Shown: positions 1 through 64,000 of the stretch, one piece after another
Layout: each line of letters opens with the position of its first letter
How positions within the stretch are numbered: position 1 is the first letter of the stretch
From: Planctomycetota bacterium
Lineage (GTDB): Bacteria > Planctomycetota > Planctomycetia > JALXBF01
Direction of reading: 5' to 3'
DNA length: 64,000 bases
NCBI GenBank assembly: GCA_026991575.1
Contig: JALXBF010000058.1
Span: 1 to 64,000, forward strand
Program-made: the position numbers and the translations under genes
The notes under the pieces: model-generated
The model's database searches: none
What the model was told of the DNA's origin: nothing
Seen by the model: the letters and a program-made list of their open reading frames with translations, nothing else

Positions 1-175
1 CGTCACCACGTCGTCAAGTAAGCCTGCCACCGGACGGACACAACGGCTTGGTAACCGGGCCAAGGCGTCTCCCGTGTCCGCTGGCATGATGCTGCCGCTC
101 TTGAAGCGGTAGCCGTTCAGCAAGGCATGCGCACGGCGCGAGCATAGCCCTGCTACGGGCGGCGCTGGTGACCGG
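1..175. other. left edge, no gene firmly supported
   Basis: This is the stretch downstream of argS. On the minus strand an ATG at 85-87 opens a frame that stays open to the window edge (29 codons). It has only a poor upstream SD and no recognisable motif. It could be the start of the next minus-strand gene, but the sequence seen is too short to decide. Confidence 0.25.
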
Positions 176-2083
176 CTACATGCGCTCCGGTGTACGGATA
201 CCCAGGAGACCGAGCCCCAATTTCAGCGTCTGGGCGGTGAGATAGCACAGCGCCAGGCGGCTTACCCGAAGCTCGTCGCTCTCAGCCCTCAGCACATCGC
301 ACGTGTTATAGAACGTGCTAAACGTCTCGGCCAGCTCGTACAGATAGTTGGTCAGGTAGTGCGGCATGTAGTCGTCCACTGCCTGCTGGAGCACCTCCGG
401 CAGCCGGACCAACAGCAACGCGAGCCGCCGCTCCGGCGACGTGCTCAACAGGATACGTGGCGGCGAGCTTCGCAAGCGCTCCGGGTCCACTTCACCCTTG
501 CGAAAGATGCTGCGGATGCGGGCGTAGGCGTACTGCAGGTAGGCACCGGTATTGCCCTGCATGGCAAGCATCTTTTCCCAGCTGAACACGTAGTCGCTCG
601 TGCGGTTCTGGCTCAAGTCCGCATACTTCAGGGCACCGATGCCGACCGCTTCGGCTATCTGCCGACGCTCCTCCTCACTCAAGTGCGGGCTGCTCTCGTC
701 GACAATGGCCCGTGCCCGACGAACCGCTTCGTCCAGCAGTGCTTCCAGCCCGACGGTACCGCCTTCGCGTGTACGGAACGGCCGGCGGTCCTTGCCAAGC
801 ACCGTTCCAAAGGCAATGTGCTCGAAGCAGACCCGGTCGTAGCCCCAACGACGGGCAACCTCGAAGACCTGCTTGAAATGCAGGCTCTGGCGATAGTCCA
901 CGACATAGAGGATGTAGTCCGGCGCAAACTGCTCGACCCGGTACTTGATGGTTGCCAGGTCGGTGGTGGCATAGGTGTAGGCGCCGTCACTCTTGCGGAT
1001 GATGCACGGTGGCTCCCCTTCAGCAAAGAAGACACACACTGCCCCCTCACTCACCGTAGCAATCCCCTTGGCCAGTAACTCTTCGACGACCTCCTGCAAC
1101 ATGGGCTGATAGAAGCTCTCCCCCAATGTGTAGTCGAAGTGGACGTCCAGGCGTCGGTAGATCTTCTCCAGCTCCCGCAGGCAATGCGGCATGAACGTTT
1201 CCCATAGCTTGCGGTTCTCGGGGTCGCCCTGATGCAGGCGGGCCGTCTCCTGACGAGCTGCCTCGGCGACGGGCTTGGCCTCCTCAACCCGCCGCCATAG
1301 CTCCCGCAGTAGCTCGTCCAGTTGCTCATCCGATACCTGCTCCCCGGCAGTGACCAGTCCTGCTCGCTGCGCCAGCTCCACGATGATCTGCCTGGCCGTG
1401 CGTTTCTGTTCCGGATTGTCCCCGTGCCGCAACCTCTCCGCCTTGCTGAGCTCCTCTTCCCATTCGGCGGGTGCCGCCATGCGGTTGACGAGTTGGTAGA
1501 GTCGGGCCAGTTCGGCCACGGGGTCGCGCTGCCATGCTTGCTGATCGAGGAAGTGCTTGTAGCCGTAGATGATCATGCCAAACTGGGTGCCCCAGTCGCC
1601 GATGTGATTGTCCCGGATAACCTTGTGGCCGAAGAACCGCAGCATCCGCGCCAGGGCATCGCCGATGATCGTACTACGGAGGTGGCCTACGTGCATGGGC
1701 TTGGCGACATTCGGAGAGGAGAAGTCGATCACGTACGTCGCTGGCTGTGTCGTTGGTTCCACACCGAGGCGATCGTCGGCGAGCAACGTACGCAGGTAGT
1801 CGCTCAGCCAGGCATCACTCAAGCGAAGGTTGATGAAACCGGGGCCGGCGACGCTGACGTCTTCGGCAAGCGGGGCGAAGTCGGCCTGCTCCACGATCTC
1901 CTGGGCAATGGCCCGAGGATTCTTACGGAGCAGCTTCGCCAACGGCATCGCGCAGTTTACCTGGTAATCGCCGAATCGCTCCTCACTGGCCGGCCGGACC
2001 AACGTCGCATAGCCGGCAACTTCTTCGCCATACTTCTCCAGGACCTTCCTGACCGCTTCCGCGAACCGGTTTCGCAGGTTCAT
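176..2083 (-). CDS. argS: arginyl-tRNA synthetase
   Basis: This cytoplasmic class I aminoacyl-tRNA synthetase charges tRNA-Arg with arginine. The 635-residue product has the family order: an N-terminal additional domain, a Rossmann catalytic core with the HIGH-type signature HVGH at about residues 131-134, the GKD..PF.TREG segment that stands in for KMSKS in ArgRS, and a helical DALR anticodon-binding domain ending in a GIRTPERM-type tail. The ATG at 2081-2083 was chosen because GGAGAG sits 9 bases upstream. The longer frame to 2119 adds residues the family does not have and lacks an SD. It is divergent from the aminotransferase gene, with about 225 bp between them. Length and motifs are normal. 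Confidence 0.97.
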   Translation of the reverse strand: MNLRNRFAEAVRKVLEKYGEEVAGYATLVRPASEERFGDYQVNCAMPLAKLLRKNPRAIAQEIVEQADFAPLAEDVSVAGPGFINLRLSDAWLSDYLRTLLADDRLGVEPTTQPATYVIDFSSPNVAKPMHVGHLRSTIIGDALARMLRFFGHKVIRDNHIGDWGTQFGMIIYGYKHFLDQQAWQRDPVAELARLYQLVNRMAAPAEWEEELSKAERLRHGDNPEQKRTARQIIVELAQRAGLVTAGEQVSDEQLDELLRELWRRVEEAKPVAEAARQETARLHQGDPENRKLWETFMPHCLRELEKIYRRLDVHFDYTLGESFYQPMLQEVVEELLAKGIATVSEGAVCVFFAEGEPPCIIRKSDGAYTYATTDLATIKYRVEQFAPDYILYVVDYRQSLHFKQVFEVARRWGYDRVCFEHIAFGTVLGKDRRPFRTREGGTVGLEALLDEAVRRARAIVDESSPHLSEEERRQIAEAVGIGALKYADLSQNRTSDYVFSWEKMLAMQGNTGAYLQYAYARIRSIFRKGEVDPERLRSSPPRILLSTSPERRLALLLVRLPEVLQQAVDDYMPHYLTNYLYELAETFSTFYNTCDVLRAESDELRVSRLALCYLTAQTLKLGLGLLGIRTPERM

Positions 2084-2308
2084 CGCAAGAGTCTCTCCAC
2101 GTGCCGTGCTACGGACCATAAATCTTAGGCACCTACAGGACAGGCTACCGCGGACCAGGCGGCCCCGCCACTGCCTGCGTGGCGCAGCGATCGGCGCCAG
2201 TCCATGTCAGCCCCTGATTGGTTCGCCTCCCGTGCCGCCGGCCTAAAATCGCATGTTGGCGATTCGGTGAGTTCGCAGGTGAGCTGACCACGTGGAGGAG
2301 GTATTCAG

Positions 2309-3505
2309 GTGGAGTATCGACTCGCCACGCGCGCAGCGGCACTACAGCCGTCGGCAACGATCGCTGCCGCCCAGAAGGCACGCGAACTGAAGGCCAAGGG
2401 GGTGCATGTCTACGACTTTTCACTGGGGGAACCGGACTTTGATACGCCCGAGCACATCCGTGCCGCTGCCGAGAAGGCGATCCGGGAGGGGAAAACGCAC
2501 TACACGCCTTCCTCCGGCATCCCCGAGCTGCGTGAGGCCGTGGCTCGCCGCTATGCGGAGCGAGGGGTTCGGTACGCGCCGAACGAAGTGGTCATTTCCA
2601 ACGGCGCAAAACACGCACTGCATAACGTGTTCTCTGTGTTGTGCGAGCCGGGCGACGTCGTACTGGTCCCGACCCCGTTCTGGGTCAGCTACAAGGCCTT
2701 GGTGCAGCTTTCGGGGGCGACGCCTCGCCTGATCGAAACAAGCCCTGCAAGCGGCTTCAAGATGACACCAGAACAGCTCGAGGCAGCGTTGTCCGATGAC
2801 GTGCGAGCAATCATTCTGAACTCCCCCTGCAACCCGAGCGGAGCGGTGTACACGCGTGCCGAGCTGCTGGCGCTGGCCGATGTGCTGGCCGACACGGACG
2901 TGGTGATCGTCAGCGATGAGATCTATGAAGACCTTGTATACGACGGCGACTATGCCCCGCCACTGGCATCGCTGCGTGAGGACCTGCGGCAGCGTACTGT
3001 CACCGTCAGCGGCGTCTCGAAGAGCTTCGCCATGACGGGCTGGCGGATCGGGTGGTCAGCAGCGCCGCGGCCGATCACCGAAGCGATCGAGCGGCTGCAG
3101 AGCCAGCAGACCTCCAACCCGTGCTCAATCAGTCAGTATGCGGCGTTGGCAGCGGTAACGGGCGAGCAGGCGTGCGTCGCGGAGATGCGCGCAGAGTTCG
3201 CCCGCAGGCGGGCGCTCGTCGGCGAGAAGCTTGCCGCTATCCCGGGCGTGCGTGCGACACAGCCTGACGGGGCGTTCTACTTCTTCATCGCAATCGATGA
3301 GTACCTCGGGCGGAGCTTTGGCGGTCAGCCCGTGCGCAACTCGGTGGAGTTCTGCACGGCCTGCCTGGAGCAAGCGCACGTAGCACTCGTGCCGGGCATA
3401 GCCTTCGGCGTCGAAGGTTACGTGCGTCTGAGCTTCGCAGCATCGGTCCAGGAACTCGAAGCCGGACTCGACGCCCTCGGTCGCTTTCTTGCGTCCGCCA
3501 GCTAA
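2309..3505 (+). CDS. aspC: aspartate aminotransferase (class I, PLP)
   Basis: This PLP enzyme transfers the amino group between aspartate or a related amino acid and 2-oxoglutarate. The 398-residue protein shows fold-type I features: the N-terminal FSLGEPDFDTPEHI segment of subgroup I-gamma enzymes, the substrate-binding NPCNPSGA motif near residue 174, SDEIYEDLVYDG, and the PLP lysine in SGVSKSFAMTGWRIG at about residue 238. The start is GTG at 2309, with GGAGGAG about 8 bases upstream. There is no operon partner: argS is divergent, and the next gene converges from the other strand. The aspartate family is likely, but aromatic or prephenate specificity cannot be excluded by eye. Confidence 0.93.
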   Translation: MEYRLATRAAALQPSATIAAAQKARELKAKGVHVYDFSLGEPDFDTPEHIRAAAEKAIREGKTHYTPSSGIPELREAVARRYAERGVRYAPNEVVISNGAKHALHNVFSVLCEPGDVVLVPTPFWVSYKALVQLSGATPRLIETSPASGFKMTPEQLEAALSDDVRAIILNSPCNPSGAVYTRAELLALADVLADTDVVIVSDEIYEDLVYDGDYAPPLASLREDLRQRTVTVSGVSKSFAMTGWRIGWSAAPRPITEAIERLQSQQTSNPCSISQYAALAAVTGEQACVAEMRAEFARRRALVGEKLAAIPGVRATQPDGAFYFFIAIDEYLGRSFGGQPVRNSVEFCTACLEQAHVALVPGIAFGVEGYVRLSFAASVQELEAGLDALGRFLASAS

Positions 3506-3648
3506 CGGCCACCAGCAGCCGCAGCCGATCCTGGGCGTAGGTACACAACGGGGACCGGGGCCGACCGGACCGACCGGATCGCGGCCCGCGTGCCCGCGCG
3601 CGCTCGGGCATGCTGCGATTGCGCATTGCAGGGGCGGGTTACCGCGAC

Positions 3649-4692
3649 TCAGTGCTTGCCCATGAGGGCACCAATGACGTAGCGCTCCAGTTCTTCGTAG
3701 TCGCGGTTCTTGCGCAGCTGCTCGATCAGTTCGTTGTCTAGCGAACGAGCCACGTCGACGAGATCCAGGAAGAACTGCCGGCTGTTGGCCAGGTGCTTCG
3801 TGATGTCGGCCTGTTTCGTGGTGCGCATCGGCTTGACGTCGAACCCGACGCATTCGCCCTGGCTACCGTAGCCGGCTCGCTCCAGCACCCAGACTTGGTT
3901 GAACGCCCGTCGTAGGTCGACAGAGCCAAAGGCCTTGTCCTCGTCGAACTTGAGGCCGTTCTGGTCGTTCAAGTGCACGCTCCAGAGCTTGCCGTGCCAG
4001 ATCGCGTAGGCCATTTCGTCCGACGGATCAAGGCCGGCCAGAATCGCATGGGCCGACTCAATCAGAACGCCTACTCGATCCGGGTCGACGGTGCGGTAGG
4101 CGATTCCAATCATGTGAGCTGCCGTCGGGAGATAACTCTGGTCCATGGGCTCGTTCGGCTTGGCTTCCAGCAAGATACGGATCTCGCTGTCGTACTCCAG
4201 CAGCGCGTTGATCGCATCGACAATGCGACCGACAGCCGTGACCGGATCCTTCGCTTCGCGGATGTACGTACCTTCGCGGGCAAGCCAGAGTACGATGTTG
4301 CGTGTCTCCAGCATGCGCGCGATGTCGACGCAGCGCTTGCTCCGTTCGATGGCGTACTTGCGATCGCGTGGTGAGTTGGATGTGTAGGCCCCATCGATGG
4401 TCTTAGGATGTTCCCAGAGCCGTGGTGCGAGGATCTCGACGAAGAGCCCTTCGTTGTCGAGAATGCGTTTCACCTTCCGGACCCCCTTTTCGGTTTCGCT
4501 CACCCCCCAGTCAGCGGGCACTACGTCATCGTCGTGAAACTGGACGCCGTCGTAGCCGAGCGACTTGTACAGGCGGATGATCTTGGAGAAGGGGAGCTCA
4601 CGGCGGACCGCAGGCCCGAACATGTCGGCGCCGGTGCTGACGTTCCACGGACCGAACGTGAAGCGGTACCCTTTATTGTCGGCGCGGCTCAT
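3649..4692 (-). CDS. xylA: xylose isomerase, class I (sugar isomerase TIM barrel)
   Basis: The family interconverts D-xylose and D-xylulose (also glucose and fructose) in a metal-dependent TIM barrel. The 347-residue product matches the short Streptomyces-type class I enzyme: RFTFGPWNV at the start, the base-histidine motif FHDDD, KPNEP in the metal-1 strand, the E-x-x-H pair (IESAH), FDEDKAFG for the second metal and FDVKPMRT near the end. One expected metal-ligand aspartate (the D245 equivalent of the Streptomyces enzyme) reads His in SVHLNDQNG, so substrate range or metal use may differ. The start is ATG at 4690-4692 behind GGAGAGGAG. The longer frame is not supported. The gene stands alone, with no xylulokinase or sugar transporter nearby. 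Confidence 0.85.
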   Translation of the reverse strand: MSRADNKGYRFTFGPWNVSTGADMFGPAVRRELPFSKIIRLYKSLGYDGVQFHDDDVVPADWGVSETEKGVRKVKRILDNEGLFVEILAPRLWEHPKTIDGAYTSNSPRDRKYAIERSKRCVDIARMLETRNIVLWLAREGTYIREAKDPVTAVGRIVDAINALLEYDSEIRILLEAKPNEPMDQSYLPTAAHMIGIAYRTVDPDRVGVLIESAHAILAGLDPSDEMAYAIWHGKLWSVHLNDQNGLKFDEDKAFGSVDLRRAFNQVWVLERAGYGSQGECVGFDVKPMRTTKQADITKHLANSRQFFLDLVDVARSLDNELIEQLRKNRDYEELERYVIGALMGKH

Positions 4693-5037
4693 GGCATCTC
4701 CTCTCCATCGCACACTCGCTACAAGACAAAACGAAATCCGGCTGCATCTGTCCTGCGACGGCCCCCCGGGCAAGTCGGGGAGAACTCAAAGTATAGCAGC
4801 ACGGGCTGGCAGTAGAATGGAGCGAGAGTGCGAGGCACGTGGCGAGGGACCGGCTTGCTCCGACGCTTATCGGCCCGAGGACAGATCGGTCGGCTCAGCT
4901 CTGTGCCCGACGCAACCCGGACAGCCCGCAGCGGCACGCGGCGGCGGGCGGCATGGGCCCGAAGAGCACCGGTCCCCGCCATCCGAGCTGCAACGGTGGT
5001 GCTGCCGCCAGTCACGTTGTAGGAGGAGCCGACGGGT
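4693..5037. other. 345-bp divergent intergenic region
   Basis: No gene is seen here. It must carry the promoters of the xylose-isomerase homologue (minus) and the DUF4159 protein (plus). A TAGAAT hexamer at 4813-4818 is a candidate plus-strand -10, but no good -35 lies 16-18 bases upstream. GTAGGAGGAG just before 5038 is the SD of the next gene. Confidence 0.4.
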
Positions 5038-7425
5038 ATGCGACCTGCGTCGGCAACACGGCCAGCCCGCGAGCACAGATTCCGATCCGCCGTCGGCCGC
5101 ATCCTGGCCCTTGTGACGCTGGTAGCAGCCGCGGCGCTGCCGGCAGCATTTTCCCTGGTGACACTCGCCCGGCCCGTCCCTCAGGCCGCGCAGGTTACCG
5201 GCCCGGTGACCGCGCAGCAGGTGCGGCGCGCGATCGCTCGTGGCCAGCGGTACCTGAAGCAGGAGCAAGGCCCGGACGGGGCGTGGGCAGGAACCAACCC
5301 GGTCGCCACCCAGGGCATCAGCGCTCTGGCGACCCTGGCGCTGTTGGAGTCCGGGCTTGGGCCAGACGATCCGGCCGTGCGACGCGCGCTGGCGTTCCTG
5401 CGTAGTTTCGATCCGACGCAGCCGAGTCAGTGGCGCACGTACATTACCAGCCTGCACACGATGGCCTTGCAAGCGGCCGGTCAGCTTGATCGCGACCTGC
5501 CGTTAATCCAGCGGAACGCGCGGGTGCTGGAAATGATGCAGGTGCCCAGCGGTGGCCCGGAATCAGGGGCTTGGGGCTACGGCATCGGCGGTACCCGTTG
5601 GGATAACTCCAACACGCAGTACGCGGTACTGGGCTTGCACGCGGCCGCTCAGGCGGGCGTGCCGATCGAACCGCGCGTCTGGCTCCGCGTCCGCAATCAC
5701 TTTCTCGCCTACCAGGGACGCGACGGGGCCTGGGGCTACCAGGGGTCGAGTCGTGGCACCGGTTCGATGACCGTAGCAGGCATTGCGTCGTTGGTCATCG
5801 CTGGCATGGAGCTTGAACAGACCGAAGAGAAGCTCGTCAACGGACAGATTGTCGGCTGCGGCCGAGTCCGTGAACCGGAGCCGCTCCGGCGGGCGATCGA
5901 CTGGCTCGGTAGGAACACAGGCATCAGCATCGACCAGCGGGGCCGAGTCGTGCGGATCACAAACCCGCGCGCAGCCAGCTGGACGTTCTACTACCTGTAC
6001 GGCCTGGAGCGAGCCGGTCGGCTCACCGGCCGCCGCTACTTTGGCAAACACGACTGGTATCGCGAGGGCGCGGAATGGCTTGTGAAAGTGCAGGACCCGG
6101 TCAGCGGCGCCTGGCACGGCGGTGGCCTGGAACGTCCGGTGATTGCCACCAGTTTTGCGTTGCTGTTCTTGTCGAAAGGTCTCGCGCCGGTACTCATCAA
6201 CAAGCTGCGGTACGGCGTTCCGGGGAACCTGGCCGGGGGCGATTGGAACAATGATCCCCACGACGTTCGCCAGCTCACGGCCCACGTCGCCCGCCTCTGG
6301 AAGCATCGTCTCAACTGGCAGATCGTCGACATTTCCCGTGCCAGTGTTGCCGACCTGCTGCAGGCACCGATTGTCTTCTTCAACGGGCATCACCAGCCGC
6401 GGTTCCAGCAGGATGAGATCGAGAAGCTGCGGGAGTTCGTTCTGCAGGGCGGCTTCATCTTTGCCGAAGCGTGCTGCTCCAGCGAACAGTTCGACACGGG
6501 CTTTCGTGACCTGATCAAGGAGCTCTTCCCTGAGGCACCGCTTCGGCCACTGCCGCCGGACCATCCGGTCTGGCGTGCCCAGTACCCGCTGGAGCCGGAT
6601 GGATCGCTTTGGGGGGTAGACATCGGCTGCCGCACCAGCATCATCTATAGCCCCCACGACCTGTCCTGCTATTGGCAGAACCCATCCTGGCCAGCGTCGC
6701 TGCGTCCGATCAAGCTTGGCGTCAACGTGGTGGCGTACGCGACCGGTCGAGAGATCCCCCCGGACAAGCTCAGCGTTCGCGCTCCAGTCAAGTTGACCGA
6801 AACCGACCCTGCGGCACGAGACACGCTACGCATCGGCAAGCTTCGGCACGGAGGCGACTGGAACGCCGCCCCTCTGGCCATTCCAAACCTCATGGTTCAT
6901 CTGCGGAACGAGTTCGGTTTCCGCGTGCAGCTACGGCACGAGCCGATCGGACCGCTCGATCCGAACCTCTACCGCTTCCCGTTTCTGTACATGCATGGTC
7001 GCAACCGGTTTCGGTACGCGGAAGACGAGGTACGCAACCTGCGCAGCCTGCTGCTCCGCGGCGCGACCCTGTTTGCCGATGCCTGCTGCGGCAGCGAGCC
7101 GTTCGATGAGGCGTTCCGCGCGTTTGCACGCCAGCTGTTCCCGGACAATCCCCTGGAACCGATACCGCTTGAGGATCCGCTGATTACCGGCGAATACGGT
7201 GGTTACGATCTACGCAAGGTACAGTACACGAGAGCGATGCCGCAGCGGACCGGACCGGTTGCTCTGGAAGGGATCCTGATCGACGATCGCTGGGTCGTCG
7301 TCTACTCGCGCTGGGACATCGGCTGCGCCCTGGAGCGGCATCAGGGCGCCGAGTGCCGCGGGTACACGCACGAGAGCGCCCTGCGGATCGCCACCAACGT
7401 GTTGCTGTACGCCTTGCTCCGGTAA
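5038..7425 (+). CDS. alpha/alpha-toroid protein with tandem DUF4159 domains
   Basis: A 795-residue envelope protein. Residues about 20-45 form a signal or membrane anchor. About 55-390 contain repeats like those of prenyltransferase/squalene-oxidase toroids (GPDGAWAGTNP, GAWGYGIGG, GRDGAWGYQGS, SGAWHGGG). The C-terminal half holds two DUF4159-like domains, at about 398-580 and 598-795. Both start from a GDWN box, and each carries an ACC-SE-FD motif (near residues 476 and 680), so one domain arose by duplication. DUF4159 proteins normally sit beside MoxR, DUF58 and VWA genes, as here. The MoxR gene follows after 43 bp. The start is ATG at 5038 behind GGAGGAG. The biochemical role is unknown; a structural or binding role in the periplasm is inferred. 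Confidence 0.88.
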   Translation: MRPASATRPAREHRFRSAVGRILALVTLVAAAALPAAFSLVTLARPVPQAAQVTGPVTAQQVRRAIARGQRYLKQEQGPDGAWAGTNPVATQGISALATLALLESGLGPDDPAVRRALAFLRSFDPTQPSQWRTYITSLHTMALQAAGQLDRDLPLIQRNARVLEMMQVPSGGPESGAWGYGIGGTRWDNSNTQYAVLGLHAAAQAGVPIEPRVWLRVRNHFLAYQGRDGAWGYQGSSRGTGSMTVAGIASLVIAGMELEQTEEKLVNGQIVGCGRVREPEPLRRAIDWLGRNTGISIDQRGRVVRITNPRAASWTFYYLYGLERAGRLTGRRYFGKHDWYREGAEWLVKVQDPVSGAWHGGGLERPVIATSFALLFLSKGLAPVLINKLRYGVPGNLAGGDWNNDPHDVRQLTAHVARLWKHRLNWQIVDISRASVADLLQAPIVFFNGHHQPRFQQDEIEKLREFVLQGGFIFAEACCSSEQFDTGFRDLIKELFPEAPLRPLPPDHPVWRAQYPLEPDGSLWGVDIGCRTSIIYSPHDLSCYWQNPSWPASLRPIKLGVNVVAYATGREIPPDKLSVRAPVKLTETDPAARDTLRIGKLRHGGDWNAAPLAIPNLMVHLRNEFGFRVQLRHEPIGPLDPNLYRFPFLYMHGRNRFRYAEDEVRNLRSLLLRGATLFADACCGSEPFDEAFRAFARQLFPDNPLEPIPLEDPLITGEYGGYDLRKVQYTRAMPQRTGPVALEGILIDDRWVVVYSRWDIGCALERHQGAECRGYTHESALRIATNVLLYALLR

Positions 7426-7468
7426 GCTTTCCGCAGCATCTGCGCACTGTGAGTGAACGGAGGTGACG

Positions 7469-8482
7469 GTGTCGAGTGACCGTATCGCTGAGTACCTGGA
7501 CTCGTTTCACCGCAGTTACGAGCGGATCATGGACGAGCTGTCCAAGGCAATCATCGGACAGCAGGACGTGATCCGTCAGGTGCTCGCCTGCATCTTCACC
7601 CGGGGCCACTGCTTGCTGGTCGGTGTGCCGGGGTTGGCTAAGACCCTGCTGGTCAGCTCACTGGCACGCACCATGGATCTCAGTTTCAAGCGGATCCAGT
7701 TCACGCCGGACCTGATGCCGTCCGACATCACTGGAACGAACGTCATCGATGAGACACCGAGCGGCCGGCGCGAGTTCCGCTTTGTGCCCGGTCCGATCTT
7801 CGCCAACCTGGTGCTGGCCGATGAAATCAACCGAACACCGCCAAAGACCCAGGCGGCCCTGCTGCAGGCGATGCAGGAGCGTGAGGTCACGGTCGCCCAG
7901 ACTACCTACCCACTACCTCAGCCGTTTTTCGTCATCGCCACCCAGAACCCGATCGAGCAGGAGGGAACCTACCCGTTGCCTGAAGCACAGCTGGACCGGT
8001 TCATGTTCGAGGTGCGCGTCGACTACCCGACGCTTGAGGAGGAGGAGCTCATTCTGGCCCGGACCACTCGGGGCGAATCGCCCGAGCTGAACAAGGTTCT
8101 TTCGGGTCGGGCCATCCTGAAGTTCCAGAAGCTGGTCTACAGCGTGGCCGTCAGCGAGTATGTCATCAAGTACGTTGCACGGCTCGTGCGGGCAACTCGG
8201 CCAAGCGATCCGTCGGCACCGGACTTCGTCAAGGAGCTCGTGGACTGGGGCGCCGGCCCACGTGCAGGCCAGTTCCTGGTGCTGGGTGCCAAAGCGCTCG
8301 CAGCGCTGGATGGCCGCTTCCACGTCTCCACGCAAGACATCCGCGAGATTGCCATCCCGGTGCTGCGCCACCGGATCAGCACGAACTTCCAGGCTCAGGC
8401 CGAAGGCATGTCCTCCGACGATATCATCCGCCGTCTGATCGAAACGGTGCCGGAACCAGAAGTGAAGAAATGGCAGGGCTAG
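7469..8482 (+). CDS. MoxR-family AAA+ ATPase
   Basis: A cytoplasmic AAA+ ATPase of the MoxR/RavA group. Members act as chaperones that insert metals or assemble complexes together with VWA proteins. Motifs: Walker A GVPGLAKT near residues 53-60, Walker [16 protein letters not shown] near 110, sensor [22 protein letters not shown], and the C-terminal lid. GTG at 7469 is preferred over GTG at 7463 because GGAGGTGA (7459-7466) overlaps the earlier codon and sits 5 bases before the later one. It follows the DUF4159 gene and converges on the VWA genes, with only 18 bp between stop codons. Its partner is probably the DUF58/VWA set on the opposite strand. Confidence 0.95.
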
Positions 8483-8500
8483 AGCAACCGTGGCCGTGCG

Positions 8501-10693
8501 CTAGGGTAGCCCCCACCGTTTACGTAGCGTCCATTCCACGACCAGCAGTCCAACGAACAGAAGTAGCACCGGCCAGTTGTCCCAGAGTCTCACAACTGTT
8601 CGCTTGCGCAGCTCGAGCCTAAAGTCCCGCTTCTTCAGCTTCCTCAGGAACGCAGGCAGCTCCTCGGGCAGCACGAACTCACCGCCACTCAACTCGGCAA
8701 TCTCTGCCAGCAACTCCGGATCAGCTGCCGGATTGACCAGTTCCAGGTCTTGCTGAAATGCGAGAAACTTCCGCTCCACCGGCCCGGCTAGCAGCTCGTC
8801 GCCTTGCCGTACGGTTAGCTTCACGGTATAGTCTCCCGCCTTCTTCGTTTCCCAGAACACCCCTCGCATGCGATCGCCCTGATAGTACATTCGCACCTGG
8901 TGCTCCTTGCCGTCCGGATCGACAACGACCACCTCGTACTGGCCGTCCGAAACGAACCGGCCCCGCTCGTCTTCAGCACCGGCGGTGATCTCCAGGCTCT
9001 CGCCCACTCGAACGCGCCGGGTAGCCAGGTTCAGCCAGGCTCGTGCGCTGCCGACGTCCTCACGTCGCGCCAGCCACAGCACAAGCTGCCGCCAGAACCT
9101 GCGGTGTACCTGCTTACCAGCATCGCTGTACAGATGCCACTGCCAGGTCGTGTCCCCGCCGAACGCCAGTGTTCGCCCGGCACCAAACTCCTGGCTGACC
9201 AGCAAGGGCACCTGACCGTTGCCGGTGGCCAGCAGGCGGGCCCCCACTTTCGGCTCGCCGATCATCGAGCCGCCGCGCAACGGTGGCATCTCGCGCCACA
9301 GCGCCCGGGTGCCACCCTCCTCTGGGCCAACCCGCAGCACGAAATGCACGAGCCCTTCTGCCGTCGGCTCGAGCTTCAGCGGCTCTTCGATTTGTGGATC
9401 AGACGGGTGCATCTCGACCGGCAACAGCTCGGCCAACGGGGCCGCGTGCCAGTGACCGGGCCCAAAGCTTCGCCTGCCCCCCAGCATACCGAGCCCCATA
9501 CCTTGACGAACCCGCTCGGCCACTGCTTCCTGAAAGCTCCGCGGCACCCAGTCGGCCGGGACATCACGCAAGAGGATCACGTCCAGGTCGTCGAGCGGCA
9601 GTTGGTTGAGTTCGGCGGCGAGCTGGTTCGCGTCGAGCGCTTTGACCAGGATGGCCTGGATTTCTTGCGCCCGGTCCAGACTGCGCTTCAGAAACGTCCC
9701 TTCCCACGTCTCCGGTGAGCCGTCGATGATGAGAACGCGAATACCGCCGGCCAGCACGGTCACCCAGGAACTGATGGTGTTGTTCGAGGTGATGCTCTCG
9801 GTGGCGCCGGCCTCCAGCGGCTCGGCCGTCAGCGTCACTTTCATTTCGCCGGCCCGCTCGGCCTGAGCATGCAGCTCGACCCGGCTGCGGAACGGTGTGT
9901 CCGGTACGCGTACCGTCTGGGACGCAACACGCTGGCCGTCGAACTCCAGGTCAACGCGCACGGTACTGCCCGGGAACCCCACCACGGCCAACTCACTGAC
10001 CACGGGCACTCTGGTGCGTTCAAAGACGGTTGGTCCCGCGTCGATGCTCCGCAGGCCCACGTCCTGAGCGATTGCGGCCACCCCGCTGCGGCCGAATGCT
10101 ACGGTGAACACCGGCACGCTGACGTTGCGGTACAGTTCGGCCGCTTGAGCCGGGGGCACATCGCCTGCGTTGTTGGCGCCGTCACTCAGCAGTAGCACCG
10201 CTGCGATCCGGCTGCCTGCTTCTTGCAGCACCTGGCGGAGCGCGTCGCCGAGGGCAGTCTCCTGACCGTTGGGCCGTTCCTCGGGCGTCTCCTTCAAGTA
10301 GGCCTCACGGTCGAAGTACACGACGCGTACGTCGAGCAATCGGGCAAGCTCCTCCAGCTCATCCGCAGACCGCTCGATCGCCTCTTGCATCGCCTGCCAG
10401 CGACTGCGACCGCCGGCGGCGTCCGCCACGGTCATGCTCCGGGACCGATCCATGAGCACGAAGAACGTGGCCGAGCGGCGCCGCACCTCCGTCAGCACCA
10501 GCGCGGGCCGGAAAAGGAGCGTGACCAGCACGACCGCAGCCGCCAGCCGAAGGAGCATCAGCACCCGACGGCGGCGCGTGGACAGTTGCGCGCGGGCGTA
10601 CAGCCACCAGCCCGCAGCAACCAGGACCAACGCGGCCACCAGGGCTACGATCACGTGAAACACCGGTTGTGTGAACGCCCCGACCGTGTTCAT
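8501..10693 (-). CDS. membrane VWA protein with glutamine-amidotransferase-like domain
   Basis: A 730-residue inner-membrane protein: two N-terminal transmembrane helices (about 12-32 and 43-65), a von Willebrand A domain with the MIDAS-type DRSRS signature near residue 82 and LLSDGANN, a central region like the class I glutamine-amidotransferase fold (VLIIDGSPETWEGTFLKRSL, then GMLGGRRSFGPG), a beta-rich segment and a C-terminal helix (about 702-722). The last helix is followed by a short basic tail. Its ATG overlaps the TGA of the upstream gene (ATGA at 10690-10693), indicating translational coupling. Such proteins belong to MoxR/DUF58 clusters. No catalytic Cys-His-Glu triad was recognised, so the amidotransferase-like part is probably non-enzymatic. 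Confidence 0.88.
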   Translation of the reverse strand: MNTVGAFTQPVFHVIVALVAALVLVAAGWWLYARAQLSTRRRRVLMLLRLAAAVVLVTLLFRPALVLTEVRRRSATFFVLMDRSRSMTVADAAGGRSRWQAMQEAIERSADELEELARLLDVRVVYFDREAYLKETPEERPNGQETALGDALRQVLQEAGSRIAAVLLLSDGANNAGDVPPAQAAELYRNVSVPVFTVAFGRSGVAAIAQDVGLRSIDAGPTVFERTRVPVVSELAVVGFPGSTVRVDLEFDGQRVASQTVRVPDTPFRSRVELHAQAERAGEMKVTLTAEPLEAGATESITSNNTISSWVTVLAGGIRVLIIDGSPETWEGTFLKRSLDRAQEIQAILVKALDANQLAAELNQLPLDDLDVILLRDVPADWVPRSFQEAVAERVRQGMGLGMLGGRRSFGPGHWHAAPLAELLPVEMHPSDPQIEEPLKLEPTAEGLVHFVLRVGPEEGGTRALWREMPPLRGGSMIGEPKVGARLLATGNGQVPLLVSQEFGAGRTLAFGGDTTWQWHLYSDAGKQVHRRFWRQLVLWLARREDVGSARAWLNLATRRVRVGESLEITAGAEDERGRFVSDGQYEVVVVDPDGKEHQVRMYYQGDRMRGVFWETKKAGDYTVKLTVRQGDELLAGPVERKFLAFQQDLELVNPAADPELLAEIAELSGGEFVLPEELPAFLRKLKKRDFRLELRKRTVVRLWDNWPVLLLFVGLLVVEWTLRKRWGLP

Positions 10694-12900
10694 GCTGCTG
10701 CGCTGGGACGGGCCGAATCGGGCGCCCCCCCACCAGCTTGCGGCCGCCCGCCCCCGTAGAAGCGGTTGGCCAGGTAGTGTTCAACGACGAAAAGGCTTGC
10801 CAGGAAAAGTGCCAGGTAGGGGAACAGCTCGCGGCCCCTGCGCACGTTCGCCAGCGCGTTGCGCAGCTCGTCGACCGTGCGCACAATCACCGCACTGTCT
10901 TCCGGAAACAGCGCCTGAACCTGGCCCTTCGATAGCCGCTCCAGCCGGCTCTCGATCCGCGATGCATTCACCGAAAACCCCCACGTCTTCTGCACACCAC
11001 CCTGCCCGGCCAGCACCAGGCGGTAGTGACCTACGGTGGCAGGAGCCGCAATCAGCAGCTTCGATTGACCGGCTTCCAGCACCCCTTCCAACCTGGCCCC
11101 CCCTTTCGGTGGCACCACCGTGTACGATGCGCGCGCACTGGTGCGGTCAACTGTCAGCACCACATCCTGGCCGGCAATCCAGTTCCAGCGGCGGTGGGCA
11201 ACGCCGGCAAGGTGGAGCGTCATGCTGTCCATGAGGATGACAAACGTGGTCGGGGACTGGGGTAGATCGTTCCAGCGTTCCAGAACGGGAGCCGCACTCA
11301 CCGGGGTGGTCATCAGCATCACTCGCCCGCGCCGCGGCGCTGATGTCGGATCGGGAGCCGCTGCTTCTTCCGGTTCCAGCCGCTCCATCAGCGCTGGCTG
11401 GCCGTCCGTGTACCGCAGCACGACACGGGCCCGGTCTTGCTGTTTGGTCACTTTCCAGTAGCGGTACACGACAACCTGTCCCAGAGCGGTCTCGTTCCAC
11501 TCATGCAACAGCCGGACGGCCGGATGGCCCGGCACGGCCGCTTCCAGGTGGACGGGTTCGTCCGGATCGGCAAGCGCATCGGGCTGAGCGGGCAGGAGCG
11601 ACTGAGCTTCCACCGTGGCGTACAGCTCTGGCTGGCAGCGTTTGCCGACGAAGAGCGCCAGGCCGCCGCCTGCGCGGACATGTTCGGCGAGCATGCGCCA
11701 GTCGTCGCGGCCGGGCCCAGACAGGTCCAGCAAGAAAATGACGTCGTACTCGCCGGGCTGGACCCGGCGGAGCACGTCCGGGTCTGCGCGTTCGACCCGG
11801 TGCCGGAGCCGGCCGAGCCGCACCAGTTCGCGGGGCGCCAGGGCCTGCACCAACGGCTCCGCCTCCAGCTCGCGCGGCGAGACGACCAGCACGCGCGTCG
11901 GCTGCCGCACCTCCAGGGAGAAAAACCACTGGTCGTCAAATCGCAGCCCACCCCCATCACCACGGAAGCGGATCATACCTTGCCGGAAACCAGGCTCCAG
12001 GGCCCGCAGGACGAAGTCATGGCGGATGGGGGTTCCGGCTCGCAGATCAACCGCCTGCTGACCGCGCAGCTGGCCGTCAAGGGTAAGTTCGAGCCGTCCG
12101 GAGGCGTCCACCCCGATCGCTTCAAGCTCTGCCCGAATCGTTACGCTTGAGTGGGCGGGCACACTGTCGCTGGTCGGGCCACCGGAAAGCACCACCACGT
12201 TGCGTACCTGCTCACGACCCACGTCAAAGACGCACACCCCTACGCCGCCTGCGATCTGCCCCATGGCTTGCTGGACGGTGTCAGCAGCACGCAGGTCCAA
12301 GCTACCCTGCATGAGGTCAGTAAACACGTACAGCTCCTTGCGCTCGATGGAAGCCTCGCGGAGCTGCCGGAGCGCCTCGAGCAAGGCTGGCGTGAGATCG
12401 TGCACGCCGGGTTGTACGCGGAGGCCGGCCACGCGGCGCAACGCCTCACTCGGCCGCATGAAGACGGCCACCTCTGGTGCGGCAGCGTCAACGACCAAGA
12501 CCTCCGAGTCCTCCGGTAGCTCTTCCAGCAGTCCACGCGCCGCCTCCTTGGCATGCTCCAGCGCGCTTTGCTCCTGGCCGTCGGCATACTCCATTGACAA
12601 GCTCGTATCGAAGACCATTGCGACCGCCGCCGGTGCTCGCTCGTCGAAGGCACCTCCGGAGCGTGAGATCCGCGGTCGTGCCAGCGCCAGCGCGACGAGG
12701 ACGATGAGCAGGACGCGGAGCGCAAGCAGCAAGAGGTGGCGGAGACGGAGGCGACGAGTGATTCGCTGGTAGCGGTAGCGCAGCAGCCGCAGCGCCGGGA
12801 ACGGCTCGTGCCGGGGCTTCTCGCGCAGCACCAGATGGATAATGATCGGCAACACACCCAACAGCGCCCCGGCCGCCAACGCAGGATTGATCCAGTCCAT
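10690..12900 (-). CDS. BatA-like membrane VWA protein
   Basis: A 736-residue membrane protein. The N-terminus has the double-transmembrane arrangement of BatA-like proteins: ALLGVLPIIIHL, a charged loop, then the LLLLALRVLLIVLVALALARP helix. A VWA domain follows, with DTSLSMEY as the MIDAS motif near residue 98, then further beta-rich domains and a C-terminal helix (FPYLALFLASLFVVEHYL). ATG at 12898-12900 is preferred over the preceding GTG because GAGGTG lies just upstream. It sits between DUF58 (upstream) and the VWA/amidotransferase-like gene (4-bp overlap) and is presumably cotranscribed with both. A role in a MoxR-driven complex is inferred from context. Confidence 0.88.
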   Translation of the reverse strand: MDWINPALAAGALLGVLPIIIHLVLREKPRHEPFPALRLLRYRYQRITRRLRLRHLLLLALRVLLIVLVALALARPRISRSGGAFDERAPAAVAMVFDTSLSMEYADGQEQSALEHAKEAARGLLEELPEDSEVLVVDAAAPEVAVFMRPSEALRRVAGLRVQPGVHDLTPALLEALRQLREASIERKELYVFTDLMQGSLDLRAADTVQQAMGQIAGGVGVCVFDVGREQVRNVVVLSGGPTSDSVPAHSSVTIRAELEAIGVDASGRLELTLDGQLRGQQAVDLRAGTPIRHDFVLRALEPGFRQGMIRFRGDGGGLRFDDQWFFSLEVRQPTRVLVVSPRELEAEPLVQALAPRELVRLGRLRHRVERADPDVLRRVQPGEYDVIFLLDLSGPGRDDWRMLAEHVRAGGGLALFVGKRCQPELYATVEAQSLLPAQPDALADPDEPVHLEAAVPGHPAVRLLHEWNETALGQVVVYRYWKVTKQQDRARVVLRYTDGQPALMERLEPEEAAAPDPTSAPRRGRVMLMTTPVSAAPVLERWNDLPQSPTTFVILMDSMTLHLAGVAHRRWNWIAGQDVVLTVDRTSARASYTVVPPKGGARLEGVLEAGQSKLLIAAPATVGHYRLVLAGQGGVQKTWGFSVNASRIESRLERLSKGQVQALFPEDSAVIVRTVDELRNALANVRRGRELFPYLALFLASLFVVEHYLANRFYGGGRPQAGGGAPDSARPSAAA

Positions 12901-13020
12901 CACACCTCGTCCGCTGTCAGTTTCTCAAGCGGCTCACGCGTCTGGACACCACCCTCACAGTCACCCCCCTCACACCAGCCACCGCAACCACCGCCACCAG
13001 TGCGTGCCAGCTCGGCGCGA

Positions 13021-13950
13021 TCAGAACCGCTGGCTACGAGCCACCAGGTAACTCGTCAGGGCACGGTCAAACGGCACGCCCGTGTGCAACGGCACGTAGT
13101 CGATCCGGAGTCGGTAGCACTCCTGCTTTATTGTCTCCCGAAACTGCGCCAGCGTCTCCAGGTAGCTGGTGCGCACGCCTCTTGGGTCCACCGTCAACTT
13201 CTCGTGGCTTTCCGGCTCCTCAAATTCCGTCAGATCCTCGAACGGGAACTCCGCCTCGGCCTGCTCCAGCACATGGAACACGATGACGTCGTGTCCCTGA
13301 TGCCGAAGATGACGGAGGCCACGGAGCACCGGCTCCAGATCCTCCTCCAACGATGCACCCGGCGCATCGGCCGGTGGCAAGAAATCGCTCAGCAAGACTA
13401 CCAGACTGCGGTGCCGGATCATGCGGGCAAGCTGCGTCAGTGAGGCTTCCATGTCGGTGCGACCGCTCGGCTTCAAGCGGCTCAGAAGCGCAAGGACATT
13501 GCCCAGCTGCTTGCGCTGTGCCCGCGGCTCCAGGCTGGTGCGCACGCGATCGGCGAACGCAATGACCCCCACCGGGTCCTGCTGCCGCACCATGAGATAC
13601 GCCAAAGCGGCGGCCAGACAGATGCAGTACTCGAACTTGGTCAGTTCCTGAAGCCGCTGATACCCCATGGATTCCGACAGGTCCATGCACAGGAAACCGG
13701 TGACGTTCGTCTCAGCCTGGTACTGCTTCACGTAGAACCGGTCCGTGCGGGCGTACAGATTCCAGTCGATGGTTTTCAGATCGTCGCCGGGCACGTACCT
13801 GCGATGCTCGCTAAACTCGACCGAGAACCCATGGAACGGGCTGCGATGCAGGCCCGCCAGGAAGCCCTCCACGATAAACCGTGCCCGCAGGTCCAGACGT
13901 GCCACCTGGCGAATCAGCGCGGGGCTCAGATAGTCGGTTGCTTTCCTCAT
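13021..13950 (-). CDS. DUF58 domain protein
   Basis: A 309-residue cytoplasmic protein of the DUF58 family, which has a VWA-like fold. The hallmark is R-x-YVPGDDLKTIDWNLYARTD followed by a KQYQAETN strand, then DLSESM as a degenerate MIDAS motif. DUF58 genes almost always accompany moxR. Here moxR is on the opposite strand about 4.5 kb away, and the BatA-like gene lies 120 bp downstream. The start is ATG at 13948-13950. The longer frame to 14016 adds unrelated residues. No strong SD is visible. The product has the usual length. Confidence 0.92.
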   Translation of the reverse strand: MRKATDYLSPALIRQVARLDLRARFIVEGFLAGLHRSPFHGFSVEFSEHRRYVPGDDLKTIDWNLYARTDRFYVKQYQAETNVTGFLCMDLSESMGYQRLQELTKFEYCICLAAALAYLMVRQQDPVGVIAFADRVRTSLEPRAQRKQLGNVLALLSRLKPSGRTDMEASLTQLARMIRHRSLVVLLSDFLPPADAPGASLEEDLEPVLRGLRHLRHQGHDVIVFHVLEQAEAEFPFEDLTEFEEPESHEKLTVDPRGVRTSYLETLAQFRETIKQECYRLRIDYVPLHTGVPFDRALTSYLVARSQRF

Positions 13951-14096
13951 CGGTGCACGGAACGCACTTGGCCTGCCGGTACCCCGGGTTCCCTCAGCAT
14001 AGTCACAGATGACCACACACTACAGCTCTGCACGCCGGTCCGTGTCGCCGACCGCCCTGCCCGCCAGCTCCCGCACACGACGGGCGCCGCGGCGCG

Positions 14097-14570
14097 CTAG
14101 AGCGTATCCGGAACCAGCAATTCATTATCCGGTGAATAGAAGCCCTGGTCTGGCACCTGGTACAGGCCACGGGTTTCGCGTGCCAGGTAGGTGGCGAGCG
14201 TCTGGGCGAGCCGCCGCAGCGGCGACTTCGCCGGAGTGATCAACGGCACGCCAATGATGAACAGCTGCTTTGTCTTGCGGATCGTGTCCAGCACCTCGTC
14301 GACGTGCTCGCCAGTGCGGCCCTCGAACGTCGCAATGACGGGCCGTACCTCCTCTCGTACTTCGGCATCACCTTCCGGTCCGCCACCCACCCGCTCCACC
14401 ATGACCCCTTCGCGGGCCCCTGGTACGCGGAAGGTCACTTGCTCCCAGTCCACATCCTCTCCCAACACTTCGGACTCAAGCTCAAAGCCATGGCGTAGAC
14501 AGGTGTCCAGCAGGTCGGAAGCGTGGGGGCAAGTCCGTTTCGTACCGAAGACACGGATCCAGTAAGCCAT
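14097..14570 (-). CDS. hypothetical protein, 157 aa
   Basis: I do not recognise this family. The product begins MAYWIRVFGTKR, is mildly acidic in the middle (several Glu/Asp/Gly runs) and ends with a segment of aromatic and Pro residues (LYQVPDQGFYSPDNELLVPD). There is no signal peptide, membrane helix or cysteine pair typical of a metal site. The ATG has AAGGAGC directly upstream, and coding bias is clear in this frame. It lies 146 bp upstream of the DUF58 start on the same strand, so it could be the first gene of that operon. Its content suggests a small cytoplasmic protein. Confidence 0.72.
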   Translation of the reverse strand: MAYWIRVFGTKRTCPHASDLLDTCLRHGFELESEVLGEDVDWEQVTFRVPGAREGVMVERVGGGPEGDAEVREEVRPVIATFEGRTGEHVDEVLDTIRKTKQLFIIGVPLITPAKSPLRRLAQTLATYLARETRGLYQVPDQGFYSPDNELLVPDTL

Positions 14571-14836
14571 GCTCCTTGCCTTCTACTGGGGGGAGTCCCG
14601 CGCTAGGGTTCGGCCCACCAATCGAGCGTTCCCATGCTACGACATGCCGAGCGTCTTGCCAAGCCACTGGCGCGGCGCTCGCCGAACGGCACCCGTGATG
14701 GCCAAAAAACACAACCAGCCACGCGCGCGGAGACGCCCGCCACGCATGGCTGGCTTGGTTTCTCACAGCAACAGTCAGCCGTCCGAGCCTACCAGCCGGA
14801 TCAGGCCACAGAATCGAACACCGGTAGCCTGCAGGC

Positions 14837-15136
14837 TTACTTCTTGCGGCCCACGCACTCAGGCCCCTCGAGGGGGTCCTTCTTTTCCGTAATCTGTGGG
14901 CACTGGCTGGCCATCTCCCGGTTCAGGTCAATGTACTCGCGCATGTCATCGGGCACGTTGTCCTCGTGGAAAATTGCCTCCACGGGGCACTCCGGCACGC
15001 ACGCCTCGCAGTCGATGCACTCGTCCGGGTTGATGTAGAGCATCTGCTCCCCTTCGTAGAAGCACTCGACCGGGCAAACGGCCACGCAGTCCGTGTACTT
15101 GCAATCGAAGCAGTTCTTCGTGACGACGTGCGCCAT
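14837..15136 (-). CDS. fdxA: 7Fe ferredoxin (FdxA type)
   Basis: A soluble electron carrier of 99 residues with one [3Fe-4S] and one [4Fe-4S] cluster. The N-terminal cluster motif is [18 protein letters not shown], and the second is [16 protein letters not shown], both as in seven-iron ferredoxins. A loop with [13 protein letters not shown] joins them. The ATG at 15134-15136 has AAGGAGC 6 bases upstream; the longer frame to 15211 lacks support. A minus-strand promoter reads TTGACA-N17-TAGGAT (15232-15260), giving a leader of roughly 90 bases. No redox partner gene is adjacent. The C-terminal tail ([15 protein letters not shown]) is longer than the cluster domain needs. Confidence 0.95.
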
Positions 15137-15459
15137 TGCGTCGCTCCTTTCCTGTTCGTCCCAACCCAGAGATACACCCCGTGGCGGCTTGCCCCCCCGA
15201 TAGGGGCCCACCGCACCGCCAGTCTCGTCGAATCCTAATGCGGCCTATGCCCCCTGTCAAGCGACCGCTGCACCGCGGAAGCGCATGATCGTTGGCCGGT
15301 CGCGCGGATCGGCGGATTGGCCGATCGGGAACGGTCCGGTTCTGCATGAAGGGGAGCGAGCGAGCGCGGAGGTACTCACGTGGCGGGCGGCTGAGGGGCC
15401 GCGGTGCGTGGCCAACAGGGGTTGTCAGCGGTGAGATAGGCCGGTAGGGTAGCAGCGCG
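15137..15459. other. 323-bp divergent intergenic region
   Basis: No gene is seen. The fdxA promoter lies at 15232-15260 on the minus strand. Nothing equally good was found for the plus-strand gene at 15460. Confidence 0.45.
15232..15260 (-). promoter_or_regulatory. sigma70-type promoter of fdxA
   Basis: On the minus strand, TTGACA (15255-15260) and TAGGAT (15232-15237) are separated by 17 bases. Both hexamers are close to consensus and correctly oriented for the ferredoxin gene starting at 15136. Confidence 0.7.
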
Positions 15460-15984
15460 ATGAGCTACCCGTCGAGCCAAGGCACAAAGCGGCGTTGCTG
15501 CCGCACGGGCCGAGAACTGAAGCCGGGCGACGTCTACTTCGCTGCGCTCGTCCGGACCGAGGAAGGTCTTGTGCGCCTTGACTTCGCACCGGAAGCATGG
15601 CAAGGGCCGCCGGCCAACGCCATCGGCTACTGGCGTGGTCGAGTGCCCGTGCCGGCCCGGCGCCGCCGCCGGATCGACGATGCAACTGCTTTGCGTCTGT
15701 TCGAGCAGCTCGAGCAGACCGCCGGCGAGGACCACCGCCTCCGACTGGTGCGCTATCTGTTGGCCCTGCACCTCATGCGCCGCCGCATCCTTCGACTGGT
15801 GCGCATCGAGGTGCGTGGCGACCAGGAGTACATCCGCGTGCGGCACACTCGCGAGAAGACGCGCGAGTGGTTGGTCTGGTCCCCCGTGCTTGAGGAGGGC
15901 GAGCTGAGGGAGCTGGAGGGCCAGTTAGACGAGCTGCTCGCCCCGCTGCTAGCTTCCACGTCGGACGGCCATCGGGCGGCATAG
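15460..15984 (+). CDS. hypothetical protein with CC-zinc-ribbon-like start, 174 aa
   Basis: I do not recognise a named family. The start, with the pair CCRTGRELKPGDVYFAAL, resembles the short Cys-rich opening of planctomycete proteins of similar size. A run of arginines (PARRRRRIDD) and a helical, charged second half (EEGELRELEGQLDELL) follow. It is predicted soluble and basic. It starts at ATG 15460, and 28 bp after its stop lies the SD-ATG of a lipoprotein gene on the same strand, so the two form a likely operon. This pairing hints at an envelope-related job but does not prove one. Confidence 0.72.
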   Translation: MSYPSSQGTKRRCCRTGRELKPGDVYFAALVRTEEGLVRLDFAPEAWQGPPANAIGYWRGRVPVPARRRRRIDDATALRLFEQLEQTAGEDHRLRLVRYLLALHLMRRRILRLVRIEVRGDQEYIRVRHTREKTREWLVWSPVLEEGELRELEGQLDELLAPLLASTSDGHRAA

Positions 15985-16012
15985 TCAGCGCCCGGCGTGC
16001 AAGGAGGTGAGC

Positions 16013-17044
16013 ATGACGGCAACGCGCGGCATTCTGTCCCGGCTGCTCCGGCAAGGGACCCTGCTGCGCGCGGTGCTGGCCATCGTAGCAGCCTGTGCCA
16101 CGGTGGGCTGCCAGGCATGGCGCGGTCAAACGCTCGAACTGCTCCGCCGGCAGCCGACCACCGACGAGGTCATCGCCGCAGTCAACGCGAACAACGGCCT
16201 CATTGACACGCTGCTCTGCGACGACGTCGCCATCACGGTCAGAGCCGGCCAGAGCCTGCGGCAGCGGGTCCGTTCGGCCGTCGCGACCCACCTTGCGCTG
16301 CGTGGCCGGCTCGCAGTGCAGAAGCCGCGGCGGCTACGCCTCATCGCCGGCACGCCATTCTCGCGCGAACTGGACCTGGGATCAAACGACCGCGAGTTCT
16401 GGCTGTATCTCCGCCAGGCCCAAGAACCCTCGCTGGGCCCCGGCAAACACCCGGTGCTATATCACTGCACATACGAGCAATACCGCCGCTCGGGCGCCGA
16501 ACTGCCCCTGCAGCCGGAATGGGTCATCGCAGCGCTGGGAATCGAAGAAGTCGACCCCGCGGCCAGTCACTTTCTGCAACCTGGTCCGCCAGGTACCGTG
16601 GAACTGGCAACGCCCACCACGCTGTCGAACGGACTTCCGGCCGTCATCGTGCGTGTAGTCGCGCTGAAGTCTGGGACCATTCAGGCAGTGCGTTTGGAAC
16701 GGGGCGCCGTGGTCGTTGCGGAATCGACGCTATCGGGCCATATCCAGGATCCGACCACCACGGCCGTCGTACCGACGCGCGTCACCTTCACCTGGCACCC
16801 CGCCGACCTGACCGTCACGCTCAAACTGCGCCGGATCCGGGTCAACCCGCCGCTGACCACCGGCCAACTCAGCCGTCTGTGGGAATCGCCTTACGCGCAA
16901 CTCGTCGGCCGCGGCCTGGCGCAGGCAATCAACATCGCAGAGGCAGCCGCTCGGCGGCGGGCTTCGGGACAGCCGCGCCGCAGCAATGTTCAGCTACTGG
17001 GTCCAGAAGCGCTCGACTTGCCCCCCAGCGCCCCACTGCGTTGA
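16013..17044 (+). CDS. predicted lipoprotein, 343 aa
   Basis: An exported lipoprotein of unknown function. After a basic start (MTATRGILSRLLRQG) a hydrophobic stretch ends in the lipobox ATVGC at residue 33, so signal peptidase II cleavage and lipid anchoring are expected. The remainder is beta-rich with no enzyme motif. It resembles the LolA-like beta folds that bind lipids or lipoproteins (an early 'TVRAGQSLRQRVRS..LALRG.LAVQKPRRLRL' pattern), but this is an impression only. ATG at 16013 is chosen because AAGGAGGTGA (16001-16010) overlaps the earlier GTG at 16007 and is spaced correctly for the ATG. It converges on the sigma-factor gene. Confidence 0.82.
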   Translation: MTATRGILSRLLRQGTLLRAVLAIVAACATVGCQAWRGQTLELLRRQPTTDEVIAAVNANNGLIDTLLCDDVAITVRAGQSLRQRVRSAVATHLALRGRLAVQKPRRLRLIAGTPFSRELDLGSNDREFWLYLRQAQEPSLGPGKHPVLYHCTYEQYRRSGAELPLQPEWVIAALGIEEVDPAASHFLQPGPPGTVELATPTTLSNGLPAVIVRVVALKSGTIQAVRLERGAVVVAESTLSGHIQDPTTTAVVPTRVTFTWHPADLTVTLKLRRIRVNPPLTTGQLSRLWESPYAQLVGRGLAQAINIAEAAARRRASGQPRRSNVQLLGPEALDLPPSAPLR

Positions 17045-17068
17045 ACCGGCTCTGCGTCGCGGTCGTCG

Positions 17069-17653
17069 CTACTTCTGTTCGTCGCTTGGCACGAGCTGAC
17101 GAAGCTTTTCGCGCACGCGGTACAGCGTCGGGCCGATCGAGTTCTCAGCGATTCCCAGGATCTCGCTGATTTCCCGGTACGACTTGCCTTCGAGATGGTA
17201 GAGCCGAACGAGCTGTGCTTCGCGCTCGTCGAGCCGCTTCAACATGCGATCGATCTCGTCTCGGTCAGTGATCCGCTCAAGTGTCTGGTCGGCATCCGTG
17301 ACGTGCAGCGGAACGGACCGTGCTTCGGTGTGTCCCAGCTGCTCCTGGAACTTCCGCTTGATCAGCTCGCGCACGGCCACCCGTCGCGCAATAACGGTCA
17401 GGTACGTGGCCAGACTTGCCCGGCGACGGAACCGGCGCAGGACGGCAAAATCATCGGCGACAATCGTCAGCAGAATCTGGGCCGCGATGTCTTCGACATC
17501 GGCGGGCTGTAGCTTTACGCTGCGGGCATAGGCGGTGTGCTGGATCACGTGGTAGAACAGCCCGGTAAACCGCTCGACAAACGCGCGCCACCCCTCCGGG
17601 TCGCGTCGCAGGCAGCGTTCGAGGATTTGCCGGTCAAGCTCCGTCAGGGCCAC
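17069..17653 (-). CDS. RNA polymerase sigma factor, ECF-like
   Basis: A cytoplasmic sigma-70-family factor of 194 residues. Region 2 is recognisable from the helix with FVERFTGLFYHVIQHTA and DVEDIAAQILLTI, ending in the RRFRRRASLATYLTVIARRVA promoter-melting segment. Region 4 carries the helix-turn-helix YREISEILGIAENSIGPTLYRVREKLR. The start is GTG at 17651-17653 behind GGAGGT; the frame to 17695 begins with a Gly-rich non-conserved stretch. A TAGAAT hexamer at 17733-17738 (minus strand) is a candidate -10. No anti-sigma factor is adjacent, so regulation is probably by another route. The gene is convergent with the lipoprotein gene. Confidence 0.9.
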   Translation of the reverse strand: MALTELDRQILERCLRRDPEGWRAFVERFTGLFYHVIQHTAYARSVKLQPADVEDIAAQILLTIVADDFAVLRRFRRRASLATYLTVIARRVAVRELIKRKFQEQLGHTEARSVPLHVTDADQTLERITDRDEIDRMLKRLDEREAQLVRLYHLEGKSYREISEILGIAENSIGPTLYRVREKLRQLVPSDEQK

Positions 17654-17828
17654 TTCGAAACCTCCAGCCCCGGTGCGGCCACCGCACCGAAGCATGCTCG
17701 GACCGCCGGCCCCTGCTCAATCTCTCCCTTCGATTCTACCCGGAATTGCCTGCCCGGTAGGTTCTCTGAGGGAAACATGCCACCCAGCGGTGCTTGCGGC
17801 CCGAGGCTCCGGCCACAGGGTCAGCGGC

Positions 17829-19466
17829 TCACAATAACGCCTGCAACCAGTCGGGAAACACTCCCGGGGGCGGTAGCTTGACGACGCGGGCATGGTCGAT
17901 TTGCGGATGAGCCAGGACCGCCTGGACCGCCTCTTCTGGCGGAACGGAGTCGAGGTTGAGCACGGCGATCGCCTCGCCACCGGGTCGCTCCCGTCCTACG
18001 TTCATTGCCGCGATGTTCACCTTGTGCTCCCCAAAGATCGTGCCGATGTAGCCGATGATGCCCGGCACATCGCGGTGCCAGAAAATCAGCAGGACGCCGT
18101 CCAGGTACGCATCCAGATGGAACCGGCCCAACCGGACGATGCGCAGGTACTGACGGCCAAAGATCGTGCCGGCCGCCACGTGCTTGGCCCCGTCCGATCC
18201 GACCTCTGTAAGGATCATCGTTGCGAAGTCGCCCGTTTCGGTGGTCTTCTCCTCGACGATTTCGATACCCCGCTCCTGCGAAAGCAGCTCCGCGTTGACC
18301 AGATTGACCGTCTCGACCAGCGCCTCCTGGAGCAGCCCGGCCGTGAAGCTCATGGTGATCAATTTGGTGTTCCGCCGTGCAATCTCCCCCCGGTACACGA
18401 TCCGTACCTTACGAATCGGGCCGGGCACGAGCTGCGCCTGAAGCAGACCAAGCCGGTACGCCATGTCGATCTGGTACTTCAGCTCCTCCAGCTCGGCCTT
18501 GTCCAAGCTGGGCATATTGACGGCATAGCGGACGCGGCCGTGCAGCAGGTAGTCCACCACAAGCTGGGCCGCTTCGATAGCCACCGACACCTGCGCCTCG
18601 CGAGTGGACGCCCCCAGGTGCGGGGTGACGACCACATTGGGGTACTTGAGCAGCGGATGGTCCAAGGGGGGTGGCTCGACCTCAAAGACATCCAGTGCCG
18701 CGCCGGCGACGTGCCCTGAGCGGATGAACTCCTCCAGTGCCGCTTCATCCACGATCCCACCGCGGGCGCAGTTGATGATCCGAACCCCTGGTTTCGTCTT
18801 GGCCAGCTCCGCGCGGCCGATCATCCCGCGAGTCTGCTCGGTCAGCGGCGTGTGGACGGTAATGATGTCCGCCACGCGCAGCAGCTCGTCCAGGTTGTCA
18901 ACCCAGCGGATCTCGTGCTCTGTTCCCCGCTCCGGGGCGCGGTACGGATCGTAGGCAACAACCTGCATTTCCAATCCCAGCGCGCGGCGAGCTACGGACA
19001 TGCCCACCCGGCCCAGGCCGACGATGCCGAGAACCTTGCCGGCCAGCTGCGTGCCGACGAACCGGGATCGTTCCCACCGGCCGGCCTTCACCGCCTCGCA
19101 GGCCGGGACGATGTTGCGGGCCAGCGCCATCAACAGCGCGAGCGTGTGCTCGGCCGTGCTGACCGTGTTGCCACCCGGAGTGTTCATGACGACGATGCCC
19201 CTCCGGGTAGCCTCGGCCAGATCGATGTTGTCGACGCCGACGCCGGCACGCACGATCACGCGGAGCCGCTGGGCGCGAGCCAGCACCGAGCGGTCCAGCC
19301 GCGTGCCGCTGCGGACGATCACGCCGTCTGCGGTCGACAAGGCCTCCGCTAGCTCCCCGTCCCGCAGCCCCGGCCGATAGTCCACGCTCAGCTCGGCTGC
19401 TCGTTCGAGAACCTCGATCCCTTCGTGCGCGAGCGGATCAGTGATCAATACGCGCCACTTCGCCAT
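17829..19466 (-). CDS. serA: D-3-phosphoglycerate dehydrogenase
   Basis: First step of phosphorylated serine synthesis: oxidation of 3-phosphoglycerate to 3-phosphohydroxypyruvate with NAD. The 545-residue protein has the long-form architecture: a substrate-binding domain split around a Rossmann domain (GIVGLGRVGMSVA), the catalytic arginine region NCARGGIVDE, the catalytic histidine in PHLGAST, an intervening ASB domain and a C-terminal ACT domain (GIIGYIGTIFGEHKVNIAAMNVGR) expected to sense serine. It is about 15-20 residues longer than many homologues, with the extra residues at the C-terminus. The start ATG at 19464-19466 has GGGGAAAG upstream. The class V aminotransferase lies 47 bp upstream on the same strand, forming a serine/glyoxylate operon. 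Confidence 0.97.
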   Translation of the reverse strand: MAKWRVLITDPLAHEGIEVLERAAELSVDYRPGLRDGELAEALSTADGVIVRSGTRLDRSVLARAQRLRVIVRAGVGVDNIDLAEATRRGIVVMNTPGGNTVSTAEHTLALLMALARNIVPACEAVKAGRWERSRFVGTQLAGKVLGIVGLGRVGMSVARRALGLEMQVVAYDPYRAPERGTEHEIRWVDNLDELLRVADIITVHTPLTEQTRGMIGRAELAKTKPGVRIINCARGGIVDEAALEEFIRSGHVAGAALDVFEVEPPPLDHPLLKYPNVVVTPHLGASTREAQVSVAIEAAQLVVDYLLHGRVRYAVNMPSLDKAELEELKYQIDMAYRLGLLQAQLVPGPIRKVRIVYRGEIARRNTKLITMSFTAGLLQEALVETVNLVNAELLSQERGIEIVEEKTTETGDFATMILTEVGSDGAKHVAAGTIFGRQYLRIVRLGRFHLDAYLDGVLLIFWHRDVPGIIGYIGTIFGEHKVNIAAMNVGRERPGGEAIAVLNLDSVPPEEAVQAVLAHPQIDHARVVKLPPPGVFPDWLQALL

Positions 19467-19513
19467 CGCTTTCCCCGCTGCCGGGTGCCGCCGCCCGGCA
19501 ATCGCTTCTCGGT

Positions 19514-20656
19514 TTACTGCATCTGGAGCACAGCCTCCTGGGCCGCGGCCACCGCGGCCCCTGCCCGCACACCGGACCAGCCTGCCTGCTTCAGCGCCAT
19601 CTCCAGGGCGGCCATCGCTGCGACGACATCCAACTCATCCATGTAACCCATGTGTGCAATGCGGAACAGCTTGCCCTTCAGCTCATCCTGACCACCGGCA
19701 AACTTGATCCCGTAGTTCTGCTCCAGCCAGCCTAGCAGAGCGGCCAGATCGACCCCGGCTGGGGCGCGCACGGCCGTGAGCACCTCAGCAGGCCGTCGAG
19801 CGAACAGCTCCAGGCCGAGCGCCCGCACACCGGCGCGGCAAGCAGCAGCCATCCGGCGGTGGCGGGCCCAGACGTTCTGGAGTCCTTCGGCACGAAGCCG
19901 CTCCAGCGCGCGGTCCAGGGCGGCGATCAGCGTGTGAGCCGGTGTGAACGGTGTATCTTGCTGCTGGGCCTTCTCGGCCAGTTTGCACAGATCGAAGTAG
20001 AACGGGCGGGCCGGATGACTGCGAATCCGCTGCCACGCTGGCTCGCGCACGACGACGAACGCCAACCCCGGCGGTAACATCAACGCCTTCTGCGAACCAG
20101 CCACGACGATGTCTAGCTCCCAGGCATCCACCCGCAACTCCATTCCGCCTGCGGCACTGATCGAATCCAGCACGAATAGCGCGCCATGTTCGTGCGCGAC
20201 ACGGCAGAGCTCCGCAGGGTGGTGTGCCGCGCCGGTGGACGTCTCGCAGTGGGTCGCAAACACGGCCAGCGGATCGCGGACACGCCGAAGCGTGTCAGCC
20301 AACTGGTCGGGCTCCACAGACTCACCCGGAGCCACCCGAATCTCCGTCACCTCCGCGCCGATTCGCTCCGCGATCTGTCGCCACCTGGTTCCGAACCGGC
20401 CCGCGCTGGCAACGACCACCGAATCGCCCGGTCGGACCAGATTGGTAACAGCTGCGTCCATGGCCCCGGTGCCCGAGCAGGTCAGCACGAGGACCGGCTG
20501 GCTTGTGCCAAACAGCCAGCTTAACTTCTCCTGCACGCGCGCCAGCGTGGCGCGGAACTGGGCCGTGCGATGGTGGTAGACCGGCTGGGCCAGTTCGAGC
20601 AGCACTTCCGGCGGCACCGGACTTGGCCCGGGTGTCATGAGGCGGGGTTTCTTCAT
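19514..20656 (-). CDS. class V PLP aminotransferase (serine-glyoxylate/phosphoserine type)
   Basis: A PLP enzyme of 380 residues of the alanine-glyoxylate/serine-pyruvate aminotransferase group (also called the 42-kDa soluble hydrogenase subunit). It starts LMTPGPSPVPPEVL, with HHRTAQFRATLARVQ and LTCSGTGAMDAAVTNL. The PLP aspartate lies in LDSISAAGG, and the PLP lysine in GSQKALMLPPGLAF. It precedes serA by 47 bp. In organisms lacking a classical serC, this family is often thought to make phosphoserine from phosphohydroxypyruvate, which would fit the operon. Serine-glyoxylate transamination is the alternative, and the two cannot be separated from the sequence alone. Confidence 0.92.
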   Translation of the reverse strand: MKKPRLMTPGPSPVPPEVLLELAQPVYHHRTAQFRATLARVQEKLSWLFGTSQPVLVLTCSGTGAMDAAVTNLVRPGDSVVVASAGRFGTRWRQIAERIGAEVTEIRVAPGESVEPDQLADTLRRVRDPLAVFATHCETSTGAAHHPAELCRVAHEHGALFVLDSISAAGGMELRVDAWELDIVVAGSQKALMLPPGLAFVVVREPAWQRIRSHPARPFYFDLCKLAEKAQQQDTPFTPAHTLIAALDRALERLRAEGLQNVWARHRRMAAACRAGVRALGLELFARRPAEVLTAVRAPAGVDLAALLGWLEQNYGIKFAGGQDELKGKLFRIAHMGYMDELDVVAAMAALEMALKQAGWSGVRAGAAVAAAQEAVLQMQ

Positions 20657-20817
20657 CAGTTGCTGCCCCCCGAACAGCCAGTACGGCCAGGCGACGTACC
20701 GACAGAACGAATCCCATTCTATGGTCGCCGGCCGAACGGCCGGTTGTCGCCGGCGCGCGGCTGCGGGCGCGGCCGGAGCCGCGCCCGCGAGAAGTTTGCC
20801 AGGGGTCGATGCCCGCG

Positions 20818-21210
20818 CTAGAAGACGGCTTCATCCGCCGCCGTGCTAGCGGAGCGCCGCCGGCCGATCGGCAGTTCCGTCGGCTCGGCCACTTTGCGGT
20901 AGCCCAAGCTCTTGAGCACCTCGAGCACTTCGCTCCAGGTGGGGAACGGCCGGTTGGCCTCGCGGCGATACCGGTCCATCGCGTTCATGAATTCGACTTC
21001 CTCGGCGGTGTAGTCGCGCTCGCAGGTGGTCGGATCCACCAGGCGGCGACGCTCGCCGCGGCGCCGGTCCTTGCCGGAGCGTCGCTCAACAGCCACCGGC
21101 TCTTGGCGCTTGCGCCGGTCGCGCCCGGAACGGCGGTCGGTACCGCGGCGGCGGTCGACTGTCGCGAGTGCTGAATCCTCGGACGGGAGGAACTTCTCTT
21201 CCGCAGCCAT
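20818..21210 (-). CDS. basic repeat protein with DRRxGxDRR units
   Basis: A 130-residue protein of unrecognised family. Residues about 18-60 hold short basic units ([31 protein letters not shown]) that look like tandem DRR-x-G motifs. The second half is a compact acidic-aromatic helical segment ([38 protein letters not shown]). The C-terminal segment looks like a folded helical domain, while the first half is probably disordered and nucleic-acid or membrane binding. The start ATG at 21208-21210 has GGAGGGC upstream. It lies upstream of the aminotransferase gene on the same strand, 161 bp away. Function is unknown. Confidence 0.8.
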
Positions 21211-21412
21211 GTCCTAGCCCTCCGTCTTTGCCTCAGGGGGGGAGGTTCGAGCCCTGGGTCGGTCGCTGGCATACTGGGGCTACTGCAACCGTACCACATG
21301 GCCGACGGAAGGCCAGTGCGCGGCGGCGGTTTGGGGCACCGGTTGTTCACGTTCTACAAAATAACCAGACTTCCCAGATTATCCATTTTCTCGAGCCGCC
21401 ACACGGCGCGGC

Positions 21413-22510
21413 TCACGCGTAGAACCGTGCGATCACCCGGTCCAGCTCGTCTCCGGGTACGGTCGCCAACAGCTGGCGGGTATCCGCTCGATGAGCCGCC
21501 AGACGCTGGGACGGGCGGCCAACACGCTCGGCCGCGGCCGAAAGCGCTGCTAGCAACTCGGGCAGCCGTTCACGGGCAAAGCGGAACGCTTCGGCCACCA
21601 GCGGCAACACCTCCGCCAACATGCCGTGGCTTGGGCGGCTGCTCCAGAACCGCACCGCCTCAGCGGCCGCATACACTAGCGACCGCAGCGCCTCCAGGAG
21701 CGTTCCTGCTGCGGCCACCGATCTCGTCCAGGAACCGCTGCCCGCTTCCCCCTCACCCAACCCACCTGCTCGCACAACCTGGAACGCATCGCTGGCGACA
21801 CCGACCGCAGCGGCAGCAGCCGTCAGCAGCAGGTGCATGAGCAGATCCGAAGCCGCCAGCTCAGCTGCCTCCCCTGTCAAGCCCTCATTCACCGGCCGTA
21901 GCCCCACAAGACGCGCAACTGGCAGGACGGCGCCGTCGACGCTGACTTCTTCCGGGACCCGAGCAATCCACAGAACCACACCGCGATCCCCTCGCCCCCC
22001 TAGTGGGAAGAGGATGGGGGAGCGGTGCGGTGCGCAGCTCAGCGTGAGCGCACCCGATGGCTGCCCATCTTCGACAACCGCACCGACGGCCGCTGGCACA
22101 GGCTCCAGCCGCCACGCAGTGGGAGTGGTGCAGGCGAGGTTCTCCGCTAGCACAGAGCGAACCAGTTCGCTTCGGACCTGGTCGCTCCCCCATCGCAGCC
22201 CGCACGCGGTCGCCGACATGTGGGCCGCCAGGGCCATGCCTACGCGAAGCCCTTCCCGGCCGGCACGCTCGGCGGCAAGCACCAGCGCCATCGGCCCATC
22301 GCCTAGCCCGCCATGCTCGCGAGGGCAGCCCAGTGCCGTTAGCCGGCGGCCGCTCAGTTCACGCAGTACCGACAGCGGTTGCGACAAAGCTTCGGCATTC
22401 TGGCCGCACGCGGCCCGTAGCGCGCCGCCGAGTCGCTCGAGCATCATGCGTTCCGCCGCACCGGGCCGGTAGGGATGCAGTCTGGCACCAAACAACTCTC
22501 TGTCTCCCAA
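21413..22510 (-). CDS. acyl-CoA-dehydrogenase-like protein, probably degenerate
   Basis: A 365-residue protein. The N-terminal third (about residues 50-110) resembles the helical domain of acyl-CoA dehydrogenases: LTALGCPREHGGLGDGPMALVLAAE corresponds to the usual PEEYGGLG region, followed by a stretch like MALAAHMSATACGLRWGS. The middle carries VSVDGAVLPV, as in the beta domain. The C-terminal FAD-contact and catalytic glutamate region is not recognisable, and the end is Ala/Arg-rich. It may therefore be a diverged non-catalytic relative. The start is uncertain: ATG at 22510 or the internal ATG pair 21-22 codons later. It is divergent from the cytochrome gene. Confidence 0.68.
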   Translation of the reverse strand: MGDRELFGARLHPYRPGAAERMMLERLGGALRAACGQNAEALSQPLSVLRELSGRRLTALGCPREHGGLGDGPMALVLAAERAGREGLRVGMALAAHMSATACGLRWGSDQVRSELVRSVLAENLACTTPTAWRLEPVPAAVGAVVEDGQPSGALTLSCAPHRSPILFPLGGRGDRGVVLWIARVPEEVSVDGAVLPVARLVGLRPVNEGLTGEAAELAASDLLMHLLLTAAAAAVGVASDAFQVVRAGGLGEGEAGSGSWTRSVAAAGTLLEALRSLVYAAAEAVRFWSSRPSHGMLAEVLPLVAEAFRFARERLPELLAALSAAAERVGRPSQRLAAHRADTRQLLATVPGDELDRVIARFYA

Positions 22511-22675
22511 TGGGTTAACATCGAACGCCCCAACCTCACTGCGGAGCTCTCTGAAACAGCCGGGGCGTCTTCGAACCGGTCCGAATCAGGGGTCGTATTC
22601 GCCTATAGCCATTTAGGGATTGATTGCACAGTTTTGTTGGGGCGATCCGTCAGCACCGTACAAAGGAGCTGGACG

Positions 22676-25600
22676 ATGCGGCCGGCAAACGGCGGTCCGG
22701 TCATCGGGCCAAAGCTTTATCGCTTCCTCATCCCCTTATTCGGTCTCATCGCGCTGATGGGCGCCAACAGCGTGTACTTGGCGTCCGTGACCGCACTGGG
22801 CGAAGACTACCAAACGGCCTTTTACCTTTACATGGTACTGCTGCACCTAGCCCTGGGGCTGTTGCTCATTCCGGCAATGGCCTTCTTCATCGCAGGGCAC
22901 ATGTGGCGAGCATGGCGCCACCCGAACCGAAGAGCCGTGCGGGCAGGTCTGTTGCTGCTAGCTTGCTGCCTGGTAATCGTTGTCACCGGTTTTCTGCTGG
23001 TGCGGTTCGAGGGCTTCCTCGACGTGCGGGATCCGCGGGTTCGGTCCGTAGCATACTGGCTGCACGTCCTGGCACCGCTTGCAGCTATCGGCGCCTATCT
23101 GGTGCACCGCAAGGCGGGCCCGCCGATCCAGTGGCGTTGGGTAGCCGGCTGGTGCGTGGGTGTGGCCTTCTTCGTGGTGGTCATGGCCTCGATGCACCAC
23201 CAGCCGCTGAACTGGGGCCGTGTGGGTCCTCGCGAAGGGGCTCGCTACTTCTTCCCCTCGGCCATGAGGACGAACACGGGCAAGTTCATCCCGGCCAAGA
23301 TCCTCATGCTCGATGAATACTGTGCCGAGTGCCACCCTGACGCTTACGAGCAGCACCTGCTTTCTGCCCACCGGAACGCGTCTTTCAGCAACCCGGCCTA
23401 CCTCTTCAGCGTGCGCGAGACGCGTCGGGTTGCCAAGGAGCGTGATGGCAGCGTACGTGCGGCGCGCTGGTGCGCCGGCTGTCACGACCTGGTCCCGTTC
23501 CTGTCCGGGAAGTTCGAATCACCCGAATTCGACGATCCAAATTACGATCCGTCCAAGGATCCGCTGGGCAGCGCGGGGATCACTTGCGTGAGCTGCCATG
23601 CCGTGACGGCCGTGAATGCACGTACGGGTAATTCGGCACTGACCATCAGTGAACCGCCTCTGTATCCGTTCACCTTTGCCAAGAACCCTGTCCTGAAGTG
23701 GATCAACCGCCAGCTCATCAAGGCCAAGCCCGCTCTCCATAAACGGACGTTCTTGAAGCCGTTCCATCGGCCGCGGCAACCGGACGATCCACCTGAGGCA
23801 GTGCGTCAAGCGGAGTTTTGCGGCGCGTGCCACCGCGTGCACCTGCCGTTTGCCGTCACGCATTACAAGGACTGGCTCCGCGGTCAGGACCACTACGGCG
23901 CATTCCTAGCCAGCGGCGTCTCGGGGCATGGTGTGAAGAGCTTCTACTACCCGCCCAAGGCAGCCATGGGCTGTGCCGATTGCCACATGCCGCTGACTCC
24001 GTCCAACGACTTCGGTGCCCAGGACTACGATGGCACCGGCCAGCTCAAGATCCACAACCACTTCTTCTTCGGGGCCAACACGGGCCTGGCGAAGATGGTC
24101 GGCAACGATGCGGCGATCAAGCTGCACCAGGAGTTCTTGCAGGGGAAGTTGCGGATCGACATTTTCGGGCTGCGCGAAGGCGGCACGATCGAAGGCAAGC
24201 TGATCGCGCCGATCCGCCCCGACCTGCCCACGCTACAGCCCGGCAAGTCCTACCTGGTTGAGGTCGTCATCCGCACCCTGAAGATGGGTCACCTGTTCAC
24301 CCAGGGCACCATCGACTCAAACGAGGTCTGGGTTGACGTTACGGCCCGTCTGAACGGCGAGGTCATCGGCCGCTCGGGAGCGATCGACGAAGAAGGCTAC
24401 GTGGATGCCTGGTCGCACTTCGTGAACGCTCTGGTACTGGACCGGCACGGCAATCGGATCGACCGGCGCAACGCCCAGGACATTTTCGTCAAGCTGTACG
24501 ACCACCAGATCCCGCCCGGCGCGGCCCAAGTGGTGCACTATCTCCTGAATGTACCGCCGGATGCTTCGGGCGAACTCGAGCTGACGGTGAAGTTGAATTA
24601 CCGCAAGTTCGACCGCATCTACCTGGACTACATCTACGGCAAGGGCAAAGGGCCTGAACTGCCCGTTACCGTGCTTTGCGAGGACCGGGTCATCCTGCCC
24701 GTGGGCAAGCCGAGCAAGCTGGTGCCCAAGCAGGAAGCGCCGGCCCCGCAGTGGGAACGGTGGAACGACTACGGCATTGGGCTGCTCCTGGAAGGAAAGG
24801 GATCCGGGCGGCCGGGTGAGTTGAGGCAGGCACTTGCTGCGTTCCAACGGGTTGCCGAACTGGGTAGCCCGCATGGCTTCGTCAACCAGGCAAGGGTGTA
24901 CGTTGCAGAAGGTAACTTGCCTGCGGCCATCGAGGTCTTGCGCCGCGCAGCAGAAAGCAAGACCCCGTACCCGTACCCCTGGGTGATCACCTGGCTAACC
25001 GGCATCGTGAACAAGAAGAACGGCTTCCTCGAAGAAGCGATCGCGAACTTCAAGCAGCTCCTTTCTGAGGAAATGGCCCGCGAGGTCCGAAAGTACGGCT
25101 TCGAATTCCGCAAGAATGCTGAGGTCTGGACCGAGCTGGGCGCGACGCAGTTCGAGCTAGCCAAGCTGTATCGCAAGCGCGGCAAGGCCGACAAACAGCG
25201 CAAGCTGCTACACGAAGCGATTGACAGCCTGTACCAGGCGCTGTTCTACGAGCCGGAGTTCCTTTCGGCCCACTTCCACCTGGGCCTGATCTACCAGCAG
25301 CTTGCGGGTGAGCTGGGGGCCCGCCAGCTGCGCGGCAAGCCGAAGGATCCGGCCAAGTACTGGAAGCCGGCCGACGAGATGCGACGTCAGGTGGCAGAAC
25401 TGAAGCGGAGTCGCTCACCACAGGAGATCGTCGCGATTGCCACCGCGCTGGCACGCCAGGTCGTGGCCTATGCTCATCCGGCCGCGCCGCGCGAGGAGTT
25501 CCAGGGCAAGCCCGATCTGCTGCAAGAGCTCCTGTATCGGGTCAAGCCGCTGTACGAAGCCCGTCGCCAGCGGGACGACCAGGCCACTCAGGCTCTGGCG

Positions 25601-25816
25601 TGGTTGCTCGCAACACTGCATCAAGAGTTGCACGGTCTGTACCTGCCCGATCCGGAGGCCCGGAACCGGGCAATCGCAATCTATCGTGCCAAGAACCCCG
25701 CCGCGGACCACGCGGCTGAGGGCGTGGTCATCTACTCACTACACCGCGAAAACGCTCCCGGCCTGGCCGGACGGCGTGAGCGTTTGCAGGGGGGTGGTAC
25801 GGGCGCACAGCGTTGA
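22676..25816 (+). CDS. membrane multiheme cytochrome c with TPR C-terminus
   Basis: A 1046-residue membrane-bound electron-transfer protein. Residues about 12-165 contain five hydrophobic helices; histidine pairs in helix 2 (LLHLALG..FIAGH) and helix 4 (YWLHVL..YLVH) could ligate b-type heme. A periplasmic domain carries five CxxCH heme-c motifs at about residues 215 (CAEC), 264 (CAGC), 303 (CVSC), 381 (CGAC) and 432 (CADC). A beta-rich region follows, then TPR-like helices from about residue 695 to the end. ATG at 22676 is preferred because AAAGGAGC precedes it and the sequence begins MRPANGGP; the longer frame to 22475 overlaps the divergent gene. It is followed after 48 bp by a CRTAC1-type gene. 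Confidence 0.9.
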   Translation: MRPANGGPVIGPKLYRFLIPLFGLIALMGANSVYLASVTALGEDYQTAFYLYMVLLHLALGLLLIPAMAFFIAGHMWRAWRHPNRRAVRAGLLLLACCLVIVVTGFLLVRFEGFLDVRDPRVRSVAYWLHVLAPLAAIGAYLVHRKAGPPIQWRWVAGWCVGVAFFVVVMASMHHQPLNWGRVGPREGARYFFPSAMRTNTGKFIPAKILMLDEYCAECHPDAYEQHLLSAHRNASFSNPAYLFSVRETRRVAKERDGSVRAARWCAGCHDLVPFLSGKFESPEFDDPNYDPSKDPLGSAGITCVSCHAVTAVNARTGNSALTISEPPLYPFTFAKNPVLKWINRQLIKAKPALHKRTFLKPFHRPRQPDDPPEAVRQAEFCGACHRVHLPFAVTHYKDWLRGQDHYGAFLASGVSGHGVKSFYYPPKAAMGCADCHMPLTPSNDFGAQDYDGTGQLKIHNHFFFGANTGLAKMVGNDAAIKLHQEFLQGKLRIDIFGLREGGTIEGKLIAPIRPDLPTLQPGKSYLVEVVIRTLKMGHLFTQGTIDSNEVWVDVTARLNGEVIGRSGAIDEEGYVDAWSHFVNALVLDRHGNRIDRRNAQDIFVKLYDHQIPPGAAQVVHYLLNVPPDASGELELTVKLNYRKFDRIYLDYIYGKGKGPELPVTVLCEDRVILPVGKPSKLVPKQEAPAPQWERWNDYGIGLLLEGKGSGRPGELRQALAAFQRVAELGSPHGFVNQARVYVAEGNLPAAIEVLRRAAESKTPYPYPWVITWLTGIVNKKNGFLEEAIANFKQLLSEEMAREVRKYGFEFRKNAEVWTELGATQFELAKLYRKRGKADKQRKLLHEAIDSLYQALFYEPEFLSAHFHLGLIYQQLAGELGARQLRGKPKDPAKYWKPADEMRRQVAELKRSRSPQEIVAIATALARQVVAYAHPAAPREEFQGKPDLLQELLYRVKPLYEARRQRDDQATQALAWLLATLHQELHGLYLPDPEARNRAIAIYRAKNPAADHAAEGVVIYSLHRENAPGLAGRRERLQGGGTGAQR

Positions 25817-25864
25817 TCCTCCATCAGGCCTACAACGCACGGCACCGCGATCGGACGAAGCGAC

Positions 25865-27667
25865 ATGAAGCCTAGTGCAAAGACGACGTTGCTCGTGCTG
25901 CTACCCCTCTGCGCCGTCGCCATCGTAGTGGCCGCTTACTACGGCGGCTGGTTTGCCGGCGAAGAGCGACAGGCGGCCGCGGAACCGCCCCCTGAGCCGG
26001 TCCGCCTCGAAGAACGCGAACAGGTGGAACCGCCTCGGGTACGGTTCACCGACATCACCGCCGAGTCCGGCATCGACTTCGTCCATACGAACGGTTCCTA
26101 CGGCGAGAAGCTGCTGCCGGAGACGATGGGCTCCGGCGTGGCCGCCTTCGATTACGACAACGACGGCGACGAGGACCTCTTCTTCGTCAACTTCGCCCCC
26201 TGGCTGGGCCACGAGACCGATCCGCTGCCCACCCAGGCGCTCTATCGCAATCGCGGCGACGGCACGTTTGAGAACGTCACGGCCGACGTCGGACTCGACC
26301 GCACGCTTTACGGCATGGGAGTCGCCGTCGGCGACGTCAACGATGACGGCTATCTGGATCTGGTGATCACCGGTCTAAGCGGGAACCGGCTTTTCCTGAA
26401 CCAGCAGGGCAAGCGGTTTGTCGAGAAGGTCAACAGCGGCCTCACGTCAGAATTCGGGTGGTCAACCAGTGCGGCTTTTCTTGATTACGACAAGGACGGC
26501 AACCTGGACCTGTTCATCTGCAACTACGTGAAGTGGACACCGGAAATCGATCGTGCCCAGGGCTTCCGGCTCACCGGTATCGGCCGAGCATTCGGTCCGC
26601 CTACGAACTTCGAAGGCACCCACTGCCAGCTGTTCCGAGGCCGTGGTGATGGAACGTTCGTGGACGTGACCGAATCAGCCGGCCTCCAGAAGTTCGATCT
26701 CCTTGGACACCCGAAGGGCAAGGCGCTCGGCGTGGTCACCTGTGACGTCGACAACGACGGTAACGTCGACATCCTGGTCGCCAACGATACGGTGCAGAAC
26801 TACTTCTGGCACAACCTCGGAAACGGCACCTTTGAGGAAATCGGCGAAATCAGCGGGATTGCGTTCGACGTGGCCGGTAATACCCGGGGCGCGATGGGCA
26901 TCGACATCGCCGAGCATCGGCTGGACGGATCCCTGGCCGTTGCCATCGGAAACTTCACGAACGAAGCCACCGCACTGTACGTCACCCAGAACCCGGCCCG
27001 GTTGCTATTCGCTGACGAGGCAATCAGCGCAGCGCTTGCCCAGCCGACGCTGATCATGTTGACATTCGGCGTCATCTGGGTTGATTACGACCTGGATGGC
27101 TACCCGGACCTGGCCTGTGCCAACGGCCACCTCGAAGAGGAAATCCAGAAAGTCAACCCCACGCTCACCTATGAACAACCGTCGCAGTTGTTCTGGAACA
27201 CGGGCGGCAAGGCACTCCGGGACTTCGTGGAGTTGAAGCCGGAACACATCGGCAAGGACTTCTTCCGGCCAATCGTTGGCCGCGGCCTGGCATCGGTCGA
27301 TCTGGATAATGACGGTGACGTCGATCTGGTCTTCACCAGCAACGGCCAGGCCCCACTGGTGCTGCGCAATGACGGCGGCAACCGCAATCGCTGGCTACGC
27401 GTCAAACTTATCGGTGACGGCCAGAATGTACCCCGAACGCCGTACGGAACTCGCGTAGCGGTGGTGCTGCCCGACGGCCGGCGCATTGTGCAAGAGCTCG
27501 CCGGCGGCCGCAGCTACCTGAGCCACTGTGAGCTCACGCTGACCTTCGGCCTGGGTCAGTTCGACCACGTCAAAGAGCTCACCGTACGCTGGCTCGACGG
27601 CACCGAACAGCGTCGAGAGAACATCAAGGCCAACCAGGTGCTGGAGATCGTTTACAACCAGGACTAG
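25865..27667 (+). CDS. CRTAC1-type FG-GAP/VCBS propeller with ASPIC/UnbV domain
   Basis: A 600-residue exported protein. A hydrophobic N-terminal helix (LLVLLPLCAVAIVVAAYY) acts as signal anchor. The body holds at least six calcium-type D-x-D-x-DG motifs of VCBS/FG-GAP blades (DYDNDGDEDL, DVNDDGYLDL, DYDKDGNLDL, DVDNDGNVDI, DYDLDGYPDL, DLDNDGDVDL). The C-terminus is an ASPIC/UnbV domain (GGRSYLSHCELTLTFGLG..ELTVRWLDGTEQ). This family often occurs next to TPR or cytochrome genes in Planctomycetota; here the upstream cytochrome-TPR gene is only 48 bp away, so cotranscription is likely. The substrate is unknown; a calcium-stabilised extracellular propeller is inferred. Confidence 0.92.
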   Translation: MKPSAKTTLLVLLPLCAVAIVVAAYYGGWFAGEERQAAAEPPPEPVRLEEREQVEPPRVRFTDITAESGIDFVHTNGSYGEKLLPETMGSGVAAFDYDNDGDEDLFFVNFAPWLGHETDPLPTQALYRNRGDGTFENVTADVGLDRTLYGMGVAVGDVNDDGYLDLVITGLSGNRLFLNQQGKRFVEKVNSGLTSEFGWSTSAAFLDYDKDGNLDLFICNYVKWTPEIDRAQGFRLTGIGRAFGPPTNFEGTHCQLFRGRGDGTFVDVTESAGLQKFDLLGHPKGKALGVVTCDVDNDGNVDILVANDTVQNYFWHNLGNGTFEEIGEISGIAFDVAGNTRGAMGIDIAEHRLDGSLAVAIGNFTNEATALYVTQNPARLLFADEAISAALAQPTLIMLTFGVIWVDYDLDGYPDLACANGHLEEEIQKVNPTLTYEQPSQLFWNTGGKALRDFVELKPEHIGKDFFRPIVGRGLASVDLDNDGDVDLVFTSNGQAPLVLRNDGGNRNRWLRVKLIGDGQNVPRTPYGTRVAVVLPDGRRIVQELAGGRSYLSHCELTLTFGLGQFDHVKELTVRWLDGTEQRRENIKANQVLEIVYNQD

Positions 27668-27725
27668 ACTGGTGGTGCGCCGCTCGGCCGGCATGCGTCC
27701 TCTTGTTGGCATTTGTTGGCAACGG

Positions 27726-29879
27726 TCACGGAACGGCGGCGATCCGGTCAAACACGCGGCGGCAGAGTGCCTCGTCCGCGAGCAGGTCATCAACGGTGAA
27801 GCCGACCAGCCAGACTGTGCCCTGACCGAATCGCCCCGAGACCAGCACAGCCTCGTCGGCAGCGGCCGTGGCTACAACCTGGCCTGCTCTGCCCGGCACC
27901 ACCGTGAGGTGCCCGCGGCATGGGTGCTCGGCCGGGCCCTGCCCCAGCCAGCGGATGACGGCATGACGGACCATCTTCCCACTGCTGCCCACTTCGGGGA
28001 AGAGCACCGGGTACCAATGACGGCCAATGGCATTTCCCACCAGCACGATCGTGCCTCCGGAAGCCACCCAGCGGCGCAGTGTCTCGGGCAGCCGGCCATC
28101 CACCTCGCGCAGATCGGTCAGAGGGGACAACACCAGGATGCTGAGGGGGGACAAGAACGGCATGCTTAGCTCATGGATTGCGACGATGCGAGCGGGCCAG
28201 CGCTCGCGGAGAACGGCATAGAGCCGGGCTGCCCCCTGCCCGTACGCGTACACGCCAATCAGTCGGGTTTCCGGACCTGCCACGGGGGGTACACGGGTTG
28301 CTTGCCACTGGTGGAAGTCGGCGGAGCCGACCGGCACGAACCAACCGCTGTGGCGTACGTAGGGCACGCGGCGGCGATCGCCGATATCGGCAACCCCCCG
28401 GAACTCAATCTGCACGGGCGCGTCCACGGCGGGCAGCGTTAGTCGTGCTTCCGTACTGGGGTCCAGTCGCACGGACGCCTCCAGAACGGCGCGGCCGTCG
28501 AGCGTTCGCACACGCAGCCTGCCGCGCACCGTTGCCGCCGGCTCGCTGTCGGTGTGGACGACCAGGCGAAGGGGGACGTTCTTCGGGAAGAGGGTGTGGG
28601 TGTAGCGGTTCTTGAATACGTCACTGATGGCCCGGAACCGTAACGGCGGCCCTGCCAGACCGGGCACCGTCGGGACGCTGCAGGCGCGGTCGCGCAGCAG
28701 AGCGAGCTGCTGGTCGATCCGGTCCGCGTTGTAGCTGAAGAGCACGAAACCGTCGGCACCCAGGGCACGGCTGAGCTGCACCTGGGCAAGTACGTCCTCA
28801 GGCGAGAGGCGCCAGCTACCGATGCCTGCGATCAGGGGCCGTGCGCCGTCGTTCCACATGAGTGCGTTCTCGAGCTCCTCGTGGAAGCGGTCCAGTGTCT
28901 TCTCGTAGTTCATGAGCACGACGAAGTCCAGCAGCCCTTCGCGAGTCCAACGGGGCCAGTCCTGTTTGACTGTGGCAGAGTGCAGGGCGATGTTCCGCCA
29001 GACGGCGGCCGACACCAGTGTGCCCGGCCGGGCACTGCGGACTGCGGTGGCGATCGCACGCACCGCTTCGGTAACCCGGTCGCGTTGCCAGGCGGTGTAG
29101 GCGGCGTGCAGCACGCCACGGCGGACGCTGCCGGGCCATGGCTCGGGCACGCGCCCGAGGAACCGTGCGAATTCCGAGGCGCTCACTGGGCCGTAATCGA
29201 AGTCAAACGAAGGCTCGTCGGGATAGCGGATGTAGTCGAGGTGATAGCCATCGACGGCGTAACGGCTCACCACCTCGCGGGCCACGTCGACTTCTAGCTG
29301 AACGTTGCGTGGATCGGCCGGGTTGAGCCAGTGAGCCGGCTGGCCGCGGCTGTTGCGGACAAGGCGGTTGTCGCGCTGGAGCTGTTGCCAGAGTCGAGCG
29401 GCATGCTGATCGGTTCGCGCGTGCCGGCGTAGGCTGCCGAGGTGGAAGCAGACCTTCCAGGCGTGCAATTGCAGGCCGTGGCGGTGGGCGGCGGCAACCG
29501 CCGCAGCCAGTTCATCGCGGCCGAGCGCGCGCGCCCACGGTTCCTGCGGGAGTAGCTGGGACGGGTACAGTGCTTCGCCGCCGCGTGCGACGCGCAGGAA
29601 GATGGCATTGAATCCGGCGGCTTTCAGTTTGCGGGCGATCTGATCCCAGTCCTGGGGCCTGGAAACGTGGATCCAGACACCGCGGAGCTCGCCCCCGGTC
29701 TCGGCCGGCAGTGCGGTCAGCGTGGGCAGCTGGAGTGTGGGGTAGTGGAAGCGTGCAGACCGCTCGTGCAGCTTGTTGCGTCGGGCTGCGTCAAGCCAGT
29801 GGGGCAGCGCCAGGCCGAAGCGGAACACGAGTAGCGCGACGGCCAGCGCGGCGCAGCCTGCGACCAGAGCCCTTCTCAT
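27726..29879 (-). CDS. GHL10-like glycoside-hydrolase-related exported protein
   Basis: A 717-residue exported protein. The N-terminal hydrophobic stretch (ALVAGCAALAVALLVFRFGLALP) is a signal anchor. The catalytic part resembles the GHL10/DUF187 TIM barrel: ELRGVWIHVSRPQDWDQIARKLKAAGFNAIF..VARGGEALYPS, then YHLDYIRYP, which is the family hallmark, and NYEKTL..W..G. The C-terminal third holds beta-sandwich and alpha/beta segments of unclear type. The family is thought to act on polysaccharide; the substrate is unknown. It lies 71 bp downstream of fabF on the same strand, though the shared strand need not mean shared function. The start is ATG at 29877-29879. Confidence 0.87.
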   Translation of the reverse strand: MRRALVAGCAALAVALLVFRFGLALPHWLDAARRNKLHERSARFHYPTLQLPTLTALPAETGGELRGVWIHVSRPQDWDQIARKLKAAGFNAIFLRVARGGEALYPSQLLPQEPWARALGRDELAAAVAAAHRHGLQLHAWKVCFHLGSLRRHARTDQHAARLWQQLQRDNRLVRNSRGQPAHWLNPADPRNVQLEVDVAREVVSRYAVDGYHLDYIRYPDEPSFDFDYGPVSASEFARFLGRVPEPWPGSVRRGVLHAAYTAWQRDRVTEAVRAIATAVRSARPGTLVSAAVWRNIALHSATVKQDWPRWTREGLLDFVVLMNYEKTLDRFHEELENALMWNDGARPLIAGIGSWRLSPEDVLAQVQLSRALGADGFVLFSYNADRIDQQLALLRDRACSVPTVPGLAGPPLRFRAISDVFKNRYTHTLFPKNVPLRLVVHTDSEPAATVRGRLRVRTLDGRAVLEASVRLDPSTEARLTLPAVDAPVQIEFRGVADIGDRRRVPYVRHSGWFVPVGSADFHQWQATRVPPVAGPETRLIGVYAYGQGAARLYAVLRERWPARIVAIHELSMPFLSPLSILVLSPLTDLREVDGRLPETLRRWVASGGTIVLVGNAIGRHWYPVLFPEVGSSGKMVRHAVIRWLGQGPAEHPCRGHLTVVPGRAGQVVATAAADEAVLVSGRFGQGTVWLVGFTVDDLLADEALCRRVFDRIAAVP

Positions 29880-29950
29880 CGTGCTCTGTCTCCGCTTCGT
29901 GCCCTTCTGCGGCGTTCGTCGTGGCGCGCGGTGGCAACGCTGGCAGCGGA

Positions 29951-31234
29951 TCAGATCTTACGGAAGATGATCGAAGCGTTCTGGCCGCCGAAGCCGAAGG
30001 AGTTGGACATGACAGCGTTGATGCGCATGGGGCGTGCCTCGTTGGGTACGTAGTCCAGGTCGCATTCGGGGTCGGGCTCTTCAAGGTTGACCGTTGGCGG
30101 CGCGACCTGGTCGCGGATGGCCAGCACGGACGCGACTGCTTCGATTGCTCCGGAGGCACCGATGAGGTGGCCGATCATCGATTTGATCGAGCTGCAAGGG
30201 ATGCGGTATGCGTGCTGTCCGAAGGCGGCCTTCAGCGCGCGGGTTTCCATCGTGTCGTTCAAGCGGGTGCTTGTGCCGTGAGCGTTGATGTAGTCGATTT
30301 CGTCGAGGTTCATACGGGCCTCTTGCAGCGCGCGTTTCATGGCCAGTGCTGCGCCGCGGCCGTCCGGTTCCGGCTTGGTGATCGCGTAGGCGTCGAACGA
30401 GGAGCCGTAGCCGACGACTTCGGCCAGGATCTGCGCGCCGCGGCGACGGGCATGCTCGTAGTCCTCCAGCACCAGCGCCGCAGCGCCCTCGGCCAGCACG
30501 AAGCCGTCCCGATGCGCATCGAACGGCCGCGACACTTTCTCCGGTGGTCGCTGCGCGGTGCTCACCGCACCGAGCACGGTGTAGGCCACGAACAGCAGCG
30601 GGTCGATCCGCGAGTCGGCCCCGCCCGCGATGACCGCATCGGCGTAGCCGTATCGGATGAGCCGGAACGCTTCGCCCACAGCCTGGGTCCCGGCCGCGCA
30701 GGCGGTGACGATCGTGTTATTGGGTCCGTGGCAGTGCAGGGCGAGCGAGACGTGTGCGGCCACCATGTTAGGCAGATGTTTCAGGATCCAGAGCGGCTCG
30801 AGGGCTTCTTCTTCGAGCCGCGCGAACCGGGACAGTTGGAAGACGCCGTTCGTGGAAGCGGAGACGGCAGCAGCCAGCTCACGGATGTCCATCGGCACGA
30901 TGCCAGTGCCGATGACGACGCCGACGCGTTCGCGGTCCGCTGCGTACTTGCCTTCAAAGAGGCCTGAGTCGGCGGCGGCCATCTGCGCCGCGGCCACGCC
31001 AAACTGCACGGCCCGGCACATGATTTTGCGGCTTTTCTTGATCGGTTCGGAGAGATAGGGCGTTAGGTCCCAGTTCTTGATTTCGCCGCCGATTTTCAGG
31101 GAGTGGCCCGAGGTGTCGAAGCTCTCGATGTAGCTGACCCCGGAGCGGCCCGCCACCGTAGCTTCCCAGAACGCTTGCACCCCCACACCGTTGGGTGCCA
31201 CCGCTCCCAGCCCAGTCACCACTACGCGTCGCAT
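29951..31234 (-). CDS. fabF: 3-oxoacyl-ACP synthase II
   Basis: This enzyme condenses malonyl-ACP with a growing acyl-ACP during fatty acid synthesis. The 427-residue protein begins RRVVVTGLGAVAPNG. The active-site Cys lies in TACAAGTQAV, and the two His are in NAHGTSTRLND and SMIGHLIGASGAIEA, completing the Cys-His-His triad. The glycine-rich NSFGFGGQNASI is near the C-terminus. The length is normal for KAS II. The start is ATG at 31232-31234, with GAGGAC upstream. No fabD, fabG or acpP is in the window, although an SDR of the FabG type is encoded about 1 kb away on the other strand. Confidence 0.96.
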   Translation of the reverse strand: MRRVVVTGLGAVAPNGVGVQAFWEATVAGRSGVSYIESFDTSGHSLKIGGEIKNWDLTPYLSEPIKKSRKIMCRAVQFGVAAAQMAAADSGLFEGKYAADRERVGVVIGTGIVPMDIRELAAAVSASTNGVFQLSRFARLEEEALEPLWILKHLPNMVAAHVSLALHCHGPNNTIVTACAAGTQAVGEAFRLIRYGYADAVIAGGADSRIDPLLFVAYTVLGAVSTAQRPPEKVSRPFDAHRDGFVLAEGAAALVLEDYEHARRRGAQILAEVVGYGSSFDAYAITKPEPDGRGAALAMKRALQEARMNLDEIDYINAHGTSTRLNDTMETRALKAAFGQHAYRIPCSSIKSMIGHLIGASGAIEAVASVLAIRDQVAPPTVNLEEPDPECDLDYVPNEARPMRINAVMSNSFGFGGQNASIIFRKI

Positions 31235-31955
31235 GGCAGTCCTCGTCCCGCTGGGGATTGGTCAACGTGTGCTCGAGGCGGATTCCATCGGCACGAGCCG
31301 ACGCCATTAGCCCCCCCGGTCCTATCGCGCGCCCGCTGCTGTACGTACGAGCGATCCGCAGCTCCGGCAGGCACTCCGCTGCCTTACTGCAGCCCACATC
31401 CCCTCACGCGTCGCCACGCTGAAAGATCGTCCAACGCCCCCTCGTGCCTTTCGCGTCTCTTCCTACTTTTTCCCATTTTACCCCGTCACCGCCCTACCAC
31501 CGCTACGGCCGCGCCAGGCGGCGCGGCTTCCCCCCCTGGCAAAACCGGCGCAGGTGCTCGGATCCAAAAAGTTGCTTGACGCAGCCAGCGCCGCTTCGTA
31601 TCATCAGCAGCGCGACGCGATGATCTGCTGGGGGCGTCGCAGTACGAGCGCTGGGAACTGAGCACGGAGGTGCTCAAGAGCGTTGAAAACTCGGTGGCGT
31701 GAGCGTGCGCTGGTGGTGTGTCATTCGCCCTGGGCAGGCGCTCGTACGGCACTCGCATCGACTCGCAGGGACGTCTCTTTCCGTCGCCTGTCCTGAGCGT
31801 GTCAGGGCTTTTCTGCCTCTGCGCTGACGCCCGTACGTTTGGTTCCGTTCGCCGGGACTACCCGCGCGGCCAGCGCGACCGCGCGGATCGTGTCGGCTGA
31901 GCTTCGGACGCAACGTCGGAACGAACTACAGAGCGTGCCTTCTGCGGAGAGCGTT
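31235..31955. other. 721-bp intergenic region with promoter and long leader
   Basis: No gene is supported. It lies between fabF (minus) and the zinc-ribbon gene (plus). A strong plus promoter at 31576-31604 leaves roughly 345 bases of leader before the zinc-ribbon start at 31956. Within the leader a short frame starts GTG at 31670, but its only SD overlaps the codon. No SRP RNA, 6S, RNase P or tmRNA signature was recognised. The remaining stretch on the fabF side is pyrimidine-rich. Confidence 0.45.
31576..31604 (+). promoter_or_regulatory. strong sigma70-type promoter
   Basis: TTGACG (31576-31581) and TATCAT (31599-31604) are separated by exactly 17 bases. Orientation fits the zinc-ribbon/SDR pair, but the start codon lies 350 bases downstream, so a long leader or a small RNA is possible. 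Confidence 0.68.
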
Positions 31956-32246
31956 ATGCTGTGTCCCTGCTGCCTACGCGCAAACCTGAAGTTCGTGTGC
32001 CAGGGCCGACTGGTCTTCGATACCGATGCCCTGGGGCGACCTGTGGGCGAGGCGACGGTAAGCGTGGCAGATGGACGCGGGGTGCTGGAATGCCCAGCTT
32101 GCGGCCGGGCGTTCCCCGTACGCGGCTGGGACCGCAGCGGCCGCACCCTCTTGCAAGAAGAGGCACTGATCCGGCAGCAACGCATCGTGATCAGGTCCAG
32201 TCGGGGCAACGTCGCGGAGCGATCTAACTCAGAGGGGCGCCGTTGA
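31956..32246 (+). CDS. small zinc-ribbon protein, 96 aa
   Basis: A 96-residue protein with two cysteine knuckles, CPCC near residues 3-6 and CPAC near residues 45-48, forming a likely four-Cys zinc ribbon (the Trm112-like or ribosome-associated small-ribbon type is possible). The second half is basic with IRQQRIVIRSS. The longer frame from 31839 begins with a low-complexity Ala/Arg/Ser stretch and is unlikely. ATG at 31956 has GGAGAG 5-6 bases upstream. The stop overlaps the SDR start by one base (TGATG at 32244-32248), so translation is coupled. A function in RNA or redox control is not proven. Confidence 0.8.
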   Translation: MLCPCCLRANLKFVCQGRLVFDTDALGRPVGEATVSVADGRGVLECPACGRAFPVRGWDRSGRTLLQEEALIRQQRIVIRSSRGNVAERSNSEGRR

Positions 32247-33046
32247 TGGCTGACGAATCGGCCGAGTCGCCACGGTACGATGTACTCGATGAGCTGTCGC
32301 TGTCAGGACTGCACGCACTGGTTACCGGCGGCAGCCGCGGTCTTGGCCGCGCCATCGCACGCGCGTTGGCCGCGGCCGGTGCAACGGTCCTGATCGGCGG
32401 CCGCGACCGCCAGCGGCTCGAAGATGCCGCTCGCCAGATAAGTCAGGAAACCGGCACCCGCATCCTCGCCCTCGCTGCCGACCTCAGCGTCGACGAGCAG
32501 CGCGACCGCTTCCTGAGTGAGGCTCTCCGACAGCTCGGCCGCGTCGACATCCTTGTCAACAATGCTGGCATTGGACTGCGCCGGCCTGCCGTGCACACCT
32601 CGCTCGACGACTGGGAACGCGTACTCAAGATCAACCTTACCGTACCCTTCGCCCTGGCCACCGCCCTGGCCCCGGCCATGGTCAGCCGCGGCTTTGGTCG
32701 AATCATCAACGTTAGCTCCGCGTTGGGCCTGATTGCATTCCCCGGGCGTTCTGCGTACTGCGCTGCTAAAGGCGGCCTCATCCAGCTGACCAAGGCCCTG
32801 GCGTTGGAATTCGCCGAGCACGGTGTCACCGTGAACGCACTCTGCCCGGGTCCGTTCGAAACCGAGACCAATCGACCAATCCAGGAGGACCCGGTCGCCT
32901 ACCAGCACTACCTTTCGCTCATCCCGCAGCGGCGCTGGGCCAAGCCCGAAGAACTCGGCCCCTTGGCCGTCTACCTGGCCAGTCGCGCATCGGCGTTTGT
33001 CACCGGGGCTGTCTTCCTCATCGACGGCGGCTGGACCGCCCACTGA
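32246..33046 (+). CDS. SDR-family oxidoreductase
   Basis: A 266-residue classical short-chain dehydrogenase/reductase. Cofactor binding shows TGGSRGLGRAIA; NNAG follows; catalytic residues are Ser in NVSSALG and YxxxK in SAYCAAKGGLIQLTK. The end (GAVFLIDGGWTAH) is typical of gluconate 5-dehydrogenase or FabG relatives. The cytosolic substrate cannot be told from sequence. ATG at 32246 overlaps the zinc-ribbon stop and follows AGAGGGG; TTG at 32243 is less likely. It shares its transcript with the zinc-ribbon gene and is about 1 kb from fabF on the opposite strand, but any lipid role is conjecture. Confidence 0.93.
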   Translation: MADESAESPRYDVLDELSLSGLHALVTGGSRGLGRAIARALAAAGATVLIGGRDRQRLEDAARQISQETGTRILALAADLSVDEQRDRFLSEALRQLGRVDILVNNAGIGLRRPAVHTSLDDWERVLKINLTVPFALATALAPAMVSRGFGRIINVSSALGLIAFPGRSAYCAAKGGLIQLTKALALEFAEHGVTVNALCPGPFETETNRPIQEDPVAYQHYLSLIPQRRWAKPEELGPLAVYLASRASAFVTGAVFLIDGGWTAH

Positions 33047-33274
33047 CACTCAAGCTCCTACCTGGTACAGCTCAGCTACCTCAGGCTGCCCAGGCACAGC
33101 CCGAAAGCCGACCGGAACCGTCAGTAGTCGGGTACGCCCCCCCTGCGAACACCACCCCAGGTGCCGTGCGACGCGGGCCTAACTCCAGTAGAATGGGATG
33201 CACTGGACCGCTTTCGGTAGGCACTCGGCCAACAGGTGCGACCGGTTCACAACAAGACAGCCGATCTGTGAGAG

Positions 33275-36046
33275 ATGACCGTTTCCGACGCGAGTAATCG
33301 AGGCGGCCCCCGGTGCCGCGTCGTGACATCTGCGCTCTGTGCCCTGGTTGCCGTGGTGGCCCTCGGGTCGAGTCTTCGTGCCGAAGAGCGTCACCTGCAG
33401 TTCCTGCAGCAACTCAAGGAGCGCTACCCGGACCTTGCGCTCGAGTACGCCCGACGACTGGACCAGCGGCGCAAGGAGTTGCCGCCTGAGGTCAGCTCCC
33501 AGCTCGACTTGGAGTACGCGGCCGTACTGATTGCCGCCAGCAGCACGCGGCCACTGGAGGAGGCCGAGGCGCTGTTGGAAGAAGCGGCGCAGCGGCTAAA
33601 CGACTTCATCGCCGCACACCAGGGTACCGTCGACGCGCTGCGGGCAGGCTACCAGTTGGGCCTGCTCTGGATGCAGCGTGGTCAGCACTATGCCTCCCGG
33701 GCACAGCGGCAGAGCCGGCCTGCCGCCGACCTCCTGCAACAGGCACGCAACGCCTTGCAGCAGGCGCGCAACACGTTACTGCAAGTTGCCGCGGACGCAC
33801 GCCGGCTGCTCCGCGACCGTGGCCAGCAGCGCAAGAGGCGGCGCAAGAGGGCTTCTTCGGACGAGGTGCTTATCCGCGGCATTGAGCAGTTCGCTCAACT
33901 GCAGGCCGCGTTGGCCCTCTACCACCAGGCGCTCACCTACGACAAGCGGCAGCGGCAGTTCAGCGAACTGCTGGAGAAAGCAAGCGAGGAGTTCGATCGG
34001 CTGTTTCAGCAGCACCGCCTGGAACTGACTCTTCCGGCCCGATTCGCCCATCTATGGCACGGCCGTTGCCTCCAGGAGCTCGGCCGGTACGACGACGCCA
34101 TCGACCTGTATGACGAAGTGCTCGTCTCCGAACCACCCAACGCACGCGCAATGAGCCCGGAAGAAGCCGAACTATACACTCAGGCGTACCTGTTCAGGCT
34201 CGAGTGCATGGAGGCACTCGGACAAGTGGAGGCAATCTTCACCGATCCGGTCTACAACATCGAGGACTGGCTCAAGACACATCGCGTCCTGGAAGGAACA
34301 CCCGAATATGCCGCCGTGCAGTTCTTCGCAGCACGGCTGTACATCGCGCAGGCCAAGCGGGAGCGGAACGCGTCCCGTCAGCAACAGGCATATCGCCGAG
34401 CCCTGGAGCTGCTCACCGCCGTCAGTCGCACGGCCAACCCACACCAGCTGGAGGCACTGCGGCTGCGCAGCGTGGTCGAGGTCCAGTTGCGCGGCCGCCA
34501 GGCGGAACCGCGCACGTGGGACGAGGCTGTGGCCCTGGCAGATCTGGCACTGGATTCGAAAAGTTGGGCCGAGGCAATCCGGCACTACGAGAAGGCTCTG
34601 ACCTTCCGGAAGCGACCGGAGAACCCGGTCCAGGTAGCGACGATCCTCTACAAGCTGGCCTTTGCGTACTACCAGGCGAACCAACCACAGAAAGCAGCGG
34701 ACGTTGCCTTGCGGGTGCTCCGAGACTTCCCGGACAGTCCTGTCGCCCGGGACGCAGCCAATCTTGCGCTGTACGGCTACTACGTCGCGCTTCGCTCCGC
34801 CGCGGGGTCGCAACAGGGCACGCGTCTGGCAGAAGAGCTGCTGGAGCTCTGTGCCCAGGTTGAGAAGCTCTGGACGGATGAGCCGGTGGCGGATGTGGCA
34901 CGCCGGTTTGAAGGGCTGGTGCTCTGGTACCGGGGTGATTACGAACGGGCAGCAGAAGCGTTCGCACGTGTCACGAAGCAATCGCCGGATTACGCCGACA
35001 GCATGGTCAAGGCCGGCAAGGCCCTTTGGACGGCGTACACGTCGCAGCGGAGCCAGCTCTCCGAAGAGCAGGCCCGCCGGCTGCTCGAACAGACGCTTCG
35101 CTTCGTGGACGCGGGTATCCAGGCTGCGCAGGACGATCGCGTCCGGATTGAGGGCATGCTGGCCAAGGTCGACGTGCTCCTGCAGATGCAACGGTTGGCG
35201 GATGCCAAGAAGGTTGCCGCTGCCGCGTTGGATCTGGTCAGGCGGACCACCGATCCTGCCGCGCTGGCGTACCGGCTGACGGCGTACACGGTTGCCCTGC
35301 AACTTGCCTCGCAGACCGGCGACGTGGAAACGGTGCACACCCTGGTGAACGAACTGGCCACCGCTGCCCAGAGCGGTACGGCGAATGTCAGCCCCGAGGT
35401 GCTGGTCTATGTGATCGCGCAGCTGGCGAAGCAGGTCGGTAAGCTGACAGAGCCGCGACAGAAACAGCAGCTGGAGCAGACACTGCAGGACCTGTTGAAG
35501 CTCGTGGACACAGAAGCGCTCCAGGACGACCGCTCGCGCGAGCACATTGCCGAGGCTTACTTTGCACTCGGGGACTACGCGCAAGCATTAGCCTTGTACA
35601 ACGCCCTGCTCACGAATGCCCCGCCACAGCGGGCGTGGCATTATCGGGCACGGCTGGCGCGATGCTACGTGGCGCTGGGGCGGTATGAGGAAGCGTACCG
35701 GCTGATGAGCGAGGCAATTGCCCAGTACGAACGGGCCGGCAAGACGGCACCTCTGGTGCTGCTGCTCGAGCGAGCCAAGGCGCTGCATCACTGGGCGGAG
35801 CAGGAACCGTCGCACTGGCGCCGCGCCTACCGCGAATGGGCACAGCTGTACAACTCGCTGGTGCGCCGATTGCCGCGGCCGCGGGAGTTCTACGAGGTGA
35901 CCTATTACCTCGGCGTCACGCTGAAGAATCTCAACCGCACACAGGAGGCAAAGCGACTGGTCCAGCGCACCCTGCGCGCAAGCCGCACGTGCGGAGGCCC
36001 CGACCTGCGGGCCAAGCTGCAGAACCTGTTGGCCGAGCTGGACTAG
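33275..36046 (+). CDS. secreted TPR-repeat protein, 923 aa
   Basis: A large envelope protein. A signal-like hydrophobic segment (ALCALVAVVALG) precedes a long series of helical TPR-like repeats (patterns such as A..YEKAL..., A..Y..L..LP..., Y..LG..A...L). No enzyme motif is seen. TPR proteins of this kind scaffold complexes, comparable in position to YbgF/CpoB near Tol genes. The gene lies 53 bp upstream of the ExbB homologue on the same strand, and its stop at 36046 is followed by that gene's leader. The start is ATG at 33275. A TAGAAT (33189-33194) is a weak -10 candidate. Confidence 0.88.
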   Translation: MTVSDASNRGGPRCRVVTSALCALVAVVALGSSLRAEERHLQFLQQLKERYPDLALEYARRLDQRRKELPPEVSSQLDLEYAAVLIAASSTRPLEEAEALLEEAAQRLNDFIAAHQGTVDALRAGYQLGLLWMQRGQHYASRAQRQSRPAADLLQQARNALQQARNTLLQVAADARRLLRDRGQQRKRRRKRASSDEVLIRGIEQFAQLQAALALYHQALTYDKRQRQFSELLEKASEEFDRLFQQHRLELTLPARFAHLWHGRCLQELGRYDDAIDLYDEVLVSEPPNARAMSPEEAELYTQAYLFRLECMEALGQVEAIFTDPVYNIEDWLKTHRVLEGTPEYAAVQFFAARLYIAQAKRERNASRQQQAYRRALELLTAVSRTANPHQLEALRLRSVVEVQLRGRQAEPRTWDEAVALADLALDSKSWAEAIRHYEKALTFRKRPENPVQVATILYKLAFAYYQANQPQKAADVALRVLRDFPDSPVARDAANLALYGYYVALRSAAGSQQGTRLAEELLELCAQVEKLWTDEPVADVARRFEGLVLWYRGDYERAAEAFARVTKQSPDYADSMVKAGKALWTAYTSQRSQLSEEQARRLLEQTLRFVDAGIQAAQDDRVRIEGMLAKVDVLLQMQRLADAKKVAAAALDLVRRTTDPAALAYRLTAYTVALQLASQTGDVETVHTLVNELATAAQSGTANVSPEVLVYVIAQLAKQVGKLTEPRQKQQLEQTLQDLLKLVDTEALQDDRSREHIAEAYFALGDYAQALALYNALLTNAPPQRAWHYRARLARCYVALGRYEEAYRLMSEAIAQYERAGKTAPLVLLLERAKALHHWAEQEPSHWRRAYREWAQLYNSLVRRLPRPREFYEVTYYLGVTLKNLNRTQEAKRLVQRTLRASRTCGGPDLRAKLQNLLAELD

Positions 36047-36099
36047 ACCGCACTGCCGCCCTTCGCTGCGGTTGACAAGTGGGTGCGATCTGGAGGTGT

Positions 36100-36963
36100 A
36101 TGAGAGTGTCATCGATGGTAATGCCGCAACGATCCCGCTCGCTGCGCTACACCGTCTTCCTGCTACTCAGCATCGGTTACGCAACGTGCGTCCTGCCCGC
36201 CCTTGCGCAGGACGAGAAAAAGGCTGCGGCTACAGAGGACACCGGCGAACCGATCACGCAAGAAAGCGTTTTGGAGTGGATCTACCGGGCGGAGGGTGGT
36301 TTCTTCTGGCCCCAGCTGGCCATCTCCATCGCGCTGGTGGCCTTGATCGTAACCAATTCGCTAGCCCTGGTCCGGTCCCGTTTCGTACCGGATTCGCTGG
36401 TTGCCGAGTTCGATCGACTGGTGAAGGAACGGAAGTATGCCGATGCGTTCGAGCTGGTCCGCAACGACCCGTCGCTGCTTGCCCAGGTGGTGACGGCCGG
36501 TCTGATGCGGTTGCCCGACGGCTACAGCGAGGCAATTGAGGCGATGCAGGAAGTGGCCGAGGAAGAGACGATGAAGCATGAGCACCGCCTGAGTTACCTT
36601 GCGATGCTCGGCAACATCGCGACCATGGTTGGGCTGCTCGGCACCGTCTGGGGTATGGTTCGCAGTTTCCGGACGATTGCCATCAGCGACGTGACGCCGA
36701 AGCCCAGCGAGCTCGCTCAGGGTGTTTCCCAGGCGCTGGTGACCACGATTGGCGGTCTGATGCAGGCAATTCCGGCGATCTTTTTCTTCACGATCCTGAA
36801 GAACCTTCTGGCCCGCCGCGTGCTGGAGGTCGGCATTCGGAGCGAACAGATGATGCTGCGGTTCAAGGGCGTCTCCGTCCAGCGTAAAGCGACCGGGCAG
36901 CGGCCTTCGGCGCCGCAGCAAGCGAAAGCGGCCGGCGAACAAGGCGGCAAGGGCGCCAGCTGA
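36100..36963 (+). CDS. exbB: MotA/TolQ/ExbB proton-channel family protein
   Basis: An inner-membrane proton channel subunit that energises a periplasmic or outer-membrane machine. The protein starts with a signal-like region (LRYTVFLLLSIGYATCVLPALAQDEKK), then a helix ISIALVALIVTNSLAL, the TolQ/ExbB core with MLGNIATMVGLLGTVWGMVRSF and ALVTTIGGLMQAIPAIFFFTILK, and a cationic Pro/Gln/Lys tail. The leader before the first helix is unusual for ExbB, though signal peptides on ExbB are known. The start is ambiguous between ATG 36100 and GTG 36106, because GGAGGT (36092-36097) is better spaced for the GTG. It is followed by two ExbD genes. Confidence 0.92.
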   Translation: MRVSSMVMPQRSRSLRYTVFLLLSIGYATCVLPALAQDEKKAAATEDTGEPITQESVLEWIYRAEGGFFWPQLAISIALVALIVTNSLALVRSRFVPDSLVAEFDRLVKERKYADAFELVRNDPSLLAQVVTAGLMRLPDGYSEAIEAMQEVAEEETMKHEHRLSYLAMLGNIATMVGLLGTVWGMVRSFRTIAISDVTPKPSELAQGVSQALVTTIGGLMQAIPAIFFFTILKNLLARRVLEVGIRSEQMMLRFKGVSVQRKATGQRPSAPQQAKAAGEQGGKGAS

Positions 36964-36981
36964 TCGGGGAGGCCAACGGTC

Positions 36982-37458
36982 ATGCGGACCCGAGAAGCCA
37001 GGTACGCGATCCCCGAGCTGGACATGACGCCGATGATCGATATGACGTTCCAGCTTATCGCGTTCTTCATGTTCGTGATGAACTTCAGCACGGAGCTGGT
37101 GCGCGAAGAGATCCAGCTGCCCGTCGTTCAGCTCGCACAGCCAGTGACGCAGAGCAAGGTAGAGCCCATCGTGCTCAACGTTGACTCGGACGGTTCTGTC
37201 TACCTGCCCGGCGAAGTGATCAATGTCATGACACCCGACGGTCTCGCGCAGCTGAACTCGTTCCTGTACCGGGAGGCAGCGCTGGCCCGGTTGCGTATGC
37301 GTGCCGCCGGCCTGCCACCCGACTCGCCGCTCAACTCCACCGTCATCATCCGCGGCGATCGGGCAACACCGTTCGATGTGATTCGCAAGGTGCTGCGCTC
37401 CTGCCGCGAAGCCGGCTTCGTGCATTACTCGCTGCGTGCCGAGACTCGCGCACAGTGA
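36982..37458 (+). CDS. exbD: ExbD/TolR family protein 1
   Basis: A 158-residue single-helix subunit of the ExbB/ExbD proton-powered motor. The helix contains the required Asp in the TPMIDMTFQLIAFFMFVMNF segment, and the periplasmic domain carries VLNVDSDGSVYL and STVIIRGDR, typical of ExbD. The start ATG at 36982 follows GGGGAGG. It is spaced 18 bp after ExbB and 39 bp before the second ExbD and is clearly in one operon. Confidence 0.95.
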   Translation: MRTREARYAIPELDMTPMIDMTFQLIAFFMFVMNFSTELVREEIQLPVVQLAQPVTQSKVEPIVLNVDSDGSVYLPGEVINVMTPDGLAQLNSFLYREAALARLRMRAAGLPPDSPLNSTVIIRGDRATPFDVIRKVLRSCREAGFVHYSLRAETRAQ

Positions 37459-37497
37459 TTGCTCGCACCAGAGAACAGGGCCGCGAGGAAGCCGACG

Positions 37498-37950
37498 ATG
37501 CGCGTCCGCCGTATCGGACATGATGAGACACGAGTCGAGCTGCAGATGACGCCGATGATCGACGTCGTCTTCCAGCTGCTGATCTTCTTCCTGTTCACGT
37601 TCAAGATCCGGCCTATCGAGGGTGAGATCGCCGTCACGATGCCACCACCGGAAGCCGGGCAGGCACAACAGTCGGAAGAGATCACCGTCGCCGATCGCAT
37701 CCACATCAAGCTGCAAGCAGGTGCCGGCGGTCAACTGGCGAACATCCTGGTCGAGGAACAGGCTGTCGGCACAGATCTGGCCGCCCTGGGTCGGGTGCTG
37801 CGCGAACTGGCCGGGAACCCGCCACCAGAAGACCTCGAAGCAGAAATCGATGCTGACGGCAGGCTCTTGTACGGACACGTGATCCAGGTGGCAACGGTGG
37901 TGATGCGCAGCGGGATTGCGAAAGTGCGCTTTACCGACCCAGGCGGCTAA
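37498..37950 (+). CDS. exbD: ExbD/TolR family protein 2
   Basis: A second, diverged ExbD/TolR subunit of 150 residues, with its helix QMTPMIDVVFQLLIFFLFTF containing the proton-path Asp, and a periplasmic part with INIKL-like and IDADGRLLYGHV strands. It differs clearly from the first ExbD, so the pair is not a recent duplicate; one could pair with a different partner. ATG at 37498 is chosen because GAGGAA lies upstream, whereas the longer frame starts TTG right after the previous stop. Its stop (TAA 37948-37950) overlaps the stop of the convergent gene by 3 bases. Confidence 0.93.
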   Translation: MRVRRIGHDETRVELQMTPMIDVVFQLLIFFLFTFKIRPIEGEIAVTMPPPEAGQAQQSEEITVADRIHIKLQAGAGGQLANILVEEQAVGTDLAALGRVLRELAGNPPPEDLEAEIDADGRLLYGHVIQVATVVMRSGIAKVRFTDPGG

Positions 37951-38897
37951 GGAGCGCTGTCCTCCTGCGGGCTGGCGTCTGCTTGTTTCGCTCCGCCCTG
38001 TCGCTCGCTGCGCTCGTCCTCCGCGCCAAAGTCCACCCCCCCTGCATCGGCGCGGGCTCCTGGAACAGTCTCCGGGCCCGACGCTCTGCGCGACACCCAG
38101 TAGACCACAGCCAGGCCTGCCAGGATCAGCACGGCCAACACCGCGCCGACCACCCCCTCCAGACGCTGCACGTCCTGCTGCTCGGCCACGGGTGACGGAG
38201 CCGGCAGCAGTTGCGGCGTGACGACGATCGGCGAACTGAGCAGACGGCCATCGGCAGTCTCATGCTTCCACCATCCCAGGAAAACTCCCACCACACGACA
38301 GTACTCATTCAGGCGTCGGGCCACCGGCAGGGCGGCTGGCCGGCGTACCGAGATGACACAGTAGGGCAGATGCCCGCTGTCGGCTGTAAACACCCATGCT
38401 TCAAAGTACGGCTCCCCGGAGCCAGGCCCGGGCGGCACTGGCACGATGCGGCGCACGCGGCCACGAAAGGTGAGCACCCGGCCACGAAACCGTTCCGGAT
38501 CCTCGAAGAGCGCGCGATAGGTGAAGCGTTTCACCGCCAGCTGTTCCAATCGCTGCACCCGAACATCCCGGAGCAACTTCACCAGGTACAGGAACGGCTC
38601 CGGGGTTATCTCCCGGGCGTGATCCTGATAAGTTGCCAGTAGCGACAGGTCTATGACCAGCTCCTCTGACCGTCCGCCGTGCGCCTCTGACTCACTCGAA
38701 CCTGCGTCAACTTGCTGCATCAGACCGCTCGCCATCCCTGCCTCCTGGCGCCGCAGCCGGGCCGCTTCCTCGCGCAGTGCCACCATCATTGCCACGGCTA
38801 CGGCCAGGAGTAAGACCAGCGGCAGAATGGACGGAGTCACCGGCTTGCGCGCGCCACGCTGCCAGGCCGGTTCGAAAGGCATACGTCTCGGTCGCAT
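37947..38897 (-). CDS. membrane protein with OB-like domain, 316 aa
   Basis: A predicted inner-membrane protein of unrecognised family. One N-terminal helix (TPSILPLVLLLAVAVAMMVAL), a soluble domain with a beta-rich segment FRGRVLTFRGRVRRIVPV..YFEAWVFTADS..LPYCVISVRR that looks like an OB fold, and a C-terminal helix (GVVGAVLAVLILAGLAVVYWV) followed by a charged tail. ATG at 38895-38897 is used; the longer frame to 39152 is a basic artefact. It lies 31 bp downstream of the TonB-like toroid gene on the same strand, suggesting one operon. It converges with ExbD2. Confidence 0.8.
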   Translation of the reverse strand: MRPRRMPFEPAWQRGARKPVTPSILPLVLLLAVAVAMMVALREEAARLRRQEAGMASGLMQQVDAGSSESEAHGGRSEELVIDLSLLATYQDHAREITPEPFLYLVKLLRDVRVQRLEQLAVKRFTYRALFEDPERFRGRVLTFRGRVRRIVPVPPGPGSGEPYFEAWVFTADSGHLPYCVISVRRPAALPVARRLNEYCRVVGVFLGWWKHETADGRLLSSPIVVTPQLLPAPSPVAEQQDVQRLEGVVGAVLAVLILAGLAVVYWVSRRASGPETVPGARADAGGVDFGAEDERSERQGGAKQADASPQEDSAP

Positions 38898-38928
38898 CGG
38901 AAGTCCTGTCGCAGTGGTGCCGGGCCGC

Positions 38929-40614
38929 TTAGCCCTGGCTCTTCTTGCTGCGGCGTTTGCGGGACGGAGCAGATTTCTTACGAGCTGGCTTGCCCTTCTT
39001 GTTGCGGCCGCCCTGGTCGTCACGCACGGCGCCGCTCCCTTCCTTATCTGTGCTGTCGCCCCTTTCGGTAGTAGGTTCCGACTCCGCCTGCTTCTTACCC
39101 CCCTTGTCTGCCTGCGGCATTTGCTCGGGTCGGTCCGGTTCCGCTTCGGCAACCGTGTACAGTGGCAGGTAGCGGTAATAGACTTCCAGCGTTAACAGCC
39201 CGACGCAGGTAACGAAATGTCGACCGCCAGCTTCCCCCCAGCGGTCCGAGTCCGGATCCCAGCTTCCGAACTGACAGGCCTTACGATCGCGGTTCTGGGT
39301 ACGTACCCAGATCCGTCGCATCAGCCGGTTCCAGCGGTCCCATTCTGGCCCCTGGAAGTTATGCACAACCTGTGTTGCGTAGTACCAGTAGTAGGAGTCT
39401 CGGCGGCGTGAAGCGGGGTTAGGCAGGTTCTTCATCAGGTAGTCGATTCCTTCGATGATGGCCGGGTCTGAACGCCCTGCGCCCAGATACTGCAGACACA
39501 GGAGTCCAACCGCCGTCATCGACGGAGTCGGCTGGCCACCCGGCATGTACGCGAACAGACCGCCGTGTTTTCCCCGCGAAGCCGACTTCAGATAGTGGTG
39601 CACTCCCAGCAGGGTCTTGGCCGGAACTTGTAGGCCGCCCATTTGACCGCTCTTGATGCCCATGACCTGCCAGCCGACTACTGACGTGTCGGCATCCTGC
39701 GAATTCGGCGTGTATCGCCAGCCTCCCAGAGCGTTTTGCACAGAGGCCAGGAAGTTGATGGCCTTCTGGGCAGCGGCTCCCAGTCGGGGGTCGCGCGTGA
39801 GTGCGTAGGCTTCCGATACGGCAATCGTCGCCAGACCATGCGTGTACATGGGCTGGGCATGATTCTTGACGTGGAACAGGCCGTTAGGCTGCTGATGCTG
39901 AAGGATCCACGTCAGGGCACGGCCCACAACAGCTCGATGCGGGCCGGAGCGGTGGGTGTAGTTGGCAGCGAGGAATGGCAGGACTCCCAGGGCCGTGGCA
40001 GCCATATCGGACCGCACGTTACCGGCTCCGGGGCACCCGTCCCCACGGCAGCGACGGCGGTGGTCCAAGCTCCAGTGTCCATCCGGAAACTGATGGCGCA
40101 CTAGCCAGTCCAGCCCCGCCTGCACGGCGACCTCGGTTAACTTGGTGCCGCCCTGGCTGCCCAGCATCGCGCGCCGCATGCCCTCGCCGCGACCGGAGAA
40201 CGTTGAACCCGGCCCGCGGGCGGCCAGTCCACTGGGCCCGGGCCCCTCAAGGGCCGAAGCGATGTTATCCAGCGGCGGCAGTTCCATGGGCGACAGCGGC
40301 GCGGGCGGTGCCACCTCGGGTGGTGCGGGTGCGACCGCTGCGGCTGCGGCCATGTCGGGCTGCTCCACCTCCGGCATTTCCGGAGGTTCCAGTGGCAGCG
40401 GCTCCAGCGGGATCTCCTCAAGGGGAATGTCCTCAGGGATCTCGGTGAGCTGGCTCTCCAGGGACGCTTCGGCCGGCTTGGGCCTGGGGCTGATGGTGAC
40501 CGTCATCATGACGAAGAGGAATACGGTATGCACGACCAGGCTGACCAGCCAGCCAGGAATCACCTGATCCCGCCACCAGTCCCGAGCCCGCTTGAACAGG
40601 TCCGCTGCGCTCAC
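38929..40614 (-). CDS. TonB-like anchored alpha/alpha-toroid protein
   Basis: A 561-residue inner-membrane protein. The N-terminal helix reads GWLVSLVVHTVFLFVMM with a Ser25-x3-His29 spacing, the same SxxxH pattern that TonB and TolA use to couple to ExbB/ExbD. A Pro/Glu-rich linker (about 45-125: IPLEEIPLEPLPLEPPEMPEV) follows, as in TonB. The rest (about 165-470) is an alpha/alpha-toroid of the prenyltransferase/squalene-oxidase type with repeats such as GHWSLDHR, NALGGWRY, HGGLFAYMPGG, LLCLQYLG and WRLM-type helices; the tail is Lys-rich. The start is GTG at 40612-40614 after GGGGGC. It converges with exbB-exbD-exbD, its probable partners. A TonB C-terminal domain is absent. Confidence 0.85.
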   Translation of the reverse strand: MSAADLFKRARDWWRDQVIPGWLVSLVVHTVFLFVMMTVTISPRPKPAEASLESQLTEIPEDIPLEEIPLEPLPLEPPEMPEVEQPDMAAAAAVAPAPPEVAPPAPLSPMELPPLDNIASALEGPGPSGLAARGPGSTFSGRGEGMRRAMLGSQGGTKLTEVAVQAGLDWLVRHQFPDGHWSLDHRRRCRGDGCPGAGNVRSDMAATALGVLPFLAANYTHRSGPHRAVVGRALTWILQHQQPNGLFHVKNHAQPMYTHGLATIAVSEAYALTRDPRLGAAAQKAINFLASVQNALGGWRYTPNSQDADTSVVGWQVMGIKSGQMGGLQVPAKTLLGVHHYLKSASRGKHGGLFAYMPGGQPTPSMTAVGLLCLQYLGAGRSDPAIIEGIDYLMKNLPNPASRRRDSYYWYYATQVVHNFQGPEWDRWNRLMRRIWVRTQNRDRKACQFGSWDPDSDRWGEAGGRHFVTCVGLLTLEVYYRYLPLYTVAEAEPDRPEQMPQADKGGKKQAESEPTTERGDSTDKEGSGAVRDDQGGRNKKGKPARKKSAPSRKRRSKKSQG

Positions 40615-40778
40615 AGGTGCCCCCTTTGCACAACGTCCACCGGTAGCCCGAACAAGCTACGTCGCTGCAGTTTATTGTAGCTAGCCCCCCGGAGAACCGA
40701 CCACCTGCACAGCCGTGCGCCAGGCGACCCGGTCCGCACGCGTAGCATTACGCAGATACGCGCGGAGCGAGCTGACCG

Positions 40779-42434
40779 GTGCCTCTGCCAGAACGTGAGC
40801 TTATCATCCGACAGCCAGTCGGGCGACGTTACCTGGTCGGGTTCGACCCCCGGTCCGTCACTCACCGGTTCACCGACGTGCTGATCGTGGGCGGGGGACT
40901 GGCTGGGGTACGCGCGGCATTGGAGATCGGCCCCCCTTTGCAGTGCCTGGTCGTCACCAAGAGCGCGTTGGAGGTGAGTGCGAGCTCTCGGGCACAGGGG
41001 GGCATCGCCTCAGTGCTCGGTCCCGAGGACCAGTTCCAGAGCCACATCGACGACACGCTTAGCGCCGGCAAGGGGTTGTGCGATCCGGAAGTGGTCGAGA
41101 TGGTCGTGCGCGAGGGACCGGACCGGGTTCGGGAACTCATCCAGTGGGGCACGCGGTTTGACCGGGTCGGACGCCAGCTTGCGCTGACACGCGAAGGCGG
41201 ACATAGCCAGCCCCGCGTCGTGCACGCCCTGGGCGACGCAACCGGCAAGGAAGTGATGCGCGCCGTGATCGATCAGCTGCGGCAACGAAGCAACGTGCAC
41301 GTCCTCGAGCAGACCTTCACCGTCGACTTACTCACTGAAGATGCGCGCTGCCACGGCGCGCTGCTATGGCAACCAAACGCCGGGTTCCAGGCGGTGTGGG
41401 CACGCCAAACCATCCTGGCTACAGGCGGCGCAGGACGTTTGTACCGCGAAACCACCAACCCACCTGTCGCCACTGGCGATGGCATCGCCATGGCATTCCG
41501 AGCCGGATGCCCGATCCGCGACATCGAATTCGTGCAATTCCATCCAACCGCGCTGTACATCGCCGGCAGCGCACGACACCTGATCACCGAGGCAGTCCGC
41601 GGCGAGGGAGCCTACCTGCGCGACGCCACCGGCTACCGTTTCATGCCCGACTACCACCCGGCTGCCGAACTGGCACCACGGGACGTGGTGGCACGAGCCA
41701 TCAGTCAACAAATGCTCAAGACCAGCCATCCCTGCGTCTACCTCGACCTGACCCACCTTTCACCCGATTACGTCCGCCGTCGCTTTCCCGGGCTCGTGCG
41801 TGTATGTACGGAGTTTGGTCTCGATCCCACCAGGGATCGCATCCCGGTGCGGCCGGCCGCCCACTACACAATTGGCGGCGTGAAGGTGGACCTGGACGGC
41901 CGCACCGCGCTGCAGAACCTGTGGGCCTGCGGCGAGGTGACCTCCAGCGGTCTCCACGGGGCAAACCGTCTGGCAAGTAACAGCCTCCTGGAAGGGCTTG
42001 TCTACGGGGCTCGTTGCGGCGCGGGCGCAGCCCGGGCGGCAGCCGCTACCCGGGAACACTACACCGTGCTACCGATCCATGCCCCTGACTACAAGTCCGC
42101 CGACTCAGATTACGATGTGCGCGATCTGACCAACTCTGTGCAGGCTCTCATGGGGCGGCACGTAGCAATCGAGCGGAACGCCCAAGGGCTGCACGAGGCA
42201 ATCGGGCAGCTCGACTTCTGGCTCCGCTTCACATACACCACCCAGTTCAACGCGCCCGACGGCTGGGAGCTGCAGAACATGCTGCTGGTCGCCAGACTGA
42301 TCGCCACCGCTGCCCTCACCCGTGAAGAAAGCCGGGGCTGCCATTACCGCTCCGACTTCCCGGACCCCGACGATCAGCACTGGCGCTGCCACCTGGTCCT
42401 GCGAGCAGCCAGCCTGGACCAACAGGATACGTAA
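40779..42434 (+). CDS. nadB: L-aspartate oxidase
   Basis: This FAD flavoprotein oxidises L-aspartate to iminoaspartate, the first step of de novo NAD synthesis. The 551-residue protein has the FAD fingerprint VLIVGGGLAGVRAAL near residue 35, SSRAQGGIASVLGPEDQFQSH, the GEGAYLRD segment with the catalytic arginine, and AAHYTIGGVKVD..GLHGANRLASNSLLEG. The C-terminal helical domain is as in the succinate dehydrogenase/fumarate reductase flavoprotein family. The start is GTG at 40779, with GGAGCGAG upstream. nadA and nadC are not in the window, and the gene is isolated. It converges with the DUF4175 gene across a 368-bp gap. Confidence 0.95.
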   Translation: MPLPERELIIRQPVGRRYLVGFDPRSVTHRFTDVLIVGGGLAGVRAALEIGPPLQCLVVTKSALEVSASSRAQGGIASVLGPEDQFQSHIDDTLSAGKGLCDPEVVEMVVREGPDRVRELIQWGTRFDRVGRQLALTREGGHSQPRVVHALGDATGKEVMRAVIDQLRQRSNVHVLEQTFTVDLLTEDARCHGALLWQPNAGFQAVWARQTILATGGAGRLYRETTNPPVATGDGIAMAFRAGCPIRDIEFVQFHPTALYIAGSARHLITEAVRGEGAYLRDATGYRFMPDYHPAAELAPRDVVARAISQQMLKTSHPCVYLDLTHLSPDYVRRRFPGLVRVCTEFGLDPTRDRIPVRPAAHYTIGGVKVDLDGRTALQNLWACGEVTSSGLHGANRLASNSLLEGLVYGARCGAGAARAAAATREHYTVLPIHAPDYKSADSDYDVRDLTNSVQALMGRHVAIERNAQGLHEAIGQLDFWLRFTYTTQFNAPDGWELQNMLLVARLIATAALTREESRGCHYRSDFPDPDDQHWRCHLVLRAASLDQQDT

Positions 42435-42802
42435 TCGGCTCGACCGCCCACCATCTCTCGGCAATGGGCGAAGGGGTTCAAGAGGTCGGTTCAGCTGTTG
42501 CGTTCGGCCAATGGAGCACTGAGGAAGGGAGTGACCGCGGCAGTACACCTGGCCTGCCGGCAAGACCGATCGTGCAAGCATGGCCGTGGGAAAGCCTGGT
42601 GACCGGCCGAATGGGAAAGTGCCCCTTCGCCGGCCGCCGGCGCAGCTAGGCCGCGCTCGGGCGGTTCGTCGCCGCGCTTCCCCGCGCAGACCGCTGTGCG
42701 GCTGGGCACAGGGGTCCGGAAGAATCAGAGCATCGCCAGTCGTCACCTCTGCGCGCGACGCGGAGCCAATCTCCATAGCGGCCCGAGCCTGGCCCGCGTC
42801 GC
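42435..42802. other. 368-bp convergent intergenic region
   Basis: No gene is supported between the stops of nadB and the DUF4175 gene. Several short frames exist on both strands but none has an SD or a protein-like pattern. No clear terminator with a T-run and no known RNA family was recognised. The GC content is high throughout. Confidence 0.45.
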
Positions 42803-45800
42803 CTACTTTTGACCCGACAGGCTACGGCTGTATGCTTCGATCAGCTCGCGGTACTCCGGTGGCGGCGGCGTGCGCGAGACGTCCAACGCACCTTCATCGT
42901 CACTGACCACCGCCTGCGGCCCGCTGATCAGCCGCCGGCGACCCGGACCGATCCGAGCCACATCACCGGCCTTGCGCTTCCGTCGCTCCTGCTGAGCCTT
43001 GAGGTACTTGACGAACCTCTTCAAGTCCTCTTTCGTCCAGCCGAGACGCCGCAGCAGTTCCGGATCCACCCGGTCTCGGCGGAGCATATCCTCCAGTTTG
43101 GTCAGTACCAGTTCCGTGGCCTGCTTTGCAGCCTGCGAGACCCGCTCCGGCTCCTCCTGCTCACCCTCATCTCCGGCCCCGCCGCCGGCTCCTGGCCGCC
43201 GCGACGGCCCGCCACCGAACTGGCCCTGGCCTTTGTCGGGTCCAAACCCTTTCTGCGGCTGCCCCCCCGGCGCAGCTCCGGCGCCGCCGCCCACGGACGC
43301 GTTGCCCGTGGTGCCACCGGCACCGCCTGGTTGCGCACCACCCGCAGAGCCCTGCTGCCCACCAGTGCCGGCGCCACCACTCTGGCCGCTCCGCGGACCA
43401 CCCTGTCCACCCGGTTTCCCGCCCTGGGCTGCACCGGGCTGCCCGACTCCGTCACGCTGGGCTGCGCCGCGGCCCGTGCCACCTTGACCGGCACCCTGCT
43501 TGCTCCCACCGGAGGAGCCGCCCTGGTCACCGGCCTGACCGCCACCACCTTGACCACGGCCGCCGCTCTGTTGGCCCTGGCCAGCGCCGGAAGCTCCTTG
43601 GCCCTGCCCGCCAGCGGCTGACTGCTGTTGCGAGGAACTGCCACCCGAACGCCCGGCCGGCTGGCCGCCAGCCCCCCCTTGAGACCGGCTCCCCGGGGCG
43701 CCACCGGAGGACGGGGCCATCCGATCCTGCCCACCTCCATCCGCCCCCGGGGACGACTCGCCCTGGCCCTCAGGCTGAGCGGCTTGGCGCTGCTGCGCGC
43801 CGCCGTCCTTCTGCGTTTGGTCGCCGCCAGCAGCCTGACCACGCTCCTGACCGGTCCCCTCCTGCCCGGTGGGTGTACCGGTCTGTTGACGGCCCGATCC
43901 CCGGTCCTGACCGGCAGGCGGCGGCGTTTGGCCGTTGTTGCCGGCCTGGCCCTGGTCGGTGGTGCCCGGCTGCTGCGCCCCGCCCGGCTCACCGTCCTGG
44001 CCCGGCTTACGCGCACCACTCAGCCCGAGCCCTTCCGGCAAGTTTGTTGCCTGCTGACCCTGACCGGGCTGGCCCAACTCTCGGGCACTCTCCTCAGCAC
44101 CTCCCTGCTGCGTCTCGCCTGCGCTGGACTCCGGTCCGCTGGCCTGTTTCGATCCCTGGCCACCGTCACCCGCCGCATTGTTCTGGCGCTGCTGCGGTTG
44201 GCGGTCATCGCCTGCAGGCTGGCCCCTGCGATCGCCCTGCTGATCCCCTTTCCCACCAGCACCTTCCTCACCCTGCTGGCCGCGATCGTTCGCGTTCTGT
44301 GGCGCCCCGCTTGCCTCCTGTCGCTCCTCGCCCTGAGGCTTCCGCCCCGGGGTGCGGGCGTCGTCGCGCTGCTGCTGCGAGTCGTTCGCGCCGGCAGCGG
44401 CACCGGATTGCTGGCCGGCCTCTCCCTCTTGATCCGAGTCACCTGCCTGCTGGCCCTGGTCCCCCTGCTCGCCCTCTTGCTGGTCGCCGGGCTGCTGCTG
44501 AGGTTTGTCTGGTCGAGCAGCGTCACGAGTTTCGCCGCTGCGTCCGGCATCGTCGCTGGGCCGATCGCCAGCAGCCATGCCGTCTTCGCCGGTCGTCGAA
44601 GCTTCCGCGTCTCGGTCTCCCCGGCCCTGGTCGCCCTGTCGCTCGTCGCCGTGGCCGGATTCGGCCTCGGATTGTTCGGGCCGTTGGTCAGCGTCGTCCG
44701 CTTCAGTTTCCCGCTGGGCAGCGGCCTGTTCCTCGAGAAAGCGTTCGATTTCCCGGAGAGCCTGTTCAGGGTCTTCGATGCGTTGCTCCGTCCGCTCCTC
44801 ACCTTGCTCGGCCAGTTGCTGCTGGTCGTCTGCTGCCCCCTGCTCTTCGGGCTGGTTAGCCTGGCCGGGGCCGTCACGCTGCTGGTCGTCATGGGTCTGT
44901 CCGGACTCACGTTGGATGCGCTCGGCCTCCTGTTGCTGCAACTCCGTGGCCTCGCGGCGCCGGCCGATTCTGACGCGGAACTTGCCGCTCTTGCTTCGCT
45001 GAGGCATCGGCCGCCTGTTGTCCGTTGCCTCTGCCCAGTAACGGATCTCGTCGCCGGCTTTCAGTCCGTAGCGCTCGGGGTCGAATTCGAACAGGAACGT
45101 GCCCTCGGTTCGTCGCTCGGCGAGGCCGTCATAGAGTGTCTCGGTGCGTTTGGAACCGCGAGGCAACTCGATGACAAGCTCAACCAGGCGAAGCCCGAAA
45201 TCGTCACGAGCCTGGACCACGATGGGTAGGTGACGGTTCTCCGGAAGGGGAGGGTCGATGATGTCGTGACCGGGTTCATCGATGCGGACCTCGGGCATCT
45301 GATCTGGACGGCAGCGGATCTGGTAGACGGGGGGATTTGGATTGCTTTCACCGCTTTCCAAGACGAACCAGATGCGGTACACGTCGTCTTGTTCTACGGT
45401 GAAGGCGGTTGAGACGCGCGTGGGATCGCCCACGAGCCGATGCATCGTCAACCGCTGCCGTTTGTCCTTGCCCAGAATCAGCTCGGCTCGGGCCGCTGGT
45501 CCGGGTAGTTTGGCGGTAACCGTCACCCGTGTTCCTTGGGGGGCATCGATGTCGGGAACATCGGACACAATCGGATCGCGTCCGGTGTACTCCGGGAACT
45601 CGTAGCGCACCCGGATCGCTTCGATCACCGGGACGGGCAGCACGGTAAACTGGTACAGCTTCGTCTTGCAGTCCCCTCCGACCAGGTAGTAACTGAATGA
45701 CTTCTCCACCTGGGGCAGTTTCACCCACCATGGGTCGAAGGAGTTCTCGGGCCGGTTCAGCTCGACCTGGCGCCACCGCTGGCCGTCATCGGACCAGAAC

Positions 45801-46522
45801 AGCACGACCCGTTCGGGGATATATCCTTCGACCATTGCCGAGATGGTGACGTCGCTACCGGCCACCGCCTTGCTGCGGTCCGGATCATCGCCGGGATCGA
45901 CATCCACGATTCTGGTTCGCGTCGGGTAGGCGATCTCGGCCCAGGGTACGAGCACCCGCCCAAGCGAAGCCAGCACGGACCGCTGCAACCAGATGCTGTT
46001 GATCAGCAGCCCGATGCAGCAGGCGATCACAGCCGCAGCGAACAGGTACCAGGCGTGCAAGAGTCGCTCGGCCCCCAACCGCTGCTGCACCGGGATTTCC
46101 AGCAGCACGCGTACGACACGGTCCTCTACCAGCGGCCGCGCCAGCCTTGCGTTGGGATCGTCCGCGTGCTCCTCCAGGTCAAAGACCGTGGTCACGCCGT
46201 CTTCGAGCTCGGGCACGACCCGGTCGATAAGCCGAGCCACGTACCAGCGGTTGATACGCCGTACCAGGGGCCGAATCACGCCAAAGTAGCTGTACGTAGC
46301 GCCGACGGCCACGGCCGCGACAAGCATCAGGGTCCGGGTTACCGGAGAGAGATCGAGCAGGTGGTCGAGCGCGATGACAGCGAGGACGTAAAAGAGTGCG
46401 CCGGCGAAGAGCCGCAGCAGGGCAACGCCGATGTCCTCAGAACGCAGTTTCCGCGCCACTTGACGCGCGCAGATCGCGATGTACTCGCCGTAGGTCAAAG
46501 ACTCGTGTGTTGCCAGGCTCAT
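42803..46522 (-). CDS. giant DUF4175-type membrane protein with Q/G-rich tract
   Basis: A 1239-residue protein. The N-terminus has two membrane helices (FAGALFYVLAVIALDHLL and LMLVAAVAVGATYSYF), then a third near residue 160, and a beta-rich ectodomain (PEYTGRDPI..DIDAPQGTRVTV), as in DUF4175 proteins of MoxR clusters. From about residue 540 to 1120 the protein is low-complexity, rich in Gln, Gly, Pro, Asp and Glu (short GQ, GGQ and QQ runs). A basic/helical C-terminus follows (RVSQAAKQATELVLTKLEDMLRR..LLRRLGWTKEDLKRFVKYL). ATG at 46520-46522 follows AGGAG. Function is unknown; the tract could be a disordered spacer in the cell wall or periplasm. Confidence 0.88.
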   Translation of the reverse strand: MSLATHESLTYGEYIAICARQVARKLRSEDIGVALLRLFAGALFYVLAVIALDHLLDLSPVTRTLMLVAAVAVGATYSYFGVIRPLVRRINRWYVARLIDRVVPELEDGVTTVFDLEEHADDPNARLARPLVEDRVVRVLLEIPVQQRLGAERLLHAWYLFAAAVIACCIGLLINSIWLQRSVLASLGRVLVPWAEIAYPTRTRIVDVDPGDDPDRSKAVAGSDVTISAMVEGYIPERVVLFWSDDGQRWRQVELNRPENSFDPWWVKLPQVEKSFSYYLVGGDCKTKLYQFTVLPVPVIEAIRVRYEFPEYTGRDPIVSDVPDIDAPQGTRVTVTAKLPGPAARAELILGKDKRQRLTMHRLVGDPTRVSTAFTVEQDDVYRIWFVLESGESNPNPPVYQIRCRPDQMPEVRIDEPGHDIIDPPLPENRHLPIVVQARDDFGLRLVELVIELPRGSKRTETLYDGLAERRTEGTFLFEFDPERYGLKAGDEIRYWAEATDNRRPMPQRSKSGKFRVRIGRRREATELQQQEAERIQRESGQTHDDQQRDGPGQANQPEEQGAADDQQQLAEQGEERTEQRIEDPEQALREIERFLEEQAAAQRETEADDADQRPEQSEAESGHGDERQGDQGRGDRDAEASTTGEDGMAAGDRPSDDAGRSGETRDAARPDKPQQQPGDQQEGEQGDQGQQAGDSDQEGEAGQQSGAAAGANDSQQQRDDARTPGRKPQGEERQEASGAPQNANDRGQQGEEGAGGKGDQQGDRRGQPAGDDRQPQQRQNNAAGDGGQGSKQASGPESSAGETQQGGAEESARELGQPGQGQQATNLPEGLGLSGARKPGQDGEPGGAQQPGTTDQGQAGNNGQTPPPAGQDRGSGRQQTGTPTGQEGTGQERGQAAGGDQTQKDGGAQQRQAAQPEGQGESSPGADGGGQDRMAPSSGGAPGSRSQGGAGGQPAGRSGGSSSQQQSAAGGQGQGASGAGQGQQSGGRGQGGGGQAGDQGGSSGGSKQGAGQGGTGRGAAQRDGVGQPGAAQGGKPGGQGGPRSGQSGGAGTGGQQGSAGGAQPGGAGGTTGNASVGGGAGAAPGGQPQKGFGPDKGQGQFGGGPSRRPGAGGGAGDEGEQEEPERVSQAAKQATELVLTKLEDMLRRDRVDPELLRRLGWTKEDLKRFVKYLKAQQERRKRKAGDVARIGPGRRRLISGPQAVVSDDEGALDVSRTPPPPEYRELIEAYSRSLSGQK
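43150..44940 (-). repeat. low-complexity Gln/Gly-rich coding repeat
   Basis: This is the part of the DUF4175 gene that encodes the long tract of short GQ-, QQ- and GG-containing units. The high GC in all frames opens long antisense frames, which are shadows. The repeat is imperfect; no unit longer than a few residues recurs exactly. Confidence 0.7.
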
Positions 46523-46571
46523 GGACTTGCCACTCCTGCGGCGTTGCCTCCAACCTCCCCGTGCCCAATCT

Positions 46572-46600
46572 ATTGTGGCATAGTTGCACCCCCGGGACAA
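46572..46600 (-). promoter_or_regulatory. candidate promoter of the DUF4175 gene
   Basis: On the minus strand, TTGTCC (46595-46600) and CACAAT (46572-46577) are 17 bases apart. Each hexamer matches consensus at 4 of 6 positions, so this is a moderate candidate. Confidence 0.4.
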
Positions 46601-46619
46601 CAGCCCGCCCCGGCCCTTG

Positions 46620-46648
46620 TTGACAGGGGCCGATCGTGTCGAGACGAT
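46620..46648 (+). promoter_or_regulatory. candidate promoter of the TlpA-like gene
   Basis: TTGACA (46620-46625) and GACGAT (46643-46648) are 17 bases apart. The -35 is perfect but the -10 matches at only 3 of 6 positions, so confidence is modest. Confidence 0.4.
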
Positions 46649-46697
46649 TGGGTAAAGTGACCGTTCCCGGAGACCCTGCCCGCCAAGGAGTGCCTCA

Positions 46698-48071
46698 ATG
46701 CAAGCCCACCTGATGCGTCTGTCGTTCGGCTTCTGGTTCCTCTCGGCCTCGATCTCGGCGGCGACGCTAGCCGGACCCGTCCCGGGTCAGCGGCTGATCG
46801 TACAGGGAGAGCTCTCGCCCGTAACGCTATCAGAGGTCCTGCCGCCGGTCAAAACGTTCCGCGTTCACTTCACCGTGCTGCGTGCTAATCCGGACGCCGG
46901 CTGGGAAATCGCCTGGCTGATCGAGGAACTCACTGGGCAACCCCGATGGTACTGGCACCAGCGTTTCGGCGTACTGCAGCTCGACCGCAGCTCTGCTGAG
47001 TCGATTGCCAATGCGCCGGCCGTCCTGGCCGAGCATCGTGGCGCCGTGCGCCCGCTTGCGATTCCGCCACCCTATCTGCCGGCTGTCGCCCTGGAACCCG
47101 GCAGCCGTTTCCGCATGGGCCGGCTGAGCTATTCGGTGGAGGCGACCGAGAAACTGGCAGGACGACGCGTGGTGCGGATCGTCGGGCAGACGCAGTTGGC
47201 CCAGCGGGAAACGATGTGGGTCGACCCGCAGTCGCGGATCGTGGTTCGCCGGCAGCGGCGTGTCTTTCTCGGACAGGGCGTGCCGCATCGGCTCACGCTG
47301 GAAGTTGTGGCTGAGCGTCGGCTCGGTGACAAGCAGCTTGCCGAGCTGCGGGATCTGATCGACCAGCTCGACGACTTACGAGCCGACCAGCCGTATGATC
47401 AGCGCCGCGCCGTGCCACCGGTGGCAAACCCGGCGACACGTGATGGGCTCAGTACGGTGGCCGCTGCGTTAGCCGCGGGCGGGGATGGGTTCGAGGCGGA
47501 GCTGAGGCTGTTGGTCACGGCGCTGCGTGAGCAAAAGGATGCCGAGACTCAGCAGCGGCGCGTGGCCGAGCTGGCCCGAGCGGCCGTCGGCCGACCCGCG
47601 CCCGAGCTTGAGCTCCGCGATCTGAAGGGCGAAACGTTCCGGCTGTCTGACCTGAAAGGCAAAGTGGTCGTGCTCCACTTCTGGGAGTATGGCGGGGAAC
47701 GCATTGAGGCGCCGTACGGCGAGGTCGGCTACCTGGACTACTTGCAGCGAAAGCTGCGCGACAAACCCGTGGTGATTCTCGGCGTCGCCGTGCATCCGGG
47801 CCTGAGTCAGCCTGCCCGCAGGCACCGGACCATTCGCCAGATCGCCAGCTTCGTCCGCTTCATGAACCTCAGCTATCCGGTGCTACTGGACACGTCCAAC
47901 GCGATTGAGCGGTTCGGTGACCCGAGGCAAACCAAGGCACGCTTGCCGCTGTACGTGGTGGTGGACCGGACCGGCAAAGTGGCGGGCTATCATGTCGGCC
48001 CCTGGAGCAACAGCCCAGATGTGGGGCTGGCGGAACTGGCCGAGCTGATCGACGAACTGCTCGCGGAATGA
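46698..48071 (+). CDS. TlpA/redoxin-like protein lacking the CxxC motif
   Basis: A 457-residue exported protein. The N-terminus (MQAHLMRLSFGFWFLSASISAATLAGP) is a signal peptide. The middle is beta-rich with no known motif. Residues about 295-455 form a thioredoxin-like domain of the TlpA/AhpC type (VGRPAPELELRDLKGETFRLSDLKGKVVVLHFWEYGGERIEAPYGE..., then VILGVAV, YPVLLDTSN, PLYVVVDRTGKV). The position of the WCxxC motif reads WEYGGERIEAPY, so both redox cysteines are absent, and a thiol-disulfide role is not possible at that site. The start ATG at 46698 follows AAGGAG. It converges with the M24-like gene, with 30 bp between stops. Confidence 0.88.
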   Translation: MQAHLMRLSFGFWFLSASISAATLAGPVPGQRLIVQGELSPVTLSEVLPPVKTFRVHFTVLRANPDAGWEIAWLIEELTGQPRWYWHQRFGVLQLDRSSAESIANAPAVLAEHRGAVRPLAIPPPYLPAVALEPGSRFRMGRLSYSVEATEKLAGRRVVRIVGQTQLAQRETMWVDPQSRIVVRRQRRVFLGQGVPHRLTLEVVAERRLGDKQLAELRDLIDQLDDLRADQPYDQRRAVPPVANPATRDGLSTVAAALAAGGDGFEAELRLLVTALREQKDAETQQRRVAELARAAVGRPAPELELRDLKGETFRLSDLKGKVVVLHFWEYGGERIEAPYGEVGYLDYLQRKLRDKPVVILGVAVHPGLSQPARRHRTIRQIASFVRFMNLSYPVLLDTSNAIERFGDPRQTKARLPLYVVVDRTGKVAGYHVGPWSNSPDVGLAELAELIDELLAE

Positions 48072-48101
48072 CGATCGGTTGCCGAGCCGGTGGGAGGGCT
48101 C

Positions 48102-49256
48102 TTAGTCGGGCGGCGCTTCGGCCGGTTGGATCAGTACATCGGGCCGTTCGATGATGTTGCCGGCCACGCTTATCGGCAGCACGGGCCAGTGGCGTGCGGG
48201 CGTGACCACGCGGTAGCTTTGCCGGCCCAGAAGCACGGTATCGCCACAGACGGCATCGCCCACCGACGGGCTCCAGGCCACGGCCATGTTCGGTCCCAGG
48301 ATCCGTTGTTCACCTGGTCGAAGGCTGAACTCATCGGGCGAGTAGCCCAGTCCCATTCCCTGGCGAGCGAGGACCCACTCGTTCGCAAAGCCGTTCTTCT
48401 CGTAGATCCGCTGGGCAACTTGAAAGACGGTGCCGATGGTTTTGTTCAGCGATGACTGGAAGATCATGGCTGCTGCGACCATAGCTGCGGCGCGGTATCG
48501 CTGCAGAAACCCGTCGTTGGGCTGTCCGAAGCAGACGGTACGGCAGGCGTAGGCGCAGAGGCCGAAGCGGCGGCCGACGGCGGCGACGGTCACGCGGTGC
48601 TGCACGCGGTTGCCTTTGGGGGGTGCCAACCGGAACAGGGCGCTGCGCTCCTCAGCGGTCACCAGGACGCGGACCGGGGTGATCCCGTGGCGGATGAGGC
48701 GATGGGTCAGTTGGCCGGCAACCTCGCATTCAGTATCCCCGACGACCGTGTTGCGGCAGGTTGCTTCGAGGGCGTGAGCCAGGTCGAAGCCGAGCTGGAT
48801 CAGGCGTCGTTGCTCGGTCTGGGCCAGTTCGAGTCGGAGCTCTCTCAATTCGGCGAACCGTTCCTGGGTACCCGGGGTGGGCCAATCGGCCGCCACGCGA
48901 CGCCCTCGGCAGATGTCGGCCAGCAGGCCATCGAGCCCTTCGTACCAGCGGCGTTCTTTGAGCTGGAAGCCGAGTTGGCTGATTTCTTCCTCGAAGAAGC
49001 GGACTGCCTGGTCGTTGGTAGCCAGGACGGTGCGGCTTTCCGGCGCGATGAACAGCGCCAGCGGTGCTGGCTCAGCGGCGCAGATGCCGGCTGCAGCGTC
49101 GCCGCCAGCGGTGAACCAGGCAATGCTGTCGAGCCGGCGCAGGAGAACGGCATCGAGCTGATGCTGGCTCAGGAACTCAGCGACGAGGCGGTGCTTCTGG
49201 TCGACTTCCTCCCTTCGTTGACGGACGGCGTCGGGCAAAGTTGCGGCGTTTCCCAT
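48102..49256 (-). CDS. M24-family pseudo-peptidase
   Basis: A protein of about 384 residues with the creatinase/prolidase N-terminal domain and an M24 pita-bread C-terminal domain. All five metal-ligand positions appear lost: the D-x-G strand reads VTVAAVGRR, the second Asp segment reads YACRTVCFG, the His motif reads RQGMGLG, and the two Glu strands read MAVAWSPSVG and GDTVLLG. The fold is therefore kept without a metal site, and the protein is probably not an aminopeptidase. The start is either ATG 49256 or the GTG at 49268; neither has a clear SD. It is convergent with the TlpA-like gene. Confidence 0.78.
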   Translation of the reverse strand: MGNAATLPDAVRQRREEVDQKHRLVAEFLSQHQLDAVLLRRLDSIAWFTAGGDAAAGICAAEPAPLALFIAPESRTVLATNDQAVRFFEEEISQLGFQLKERRWYEGLDGLLADICRGRRVAADWPTPGTQERFAELRELRLELAQTEQRRLIQLGFDLAHALEATCRNTVVGDTECEVAGQLTHRLIRHGITPVRVLVTAEERSALFRLAPPKGNRVQHRVTVAAVGRRFGLCAYACRTVCFGQPNDGFLQRYRAAAMVAAAMIFQSSLNKTIGTVFQVAQRIYEKNGFANEWVLARQGMGLGYSPDEFSLRPGEQRILGPNMAVAWSPSVGDAVCGDTVLLGRQSYRVVTPARHWPVLPISVAGNIIERPDVLIQPAEAPPD

Positions 49257-49430
49257 CGGCTCGAGCACCGGCAGTCGGTTCGGTCGCAGAGTGGCACAGC
49301 CGTGGGCACCGCGCTGGCGTCAAGTACGGCATATTCTAACAGGCGGCCTATTCAAGCATAACGCGCAGCCACTGACCGGCGTGGTGGTTCCGGCGCCGTA
49401 GAGACGCGCCGTGCAGCGGCACGGGCCCAC

Positions 49431-50228
49431 TCACGGCGACCGGGCACCTTCGGCCGGCTCGGTCGCGTAGACCGGGCGGGCCACGCCGACCTCGCGACAG
49501 TGCAGCACCTTGATCGGTCGTGGGCTCAACGATCCGATGGCATCCATGATCACGTCGGCCACCTCATGCAGCAACTCGTCCGTGATCCGCTTGCCGTAAT
49601 AGCGGCTAAGGTCAAGGGGCCGACCGTAGTAGACTCTCGTGCGGCTGCGTGTCGTGATTGCTTCGACCAGCGAATGCGTATGGAGCTCGCGATCGATGAA
49701 GGCGGGCACGACGGTAGCCCGACTGCGCAGCGCAAGATAAGCGGCTCCGGGCCGGGCAGGTCCGATCTGGTCGTGCGTCAGCTTGATCCCCCCCTCCGGG
49801 AAGATGCCCAACACGCGGCCCTCCCGTAGCGCGCGCAGTCCGGCCAGTGCCGGCCCCGTGTCACGGCCGGTGCGGGTCACCGGAATCACCTGGGTAATCG
49901 TGTAGATCGGCTTGAAGATCCAGAAGCGGAGATACTCGGCCGCCATAAAGAACGAGATGACCCGATGGCGGGTCGTGCACTGGAGGAAGACGGGATCGAG
50001 GTTGCAGACGTGGTTGGCAACCAGCAGCGCCGCGCCTTCGCCGGGGATCGGGGGGCGTCGATTGGCACGCAAGTTGTGCATCAGCACGCAGTAACTCTGG
50101 GCAATCCGCCGCAGCAACAGCTGATAGAGCGGCTCACCGGCCAGGTAGCAGGCCAGCCGCACCAGGCCAAGCGGCACAAGAACGGCAAGCGTCAAGCCCA
50201 GGGCGTGGGCAGCAAGTAGCTCAGGCAT
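49431..50228 (-). CDS. 1-acyl-sn-glycerol-3-phosphate acyltransferase family
   Basis: A membrane-associated acyltransferase of 265 residues of the PlsC group, which transfers an acyl chain to lysophosphatidate or a related glycerophospholipid. The HX4D catalytic motif is NHVCNLDPV, followed by a loop with RTGRD and the glycerophosphate-binding FPEGG motif. An N-terminal helix (GLTLAVLVPLGLVRLACYLAGE) anchors it in the membrane. The start at ATG 50226-50228 is used; the longer frame adds a Cys-rich N-terminus that does not look conserved. It lies downstream of nrdJ by 91 bp on the same strand. The real substrate is not fixed by motifs alone. Confidence 0.9.
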   Translation of the reverse strand: MPELLAAHALGLTLAVLVPLGLVRLACYLAGEPLYQLLLRRIAQSYCVLMHNLRANRRPPIPGEGAALLVANHVCNLDPVFLQCTTRHRVISFFMAAEYLRFWIFKPIYTITQVIPVTRTGRDTGPALAGLRALREGRVLGIFPEGGIKLTHDQIGPARPGAAYLALRSRATVVPAFIDRELHTHSLVEAITTRSRTRVYYGRPLDLSRYYGKRITDELLHEVADVIMDAIGSLSPRPIKVLHCREVGVARPVYATEPAEGARSP

Positions 50229-50319
50229 GGTTTGCGTCGTGCGATCCGGAAAACAGCCCGCCTCGCCGCACATCAGGCGCGGCGAGGCGGCATATCCGTT
50301 CGTTGCTGCTGTGAGGCCG

Positions 50320-53300
50320 TTACGAACAGCCCATCGAGTTTCCGCAATTCAAGCACCGGAAGCAACTGCCACTGCGCACCGTGATGGCACCGCAATTATC
50401 GCACGGCGGCGCGTCGCTCTGAAGCTGGGCCAACCAGGCAGATGGTGTGTAGGCCGGCGTTTGGCTCGGTTGCCCCTTCGGCTCCTGAGTTGACCCGCGC
50501 GCGGTGGCGGCGGCGTCTCGCTGATGCATTTGCTCTTCGGTCCGGTCCGGGGTCGGCGTGCTGGCAAGCTCGGCGCGGTGCGGCACCGTCTTCTCCCGGT
50601 AACCGGGCACGAAGCTAATGCCAAGCCAGCGGAAGATGTAATCCACGATGCTTTTCGCGTACGGGATGTCCGGATTTTCGGTGAAGCCGGACGGCTCGAA
50701 CCGGACATGCTCGAATTTCCGCACCAGCGCCTCCAGCGGCACACCGTACTGGAGTGCGATGCTGGTCAGGACGCCGATCGTGTCCATCAGCCCGCCGATT
50801 GTGCTCCCTTCCTTTGCCATGTTGATGAACAGTTCGCCGGGGCGGCCGTCGTCGTAGAACCCGACGGTGATGTAACCTTCGTAGCCGGCGATCGAGAACT
50901 TGTGTGTGATGGACCGGCGCGTGTCGGGCAGCCGCTCGCGACGGGGCCCCTGCGGAATCAGCTCACGCTGCACTACCTTGGGCCTGACCGGTTGCTGCCT
51001 GCGTGCCCGCTCGATAACGACCTCCTCGGGCCGCTTACCGGCAACACGAGTCTCGACGTCGCGTTCGGCCTGTTGGCGGTCCTCTTCGTTGCTCACGCTG
51101 GTCGACACCGGTTGACTGCCCTTGGAACCGTCCCGGTAAATGGCCAGTGCCTTCAAGCCGAGCCGCCAGCCTTCGATGTAGGCGTTCATGATGTCCTCGA
51201 CGGTCGACTTGTTCGGCATGTTCACCGTCTTGGAGATCGCTCCTGAGATGAACGGCTGCACTGCGGCCATCATCTTCAGGTGAGCTGAATAGTGTATGCA
51301 TCGGCCGCCTCCCGGGGGTGGGAACGCACAGTCGAACACGGGTAGATGCTCTTCTTTCAGTCCCGGCGCCCCCTCGATCTTGTCGTGTTGCTCCAGGTAC
51401 GCGACGATCTCCTCGATGCTGGCCTTGTCGTAGCCGAGCCGTTCCAGTGCCATCGGCACGGTGCGGTTCGGAATGCGGAGCATGCCACCGCCGGCCAACA
51501 GCTTGTACTTGATCAGCGCGATGTCCGGCTCGATGCCCGTCGTATCGCAGTCCATCATGAAACTGATCGTGCCTGTAGGCGCAACAACGGTGGCCTGAGC
51601 GTTGCGATAGCCGTGCCGCCGCCCCAGCTCCAGACAGCGGTCCCAGACGCTGCGTGCCGCTTCGCGCAGGTAGTCCGGGCAACTGGAGTGGATCCGCTCG
51701 ACGGCATCGCGATGCATCTGCATCACCTTCAGCATCGGCTCGCGGTTCTTCGCAAACTCCTCGAACGGCCCCATGTGGCCAGCAACCTCGGCCGAAGTCA
51801 GGTACGCCTGACCGGTCATGATCGCGCTGATGGCACCCGCCAGCGCACGTCCCTCGTCGGAGTCGTACGGCAAACCGAGCGACATCAGCAGCGAGCCGAG
51901 GTTGCTGAAGCCAAGCCCGAGCTGCCGGAACTTGTGCGCGTTGACCGCGATCTTCTCGGTCGGGTAGCTCGCGTTGTCGACGATGATCTCCTGAGCCAGG
52001 ATGAAGATCCGCACCGCGTTGCGGAAACTTTCCACATCAAACGTGCCATCGTCGCGGCGGAACTTCATCAAGTTGAGGCTGGCCAGGTTACAGGCGCTAT
52101 CGTCCACGTGCATGTACTCGGAGCAGGGGTTAGAGCTGTTGATCGGGCCGCTGTTCGGGCAGGTATGCCACCGCTGAATCGTGTCCTCGTACTGGACCCC
52201 GGGATCGCCGCACACCCACGTGCCCCAGGCGATCTTGCGCATCAGCTCGCGGGCGTCGTACGTGTCCATCACCTCGCCGGTAGTCACCGCCCTGGTCTGC
52301 CACTTGCGGCCATGGATCACCGCCTCCATGAACTCGTCGGTGACGCGCACCGACAGGTTCGCGTTCTGGAAGAAGACCGAACTGTACGCTTCGCCGTTGA
52401 AGTCCGCACTGTAGCCACACTTGATCAGGCAGTGCGCCTTTTTCTCCTCCTTCGCCTTGCACTCGATGAACTCCACGATATCCGGGTGCCAGATCCTCAG
52501 TGTCTGCATCTTGGCCGCCCGCCGCGTCTTGCCGCCGGACTTGACCACTGAGGCGATCGCATCATAGACGCGCATGAACGAGACGGGGCCGCTGGGACGG
52601 CCACCGCCGGAGAGTTTCTCCTTGCTGGAGCGCAGCGGGGTCAGGTCCGTACCGGTGCCGGAACCATACTTGAACAGCATTGCTTCGCTCCGGGCCAGCT
52701 CCATGATCGATTCCATGTTGTCCTCGACCGACTGGATGAAGCAGGCCGAGCACTGAGGGTACTCATACGGGGTCTCCACCCGCACAGCCATACGCGTCTG
52801 CGCATCCCAGCGATAGTTCGTTCCCTTGCCCTTGACGCCATACTGGTGATACAGCCCGACGTTGAACCAAACGGGTGAATTGAACGACCCGTACTGGTGC
52901 AGGCAGAGCCAGGTGAGCTCGTGGTAGAAGCGTTCGGCGTCTTCGCGGGTGGCAAAGTAGCCGTCCTTGATTCCCCAGTCGGTGATCGTTCGGGTGACGC
53001 GGTGGATGAGCTGCTTGACGCTATGTTCCCGTTCGTCCGTGCCCGGCTCGCCGTAGAAGTACTTGTTGGCCACGACGTTCGTTGCCAGACGGCTCCAGAA
53101 CTTGGGCACTTCGCAGTTCTTCTGCTCGAAGATGACGTTACCCTGCTCGTCACGGATCACCGCGGTACGAGTCTCCCATTCGACCTCATCAAACGGATGC
53201 ACCCCCTCGGTGGAAAAGTACCGTGGGATCTCAAGCCCCCCCTTGCGGTCCCGCCGAGCGTCCAGGGCCGTTCGAATGCGTTCTAGGCGGTCGACTTCGT

Positions 53301-53349
53301 GGGTCGTTACCGCACCGTTGTTCCGCCGCGTCTCGTGCCGTTCACTCAT
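50320..53349 (-). CDS. nrdJ: adenosylcobalamin-dependent ribonucleoside-diphosphate reductase
   Basis: Class II ribonucleotide reductase converting ribonucleotides to deoxyribonucleotides with coenzyme B12, independent of oxygen. The 1009-residue protein has the N-terminal activity part, the barrel core with CSACFIQSVEDNMESIM, NPCSEYMHVDDSACNLASLNL and the VAPTGTISFMMDCDTTGIEPD region, the shared class II extension (TVGFYDDGRPGELFINMAKEG), and a C-terminal Cys-rich zinc ribbon (CDNCGAITVRSGSCFRCLNCGNSMGC). ATG at 53347-53349 follows GGGGGC. A promoter and two NrdR-like boxes lie upstream. No B12-riboswitch signature was seen in the leader. Confidence 0.96.
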   Translation of the reverse strand: MSERHETRRNNGAVTTHEVDRLERIRTALDARRDRKGGLEIPRYFSTEGVHPFDEVEWETRTAVIRDEQGNVIFEQKNCEVPKFWSRLATNVVANKYFYGEPGTDEREHSVKQLIHRVTRTITDWGIKDGYFATREDAERFYHELTWLCLHQYGSFNSPVWFNVGLYHQYGVKGKGTNYRWDAQTRMAVRVETPYEYPQCSACFIQSVEDNMESIMELARSEAMLFKYGSGTGTDLTPLRSSKEKLSGGGRPSGPVSFMRVYDAIASVVKSGGKTRRAAKMQTLRIWHPDIVEFIECKAKEEKKAHCLIKCGYSADFNGEAYSSVFFQNANLSVRVTDEFMEAVIHGRKWQTRAVTTGEVMDTYDARELMRKIAWGTWVCGDPGVQYEDTIQRWHTCPNSGPINSSNPCSEYMHVDDSACNLASLNLMKFRRDDGTFDVESFRNAVRIFILAQEIIVDNASYPTEKIAVNAHKFRQLGLGFSNLGSLLMSLGLPYDSDEGRALAGAISAIMTGQAYLTSAEVAGHMGPFEEFAKNREPMLKVMQMHRDAVERIHSSCPDYLREAARSVWDRCLELGRRHGYRNAQATVVAPTGTISFMMDCDTTGIEPDIALIKYKLLAGGGMLRIPNRTVPMALERLGYDKASIEEIVAYLEQHDKIEGAPGLKEEHLPVFDCAFPPPGGGRCIHYSAHLKMMAAVQPFISGAISKTVNMPNKSTVEDIMNAYIEGWRLGLKALAIYRDGSKGSQPVSTSVSNEEDRQQAERDVETRVAGKRPEEVVIERARRQQPVRPKVVQRELIPQGPRRERLPDTRRSITHKFSIAGYEGYITVGFYDDGRPGELFINMAKEGSTIGGLMDTIGVLTSIALQYGVPLEALVRKFEHVRFEPSGFTENPDIPYAKSIVDYIFRWLGISFVPGYREKTVPHRAELASTPTPDRTEEQMHQRDAAATARGSTQEPKGQPSQTPAYTPSAWLAQLQSDAPPCDNCGAITVRSGSCFRCLNCGNSMGCS

Positions 53350-53467
53350 GACTTGCCCCCAAAACGCTAACGTCCTTGGTTCGTACCAGCGGCCCTTCAC
53401 CCAATCGTAGGCCACCGAAGCGGGCCCCCGGCCGTGCCTGCTGGCGGGTACGCCGGCGGCACCGCAG

Positions 53468-53515
53468 GCCCCAGATATTGGGCTATGGCCGCCCCACATC
53501 CCCAATATCTTGGGG
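53468..53515. promoter_or_regulatory. pair of NrdR-like boxes upstream of nrdJ
   Basis: GCCCCAGATATTGGGC (53468-53483) and CCCCAATATCTTGGGG (53500-53515) are near-palindromic 16-mers whose centres are 32 bp apart, about three helical turns. This is the arrangement and core (AATAT/ATATT between flanking C and G runs) of NrdR boxes in front of ribonucleotide reductase genes. The outer bases differ from the common ACACWATATATWGTGT, so the call is by architecture and position. Confidence 0.72.
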
Positions 53516-53534
53516 ATCTGCGTCCGGCTGTCAA
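53504..53534 (-). promoter_or_regulatory. candidate nrdJ promoter overlapping an NrdR-like box
   Basis: On the minus strand, TTGACA (53529-53534) is followed after 19 bases by GATATT (53504-53509), which lies inside the upstream box. The spacing is longer than ideal. The overlap fits repression at the box. Confidence 0.45.
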
Positions 53535-53632
53535 GTCCCCACCGGCAGAATCGCTCAACCCCCGCCGAAACCCAACCTTGCGGCCGGAGACCACCGGCAT
53601 CGGCGAATACGGCCGTTTTCCCGGTGCGGCCC

Positions 53633-53662
53633 TTGACATCCGGCCCCGCGGCGGGTCAGAAT
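53633..53662 (+). promoter_or_regulatory. promoter of the histone gene
   Basis: TTGACA (53633-53638) and CAGAAT (53657-53662) are 18 bases apart. The -35 is perfect, and the -10 matches at 4 of 6 positions. It gives a leader of roughly 125 bases that ends with a strong AAGGAGGT SD. Confidence 0.55.
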
Positions 53663-53793
53663 CGGTCAGACAGCCGGATTTGGCGGTTTCCGGGCGGATT
53701 CGCGACTGCTGCATCCACTGAGGAGTTTTGCTCAGGTTCGATGGCACGGCCCGGTGGTTTCGTTTGCGAGCTAGCTCGAAAGGAGGTGTCGCT

Positions 53794-53991
53794 ATGGCAA
53801 AGAAGAAAGCAGCAAACCGCGAACCGCTTGTCGTAGGCTCCAAGGTGAAGGCGTTCATCGGCTCGAACAACATGCGGATGGACGGGCAACTGCTAGAGGC
53901 CCTGAACGCAAAGGTGTACGAGCTGCTTGAAGCTGCCATCAAACGGTGTCAGGCGAACGGACGCTCCACGGTTCGTCCGCACGATCTGTAA
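53794..53991 (+). CDS. bacterial histone-fold protein, 65 aa
   Basis: A 65-residue basic protein (MAKKKAANREP start) whose remainder matches a single histone fold: a short helix (SKVKAFI), a loop, a long central helix (about 31-54, LLEALNAKVYELLEAAIKRCQAN) and a last helix preceded by the loop GRSTVRPHDL, where the R-T pair and Asp are the usual histone features. This is the small bacterial histone type known from Bdellovibrio, Leptospira and Planctomycetota. It likely binds DNA in the nucleoid, though whether it wraps or coats DNA is unknown. The start is set by AAGGAGGT spaced 7 bases before ATG 53794. The gene is monocistronic with its own promoter and terminator. Confidence 0.9.
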   Translation: MAKKKAANREPLVVGSKVKAFIGSNNMRMDGQLLEALNAKVYELLEAAIKRCQANGRSTVRPHDL

Positions 53992-54043
53992 GGTCCACAC
54001 ATGAGTTGATTCGACACCGCCCGGAACCGCCCTCCCGGCAATG

Positions 54044-54084
54044 GCCCGGCACCGCGACCGCTGCCGGGCTCTGTTCTTTTTTTT
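54044..54084 (+). terminator. intrinsic terminator of the histone gene
   Basis: A stem GCCCGGCA (54044-54051) pairs with TGCCGGGC (54062-54069), with a 10-base loop, followed by TCTGTTC and a run of eight T's to 54084. It is a strong plus-strand Rho-independent terminator 53 bp after the histone stop. Confidence 0.85.
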
Positions 54085-54121
54085 CCCGGCGACGGTAGCC
54101 ACCTCGCTCAGGCCGCGCATG

Positions 54122-54148
54122 AAAACAGCCCGGCGCTGCCACCGGGCT
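54122..54148 (-). terminator. probable intrinsic terminator of rplU
   Basis: On the minus strand the stem AGCCCGG/CCGGGCT (54142-54148 and 54127-54133) is followed by a short run of T's (GTTTTC), because an AAAA lies at 54122-54125 on the plus strand. It lies about 27 bp after the rplU stop and shares its GCCCGG/CCGGGC core with the histone terminator. Confidence 0.6.
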
Positions 54149-54175
54149 CTCTCTGTTGCCGCTAACTGGAACCGG

Positions 54176-54520
54176 CTAGCTGTTGGACTCCTGGGAAACG
54201 GCTCCGCCCAGCTCGATCGCCTCGATCACCACACGCGTCGCGCGCTGGCGGTGCCCTTTACGTCGTCGGTAGTTTTTCCTTCGCTTGAACTTCTCCACGT
54301 AGATCTTCGGCCCCTTGACATGCTCCAGCACCCGGCCGACGACGCGTGCCTCGCTAACCACGGGCTGGCCCACCAGGACCTGCTCGGCGCTGCGGCACAG
54401 GAGCACGCGGTCAAAGACCAGCTCATCGCCCGGGTTGAGCCGTTCGCGGTAGTCGACGTCCAGCACCATCCCACGCTCGACCCGGTACTGGTGGCTACCG
54501 TCTTCGATCACCGCATACAT
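54176..54520 (-). CDS. rplU: 50S ribosomal protein L21
   Basis: A 114-residue large-subunit protein that binds 23S rRNA. The L21 family signature is complete: MYAVIEDGSHQYRVERGMVLDVDY, FDRVLLC, VGQPVV..ARVVGRVLEHVKGPKIYVEKFKRRKNYRRRKGHRQRATRVVIEAI, with the conserved FKRRKNYRRRKGHRQ block. It has a C-terminal tail of about 12 residues. The usual rpmA neighbour is missing: the region behind rplU is a terminator, and then the histone gene on the opposite strand. Start ATG at 54518-54520. Confidence 0.98.
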   Translation of the reverse strand: MYAVIEDGSHQYRVERGMVLDVDYRERLNPGDELVFDRVLLCRSAEQVLVGQPVVSEARVVGRVLEHVKGPKIYVEKFKRRKNYRRRKGHRQRATRVVIEAIELGGAVSQESNS

Positions 54521-54877
54521 CGGTCGCAGTCTCCGAATGGCAAGCCGTTCGTTCAGGCAACAGGCTCGGAATTATGGGCGGTCGGAGCGTGATGTTCAAG
54601 GCCGGCCGGCGCGGCGGCATGGCTTGCCCGATGCGGGCCGGGTTGCTACGCTTAAGTGGAGACAGCGAAGAACCTCTGCCTTGTGCGTGATAGACGGTAT
54701 TTTGACGAACCGACACCTGTCCCGCAGGGAGCCTACATGGCCCGGGGAGGCGTATAGCCGCGGTCGTGGCGGCCGTGGATCACGCGAGCCGGGTCTGCGG
54801 CGCCCACTTGGCTTGCGGGTTCTCAAAACGCCGTCTACACGGCAAATGGCGGAGGTTTTTCCTTTTTTGGGCAGCCC
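54521..54877. other. 357-bp divergent intergenic region
   Basis: No gene is supported between rplU (minus) and rarA (plus). A TTGACG at 54702-54707 lacks a matching -10. A GGAGGTTTTTCC just upstream of 54878 may be a poorly spaced SD for rarA. Confidence 0.45.
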
Positions 54878-56215
54878 ATGAAGTCGCTGTTCGAGCCGCT
54901 CGAAGAAGACCGGCTGCGGCGCAACCGGCCGTTGGCCACGCGCATGCGGCCGCGCAGTCTCGAGGAGTTCGTCGGGCAGCGCCACCTGCTCGGGCCCGGC
55001 AAGCTCTTGCGCCGCATGCTCGACGCCGACCGCCTCAGCTCGCTGATCCTGTACGGCCCCCCCGGCAGCGGCAAGACCTCACTGGCCGAGCTCATCGCAC
55101 ATTGCACGAAGGCCCACTTCGTCCAGCTGAACGCCACGACCGCCACCGTGAAGGAGGTGCGTGAGCTGATCGCTCAAGCCCACGATCGCGCCCGGGCCGA
55201 AGGCCGCCGCACCGTGCTGTTCCTCGATGAGATCCACCGCTTCAACCGGGCGCAACAGGACGTGCTCCTACCCAGTCTCGAAGAAGGCTTCCTCATTCTC
55301 GTGGGCGCGACCACCGAGAACCCGTTCTTTGCCTGCACCGGACCACTACTGAGCCGCAGCCAGGTTTTCCGGCTCGAGCCGCTCTCCGAGGACGACCTCG
55401 TCACCCTGCTGGAACGCGCGCTCAGCGATACCGAGCGCGGTCTGGGCCAGTATGCGGTGCAGGCCGATCCGCAGGCCCTGCGCTTCCTGGCTCAAACAGC
55501 CGGCGGTGACGCGCGCCGAGCACTAAACGCCCTGGAACTGGCTGTTCTCTCCGCACGCACTACCCCCGTGCAGCTAACCGTCGAGCTGGCCCGTGACTGC
55601 ATCCAGCGCCGCTATGTCCCGCACGACCGAGCCGGCGACCAGCACTATGACGTCGTCTCCGCATTCATCAAGAGCATGCGGGGCAGCGATCCGGATGCAA
55701 CGGTCTACTGGCTGGCGCGCATGCTGGAGGGGGGTGAGGATCCGCGATTCATCGCGCGCCGGATTGTCATCTGCGCGGCCGAGGACGTCGGTAACGCCGA
55801 CCCGATGGCACTCGTCGTGGCCACCGCAGCGCTGCAGGCCAGCGAGTTCGTGGGCCTGCCCGAATGCAAGCTCATCCTCAGCCAGGCCGCCCTCTACATC
55901 GCCACCGCACCAAAAAGCAACGCCGCGGCCAAAGCCATCTGGCAAGCTGAAGCGGACATCCGCAATGGCCTTGTCCTAGAAGTCCCCCCTCACCTGCGCG
56001 ACGCACACTACCCGGGAGCCGCCCAACTTGGCCACGGCCGCGGCTACAAGTACCCGCACGACTACCCGGGCGGCTGGGTCGACCAGGCCTACCTGCCCCA
56101 GCCCCGCCGCTACTACGAGCCTACAGACCGGGGCCACGAGCGCACGATCCGCCAGCAGCTGGCACGCCGACGCCACGCGGCCACCGACCCGAGCGACTCG
56201 CCGCCGCCGCGCTGA
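54878..56215 (+). CDS. rarA: RarA/MgsA replication-associated AAA+ ATPase
   Basis: A 445-residue cytosolic AAA+ protein that acts at stalled replication forks (bacterial RarA/MgsA, eukaryotic WRNIP1). Motifs: a conserved start (LATRMRPRSLEEFVGQRHLLGPGKLLRRM), Walker A YGPPGSGKTSLAE, Walker B LFLDEIHRFNRAQQD, sensor 1 VGATTENPFF, and a C-terminal tetramerisation region ending AQLGHGRGYKYPHDYPGGWVDQAYLP. A Pro/Arg-rich tail follows. The start ATG 54878 precedes MKSLFEPL; a clear SD is not seen. It is a monocistronic gene by spacing. Confidence 0.97.
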   Translation: MKSLFEPLEEDRLRRNRPLATRMRPRSLEEFVGQRHLLGPGKLLRRMLDADRLSSLILYGPPGSGKTSLAELIAHCTKAHFVQLNATTATVKEVRELIAQAHDRARAEGRRTVLFLDEIHRFNRAQQDVLLPSLEEGFLILVGATTENPFFACTGPLLSRSQVFRLEPLSEDDLVTLLERALSDTERGLGQYAVQADPQALRFLAQTAGGDARRALNALELAVLSARTTPVQLTVELARDCIQRRYVPHDRAGDQHYDVVSAFIKSMRGSDPDATVYWLARMLEGGEDPRFIARRIVICAAEDVGNADPMALVVATAALQASEFVGLPECKLILSQAALYIATAPKSNAAAKAIWQAEADIRNGLVLEVPPHLRDAHYPGAAQLGHGRGYKYPHDYPGGWVDQAYLPQPRRYYEPTDRGHERTIRQQLARRRHAATDPSDSPPPR

Positions 56216-56374
56216 ACTGTCCCAATCGCCGCCGCATCATGCCCCCGCGTCAGGTGCAAGGCGTCACGTACACCCGATAGCGGCCAGTGCGCAGCCGGCA
56301 CAACGACACGTCAACCACGCCATAGACGGCACCGTAGCCCCTTGTCACCGCGGCATGCAGCCAGGCCCAGCGCG

Positions 56375-57094
56375 TCAGTGCAAGCGGGCCAGCGGCCCCA
56401 CGGGAAAGAACGGATAGCCCGGCACGCGACGCTGATACTCACGGTAGCTAGCTCCCAAGTAGTGCGCCAGCCGTTCGTCCTTCAAATAGCTGCCGATGAA
56501 GACATAGATCGTCCAGACGACGTTCAACAGCAGCCGGTCGGCCGTCAGCAGCACGGGTGTCCACAGGATGCACAGGAAGCTCAGGTAGATTGGGTGTCGC
56601 AGACAGCGATACACGACGTGGTCCGGCACGGTGCGTGGCGGGAGTCGCCGGCCGCGAAGCCACGCCCAAAACGGGGTCCAGCCGGTCTGGTAGCCAGCCC
56701 CGGAGATCCAGATGCTGTACAGGAGCGCGGCCCAACTGAACCCATACGGCACGTACGCCCACCACACCGCGTGCACGTCCCAAAAAACCGGCCCGAACGA
56801 TCGCCAGTAGAGCAGCGTCACCAGCAGTGAGATGCAGGTTGCGGCGCAGAAGAAGCAGCCATAAAGCGGCCCGGGCACATACTGCGTCAGCCGCTGCCGA
56901 ACCCTGGGCAGTAAAAGCACACTGTGCAAGACGCCGAATTGCACAGCCAGAAGGATGTCCTGCGCACAGGCGCCAGGGCTGCAGCTGCCGGGCGGGTGCA
57001 ATAGACCCGACAACCACACAACCAGAGTAGCCGCTGTCACCGCGAAGGCAACCTGGGTAAAGAAGCCAAGAGCCGTCCATGCCGCAACGCTCAT
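56375..57094 (-). CDS. membrane methyltransferase of the MddA/NnrU/ICMT superfamily
   Basis: A 239-residue integral membrane protein with about five or six helices. The C-terminal part matches the ICMT/PEMT-type SAM-binding membrane fold, with RHPIYLSF near residue 172 and the region LKDERLAHYLGASYREYQRRVPGYPFFP at the end. This arrangement is closest to methanethiol S-methyltransferase (MddA) and NnrU, and methyltransferases of this fold also occur in type III PKS clusters of Bacillus. It lies 17 bp downstream of another methyltransferase gene (57112) on the same strand, so they form an operon with the YceI gene. The start is ATG at 57092-57094 behind AGGAGC. Substrate unknown. Confidence 0.82.
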   Translation of the reverse strand: MSVAAWTALGFFTQVAFAVTAATLVVWLSGLLHPPGSCSPGACAQDILLAVQFGVLHSVLLLPRVRQRLTQYVPGPLYGCFFCAATCISLLVTLLYWRSFGPVFWDVHAVWWAYVPYGFSWAALLYSIWISGAGYQTGWTPFWAWLRGRRLPPRTVPDHVVYRCLRHPIYLSFLCILWTPVLLTADRLLLNVVWTIYVFIGSYLKDERLAHYLGASYREYQRRVPGYPFFPVGPLARLH

Positions 57095-57111
57095 CGCCTA
57101 CCGCTCCTCTC

Positions 57112-57957
57112 CTACGAGCCACTCGCTTCGGCCAGGAACAGGCCATACTCCATCGCACCACGACGGTACGCCTCAAGGATGACCGGGAAACCGTCCAGGA
57201 AGGCAACGAACTCCTTGCCGGCCAACCGAGCAAGCCAGCGTGCAGGCCAACCGGACGTGCGCTGAAGACACAGCTCCCATGTGCGTGCCACCTGGTGCCC
57301 CAGCAGCTCAACACGGCGCACCTTCAAGCCTGCCGCGGTCATCCAATCGCGGTACTCCTCTGCCGTCGCAAGCGACGGGCACAGGAACGCGTCACAGACT
57401 CGCTCAACCAGACGCCGCCTTTCCGGATCCCGTTCGGCCGTGGTTGTGGCCAGCCACGCGCAGATGGCCAGATGGCCCCCGGGGGCTAGCCACCGCGCAA
57501 CGCGTCGGAAGAACGCCTGTTTGCCAAAGAGGTGCTCGGTGCACTCGATCGACAGGACCAGGTCGAAGCTGGCATCGTCAAACCAGACCTCCTCCGCATT
57601 CTCGGTTCGGAAACGGGCCCTGTGGGACAACCCACGCCAGCGTGCCGCCAGTCCTGCCCAGCTGCATTGCACGGGGCTAAGCGTGATGCCGGTTACGTGA
57701 CAGCCGAAGTGCCGGGCCAGATACAGGGCCGTGCCTCCCAGCCCGCAGCCGACGTCCAGCACGCGTGCCTCTGCTCCCAGCGGCACGCCGCGCAAGAGCC
57801 GGGCAATCAACGCCCGCTGTGCGTCATGGGGCAAGCGATCCCGATCCCACACGCCGTGGTGAATGTGCTCCCCCCAGAGCAACCGATAAAACAACGATCC
57901 CAGGTCGTAGTGCCACCGAATCGCCGCACACCGGACCGTAGCCGTGGCAGAAATCAT
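57112..57957 (-). CDS. class I SAM methyltransferase (tocopherol/sterol-type)
   Basis: A 281-residue SAM-dependent methyltransferase. The N-terminal part contains WHYDLGSLFYRLLWGEHIHHGVWDRD, a signature seen in tocopherol, sterol and coclaurine-type methyltransferases acting on cyclic lipids. Motif I is VLDVGCGLGGTALYLAR, followed by VTGITLS..Q, LSIECTEHLFGK and an ending FLDGFPVILEAYRRGAMEYG. It is in an apparent operon with the MddA-like gene (17 bp downstream) and the YceI gene (34 bp upstream). ATG at 57955-57957 is chosen because of AAGGAGGA upstream. A quinone or phenolic ring as substrate is inferred from the cluster. Confidence 0.9.
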   Translation of the reverse strand: MISATATVRCAAIRWHYDLGSLFYRLLWGEHIHHGVWDRDRLPHDAQRALIARLLRGVPLGAEARVLDVGCGLGGTALYLARHFGCHVTGITLSPVQCSWAGLAARWRGLSHRARFRTENAEEVWFDDASFDLVLSIECTEHLFGKQAFFRRVARWLAPGGHLAICAWLATTTAERDPERRRLVERVCDAFLCPSLATAEEYRDWMTAAGLKVRRVELLGHQVARTWELCLQRTSGWPARWLARLAGKEFVAFLDGFPVILEAYRRGAMEYGLFLAEASGS

Positions 57958-57991
57958 CGGCGCATTCCTCCTTGCTCTGCTCCGCCCCCCC

Positions 57992-58696
57992 TCATCGGCC
58001 TCGTTCCTTTCGCGCAGCACGCACCGCGGGCTTCCTCAGGACAATCACCCCGTAAATGTCCAGATGATCGGCAACGCCAATCGCACCGAACAGCCTCGTA
58101 TAGGGCCGGATCCCGTAATGGCTCTGCAACAGCCGAAAACCACCACGGAGCACCAGCCGGTCGGGCTGATTCGTGGGATACACCCCGGCTTCGAACGATA
58201 GCGGCCGGGTGGTACCGTGCAGCGTAAGCTGGCCGCCGATGCGGTAGACCACGCGGGCATCCCTGAGCCAGCTGGTCCGCGGCTTGGTCGGCTCCAACGA
58301 CCGGATCTGGTAGCGGGCGGTCGGGTAATGTGCCACGTCGAGGATGTCTGGACCGAGCATGATCTGGGTCACCTCACGCTGCTCCGCAACACTGCGGTCC
58401 GGCCGTAGCCCGACCGCGCGCCGCGCATCGGGACCGTCCGCATAAAAGCGACGCATGTCAAATACCAGCTCCCCTCCCTGGACTCCCGGTCCAAATTCGA
58501 TCTTGCCCTCCTTCAGCACGCCGCGGACCCCGTGCTCATGACCAAGTCCCGTGGCATACACGTGCACGAAAACGCGGCTGGCGCGCGTGTCCACGTACCA
58601 TGTGCCCTCCGGCAGCCCAGTGACCTGAGTCGGGGCGGGGACCGCAACCGCAGCCACCACAGTCCAAACGAACAACGTGCAGCTCAGCGGAAACAT
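57992..58696 (-). CDS. YceI-family periplasmic lipid-binding protein
   Basis: A 234-residue exported lipocalin-like protein that in the known cases binds isoprenoid or polyprenyl lipids. The signal peptide MFPLSCTLFVWTVVAAVAVPAPTQ is followed by beta-strands with GTWYVDTRASRVFVHVYATGLGHEHGVRG, HYPTARYQIRSLEP, GGQLTLHGTTRPLSFEAGV and a HYGIRPYTRLFGAIGVADHLDIYG end, as is typical. ATG at 58694-58696 has CCAGGAGGTG upstream; the much longer frame to 59158 is on the other side of the promoter and is rejected. It is the first gene of the minus operon at the divergent promoter of the PKS cluster, so a lipid carrier for that product is plausible. Confidence 0.92.
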   Translation of the reverse strand: MFPLSCTLFVWTVVAAVAVPAPTQVTGLPEGTWYVDTRASRVFVHVYATGLGHEHGVRGVLKEGKIEFGPGVQGGELVFDMRRFYADGPDARRAVGLRPDRSVAEQREVTQIMLGPDILDVAHYPTARYQIRSLEPTKPRTSWLRDARVVYRIGGQLTLHGTTRPLSFEAGVYPTNQPDRLVLRGGFRLLQSHYGIRPYTRLFGAIGVADHLDIYGVIVLRKPAVRAARKERGR

Positions 58697-58781
58697 CTCG
58701 CGCACCTCCTGGTTCAATGACCACTGCGTTGGAGCTCCTGCAACGTGCTCCTCACTGGCACGCGCCAACGACAGGCTAACA

Positions 58782-58810
58782 TTGCCGGCGGCCCAGGTAA
58801 ATACTAAAAT
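58782..58810 (+). promoter_or_regulatory. promoter of the type III PKS operon
   Basis: TTGCCG (58782-58787) and TAAAAT (58805-58810) are 17 bases apart, 4/6 and 5/6 matches to the sigma70 consensus. The -10 lies inside the palindrome at 58802-58817. It is correctly placed and oriented for the methyltransferase gene at 58994. Confidence 0.55.
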
Positions 58811-58817
58811 GTTAGTA
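58802..58817. promoter_or_regulatory. palindromic operator candidate in the divergent PKS promoter
   Basis: TACTAA-AATG-TTAGTA is a perfect 6-4-6 inverted repeat overlapping the plus-strand -10. An inverted copy of its AATGTTAG half appears as CTAACATT at 58776-58783, overlapping the -35. It probably binds a repressor of the MarR/TetR or MerR class, but no regulator gene is adjacent. Confidence 0.6.
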
Positions 58818-58993
58818 ATCCGCCGGTCCCCCCTGGCGTCCGCGGCGGGACTGACGCGAAGCTGAAGCTGTTTGAGGTTCGGCTGTTGCCCGATGCGGCG
58901 CGACCGGGAGCGGTTCAGCACGCGGGGCGCCACGACGAACGGCGTAGAACGGCGCATTGCCCTGGCCGCTGCACCGCATGGAGGACGCCTTCG

Positions 58994-59752
58994 ATGGCCT
59001 GGCTCACCTGGCAGGATCGGCCTGAGACGCTGACCGAGATCCTCGACGACCCAAACGTTCACGATCAAATCCGTGTTCGGATTCTCAGTCAATTGCCGCG
59101 CGTGAACCGCTGGCTCGGCGGCTGGCGTGCGTTGCGGGCAGAACTGCAGCATGTTCATCAGAAGATCGGCCTTGGACGGCGTGTGCTCGATGTGGGCTGC
59201 GGTGTAGGGGATTTGTGTGAGTCGATGCAGCGCTGGGCTGCGCGGATTGGCAATCCCGTCGAGGTGGTAGGCATCGACTTGAGCCGCGGCCTCCTGCGCG
59301 CCGCATCAGGGCGGTCCGTGCTGGCTGTGCGTGCCGACGGGTTCCGACTACCGTTTCCTGACCGCTGCTTCGATCTGGTTACCGCCAGCATGTTCCTGCA
59401 CCACTTCACCGGCAACGACCTGCACCGCCTGTTCGGCGAGCTGTGCCGCGTCGCCGATCGCGCGGTCGTGATCAACGAGCTGTATCGCAGCCGTGTCGCG
59501 TGGCTGGGCTGGCGGCTGTGGAGTCTGTTTTTCACGGACGACGAAATCATCCGGTACGACGGTGCGGTTTCGGTACGCAAGGGATTTATCGCTAGCGACC
59601 TACTAGAACTAGGCCAATCCCAGGAAGGCTTCCACTGGACCGTTCGCAGGCATCCTGGCTTTCGAATCTGCTTGACCGGCACACGGTCTGATGTGGCCCG
59701 GCCGGCGGGCCGTGCTGAGTGCGCCCCTGCCGTAGCGGCGTCGAGCGGATGA
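58994..59752 (+). CDS. class I SAM methyltransferase
   Basis: A 252-residue soluble methyltransferase. Motif I VLDVGCGVGDLCESM, post-I VVGIDLSRGLLRAA, and the HHF-type segment MFLHHFTGNDLHRLFGELCR match the UbiE/Coq5-like group of ring-methylating enzymes. It begins the plus-strand operon methyltransferase - FAD enzyme - type III PKS; its stop overlaps the first possible FAD-gene start (ATGA at 59749-59752). ATG at 58994 has GGAGGA about 8 bases upstream; the longer frame to 58886 is rejected. It resembles SrsB of Streptomyces alkylresorcinol clusters in context, though not proven homologous here. Confidence 0.9.
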   Translation: MAWLTWQDRPETLTEILDDPNVHDQIRVRILSQLPRVNRWLGGWRALRAELQHVHQKIGLGRRVLDVGCGVGDLCESMQRWAARIGNPVEVVGIDLSRGLLRAASGRSVLAVRADGFRLPFPDRCFDLVTASMFLHHFTGNDLHRLFGELCRVADRAVVINELYRSRVAWLGWRLWSLFFTDDEIIRYDGAVSVRKGFIASDLLELGQSQEGFHWTVRRHPGFRICLTGTRSDVARPAGRAECAPAVAASSG

Positions 59753-59769
59753 TGGTTGCGGAGGCGAGC

Positions 59770-60930
59770 ATGGAGGTAACCGAGGAGGTATGCTGTGATG
59801 TCCTGGTTGTCGGCGCTGGACCGGCCGGTTCGGCGGCAGCCGTGGAACTGGCCCGCGCAGGGTTCGATGTCCGCGTGGTCGAAGCCAAGCGGTTTCCACG
59901 TCCGAAGGTCTGCGGTGAGTTCCTGGCAGCGGGTGCATGGCCGGAGCTTGAGGCGCTCGGCGTAGCGGAAGTGATCCGGCAGGACGCACAGCCGATCCGC
60001 TTTCTGCGGCTCTGGTTTTCCCCGGCGCGCCCGGTGCTCGTGCCATTGGAGAAGCCGAGCGGGACAGGCCCGGTCGGCATCACGCGCGACCAGCTGGACC
60101 GGCGGCTGGCCCGGGCAGCGCAGGCGTGCGGTGCCACCGTCGACTGGCGAACTCGCGTCGTGCACGTAGAACGATCTGGTGGGCTGGTTCGCTCGGTCGT
60201 CGCATGGCGTGGCGGGCGGTTGATCCGTTATCGACCGCGGTGGTTGGTCGCCGCCGACGGCCGCTACTCCGGTGTGGTCCGTGCGACCGGGCGGCTGTGC
60301 CGGCGACGGCGGCTGGGACGCTGTGCGGTGAAGTTACACGTAGCGGCACCAACCGGTGGCTGGCCGGCCGCCGTGGAACTCTACGCGCTCGGTCGTGGTT
60401 ACTTTGGCACGGCGCCGGTGGGCGCTGGTCTGATTAACCTGTGTGGCCTGTTGCCCACCGAGCTCCTTCGGCGGCACCGAGGCCGGGTGCTTCGTGCGCT
60501 GGCCGAGGCGTTCGGTTCCTGGCCGCGCTTGCAGACTTTGGTGGTTTCTGAGCAGCGTGTGATCGAGTTGTGCACGATGCCGGAGGTCAGCTTCCAGATG
60601 GCTCGCCCCGCGTGCGCGAACGTGCTTTACGTGGGCGATGCACTGGCGACCATGGAGCCGGCCACCGGGCAGGGCATCACGGCTGCCATCCGCTCTGGCC
60701 GCGAAGCTGCCCGCAGCTTGCGTAGATGGTGGCGGCATCGTCACCGCGTTCAGGCGGGCTATCTGGCAGGCTGGTACGCCGCATGTAGCGCGAAACGGAC
60801 CATCAGCGGCCTGTGTGGTGTGGCGTTCGATCACGCCGATGCGGTAAGCGGCTTGCTGCGGCGGACCGCAAGCCTCTTCGGTACCGCCCCTGCTCTGGTC
60901 CGGCAACTGTATCGTTTCGCTCAGCTGTGA
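59770..60930 (+). CDS. FAD-dependent oxidoreductase (geranylgeranyl-reductase/monooxygenase family)
   Basis: A 386-residue flavoprotein. The FAD dinucleotide-binding fingerprint is VVGAGPAGSAAAVELARAG, followed by VRVVEAKRFPRPKVCGEFLA, typical of the geranylgeranyl reductase family, and the second FAD motif GDALATMEPATGQGITAAIRSG near residue 300. It could hydroxylate a phenolic ring, as SrsC does in alkylresorcinol clusters, or reduce a polyene chain. ATG at 59770 is preferred because GGAGG is 5 bases upstream; ATGs at 59749 and 59752 overlap the previous stop. It is 20 bp upstream of the PKS and in the same operon. Confidence 0.9.
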   Translation: MEVTEEVCCDVLVVGAGPAGSAAAVELARAGFDVRVVEAKRFPRPKVCGEFLAAGAWPELEALGVAEVIRQDAQPIRFLRLWFSPARPVLVPLEKPSGTGPVGITRDQLDRRLARAAQACGATVDWRTRVVHVERSGGLVRSVVAWRGGRLIRYRPRWLVAADGRYSGVVRATGRLCRRRRLGRCAVKLHVAAPTGGWPAAVELYALGRGYFGTAPVGAGLINLCGLLPTELLRRHRGRVLRALAEAFGSWPRLQTLVVSEQRVIELCTMPEVSFQMARPACANVLYVGDALATMEPATGQGITAAIRSGREAARSLRRWWRHRHRVQAGYLAGWYAACSAKRTISGLCGVAFDHADAVSGLLRRTASLFGTAPALVRQLYRFAQL

Positions 60931-60950
60931 GCGTCAGACAAGGGACAAGC

Positions 60951-62006
60951 ATGGAGCCTGTAAGCATCGTCTCAGTGGGCACGGCACAGCCGGAACATGC
61001 ATGGCGTCAGGAGGAGCTGCGTCGGATGTACCACGAAGTGGCCACCGCGGAGCTTCGGCCGGCTGCTGTGCGGCTCATGGACCGTGTATTCCGCGAGGAA
61101 GCGGGGATTGAGCGGCGTGCGCTGGCGTGCGCCGACCCGAGGACACTGCCGCGTGAGTCTCCGGCGGACGCGCAGCGACGGTATGAGCAGGCCGCACCCG
61201 CGCTGGCAGCCCGTGCCCTGCAGGAGGCTTTAGCCGAAGCCGCCTGGCCTGCCCATCGGGTCGCGGCCCTGATTTGCTGCACGTGCACCGGCTATCTGTG
61301 TCCGGGGATCAGTTCCTATCTCGTCGAACGACTCAGCATGCCCGCGGCGACGCGCTGCTACGATCTGGTCGGCATGGGCTGTGGTGCATCGCTGCCCGGA
61401 TTGGATCTGGCCCGGCAACTGGCACCGGAGGTCGCGCCGGCAGGGGTGGCCGTCGTCGCCGTCGAAATCTGCAGCGCCACGGCGGTCTTCGGCGAGGAGC
61501 CGGACTTGATCGTATCGAATGCTCTGTTCGCCGACGGAGCTGCCGCTGCGCTGGTGTCGGCCGAAGCTCGTGGTCCTGTGCGGCTGCTGGCATACGCCAG
61601 CGAAATCCGGCCCCTGTACCGCGATCGGCTCAGGCTGGTGCACGACGGGACTCGGCTCCGCAACCGGCTGGATCGCTCGGTGCCCGAGCTTGCCGCTGCG
61701 GCAGCCGACGCGGTGGTTGCCCGGCTGCTGGCCGGGGCCGATCGAACCCCGGCGCAGATCGAGCACTGGCTGGTGCATCCGGGGGGGACGAGAATCTTGG
61801 AGGCGGTTCAGGCTACGTTCGGCCTGACGGCTAGCCGTCTTCGCTACTCGTACGACGTGCTCCGCTGGTGCGGCAACATGTCATCGCCGACGTCGCTGTT
61901 CGTGCTGAAACGTTTCCTGGAGAGTGAGCCGGCGCCGGGCCTGGGTGTGTTGCTCGCGTTCGGAGCGGGATTCAGCTGCTACGCGAGCTTGTTCCGCGTC
62001 CCGTGA
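60951..62006 (+). CDS. type III polyketide synthase (chalcone-synthase-like)
   Basis: A 351-residue homodimeric-type ketosynthase that extends an acyl-CoA starter with malonyl-CoA without an ACP. The Cys-His-Asn triad is complete: Cys144 in VGMGCGASLPGL, His276 in HWLVHPGGTRILEAV, Asn309 in CGNMSSPTSLFVL. The C-terminal GFGPG-like loop reads LAFGAGFSCYASL. The length is normal. The start is ATG 60951 after AGGGACAAGC; the longer frame overlaps the FAD gene. Bacterial enzymes of this class make alkylresorcinols, alkylpyrones or phloroglucinol; with the FAD enzyme and methyltransferases beside it, a methylated phenolic or quinone lipid is the best guess. Confidence 0.95.
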   Translation: MEPVSIVSVGTAQPEHAWRQEELRRMYHEVATAELRPAAVRLMDRVFREEAGIERRALACADPRTLPRESPADAQRRYEQAAPALAARALQEALAEAAWPAHRVAALICCTCTGYLCPGISSYLVERLSMPAATRCYDLVGMGCGASLPGLDLARQLAPEVAPAGVAVVAVEICSATAVFGEEPDLIVSNALFADGAAAALVSAEARGPVRLLAYASEIRPLYRDRLRLVHDGTRLRNRLDRSVPELAAAAADAVVARLLAGADRTPAQIEHWLVHPGGTRILEAVQATFGLTASRLRYSYDVLRWCGNMSSPTSLFVLKRFLESEPAPGLGVLLAFGAGFSCYASLFRVP

Positions 62007-62161
62007 CGGCGCCATGCGTGGCCGGTCGGCGCTGGCATCGGCTTGATGCCGCTGCTCGTGCGCGGCGACGAGCCGGGATCGGGTGCCCAGGGACAGTGCC
62101 CGGGCACCAGGCGCAGGGCAGGCTCTGAGCAGATCAACGTCGGCCGCCAGCCCGTTGGTGG

Positions 62162-63256
62162 CTAGATGCTCGTTTCTTCGAACGGCAGCGGGCGGAGCTC
62201 CTTCGTGTTCCGCTCGACGGCCAGGACCACGGTACGCTCTTCGAAGCCATCGGAGGAGACGACGCCGACCGGGATGATCTGCCGCCCTTCGGGCAACGGG
62301 AAGCGGATCGTGAAGGTGCCATCGGCGCTGAGATCGACCGGCTCCCCCTGCACCTCAACGCGTGCATCGGGTAGTGTTGCCCCGCGGACGAGCAGCTCCG
62401 CGTCCACGTGCAGCCACAGGGGCATTTCGGACAGGCGCCGGCGTGCTTCGTTCTCGAGGCGGCGTTCGAACTCGGTCCCCGTCCCCGCCGCCGTGCCGCC
62501 GTTGCCAACGCTGTCCGATGCGAAGGGCAGTTGGCCACGCAGGTCGGCGCTGTAGGCTTCCGGGCCGCGTGCTCCGGTAGCGACGGCCGCCGTCGTGCGC
62601 GGCGTGCGCACCGTGTTGGTGCGGAGCAGCAGGACGAAGCGGCCTTCCGGAGTCAGGTAGCCGACGTCCACGCGGTAGAGTCGGTTCCGCGGGCCGACGT
62701 GGAAGAACCAATGGGTCGTGAGGGAATCAATCGGCTCTTCGCGGGCAATCACCTCACGGGTTCCCTGAGCCTCCTCGGCCGTCAGGTCCACGAGCCGGAT
62801 GACCGGCTTGGCTCGGTACCACTCGTGGGCCAGTGCCGCACGGGCCCGTTCCACGGCTGCTCGACTCACCCGCCAGCACACTCTCAGCCAGTGCGGGTCC
62901 ATCAGCTGCAGGATGGCCTCGTCCTCGGCCAGCGGCTCCACTGTCCCCGCGCTGGCCAGGTCGTGCACCATCAAGGGCGAGATGTCGGGAGTCTGGTCGC
63001 TCTTCCGTGTGCGGGCCGTGCCGGACTTGTTGGTCGTCTTCTTTGCCTGCCGTTTGTTGCTGGCTTTGGTCCGTTTGCTTGAAGCGGCAGTTCCCTTGGC
63101 GGCCGTTTGGCGCTTCTTTGCTTTTCGAGACGCCGCTACCAGCGCTGCGACCAGCTGGTCCTTGGTCATACGGCTGTATCCGGCGATACGCCGCTTGCGT
63201 GCCAACTCGACCAGTTCCGCCTTAGTACGCGTCGCTAAGCTGTCCCTGGTGGGCAT
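62162..63256 (-). CDS. DUF4912 protein with Rho-N/SAP-like N-terminus
   Basis: A 364-residue cytosolic protein. Residues about 1-45 (TRTKAELVELARKRRIAGYSRMTKDQLVAALV) form a small SAP/Rho-N type nucleic-acid-binding motif. About 46-90 is a Lys/Arg/Thr-rich flexible linker. The rest is DUF4912 (DPHWLRVCWRVSRAAVERARAALAHEW..KPVIRLVDL, HWFFHVGPRNRLYRVDVGYL..EGRFVLLLRTNTVRTPR), followed by a beta-sandwich tail (ARVEVQGEPVDLSADGTFTIRFPLPEGRQ). The family is common in Planctomycetota and its function is unknown. ATG at 63254-63256 has GGAGTT 6 bases upstream. Confidence 0.9.
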   Translation of the reverse strand: MPTRDSLATRTKAELVELARKRRIAGYSRMTKDQLVAALVAASRKAKKRQTAAKGTAASSKRTKASNKRQAKKTTNKSGTARTRKSDQTPDISPLMVHDLASAGTVEPLAEDEAILQLMDPHWLRVCWRVSRAAVERARAALAHEWYRAKPVIRLVDLTAEEAQGTREVIAREEPIDSLTTHWFFHVGPRNRLYRVDVGYLTPEGRFVLLLRTNTVRTPRTTAAVATGARGPEAYSADLRGQLPFASDSVGNGGTAAGTGTEFERRLENEARRRLSEMPLWLHVDAELLVRGATLPDARVEVQGEPVDLSADGTFTIRFPLPEGRQIIPVGVVSSDGFEERTVVLAVERNTKELRPLPFEETSI

Positions 63257-63477
63257 CGCAGAACTCCAAGCCGTGCTTGCGCAAAGGCCCCCCTCGCTTG
63301 GCGCCGAAAAGGGCCGTAGCCGCGTTGGTCACTGTCGCTCCCCGCCCGGGCACCGCACCGTGCGCGCCGGTTGGTCGCGGACCTTCCCCTGAGGAGCCTT
63401 CCTGAGGAAAGGGAGACTCAGCGGTAGCCCCATGCTGCCGCGCCGCCGCCGCGTCCGTCCGCAGTGGCTTCAGATTA

Positions 63478-63506
63478 ACGCTACCAGAGGCTCGGCACAC
63501 CGTCAA
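63478..63506 (-). promoter_or_regulatory. candidate promoter of the DUF4912 gene
   Basis: On the minus strand, TTGACG (63501-63506) and TAGCGT (63478-63483) are 17 bases apart; the -10 matches at 3 of 6. Confidence 0.4.
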
Positions 63507-63862
63507 CAGATTCGGTCCCAGGGCTCGCCTGCTATGCCGACTTGATTCCGCAGATCCACTTAATCTTACGCAGCTTTGCAAGCTCCGGTCCGATCACCAC
63601 CTTTGCCAACCGGGCCCCCGCAGCGCGCCCCAGATCTGAAGCGCGCAGATGGCGTTGCTCGGTGCGGCGAACCGTTGCATCGGCCATCTAACGGCCGATC
63701 CACCGCTCCCTGGCCACGGTGCCGACTTTGGCGACATCTTCGGCACGTGGTTTGCTGTCGCGGCCAGCCCCACGCCACAAGCAGCGAATGTTGCGACAAA
63801 GTGAGGGTAGCCCGGGCGCGGCGCCGAGCGGACCGGTTCGGACCGCCGGCGGCAGCAGCCGG

Positions 63863-63892
63863 TTGACGGCGGCGGCTACTGCCGGATATAGT
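63863..63892 (+). promoter_or_regulatory. strong sigma70-type promoter upstream of the AtpZ-like gene
   Basis: TTGACG (63863-63868) and TATAGT (63887-63892) are 18 bases apart; each matches 5 of 6. The expected start near 63899 leaves a 35-base leader to the GTG at 63934. Confidence 0.65.
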
Positions 63893-63933
63893 GCCAGTCC
63901 CTCTGATGGCCAGGTATTCTCAGGATCTGCCCC

Positions 63934-64000
63934 GTGGCTGCCCAACCCCGTAAGCCGCCGTTGGTGGTCGGGCTGGAGATCGCAAGCTTGGTGACCAGTG
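63934..64000 (+). CDS. AtpZ/AtpI-like protein, N-terminal fragment
   Basis: The gene is cut by the window edge. GTG at 63934 follows AGGATC by about 7 bases. The frame reads MAAQPRKPPLVVGLEIASL and then VTS. The PLVVGLEWxSRVTS-type beginning is what I associate with AtpZ/AtpI proteins, which precede the F-type ATP synthase operon in Planctomycetota. Only 22 codons are visible, so the family is a guess from the start. The adjacent strong promoter fits the first gene of an operon. Confidence 0.5.
   Translation, partial: MAAQPRKPPLVVGLEIASLVTS

Follow-up and report, generated by a model that had tools for sequence, protein, structure and literature searches.

The locus described here, part of a 64,000-nucleotide stretch of planctomycete DNA (the window), raises the question of whether a membrane-anchored protein that ends in an alpha/alpha toroid could act as the transducer of an ExbB/ExbD-type proton motor, as TonB and TolA do. 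The gene in question (positions 38929 to 40614, minus strand) has a GTG start and encodes a protein of 561 amino acid residues. An earlier note on this DNA had ascribed to it a TonB-like Ser-x3-His spacing in a single membrane helix, followed by a Pro/Glu-rich linker and a squalene cyclase-type toroid instead of the TonB C-terminal domain, and each of these features was recovered. In the AF2 model, the anchor helix spans residues 21 to 40 (40495 to 40554, minus strand) and includes Ser25 and His29. The linker, delimited by its composition and pLDDT values (residues 45 to 152; 40159 to 40482, minus strand), has 23 Pro and 15 Glu among its 108 residues and is predicted to be disordered from residue 45 to residue 137, with pLDDT below 50 at residues 45 to 65 and 69 to 137. 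The toroid domain itself (residues 153 to 484; 39163 to 40158, minus strand), identified by AF2, Foldseek, and a motif scan, is modeled with pLDDT above 90 over most of its length, and a disordered Lys/Arg-rich tail, recognized from the alignment and its low pLDDT, completes the protein (residues 485 to 561; 38932 to 39162, minus strand).

The protein matches the SQHop_cyclase_C domain (PF13243) at 40.6 bits, with the Pfam cut-off at 26.1, and has no match to TonB_C at E values up to 1. Foldseek aligns the toroid with AprG, MstE, squalene-hopene cyclases, and GH76 proteins (E values of about 1e-6 to 1e-5), and epimerases, terpene cyclases, and a GH76 mannanase are also among the fold matches. 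In the window toroid, the motif scan detected four QW-type repeats but not the DxDD motif, and an active cyclase was rejected on the latter ground; any D-x-D-D string at all is found in only 14 of 158 members of the toroid family.

The neighboring motor genes are all on the plus strand. They include an ExbB/TolQ-type subunit (36100 to 36963; PF01618, 94 bits), whose ATG start at 36100 is preceded by GGAGG, and two different ExbD/TolR-type subunits, ExbD1 (36982 to 37458; PF02472, 72 bits) and ExbD2 (37498 to 37950; PF02472, 66 bits), in agreement with the earlier assignment. Judged by sequence, the motor residues are present and intact: ExbB has the GLLGT and ALVTT motifs with the equivalents of Thr148 and Thr181, as well as the equivalent of the TM3 residue Pro190 (found in 50 of 52 ExbBs), and the transmembrane motifs of ExbD1 (LDMTPMIDMTFQLIAFF) and ExbD2 (LQMTPMIDVVFQLLIFF) both include the conserved Asp. 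The secreted protein previously noticed upstream of these genes (33275 to 36046, plus strand; 923 residues) belongs to TPR families by Pfam and is encoded by the first gene of a TPR-exbB-exbD-exbD unit. The convergence of exbB and two exbD genes on the toroid gene holds with respect to gene content and opposite strands, but the ExbD2 and toroid genes are not adjacent: between them lies a gene on the toroid's strand (37947 to 38897, minus), directly behind the toroid gene and second in its transcription unit. Its product is modeled by AF2 as a two-TM protein in the order TM, periplasmic OB-fold domain, TM, and Foldseek matches it to OB folds, mostly of the SSB type (best E value, 6e-4). A scan for promoters and terminators found such sites no more frequently than in shuffled sequences.

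The reading that we consider probable is that of a PMF-driven trans-envelope module with the toroid in place of the TonB/TolA C-terminal domain. The motor would consist of an ExbB oligomer and an ExbD1/ExbD2 pair, and the transducer would be the toroid protein, whose single N-in, C-out helix would dock on the outside of ExbB via its Ser-x3-His face, in the manner of TonB and TolA. The disordered linker, about 110 residues long and rich in Pro and Glu, would span the periplasm and transmit force to the non-cyclase toroid, which may hold on to a partner or ligand located in the outer periplasm, the peptidoglycan, or the outer membrane. Two accessories recur, the OB-fold membrane protein and the TPR protein, and these are the most likely partners within the periplasm. 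The proton-driven envelope machine with a toroid working end suggested in the earlier note finds support in the conservation of the anchor and in the operons that join toroids to exb genes.

Of 150 homologous toroid anchors, 139 have the Ser-x3-His motif, compared with only 35 of 2,044 control TM helices (1.7%), a difference that rules out the motif as a generic TM feature. In an alignment of 25 toroids, taken without selection for the motif, His29 is invariant and Ser25 is conserved in at least 90% of the sequences, so that the conservation on which the proposal hinged is indeed seen; these two are the most conserved positions of an otherwise variable anchor helix. The motif was also found in the helix preceding the linker at all inspected loci with exbD-linked long toroids or exbD-toroid pairs except L147, which has Ala-x3-His. 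Among the toroids of the OB-containing operons described below, Asn replaces the anchor His in two (L204 and L207), and Ala replaces the anchor Ser in L119/L144. The second half of the SHLS signature (Leu at +11 and Ser at +15 from the Ser) reads Met36 and Thr40 in the window protein; the +11 column of 66 anchors contains 40 Leu and 9 Met residues, and the +15 column is not conserved. This second half is weakly conserved in Ton as well (PMC12215075).

In Escherichia coli, ExbB residues Ser34 and Trp38 touch Ser16 and His20 of TonB (PMC12215075). Their equivalents are absent from the window ExbB and its relatives, with Ser34 replaced by Asn, Arg, and others and Trp38 by Leu, Ala, Val, and others, in a TM1 alignment that is itself uncertain. 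Because these residues are missing, docking chemistry identical to that of E. coli is not supported. Inspection by eye found no link between the His loss in L204 and L207 and the ExbB TM1 residues.

The same anchor evidence (139 of 150 anchors; invariant His29) would also fit a toroid that docks on ExbB by its Ser-x3-His without transmitting force, as a regulator, sensor, or scaffold of the motor or as a protein that uses the motor for positioning only; such a toroid would recognize a ligand in the periplasm and gate the proton channel. The many invariant aromatic and polar residues seen in the homologue alignment of the toroid, typical of ligand pockets, point the same way, and what the vWA relatives already published accomplish is likewise not known (PMC12204202). 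The long disordered Pro/Glu linker, which ranges from 88 to 1200 residues across the toroid family, is nevertheless better suited to a periplasm-spanning reach than to local gating, and this non-force role appears unlikely.

Support for the transducer reading also comes from gene order. The arrangement exbB-exbD-exbD-OB-toroid(-TPR), defined here as the Type I operon, is found on a single strand at seven other named loci (L143, L144 [= L119], L146, L149, L197, L204, and L207); none of the other Type I toroids shown has a C-terminal tail equal in length to that of the window toroid. A second arrangement, exbB-exbD-long toroid, occurs in the window's own genome (L041) and at L048, L058/L189, L145, L147, L150, L156, L158, L194, L211, and L220, with a TPR gene upstream wherever this was checked. 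Simple exbD-toroid pairs were found at L044, L060, and L184; the upstream open reading frames at L044 and L060, tested for ExbB, had no Pfam match. In total, exbD is directly upstream of, and on the same strand as, 17 of 68 named toroid genes, which bears out the expectation that toroid genes would be found near exbB/exbD in related genomes. For most single-TM toroid genes of the phylum, exbB/exbD are not found within about 9 kb.

In the toroid tree, the window toroid belongs to a clade of eight (SH-aLRT, 99), every member of which has OB, TPR, or exb neighbors; this supported clade and the two conserved operon types are the grounds for rejecting a chance neighborhood. Homologues of the OB protein adjoin exbB-exbD-exbD in contig C130 of the same genome and are also found within Type I operons, and those of the TPR protein adjoin toroids in L119/L144, L143, L043, and L126 and are encoded upstream of exbB-exbD-exbD in many genomes of the class. 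The window's own genome carries a second, fully codirectional TPR-exbB-exbD-toroid operon and, beside exbB-exbD-exbD, a vWA protein that shares the toroid's type of anchor; a profile of the anchor retrieved two toroids and three vWA proteins from this genome. The working ends may therefore be interchangeable within one genome, with toroid and vWA domains carried on the same predicted anchor, which we count as support for the transducer reading.

A membrane-tethered periplasmic enzyme, either isoprenoid cyclase-like or glycan-active, with the Ser-x3-His and the ExbB/ExbD neighbors being incidental, would account for the fold shared with terpene cyclases, AprG, GH76 mannanase, and epimerases, for the secreted relatives that lack the anchor (L023, L067, and L070), and for the many anchored toroids encoded away from exbB/exbD. 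We regard it as improbable, given the frequency of the motif in toroid anchors (139 of 150, versus 1.7% of the control helices), the toroid-motor linkage in two separate operon types, and the absence from the window toroid of the DxDD acid of the cyclases. Least probable of all is a toroid that serves another motor of the cell (e.g., that of contig C130 or C109) and was placed by chance rearrangement in convergence with a class-wide housekeeping exbB-exbD-exbD, since, despite the opposite strands, the paralogous exbB-exbD-exbD at C130, which has an OB gene of its own, and an ExbB tree that groups the window ExbB with class-wide TPR-exbB-exbD-exbD motors and not with the ExbBs of OB-toroid operons, the window's six gene families are all found together again in L119/L144 and L143, and the toroid and TPR genes are kept adjacent in G087 and G409.

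In that ExbB tree, the exbB genes operonic with OB and toroid genes form a sister clade, outside of which the window ExbB falls, and strict orthology of the whole module is accordingly not supported; the histories of motor and transducer are therefore partly separate. Relatives of the window ExbB are encoded in all 149 genomes of the class, compared with TonB_C matches in 23 of the 149 and none in the window's own genome, which we also count in favor of the toroid as transducer. Because the gene arrangement is seen repeatedly in operons of a phylum from which TonB is mostly absent, a TonB-like protein with an enzyme-like ring fold as its working end may represent a new type of cell envelope machine. 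If so, the Ser-x3-His anchor would be a plug of general use, connecting unrelated periplasmic domains (TonB/TolA, vWA, and toroids) to one type of proton motor; the Planctomycetota would gain a candidate set of PMF transducers; and what powers the energy-dependent uptake of macromolecules, along with other work at the envelope, could be tested in these bacteria by deletion of the named genes. Planctomycetes take up dextran and other large polymers into an enlarged periplasm in a CCCP-sensitive manner (PMC5394234, PMC3422733). A speculative and rather doubtful extension is that Planctomycetota, mostly without TonB, swapped it for a family of transducers that end in toroid or vWA domains, share ExbB/ExbD motors, and power outer-membrane work, including this uptake; in that case, the toroid would serve to grip polymers or receptors, with a linker whose length matches the wide periplasm.

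A literature search, with preprints and most subscription papers outside its scope, did not find the combination of ExbD with a toroid, squalene cyclase, or terpene cyclase, in line with the earlier note, in which the combination was not known to have been described. Non-TonB transducers on a TonB-type anchor have already been published for vWA domains (PMC12204202), in a text that does not mention toroid, squalene, or prenyltransferase.

Among known systems, the ExbB/ExbD (5:2) proton motor family shares with the window the MotA_ExbB and ExbD domains, the pore Thr residues, and the TM Asp. Class II terpene cyclases, such as squalene-hopene cyclase, share the alpha/alpha toroid, QW-type repeats, and detectable sequence similarity, but the window protein has one toroid only, is membrane anchored and predicted to be periplasmic, lacks the DxDD acid, and is encoded by a gene linked to a proton motor. 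TonB and TolA have the same N-in, C-out single helix with Ser-x3-His, an extended periplasmic linker (Pro-rich in TonB), a separate C-terminal domain, and coupling to an ExbB/ExbD (TolQ/TolR) motor, which is presumed for the toroid; the toroid system differs in that it lacks a TonB_C or TolA domain, has two different ExbDs and an ExbB without the Ser34/Trp38 contact residues, and includes no known TonB-dependent receptor in the operon. Tol-Pal (TolQRA-TolB-Pal-CpoB) likewise has its motor, transducer, and TPR protein encoded in a single cluster, and some long toroid transducers (L058/L189 and L194) carry a TolB-like PD40 propeller; in contrast to Tol-Pal, no Pal or separate TolB gene was noticed in the toroid clusters seen, which have a toroid end domain and an extra OB-fold protein. 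The closest known kind is the vWA "force transducers" (Williams-Jones et al. 2025, PMC12204202), of which a toroid version appears to be undescribed. They share the single TM helix with the SHLS-type Ser/His, a disordered linker of about 100 residues, and a C-terminal domain unrelated to that of TonB/TolA, whereas here that domain is an alpha/alpha toroid instead of a vWA fold, the set includes an OB-fold membrane protein, and a second toroid form exists with a two-TM anchor, one exbD, and, in some cases, a PD40 propeller.

The locus in the window consists of two converging units. The + strand carries the genes for a secreted TPR protein (33275-36046; TPR families in Pfam), ExbB (36100-36963; PF01618, 94 bits), ExbD1 (36982-37458; PF02472, 72 bits), and ExbD2 (37498-37950; PF02472, 66 bits), and the - strand carries the gene for the toroid protein (40614-38929; SQHop_cyclase_C in Pfam, 40.6 bits with a cut-off of 26.1), followed by a two-TM gene (38897-37947). 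The Pfam matches bear out the gene set of the earlier note, which had overlooked the two-TM gene. In the AF2 model, the product of this gene comprises a TM, a five-stranded OB-type barrel, and a second TM; its Foldseek matches are OB folds, for the most part of the SSB type (best E value, 6e-4). The window lies on contig C58 of its source genome (4.96 Mb), which is the sole representative of its order in the comparison set.

In the AF2 model of the toroid protein, residues 21 to 40 form a single helix that contains S25 and H29, followed by a Pro/Glu-rich linker (residues 45 to 152, 108 residues with 23 Pro and 15 Glu; pLDDT below 50 for the most part), an alpha/alpha toroid (residues 153 to 484; pLDDT above 90 over most of its length), and a disordered basic tail (residues 485 to 561). 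The tail (38932-39162; 77 residues, Lys/Arg-rich) is much shorter in most aligned homologues. Foldseek matches of the toroid, with E values of 2e-6 to 4e-4, included AprG, the class II terpene cyclase MstE, squalene-hopene cyclases, GH76 mannanases, AGE-type epimerases, GGTase beta, and C3, and a profile search of the PDB retrieved a squalene-hopene cyclase at 2.5e-14. A motif scan of the window toroid detected four QW-type repeats and no DxDD acid motif of cyclases. Elsewhere in the window, the N-terminal half of a DUF4159 protein (5038-7425, +) gives weak matches to squalene-cyclase-type toroids, making the protein another toroid fusion, and a DUF4175 membrane protein of 1265 aa (42803-46600, -) contains a very long low-complexity Gln/Gly-rich stretch.

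Toroid and motor genes are joined in two conserved operon types. Type I, exbB-exbD-exbD-OB-toroid on one strand, consists of the same gene families as the window locus and was found in L143, L144 (= L119), L146, L149, L197, L204, and L207, with a TPR gene behind the operon in L143 and L144. Type II consists of exbB-exbD and, after them, a long toroid (740 to 1750 aa) with the motif in a helix ahead of a long linker; it is found in contig C109 of the window's own genome (L041) and in L048, L058/L189, L145, L147, L150, L156, L158, L194, L211, and L220, with a TPR gene ahead of the motor in L041, L048, and L058. An exbD-toroid pair is seen in L044, L060, and L184. Two long toroids (L058/L189 and L194) carry a TolB-like PD40 propeller; in L058, the order is first TM, propeller, and Ser-x3-His helix, so that propeller, motor anchor, and toroid form one protein. 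Of the 68 toroid genes in named loci, 17 are preceded on their own strand by an exbD gene at a distance of at most 1.7 kb (chance expectation, ∼0.1, from 11 ExbD genes per 4.96 Mb). The window toroid belongs to a clade of eight (SH-aLRT, 99), every member of which has OB, TPR, or exb neighbors. The sister of the window toroid, in L142, retains toroid and OB genes. Genomes G087 (L043) and G409 (L126) retain toroid and TPR genes. The majority of single-TM toroids, however, lack a motor in their vicinity; these toroids often occur as tandem pairs.

An alignment of 25 toroid homologues, built regardless of the Ser-x3-His motif, shows an invariant H29 and at least 90% conservation of S25, whereas most other helix positions vary. 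Of 150 distinct toroid proteins that have both a TM and a linker, 139 carry the motif within the helix, versus 35 of 2044 other predicted TMs from the same loci. A Fisher test on these counts overstates independence because the sequences are related; the contrast between motif and neighboring columns is independent of this problem. The exceptions are informative. The Ser is replaced by Ala in L119/L144 and L147 and by Asn in L208; L191, L204, and L207 keep the Ser and have Asn in place of the His, the latter two being Type I operons. In the toroids of L023 and L070 and in a second L043 toroid, the N terminus resembles a signal peptide rather than an anchor. Both the SxxxH conservation and the exbB/exbD linkage in related genomes, to which the earlier note had looked, are thus present, and its overall observation, a TonB-like anchor on a toroid beside ExbB and two ExbDs, is right and more general than could be seen from the window.

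In the tree, the window ExbB clusters with class-wide TPR-exbB-exbD-exbD motors, and the Type I ExbBs form the sister group to the clade that holds it. A paralogous motor on contig C130 likewise has an OB gene, and the OB protein is found near exbB-exbD-exbD in each locus that contains it except L142; this count is biased, because toroid, exbB, and TPR hits had guided the choice of loci. Thus, motors and transducers appear to be exchangeable in part. A class-wide cluster (L103, L104, L097, and other loci) comprises a TPR gene, a gene for a second TPR protein of ∼360 aa, exbB, and two exbDs, with no adjoining transducer.

The anchor profile matched in 107 of the 149 genomes of the class. The 29 best-scoring loci examined comprise 25 toroids and at least two vWA proteins; in the window's own genome, the five matches are the window toroid, the C109 toroid, and three vWA proteins. 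One of these, on C147, has an SLAVH anchor and is encoded in a row of genes (L083, 5790-9627) together with a protein of 348 aa, an ExbB, and two ExbDs, an arrangement of the published vWA type; the other two are adjacent on C162 (L139, L140) and have Ser-x3-His anchors. Such anchors are also seen in L242 (1351-2286; no toroid or Pfam match) and L247 (1-1881; no toroid match), which possibly represent further working ends. TonB_C was detected in 23 of the 149 genomes and had no match in the window's own genome, in which the sole TonB-dependent receptor plug domain is located at C186:3258-3587. For Planctomycetota, just four of the genomes inspected in earlier work were reported to have TonB (PMC3422733).

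The proton motive force would be passed from ExbB, ExbD1, and ExbD2 through the anchored helix and linker to the toroid, which may act on a partner located in the outer periplasm, in the cell wall, or at the outer membrane; the TPR and OB proteins would be accessories. Planctomycete uptake of dextran into the enlarged periplasm is energy dependent and blocked by CCCP, its mechanism being unclear (PMC5394234); use of the toroid system in this process is speculation.

By cryo-EM, Ser16 and His20 of TonB contact Ser34 and Trp38 of ExbB, and Trp38 packs on Pro190 (PMC12215075). The Pro190 equivalent is kept in 50 of 52 ExbB sequences, including that of E. coli, but in the same alignment the Ser34 and Trp38 equivalents are not conserved in planctomycete ExbBs. 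Either TM1 is misaligned or docking involves other residues; no other finding weighs as heavily against a mere copy of the TonB mode. Williams-Jones et al. (2025) described a new class of force transducers, vWA proteins with an SHLS helix, whose genes in PVC bacteria adjoin TPR, tolQ-like, and paired tolR-like genes (PMC12204202). The window system is of the same kind, with a toroid replacing the vWA domain; it is not categorically new and, with its function predicted, belongs with this recently described kind.
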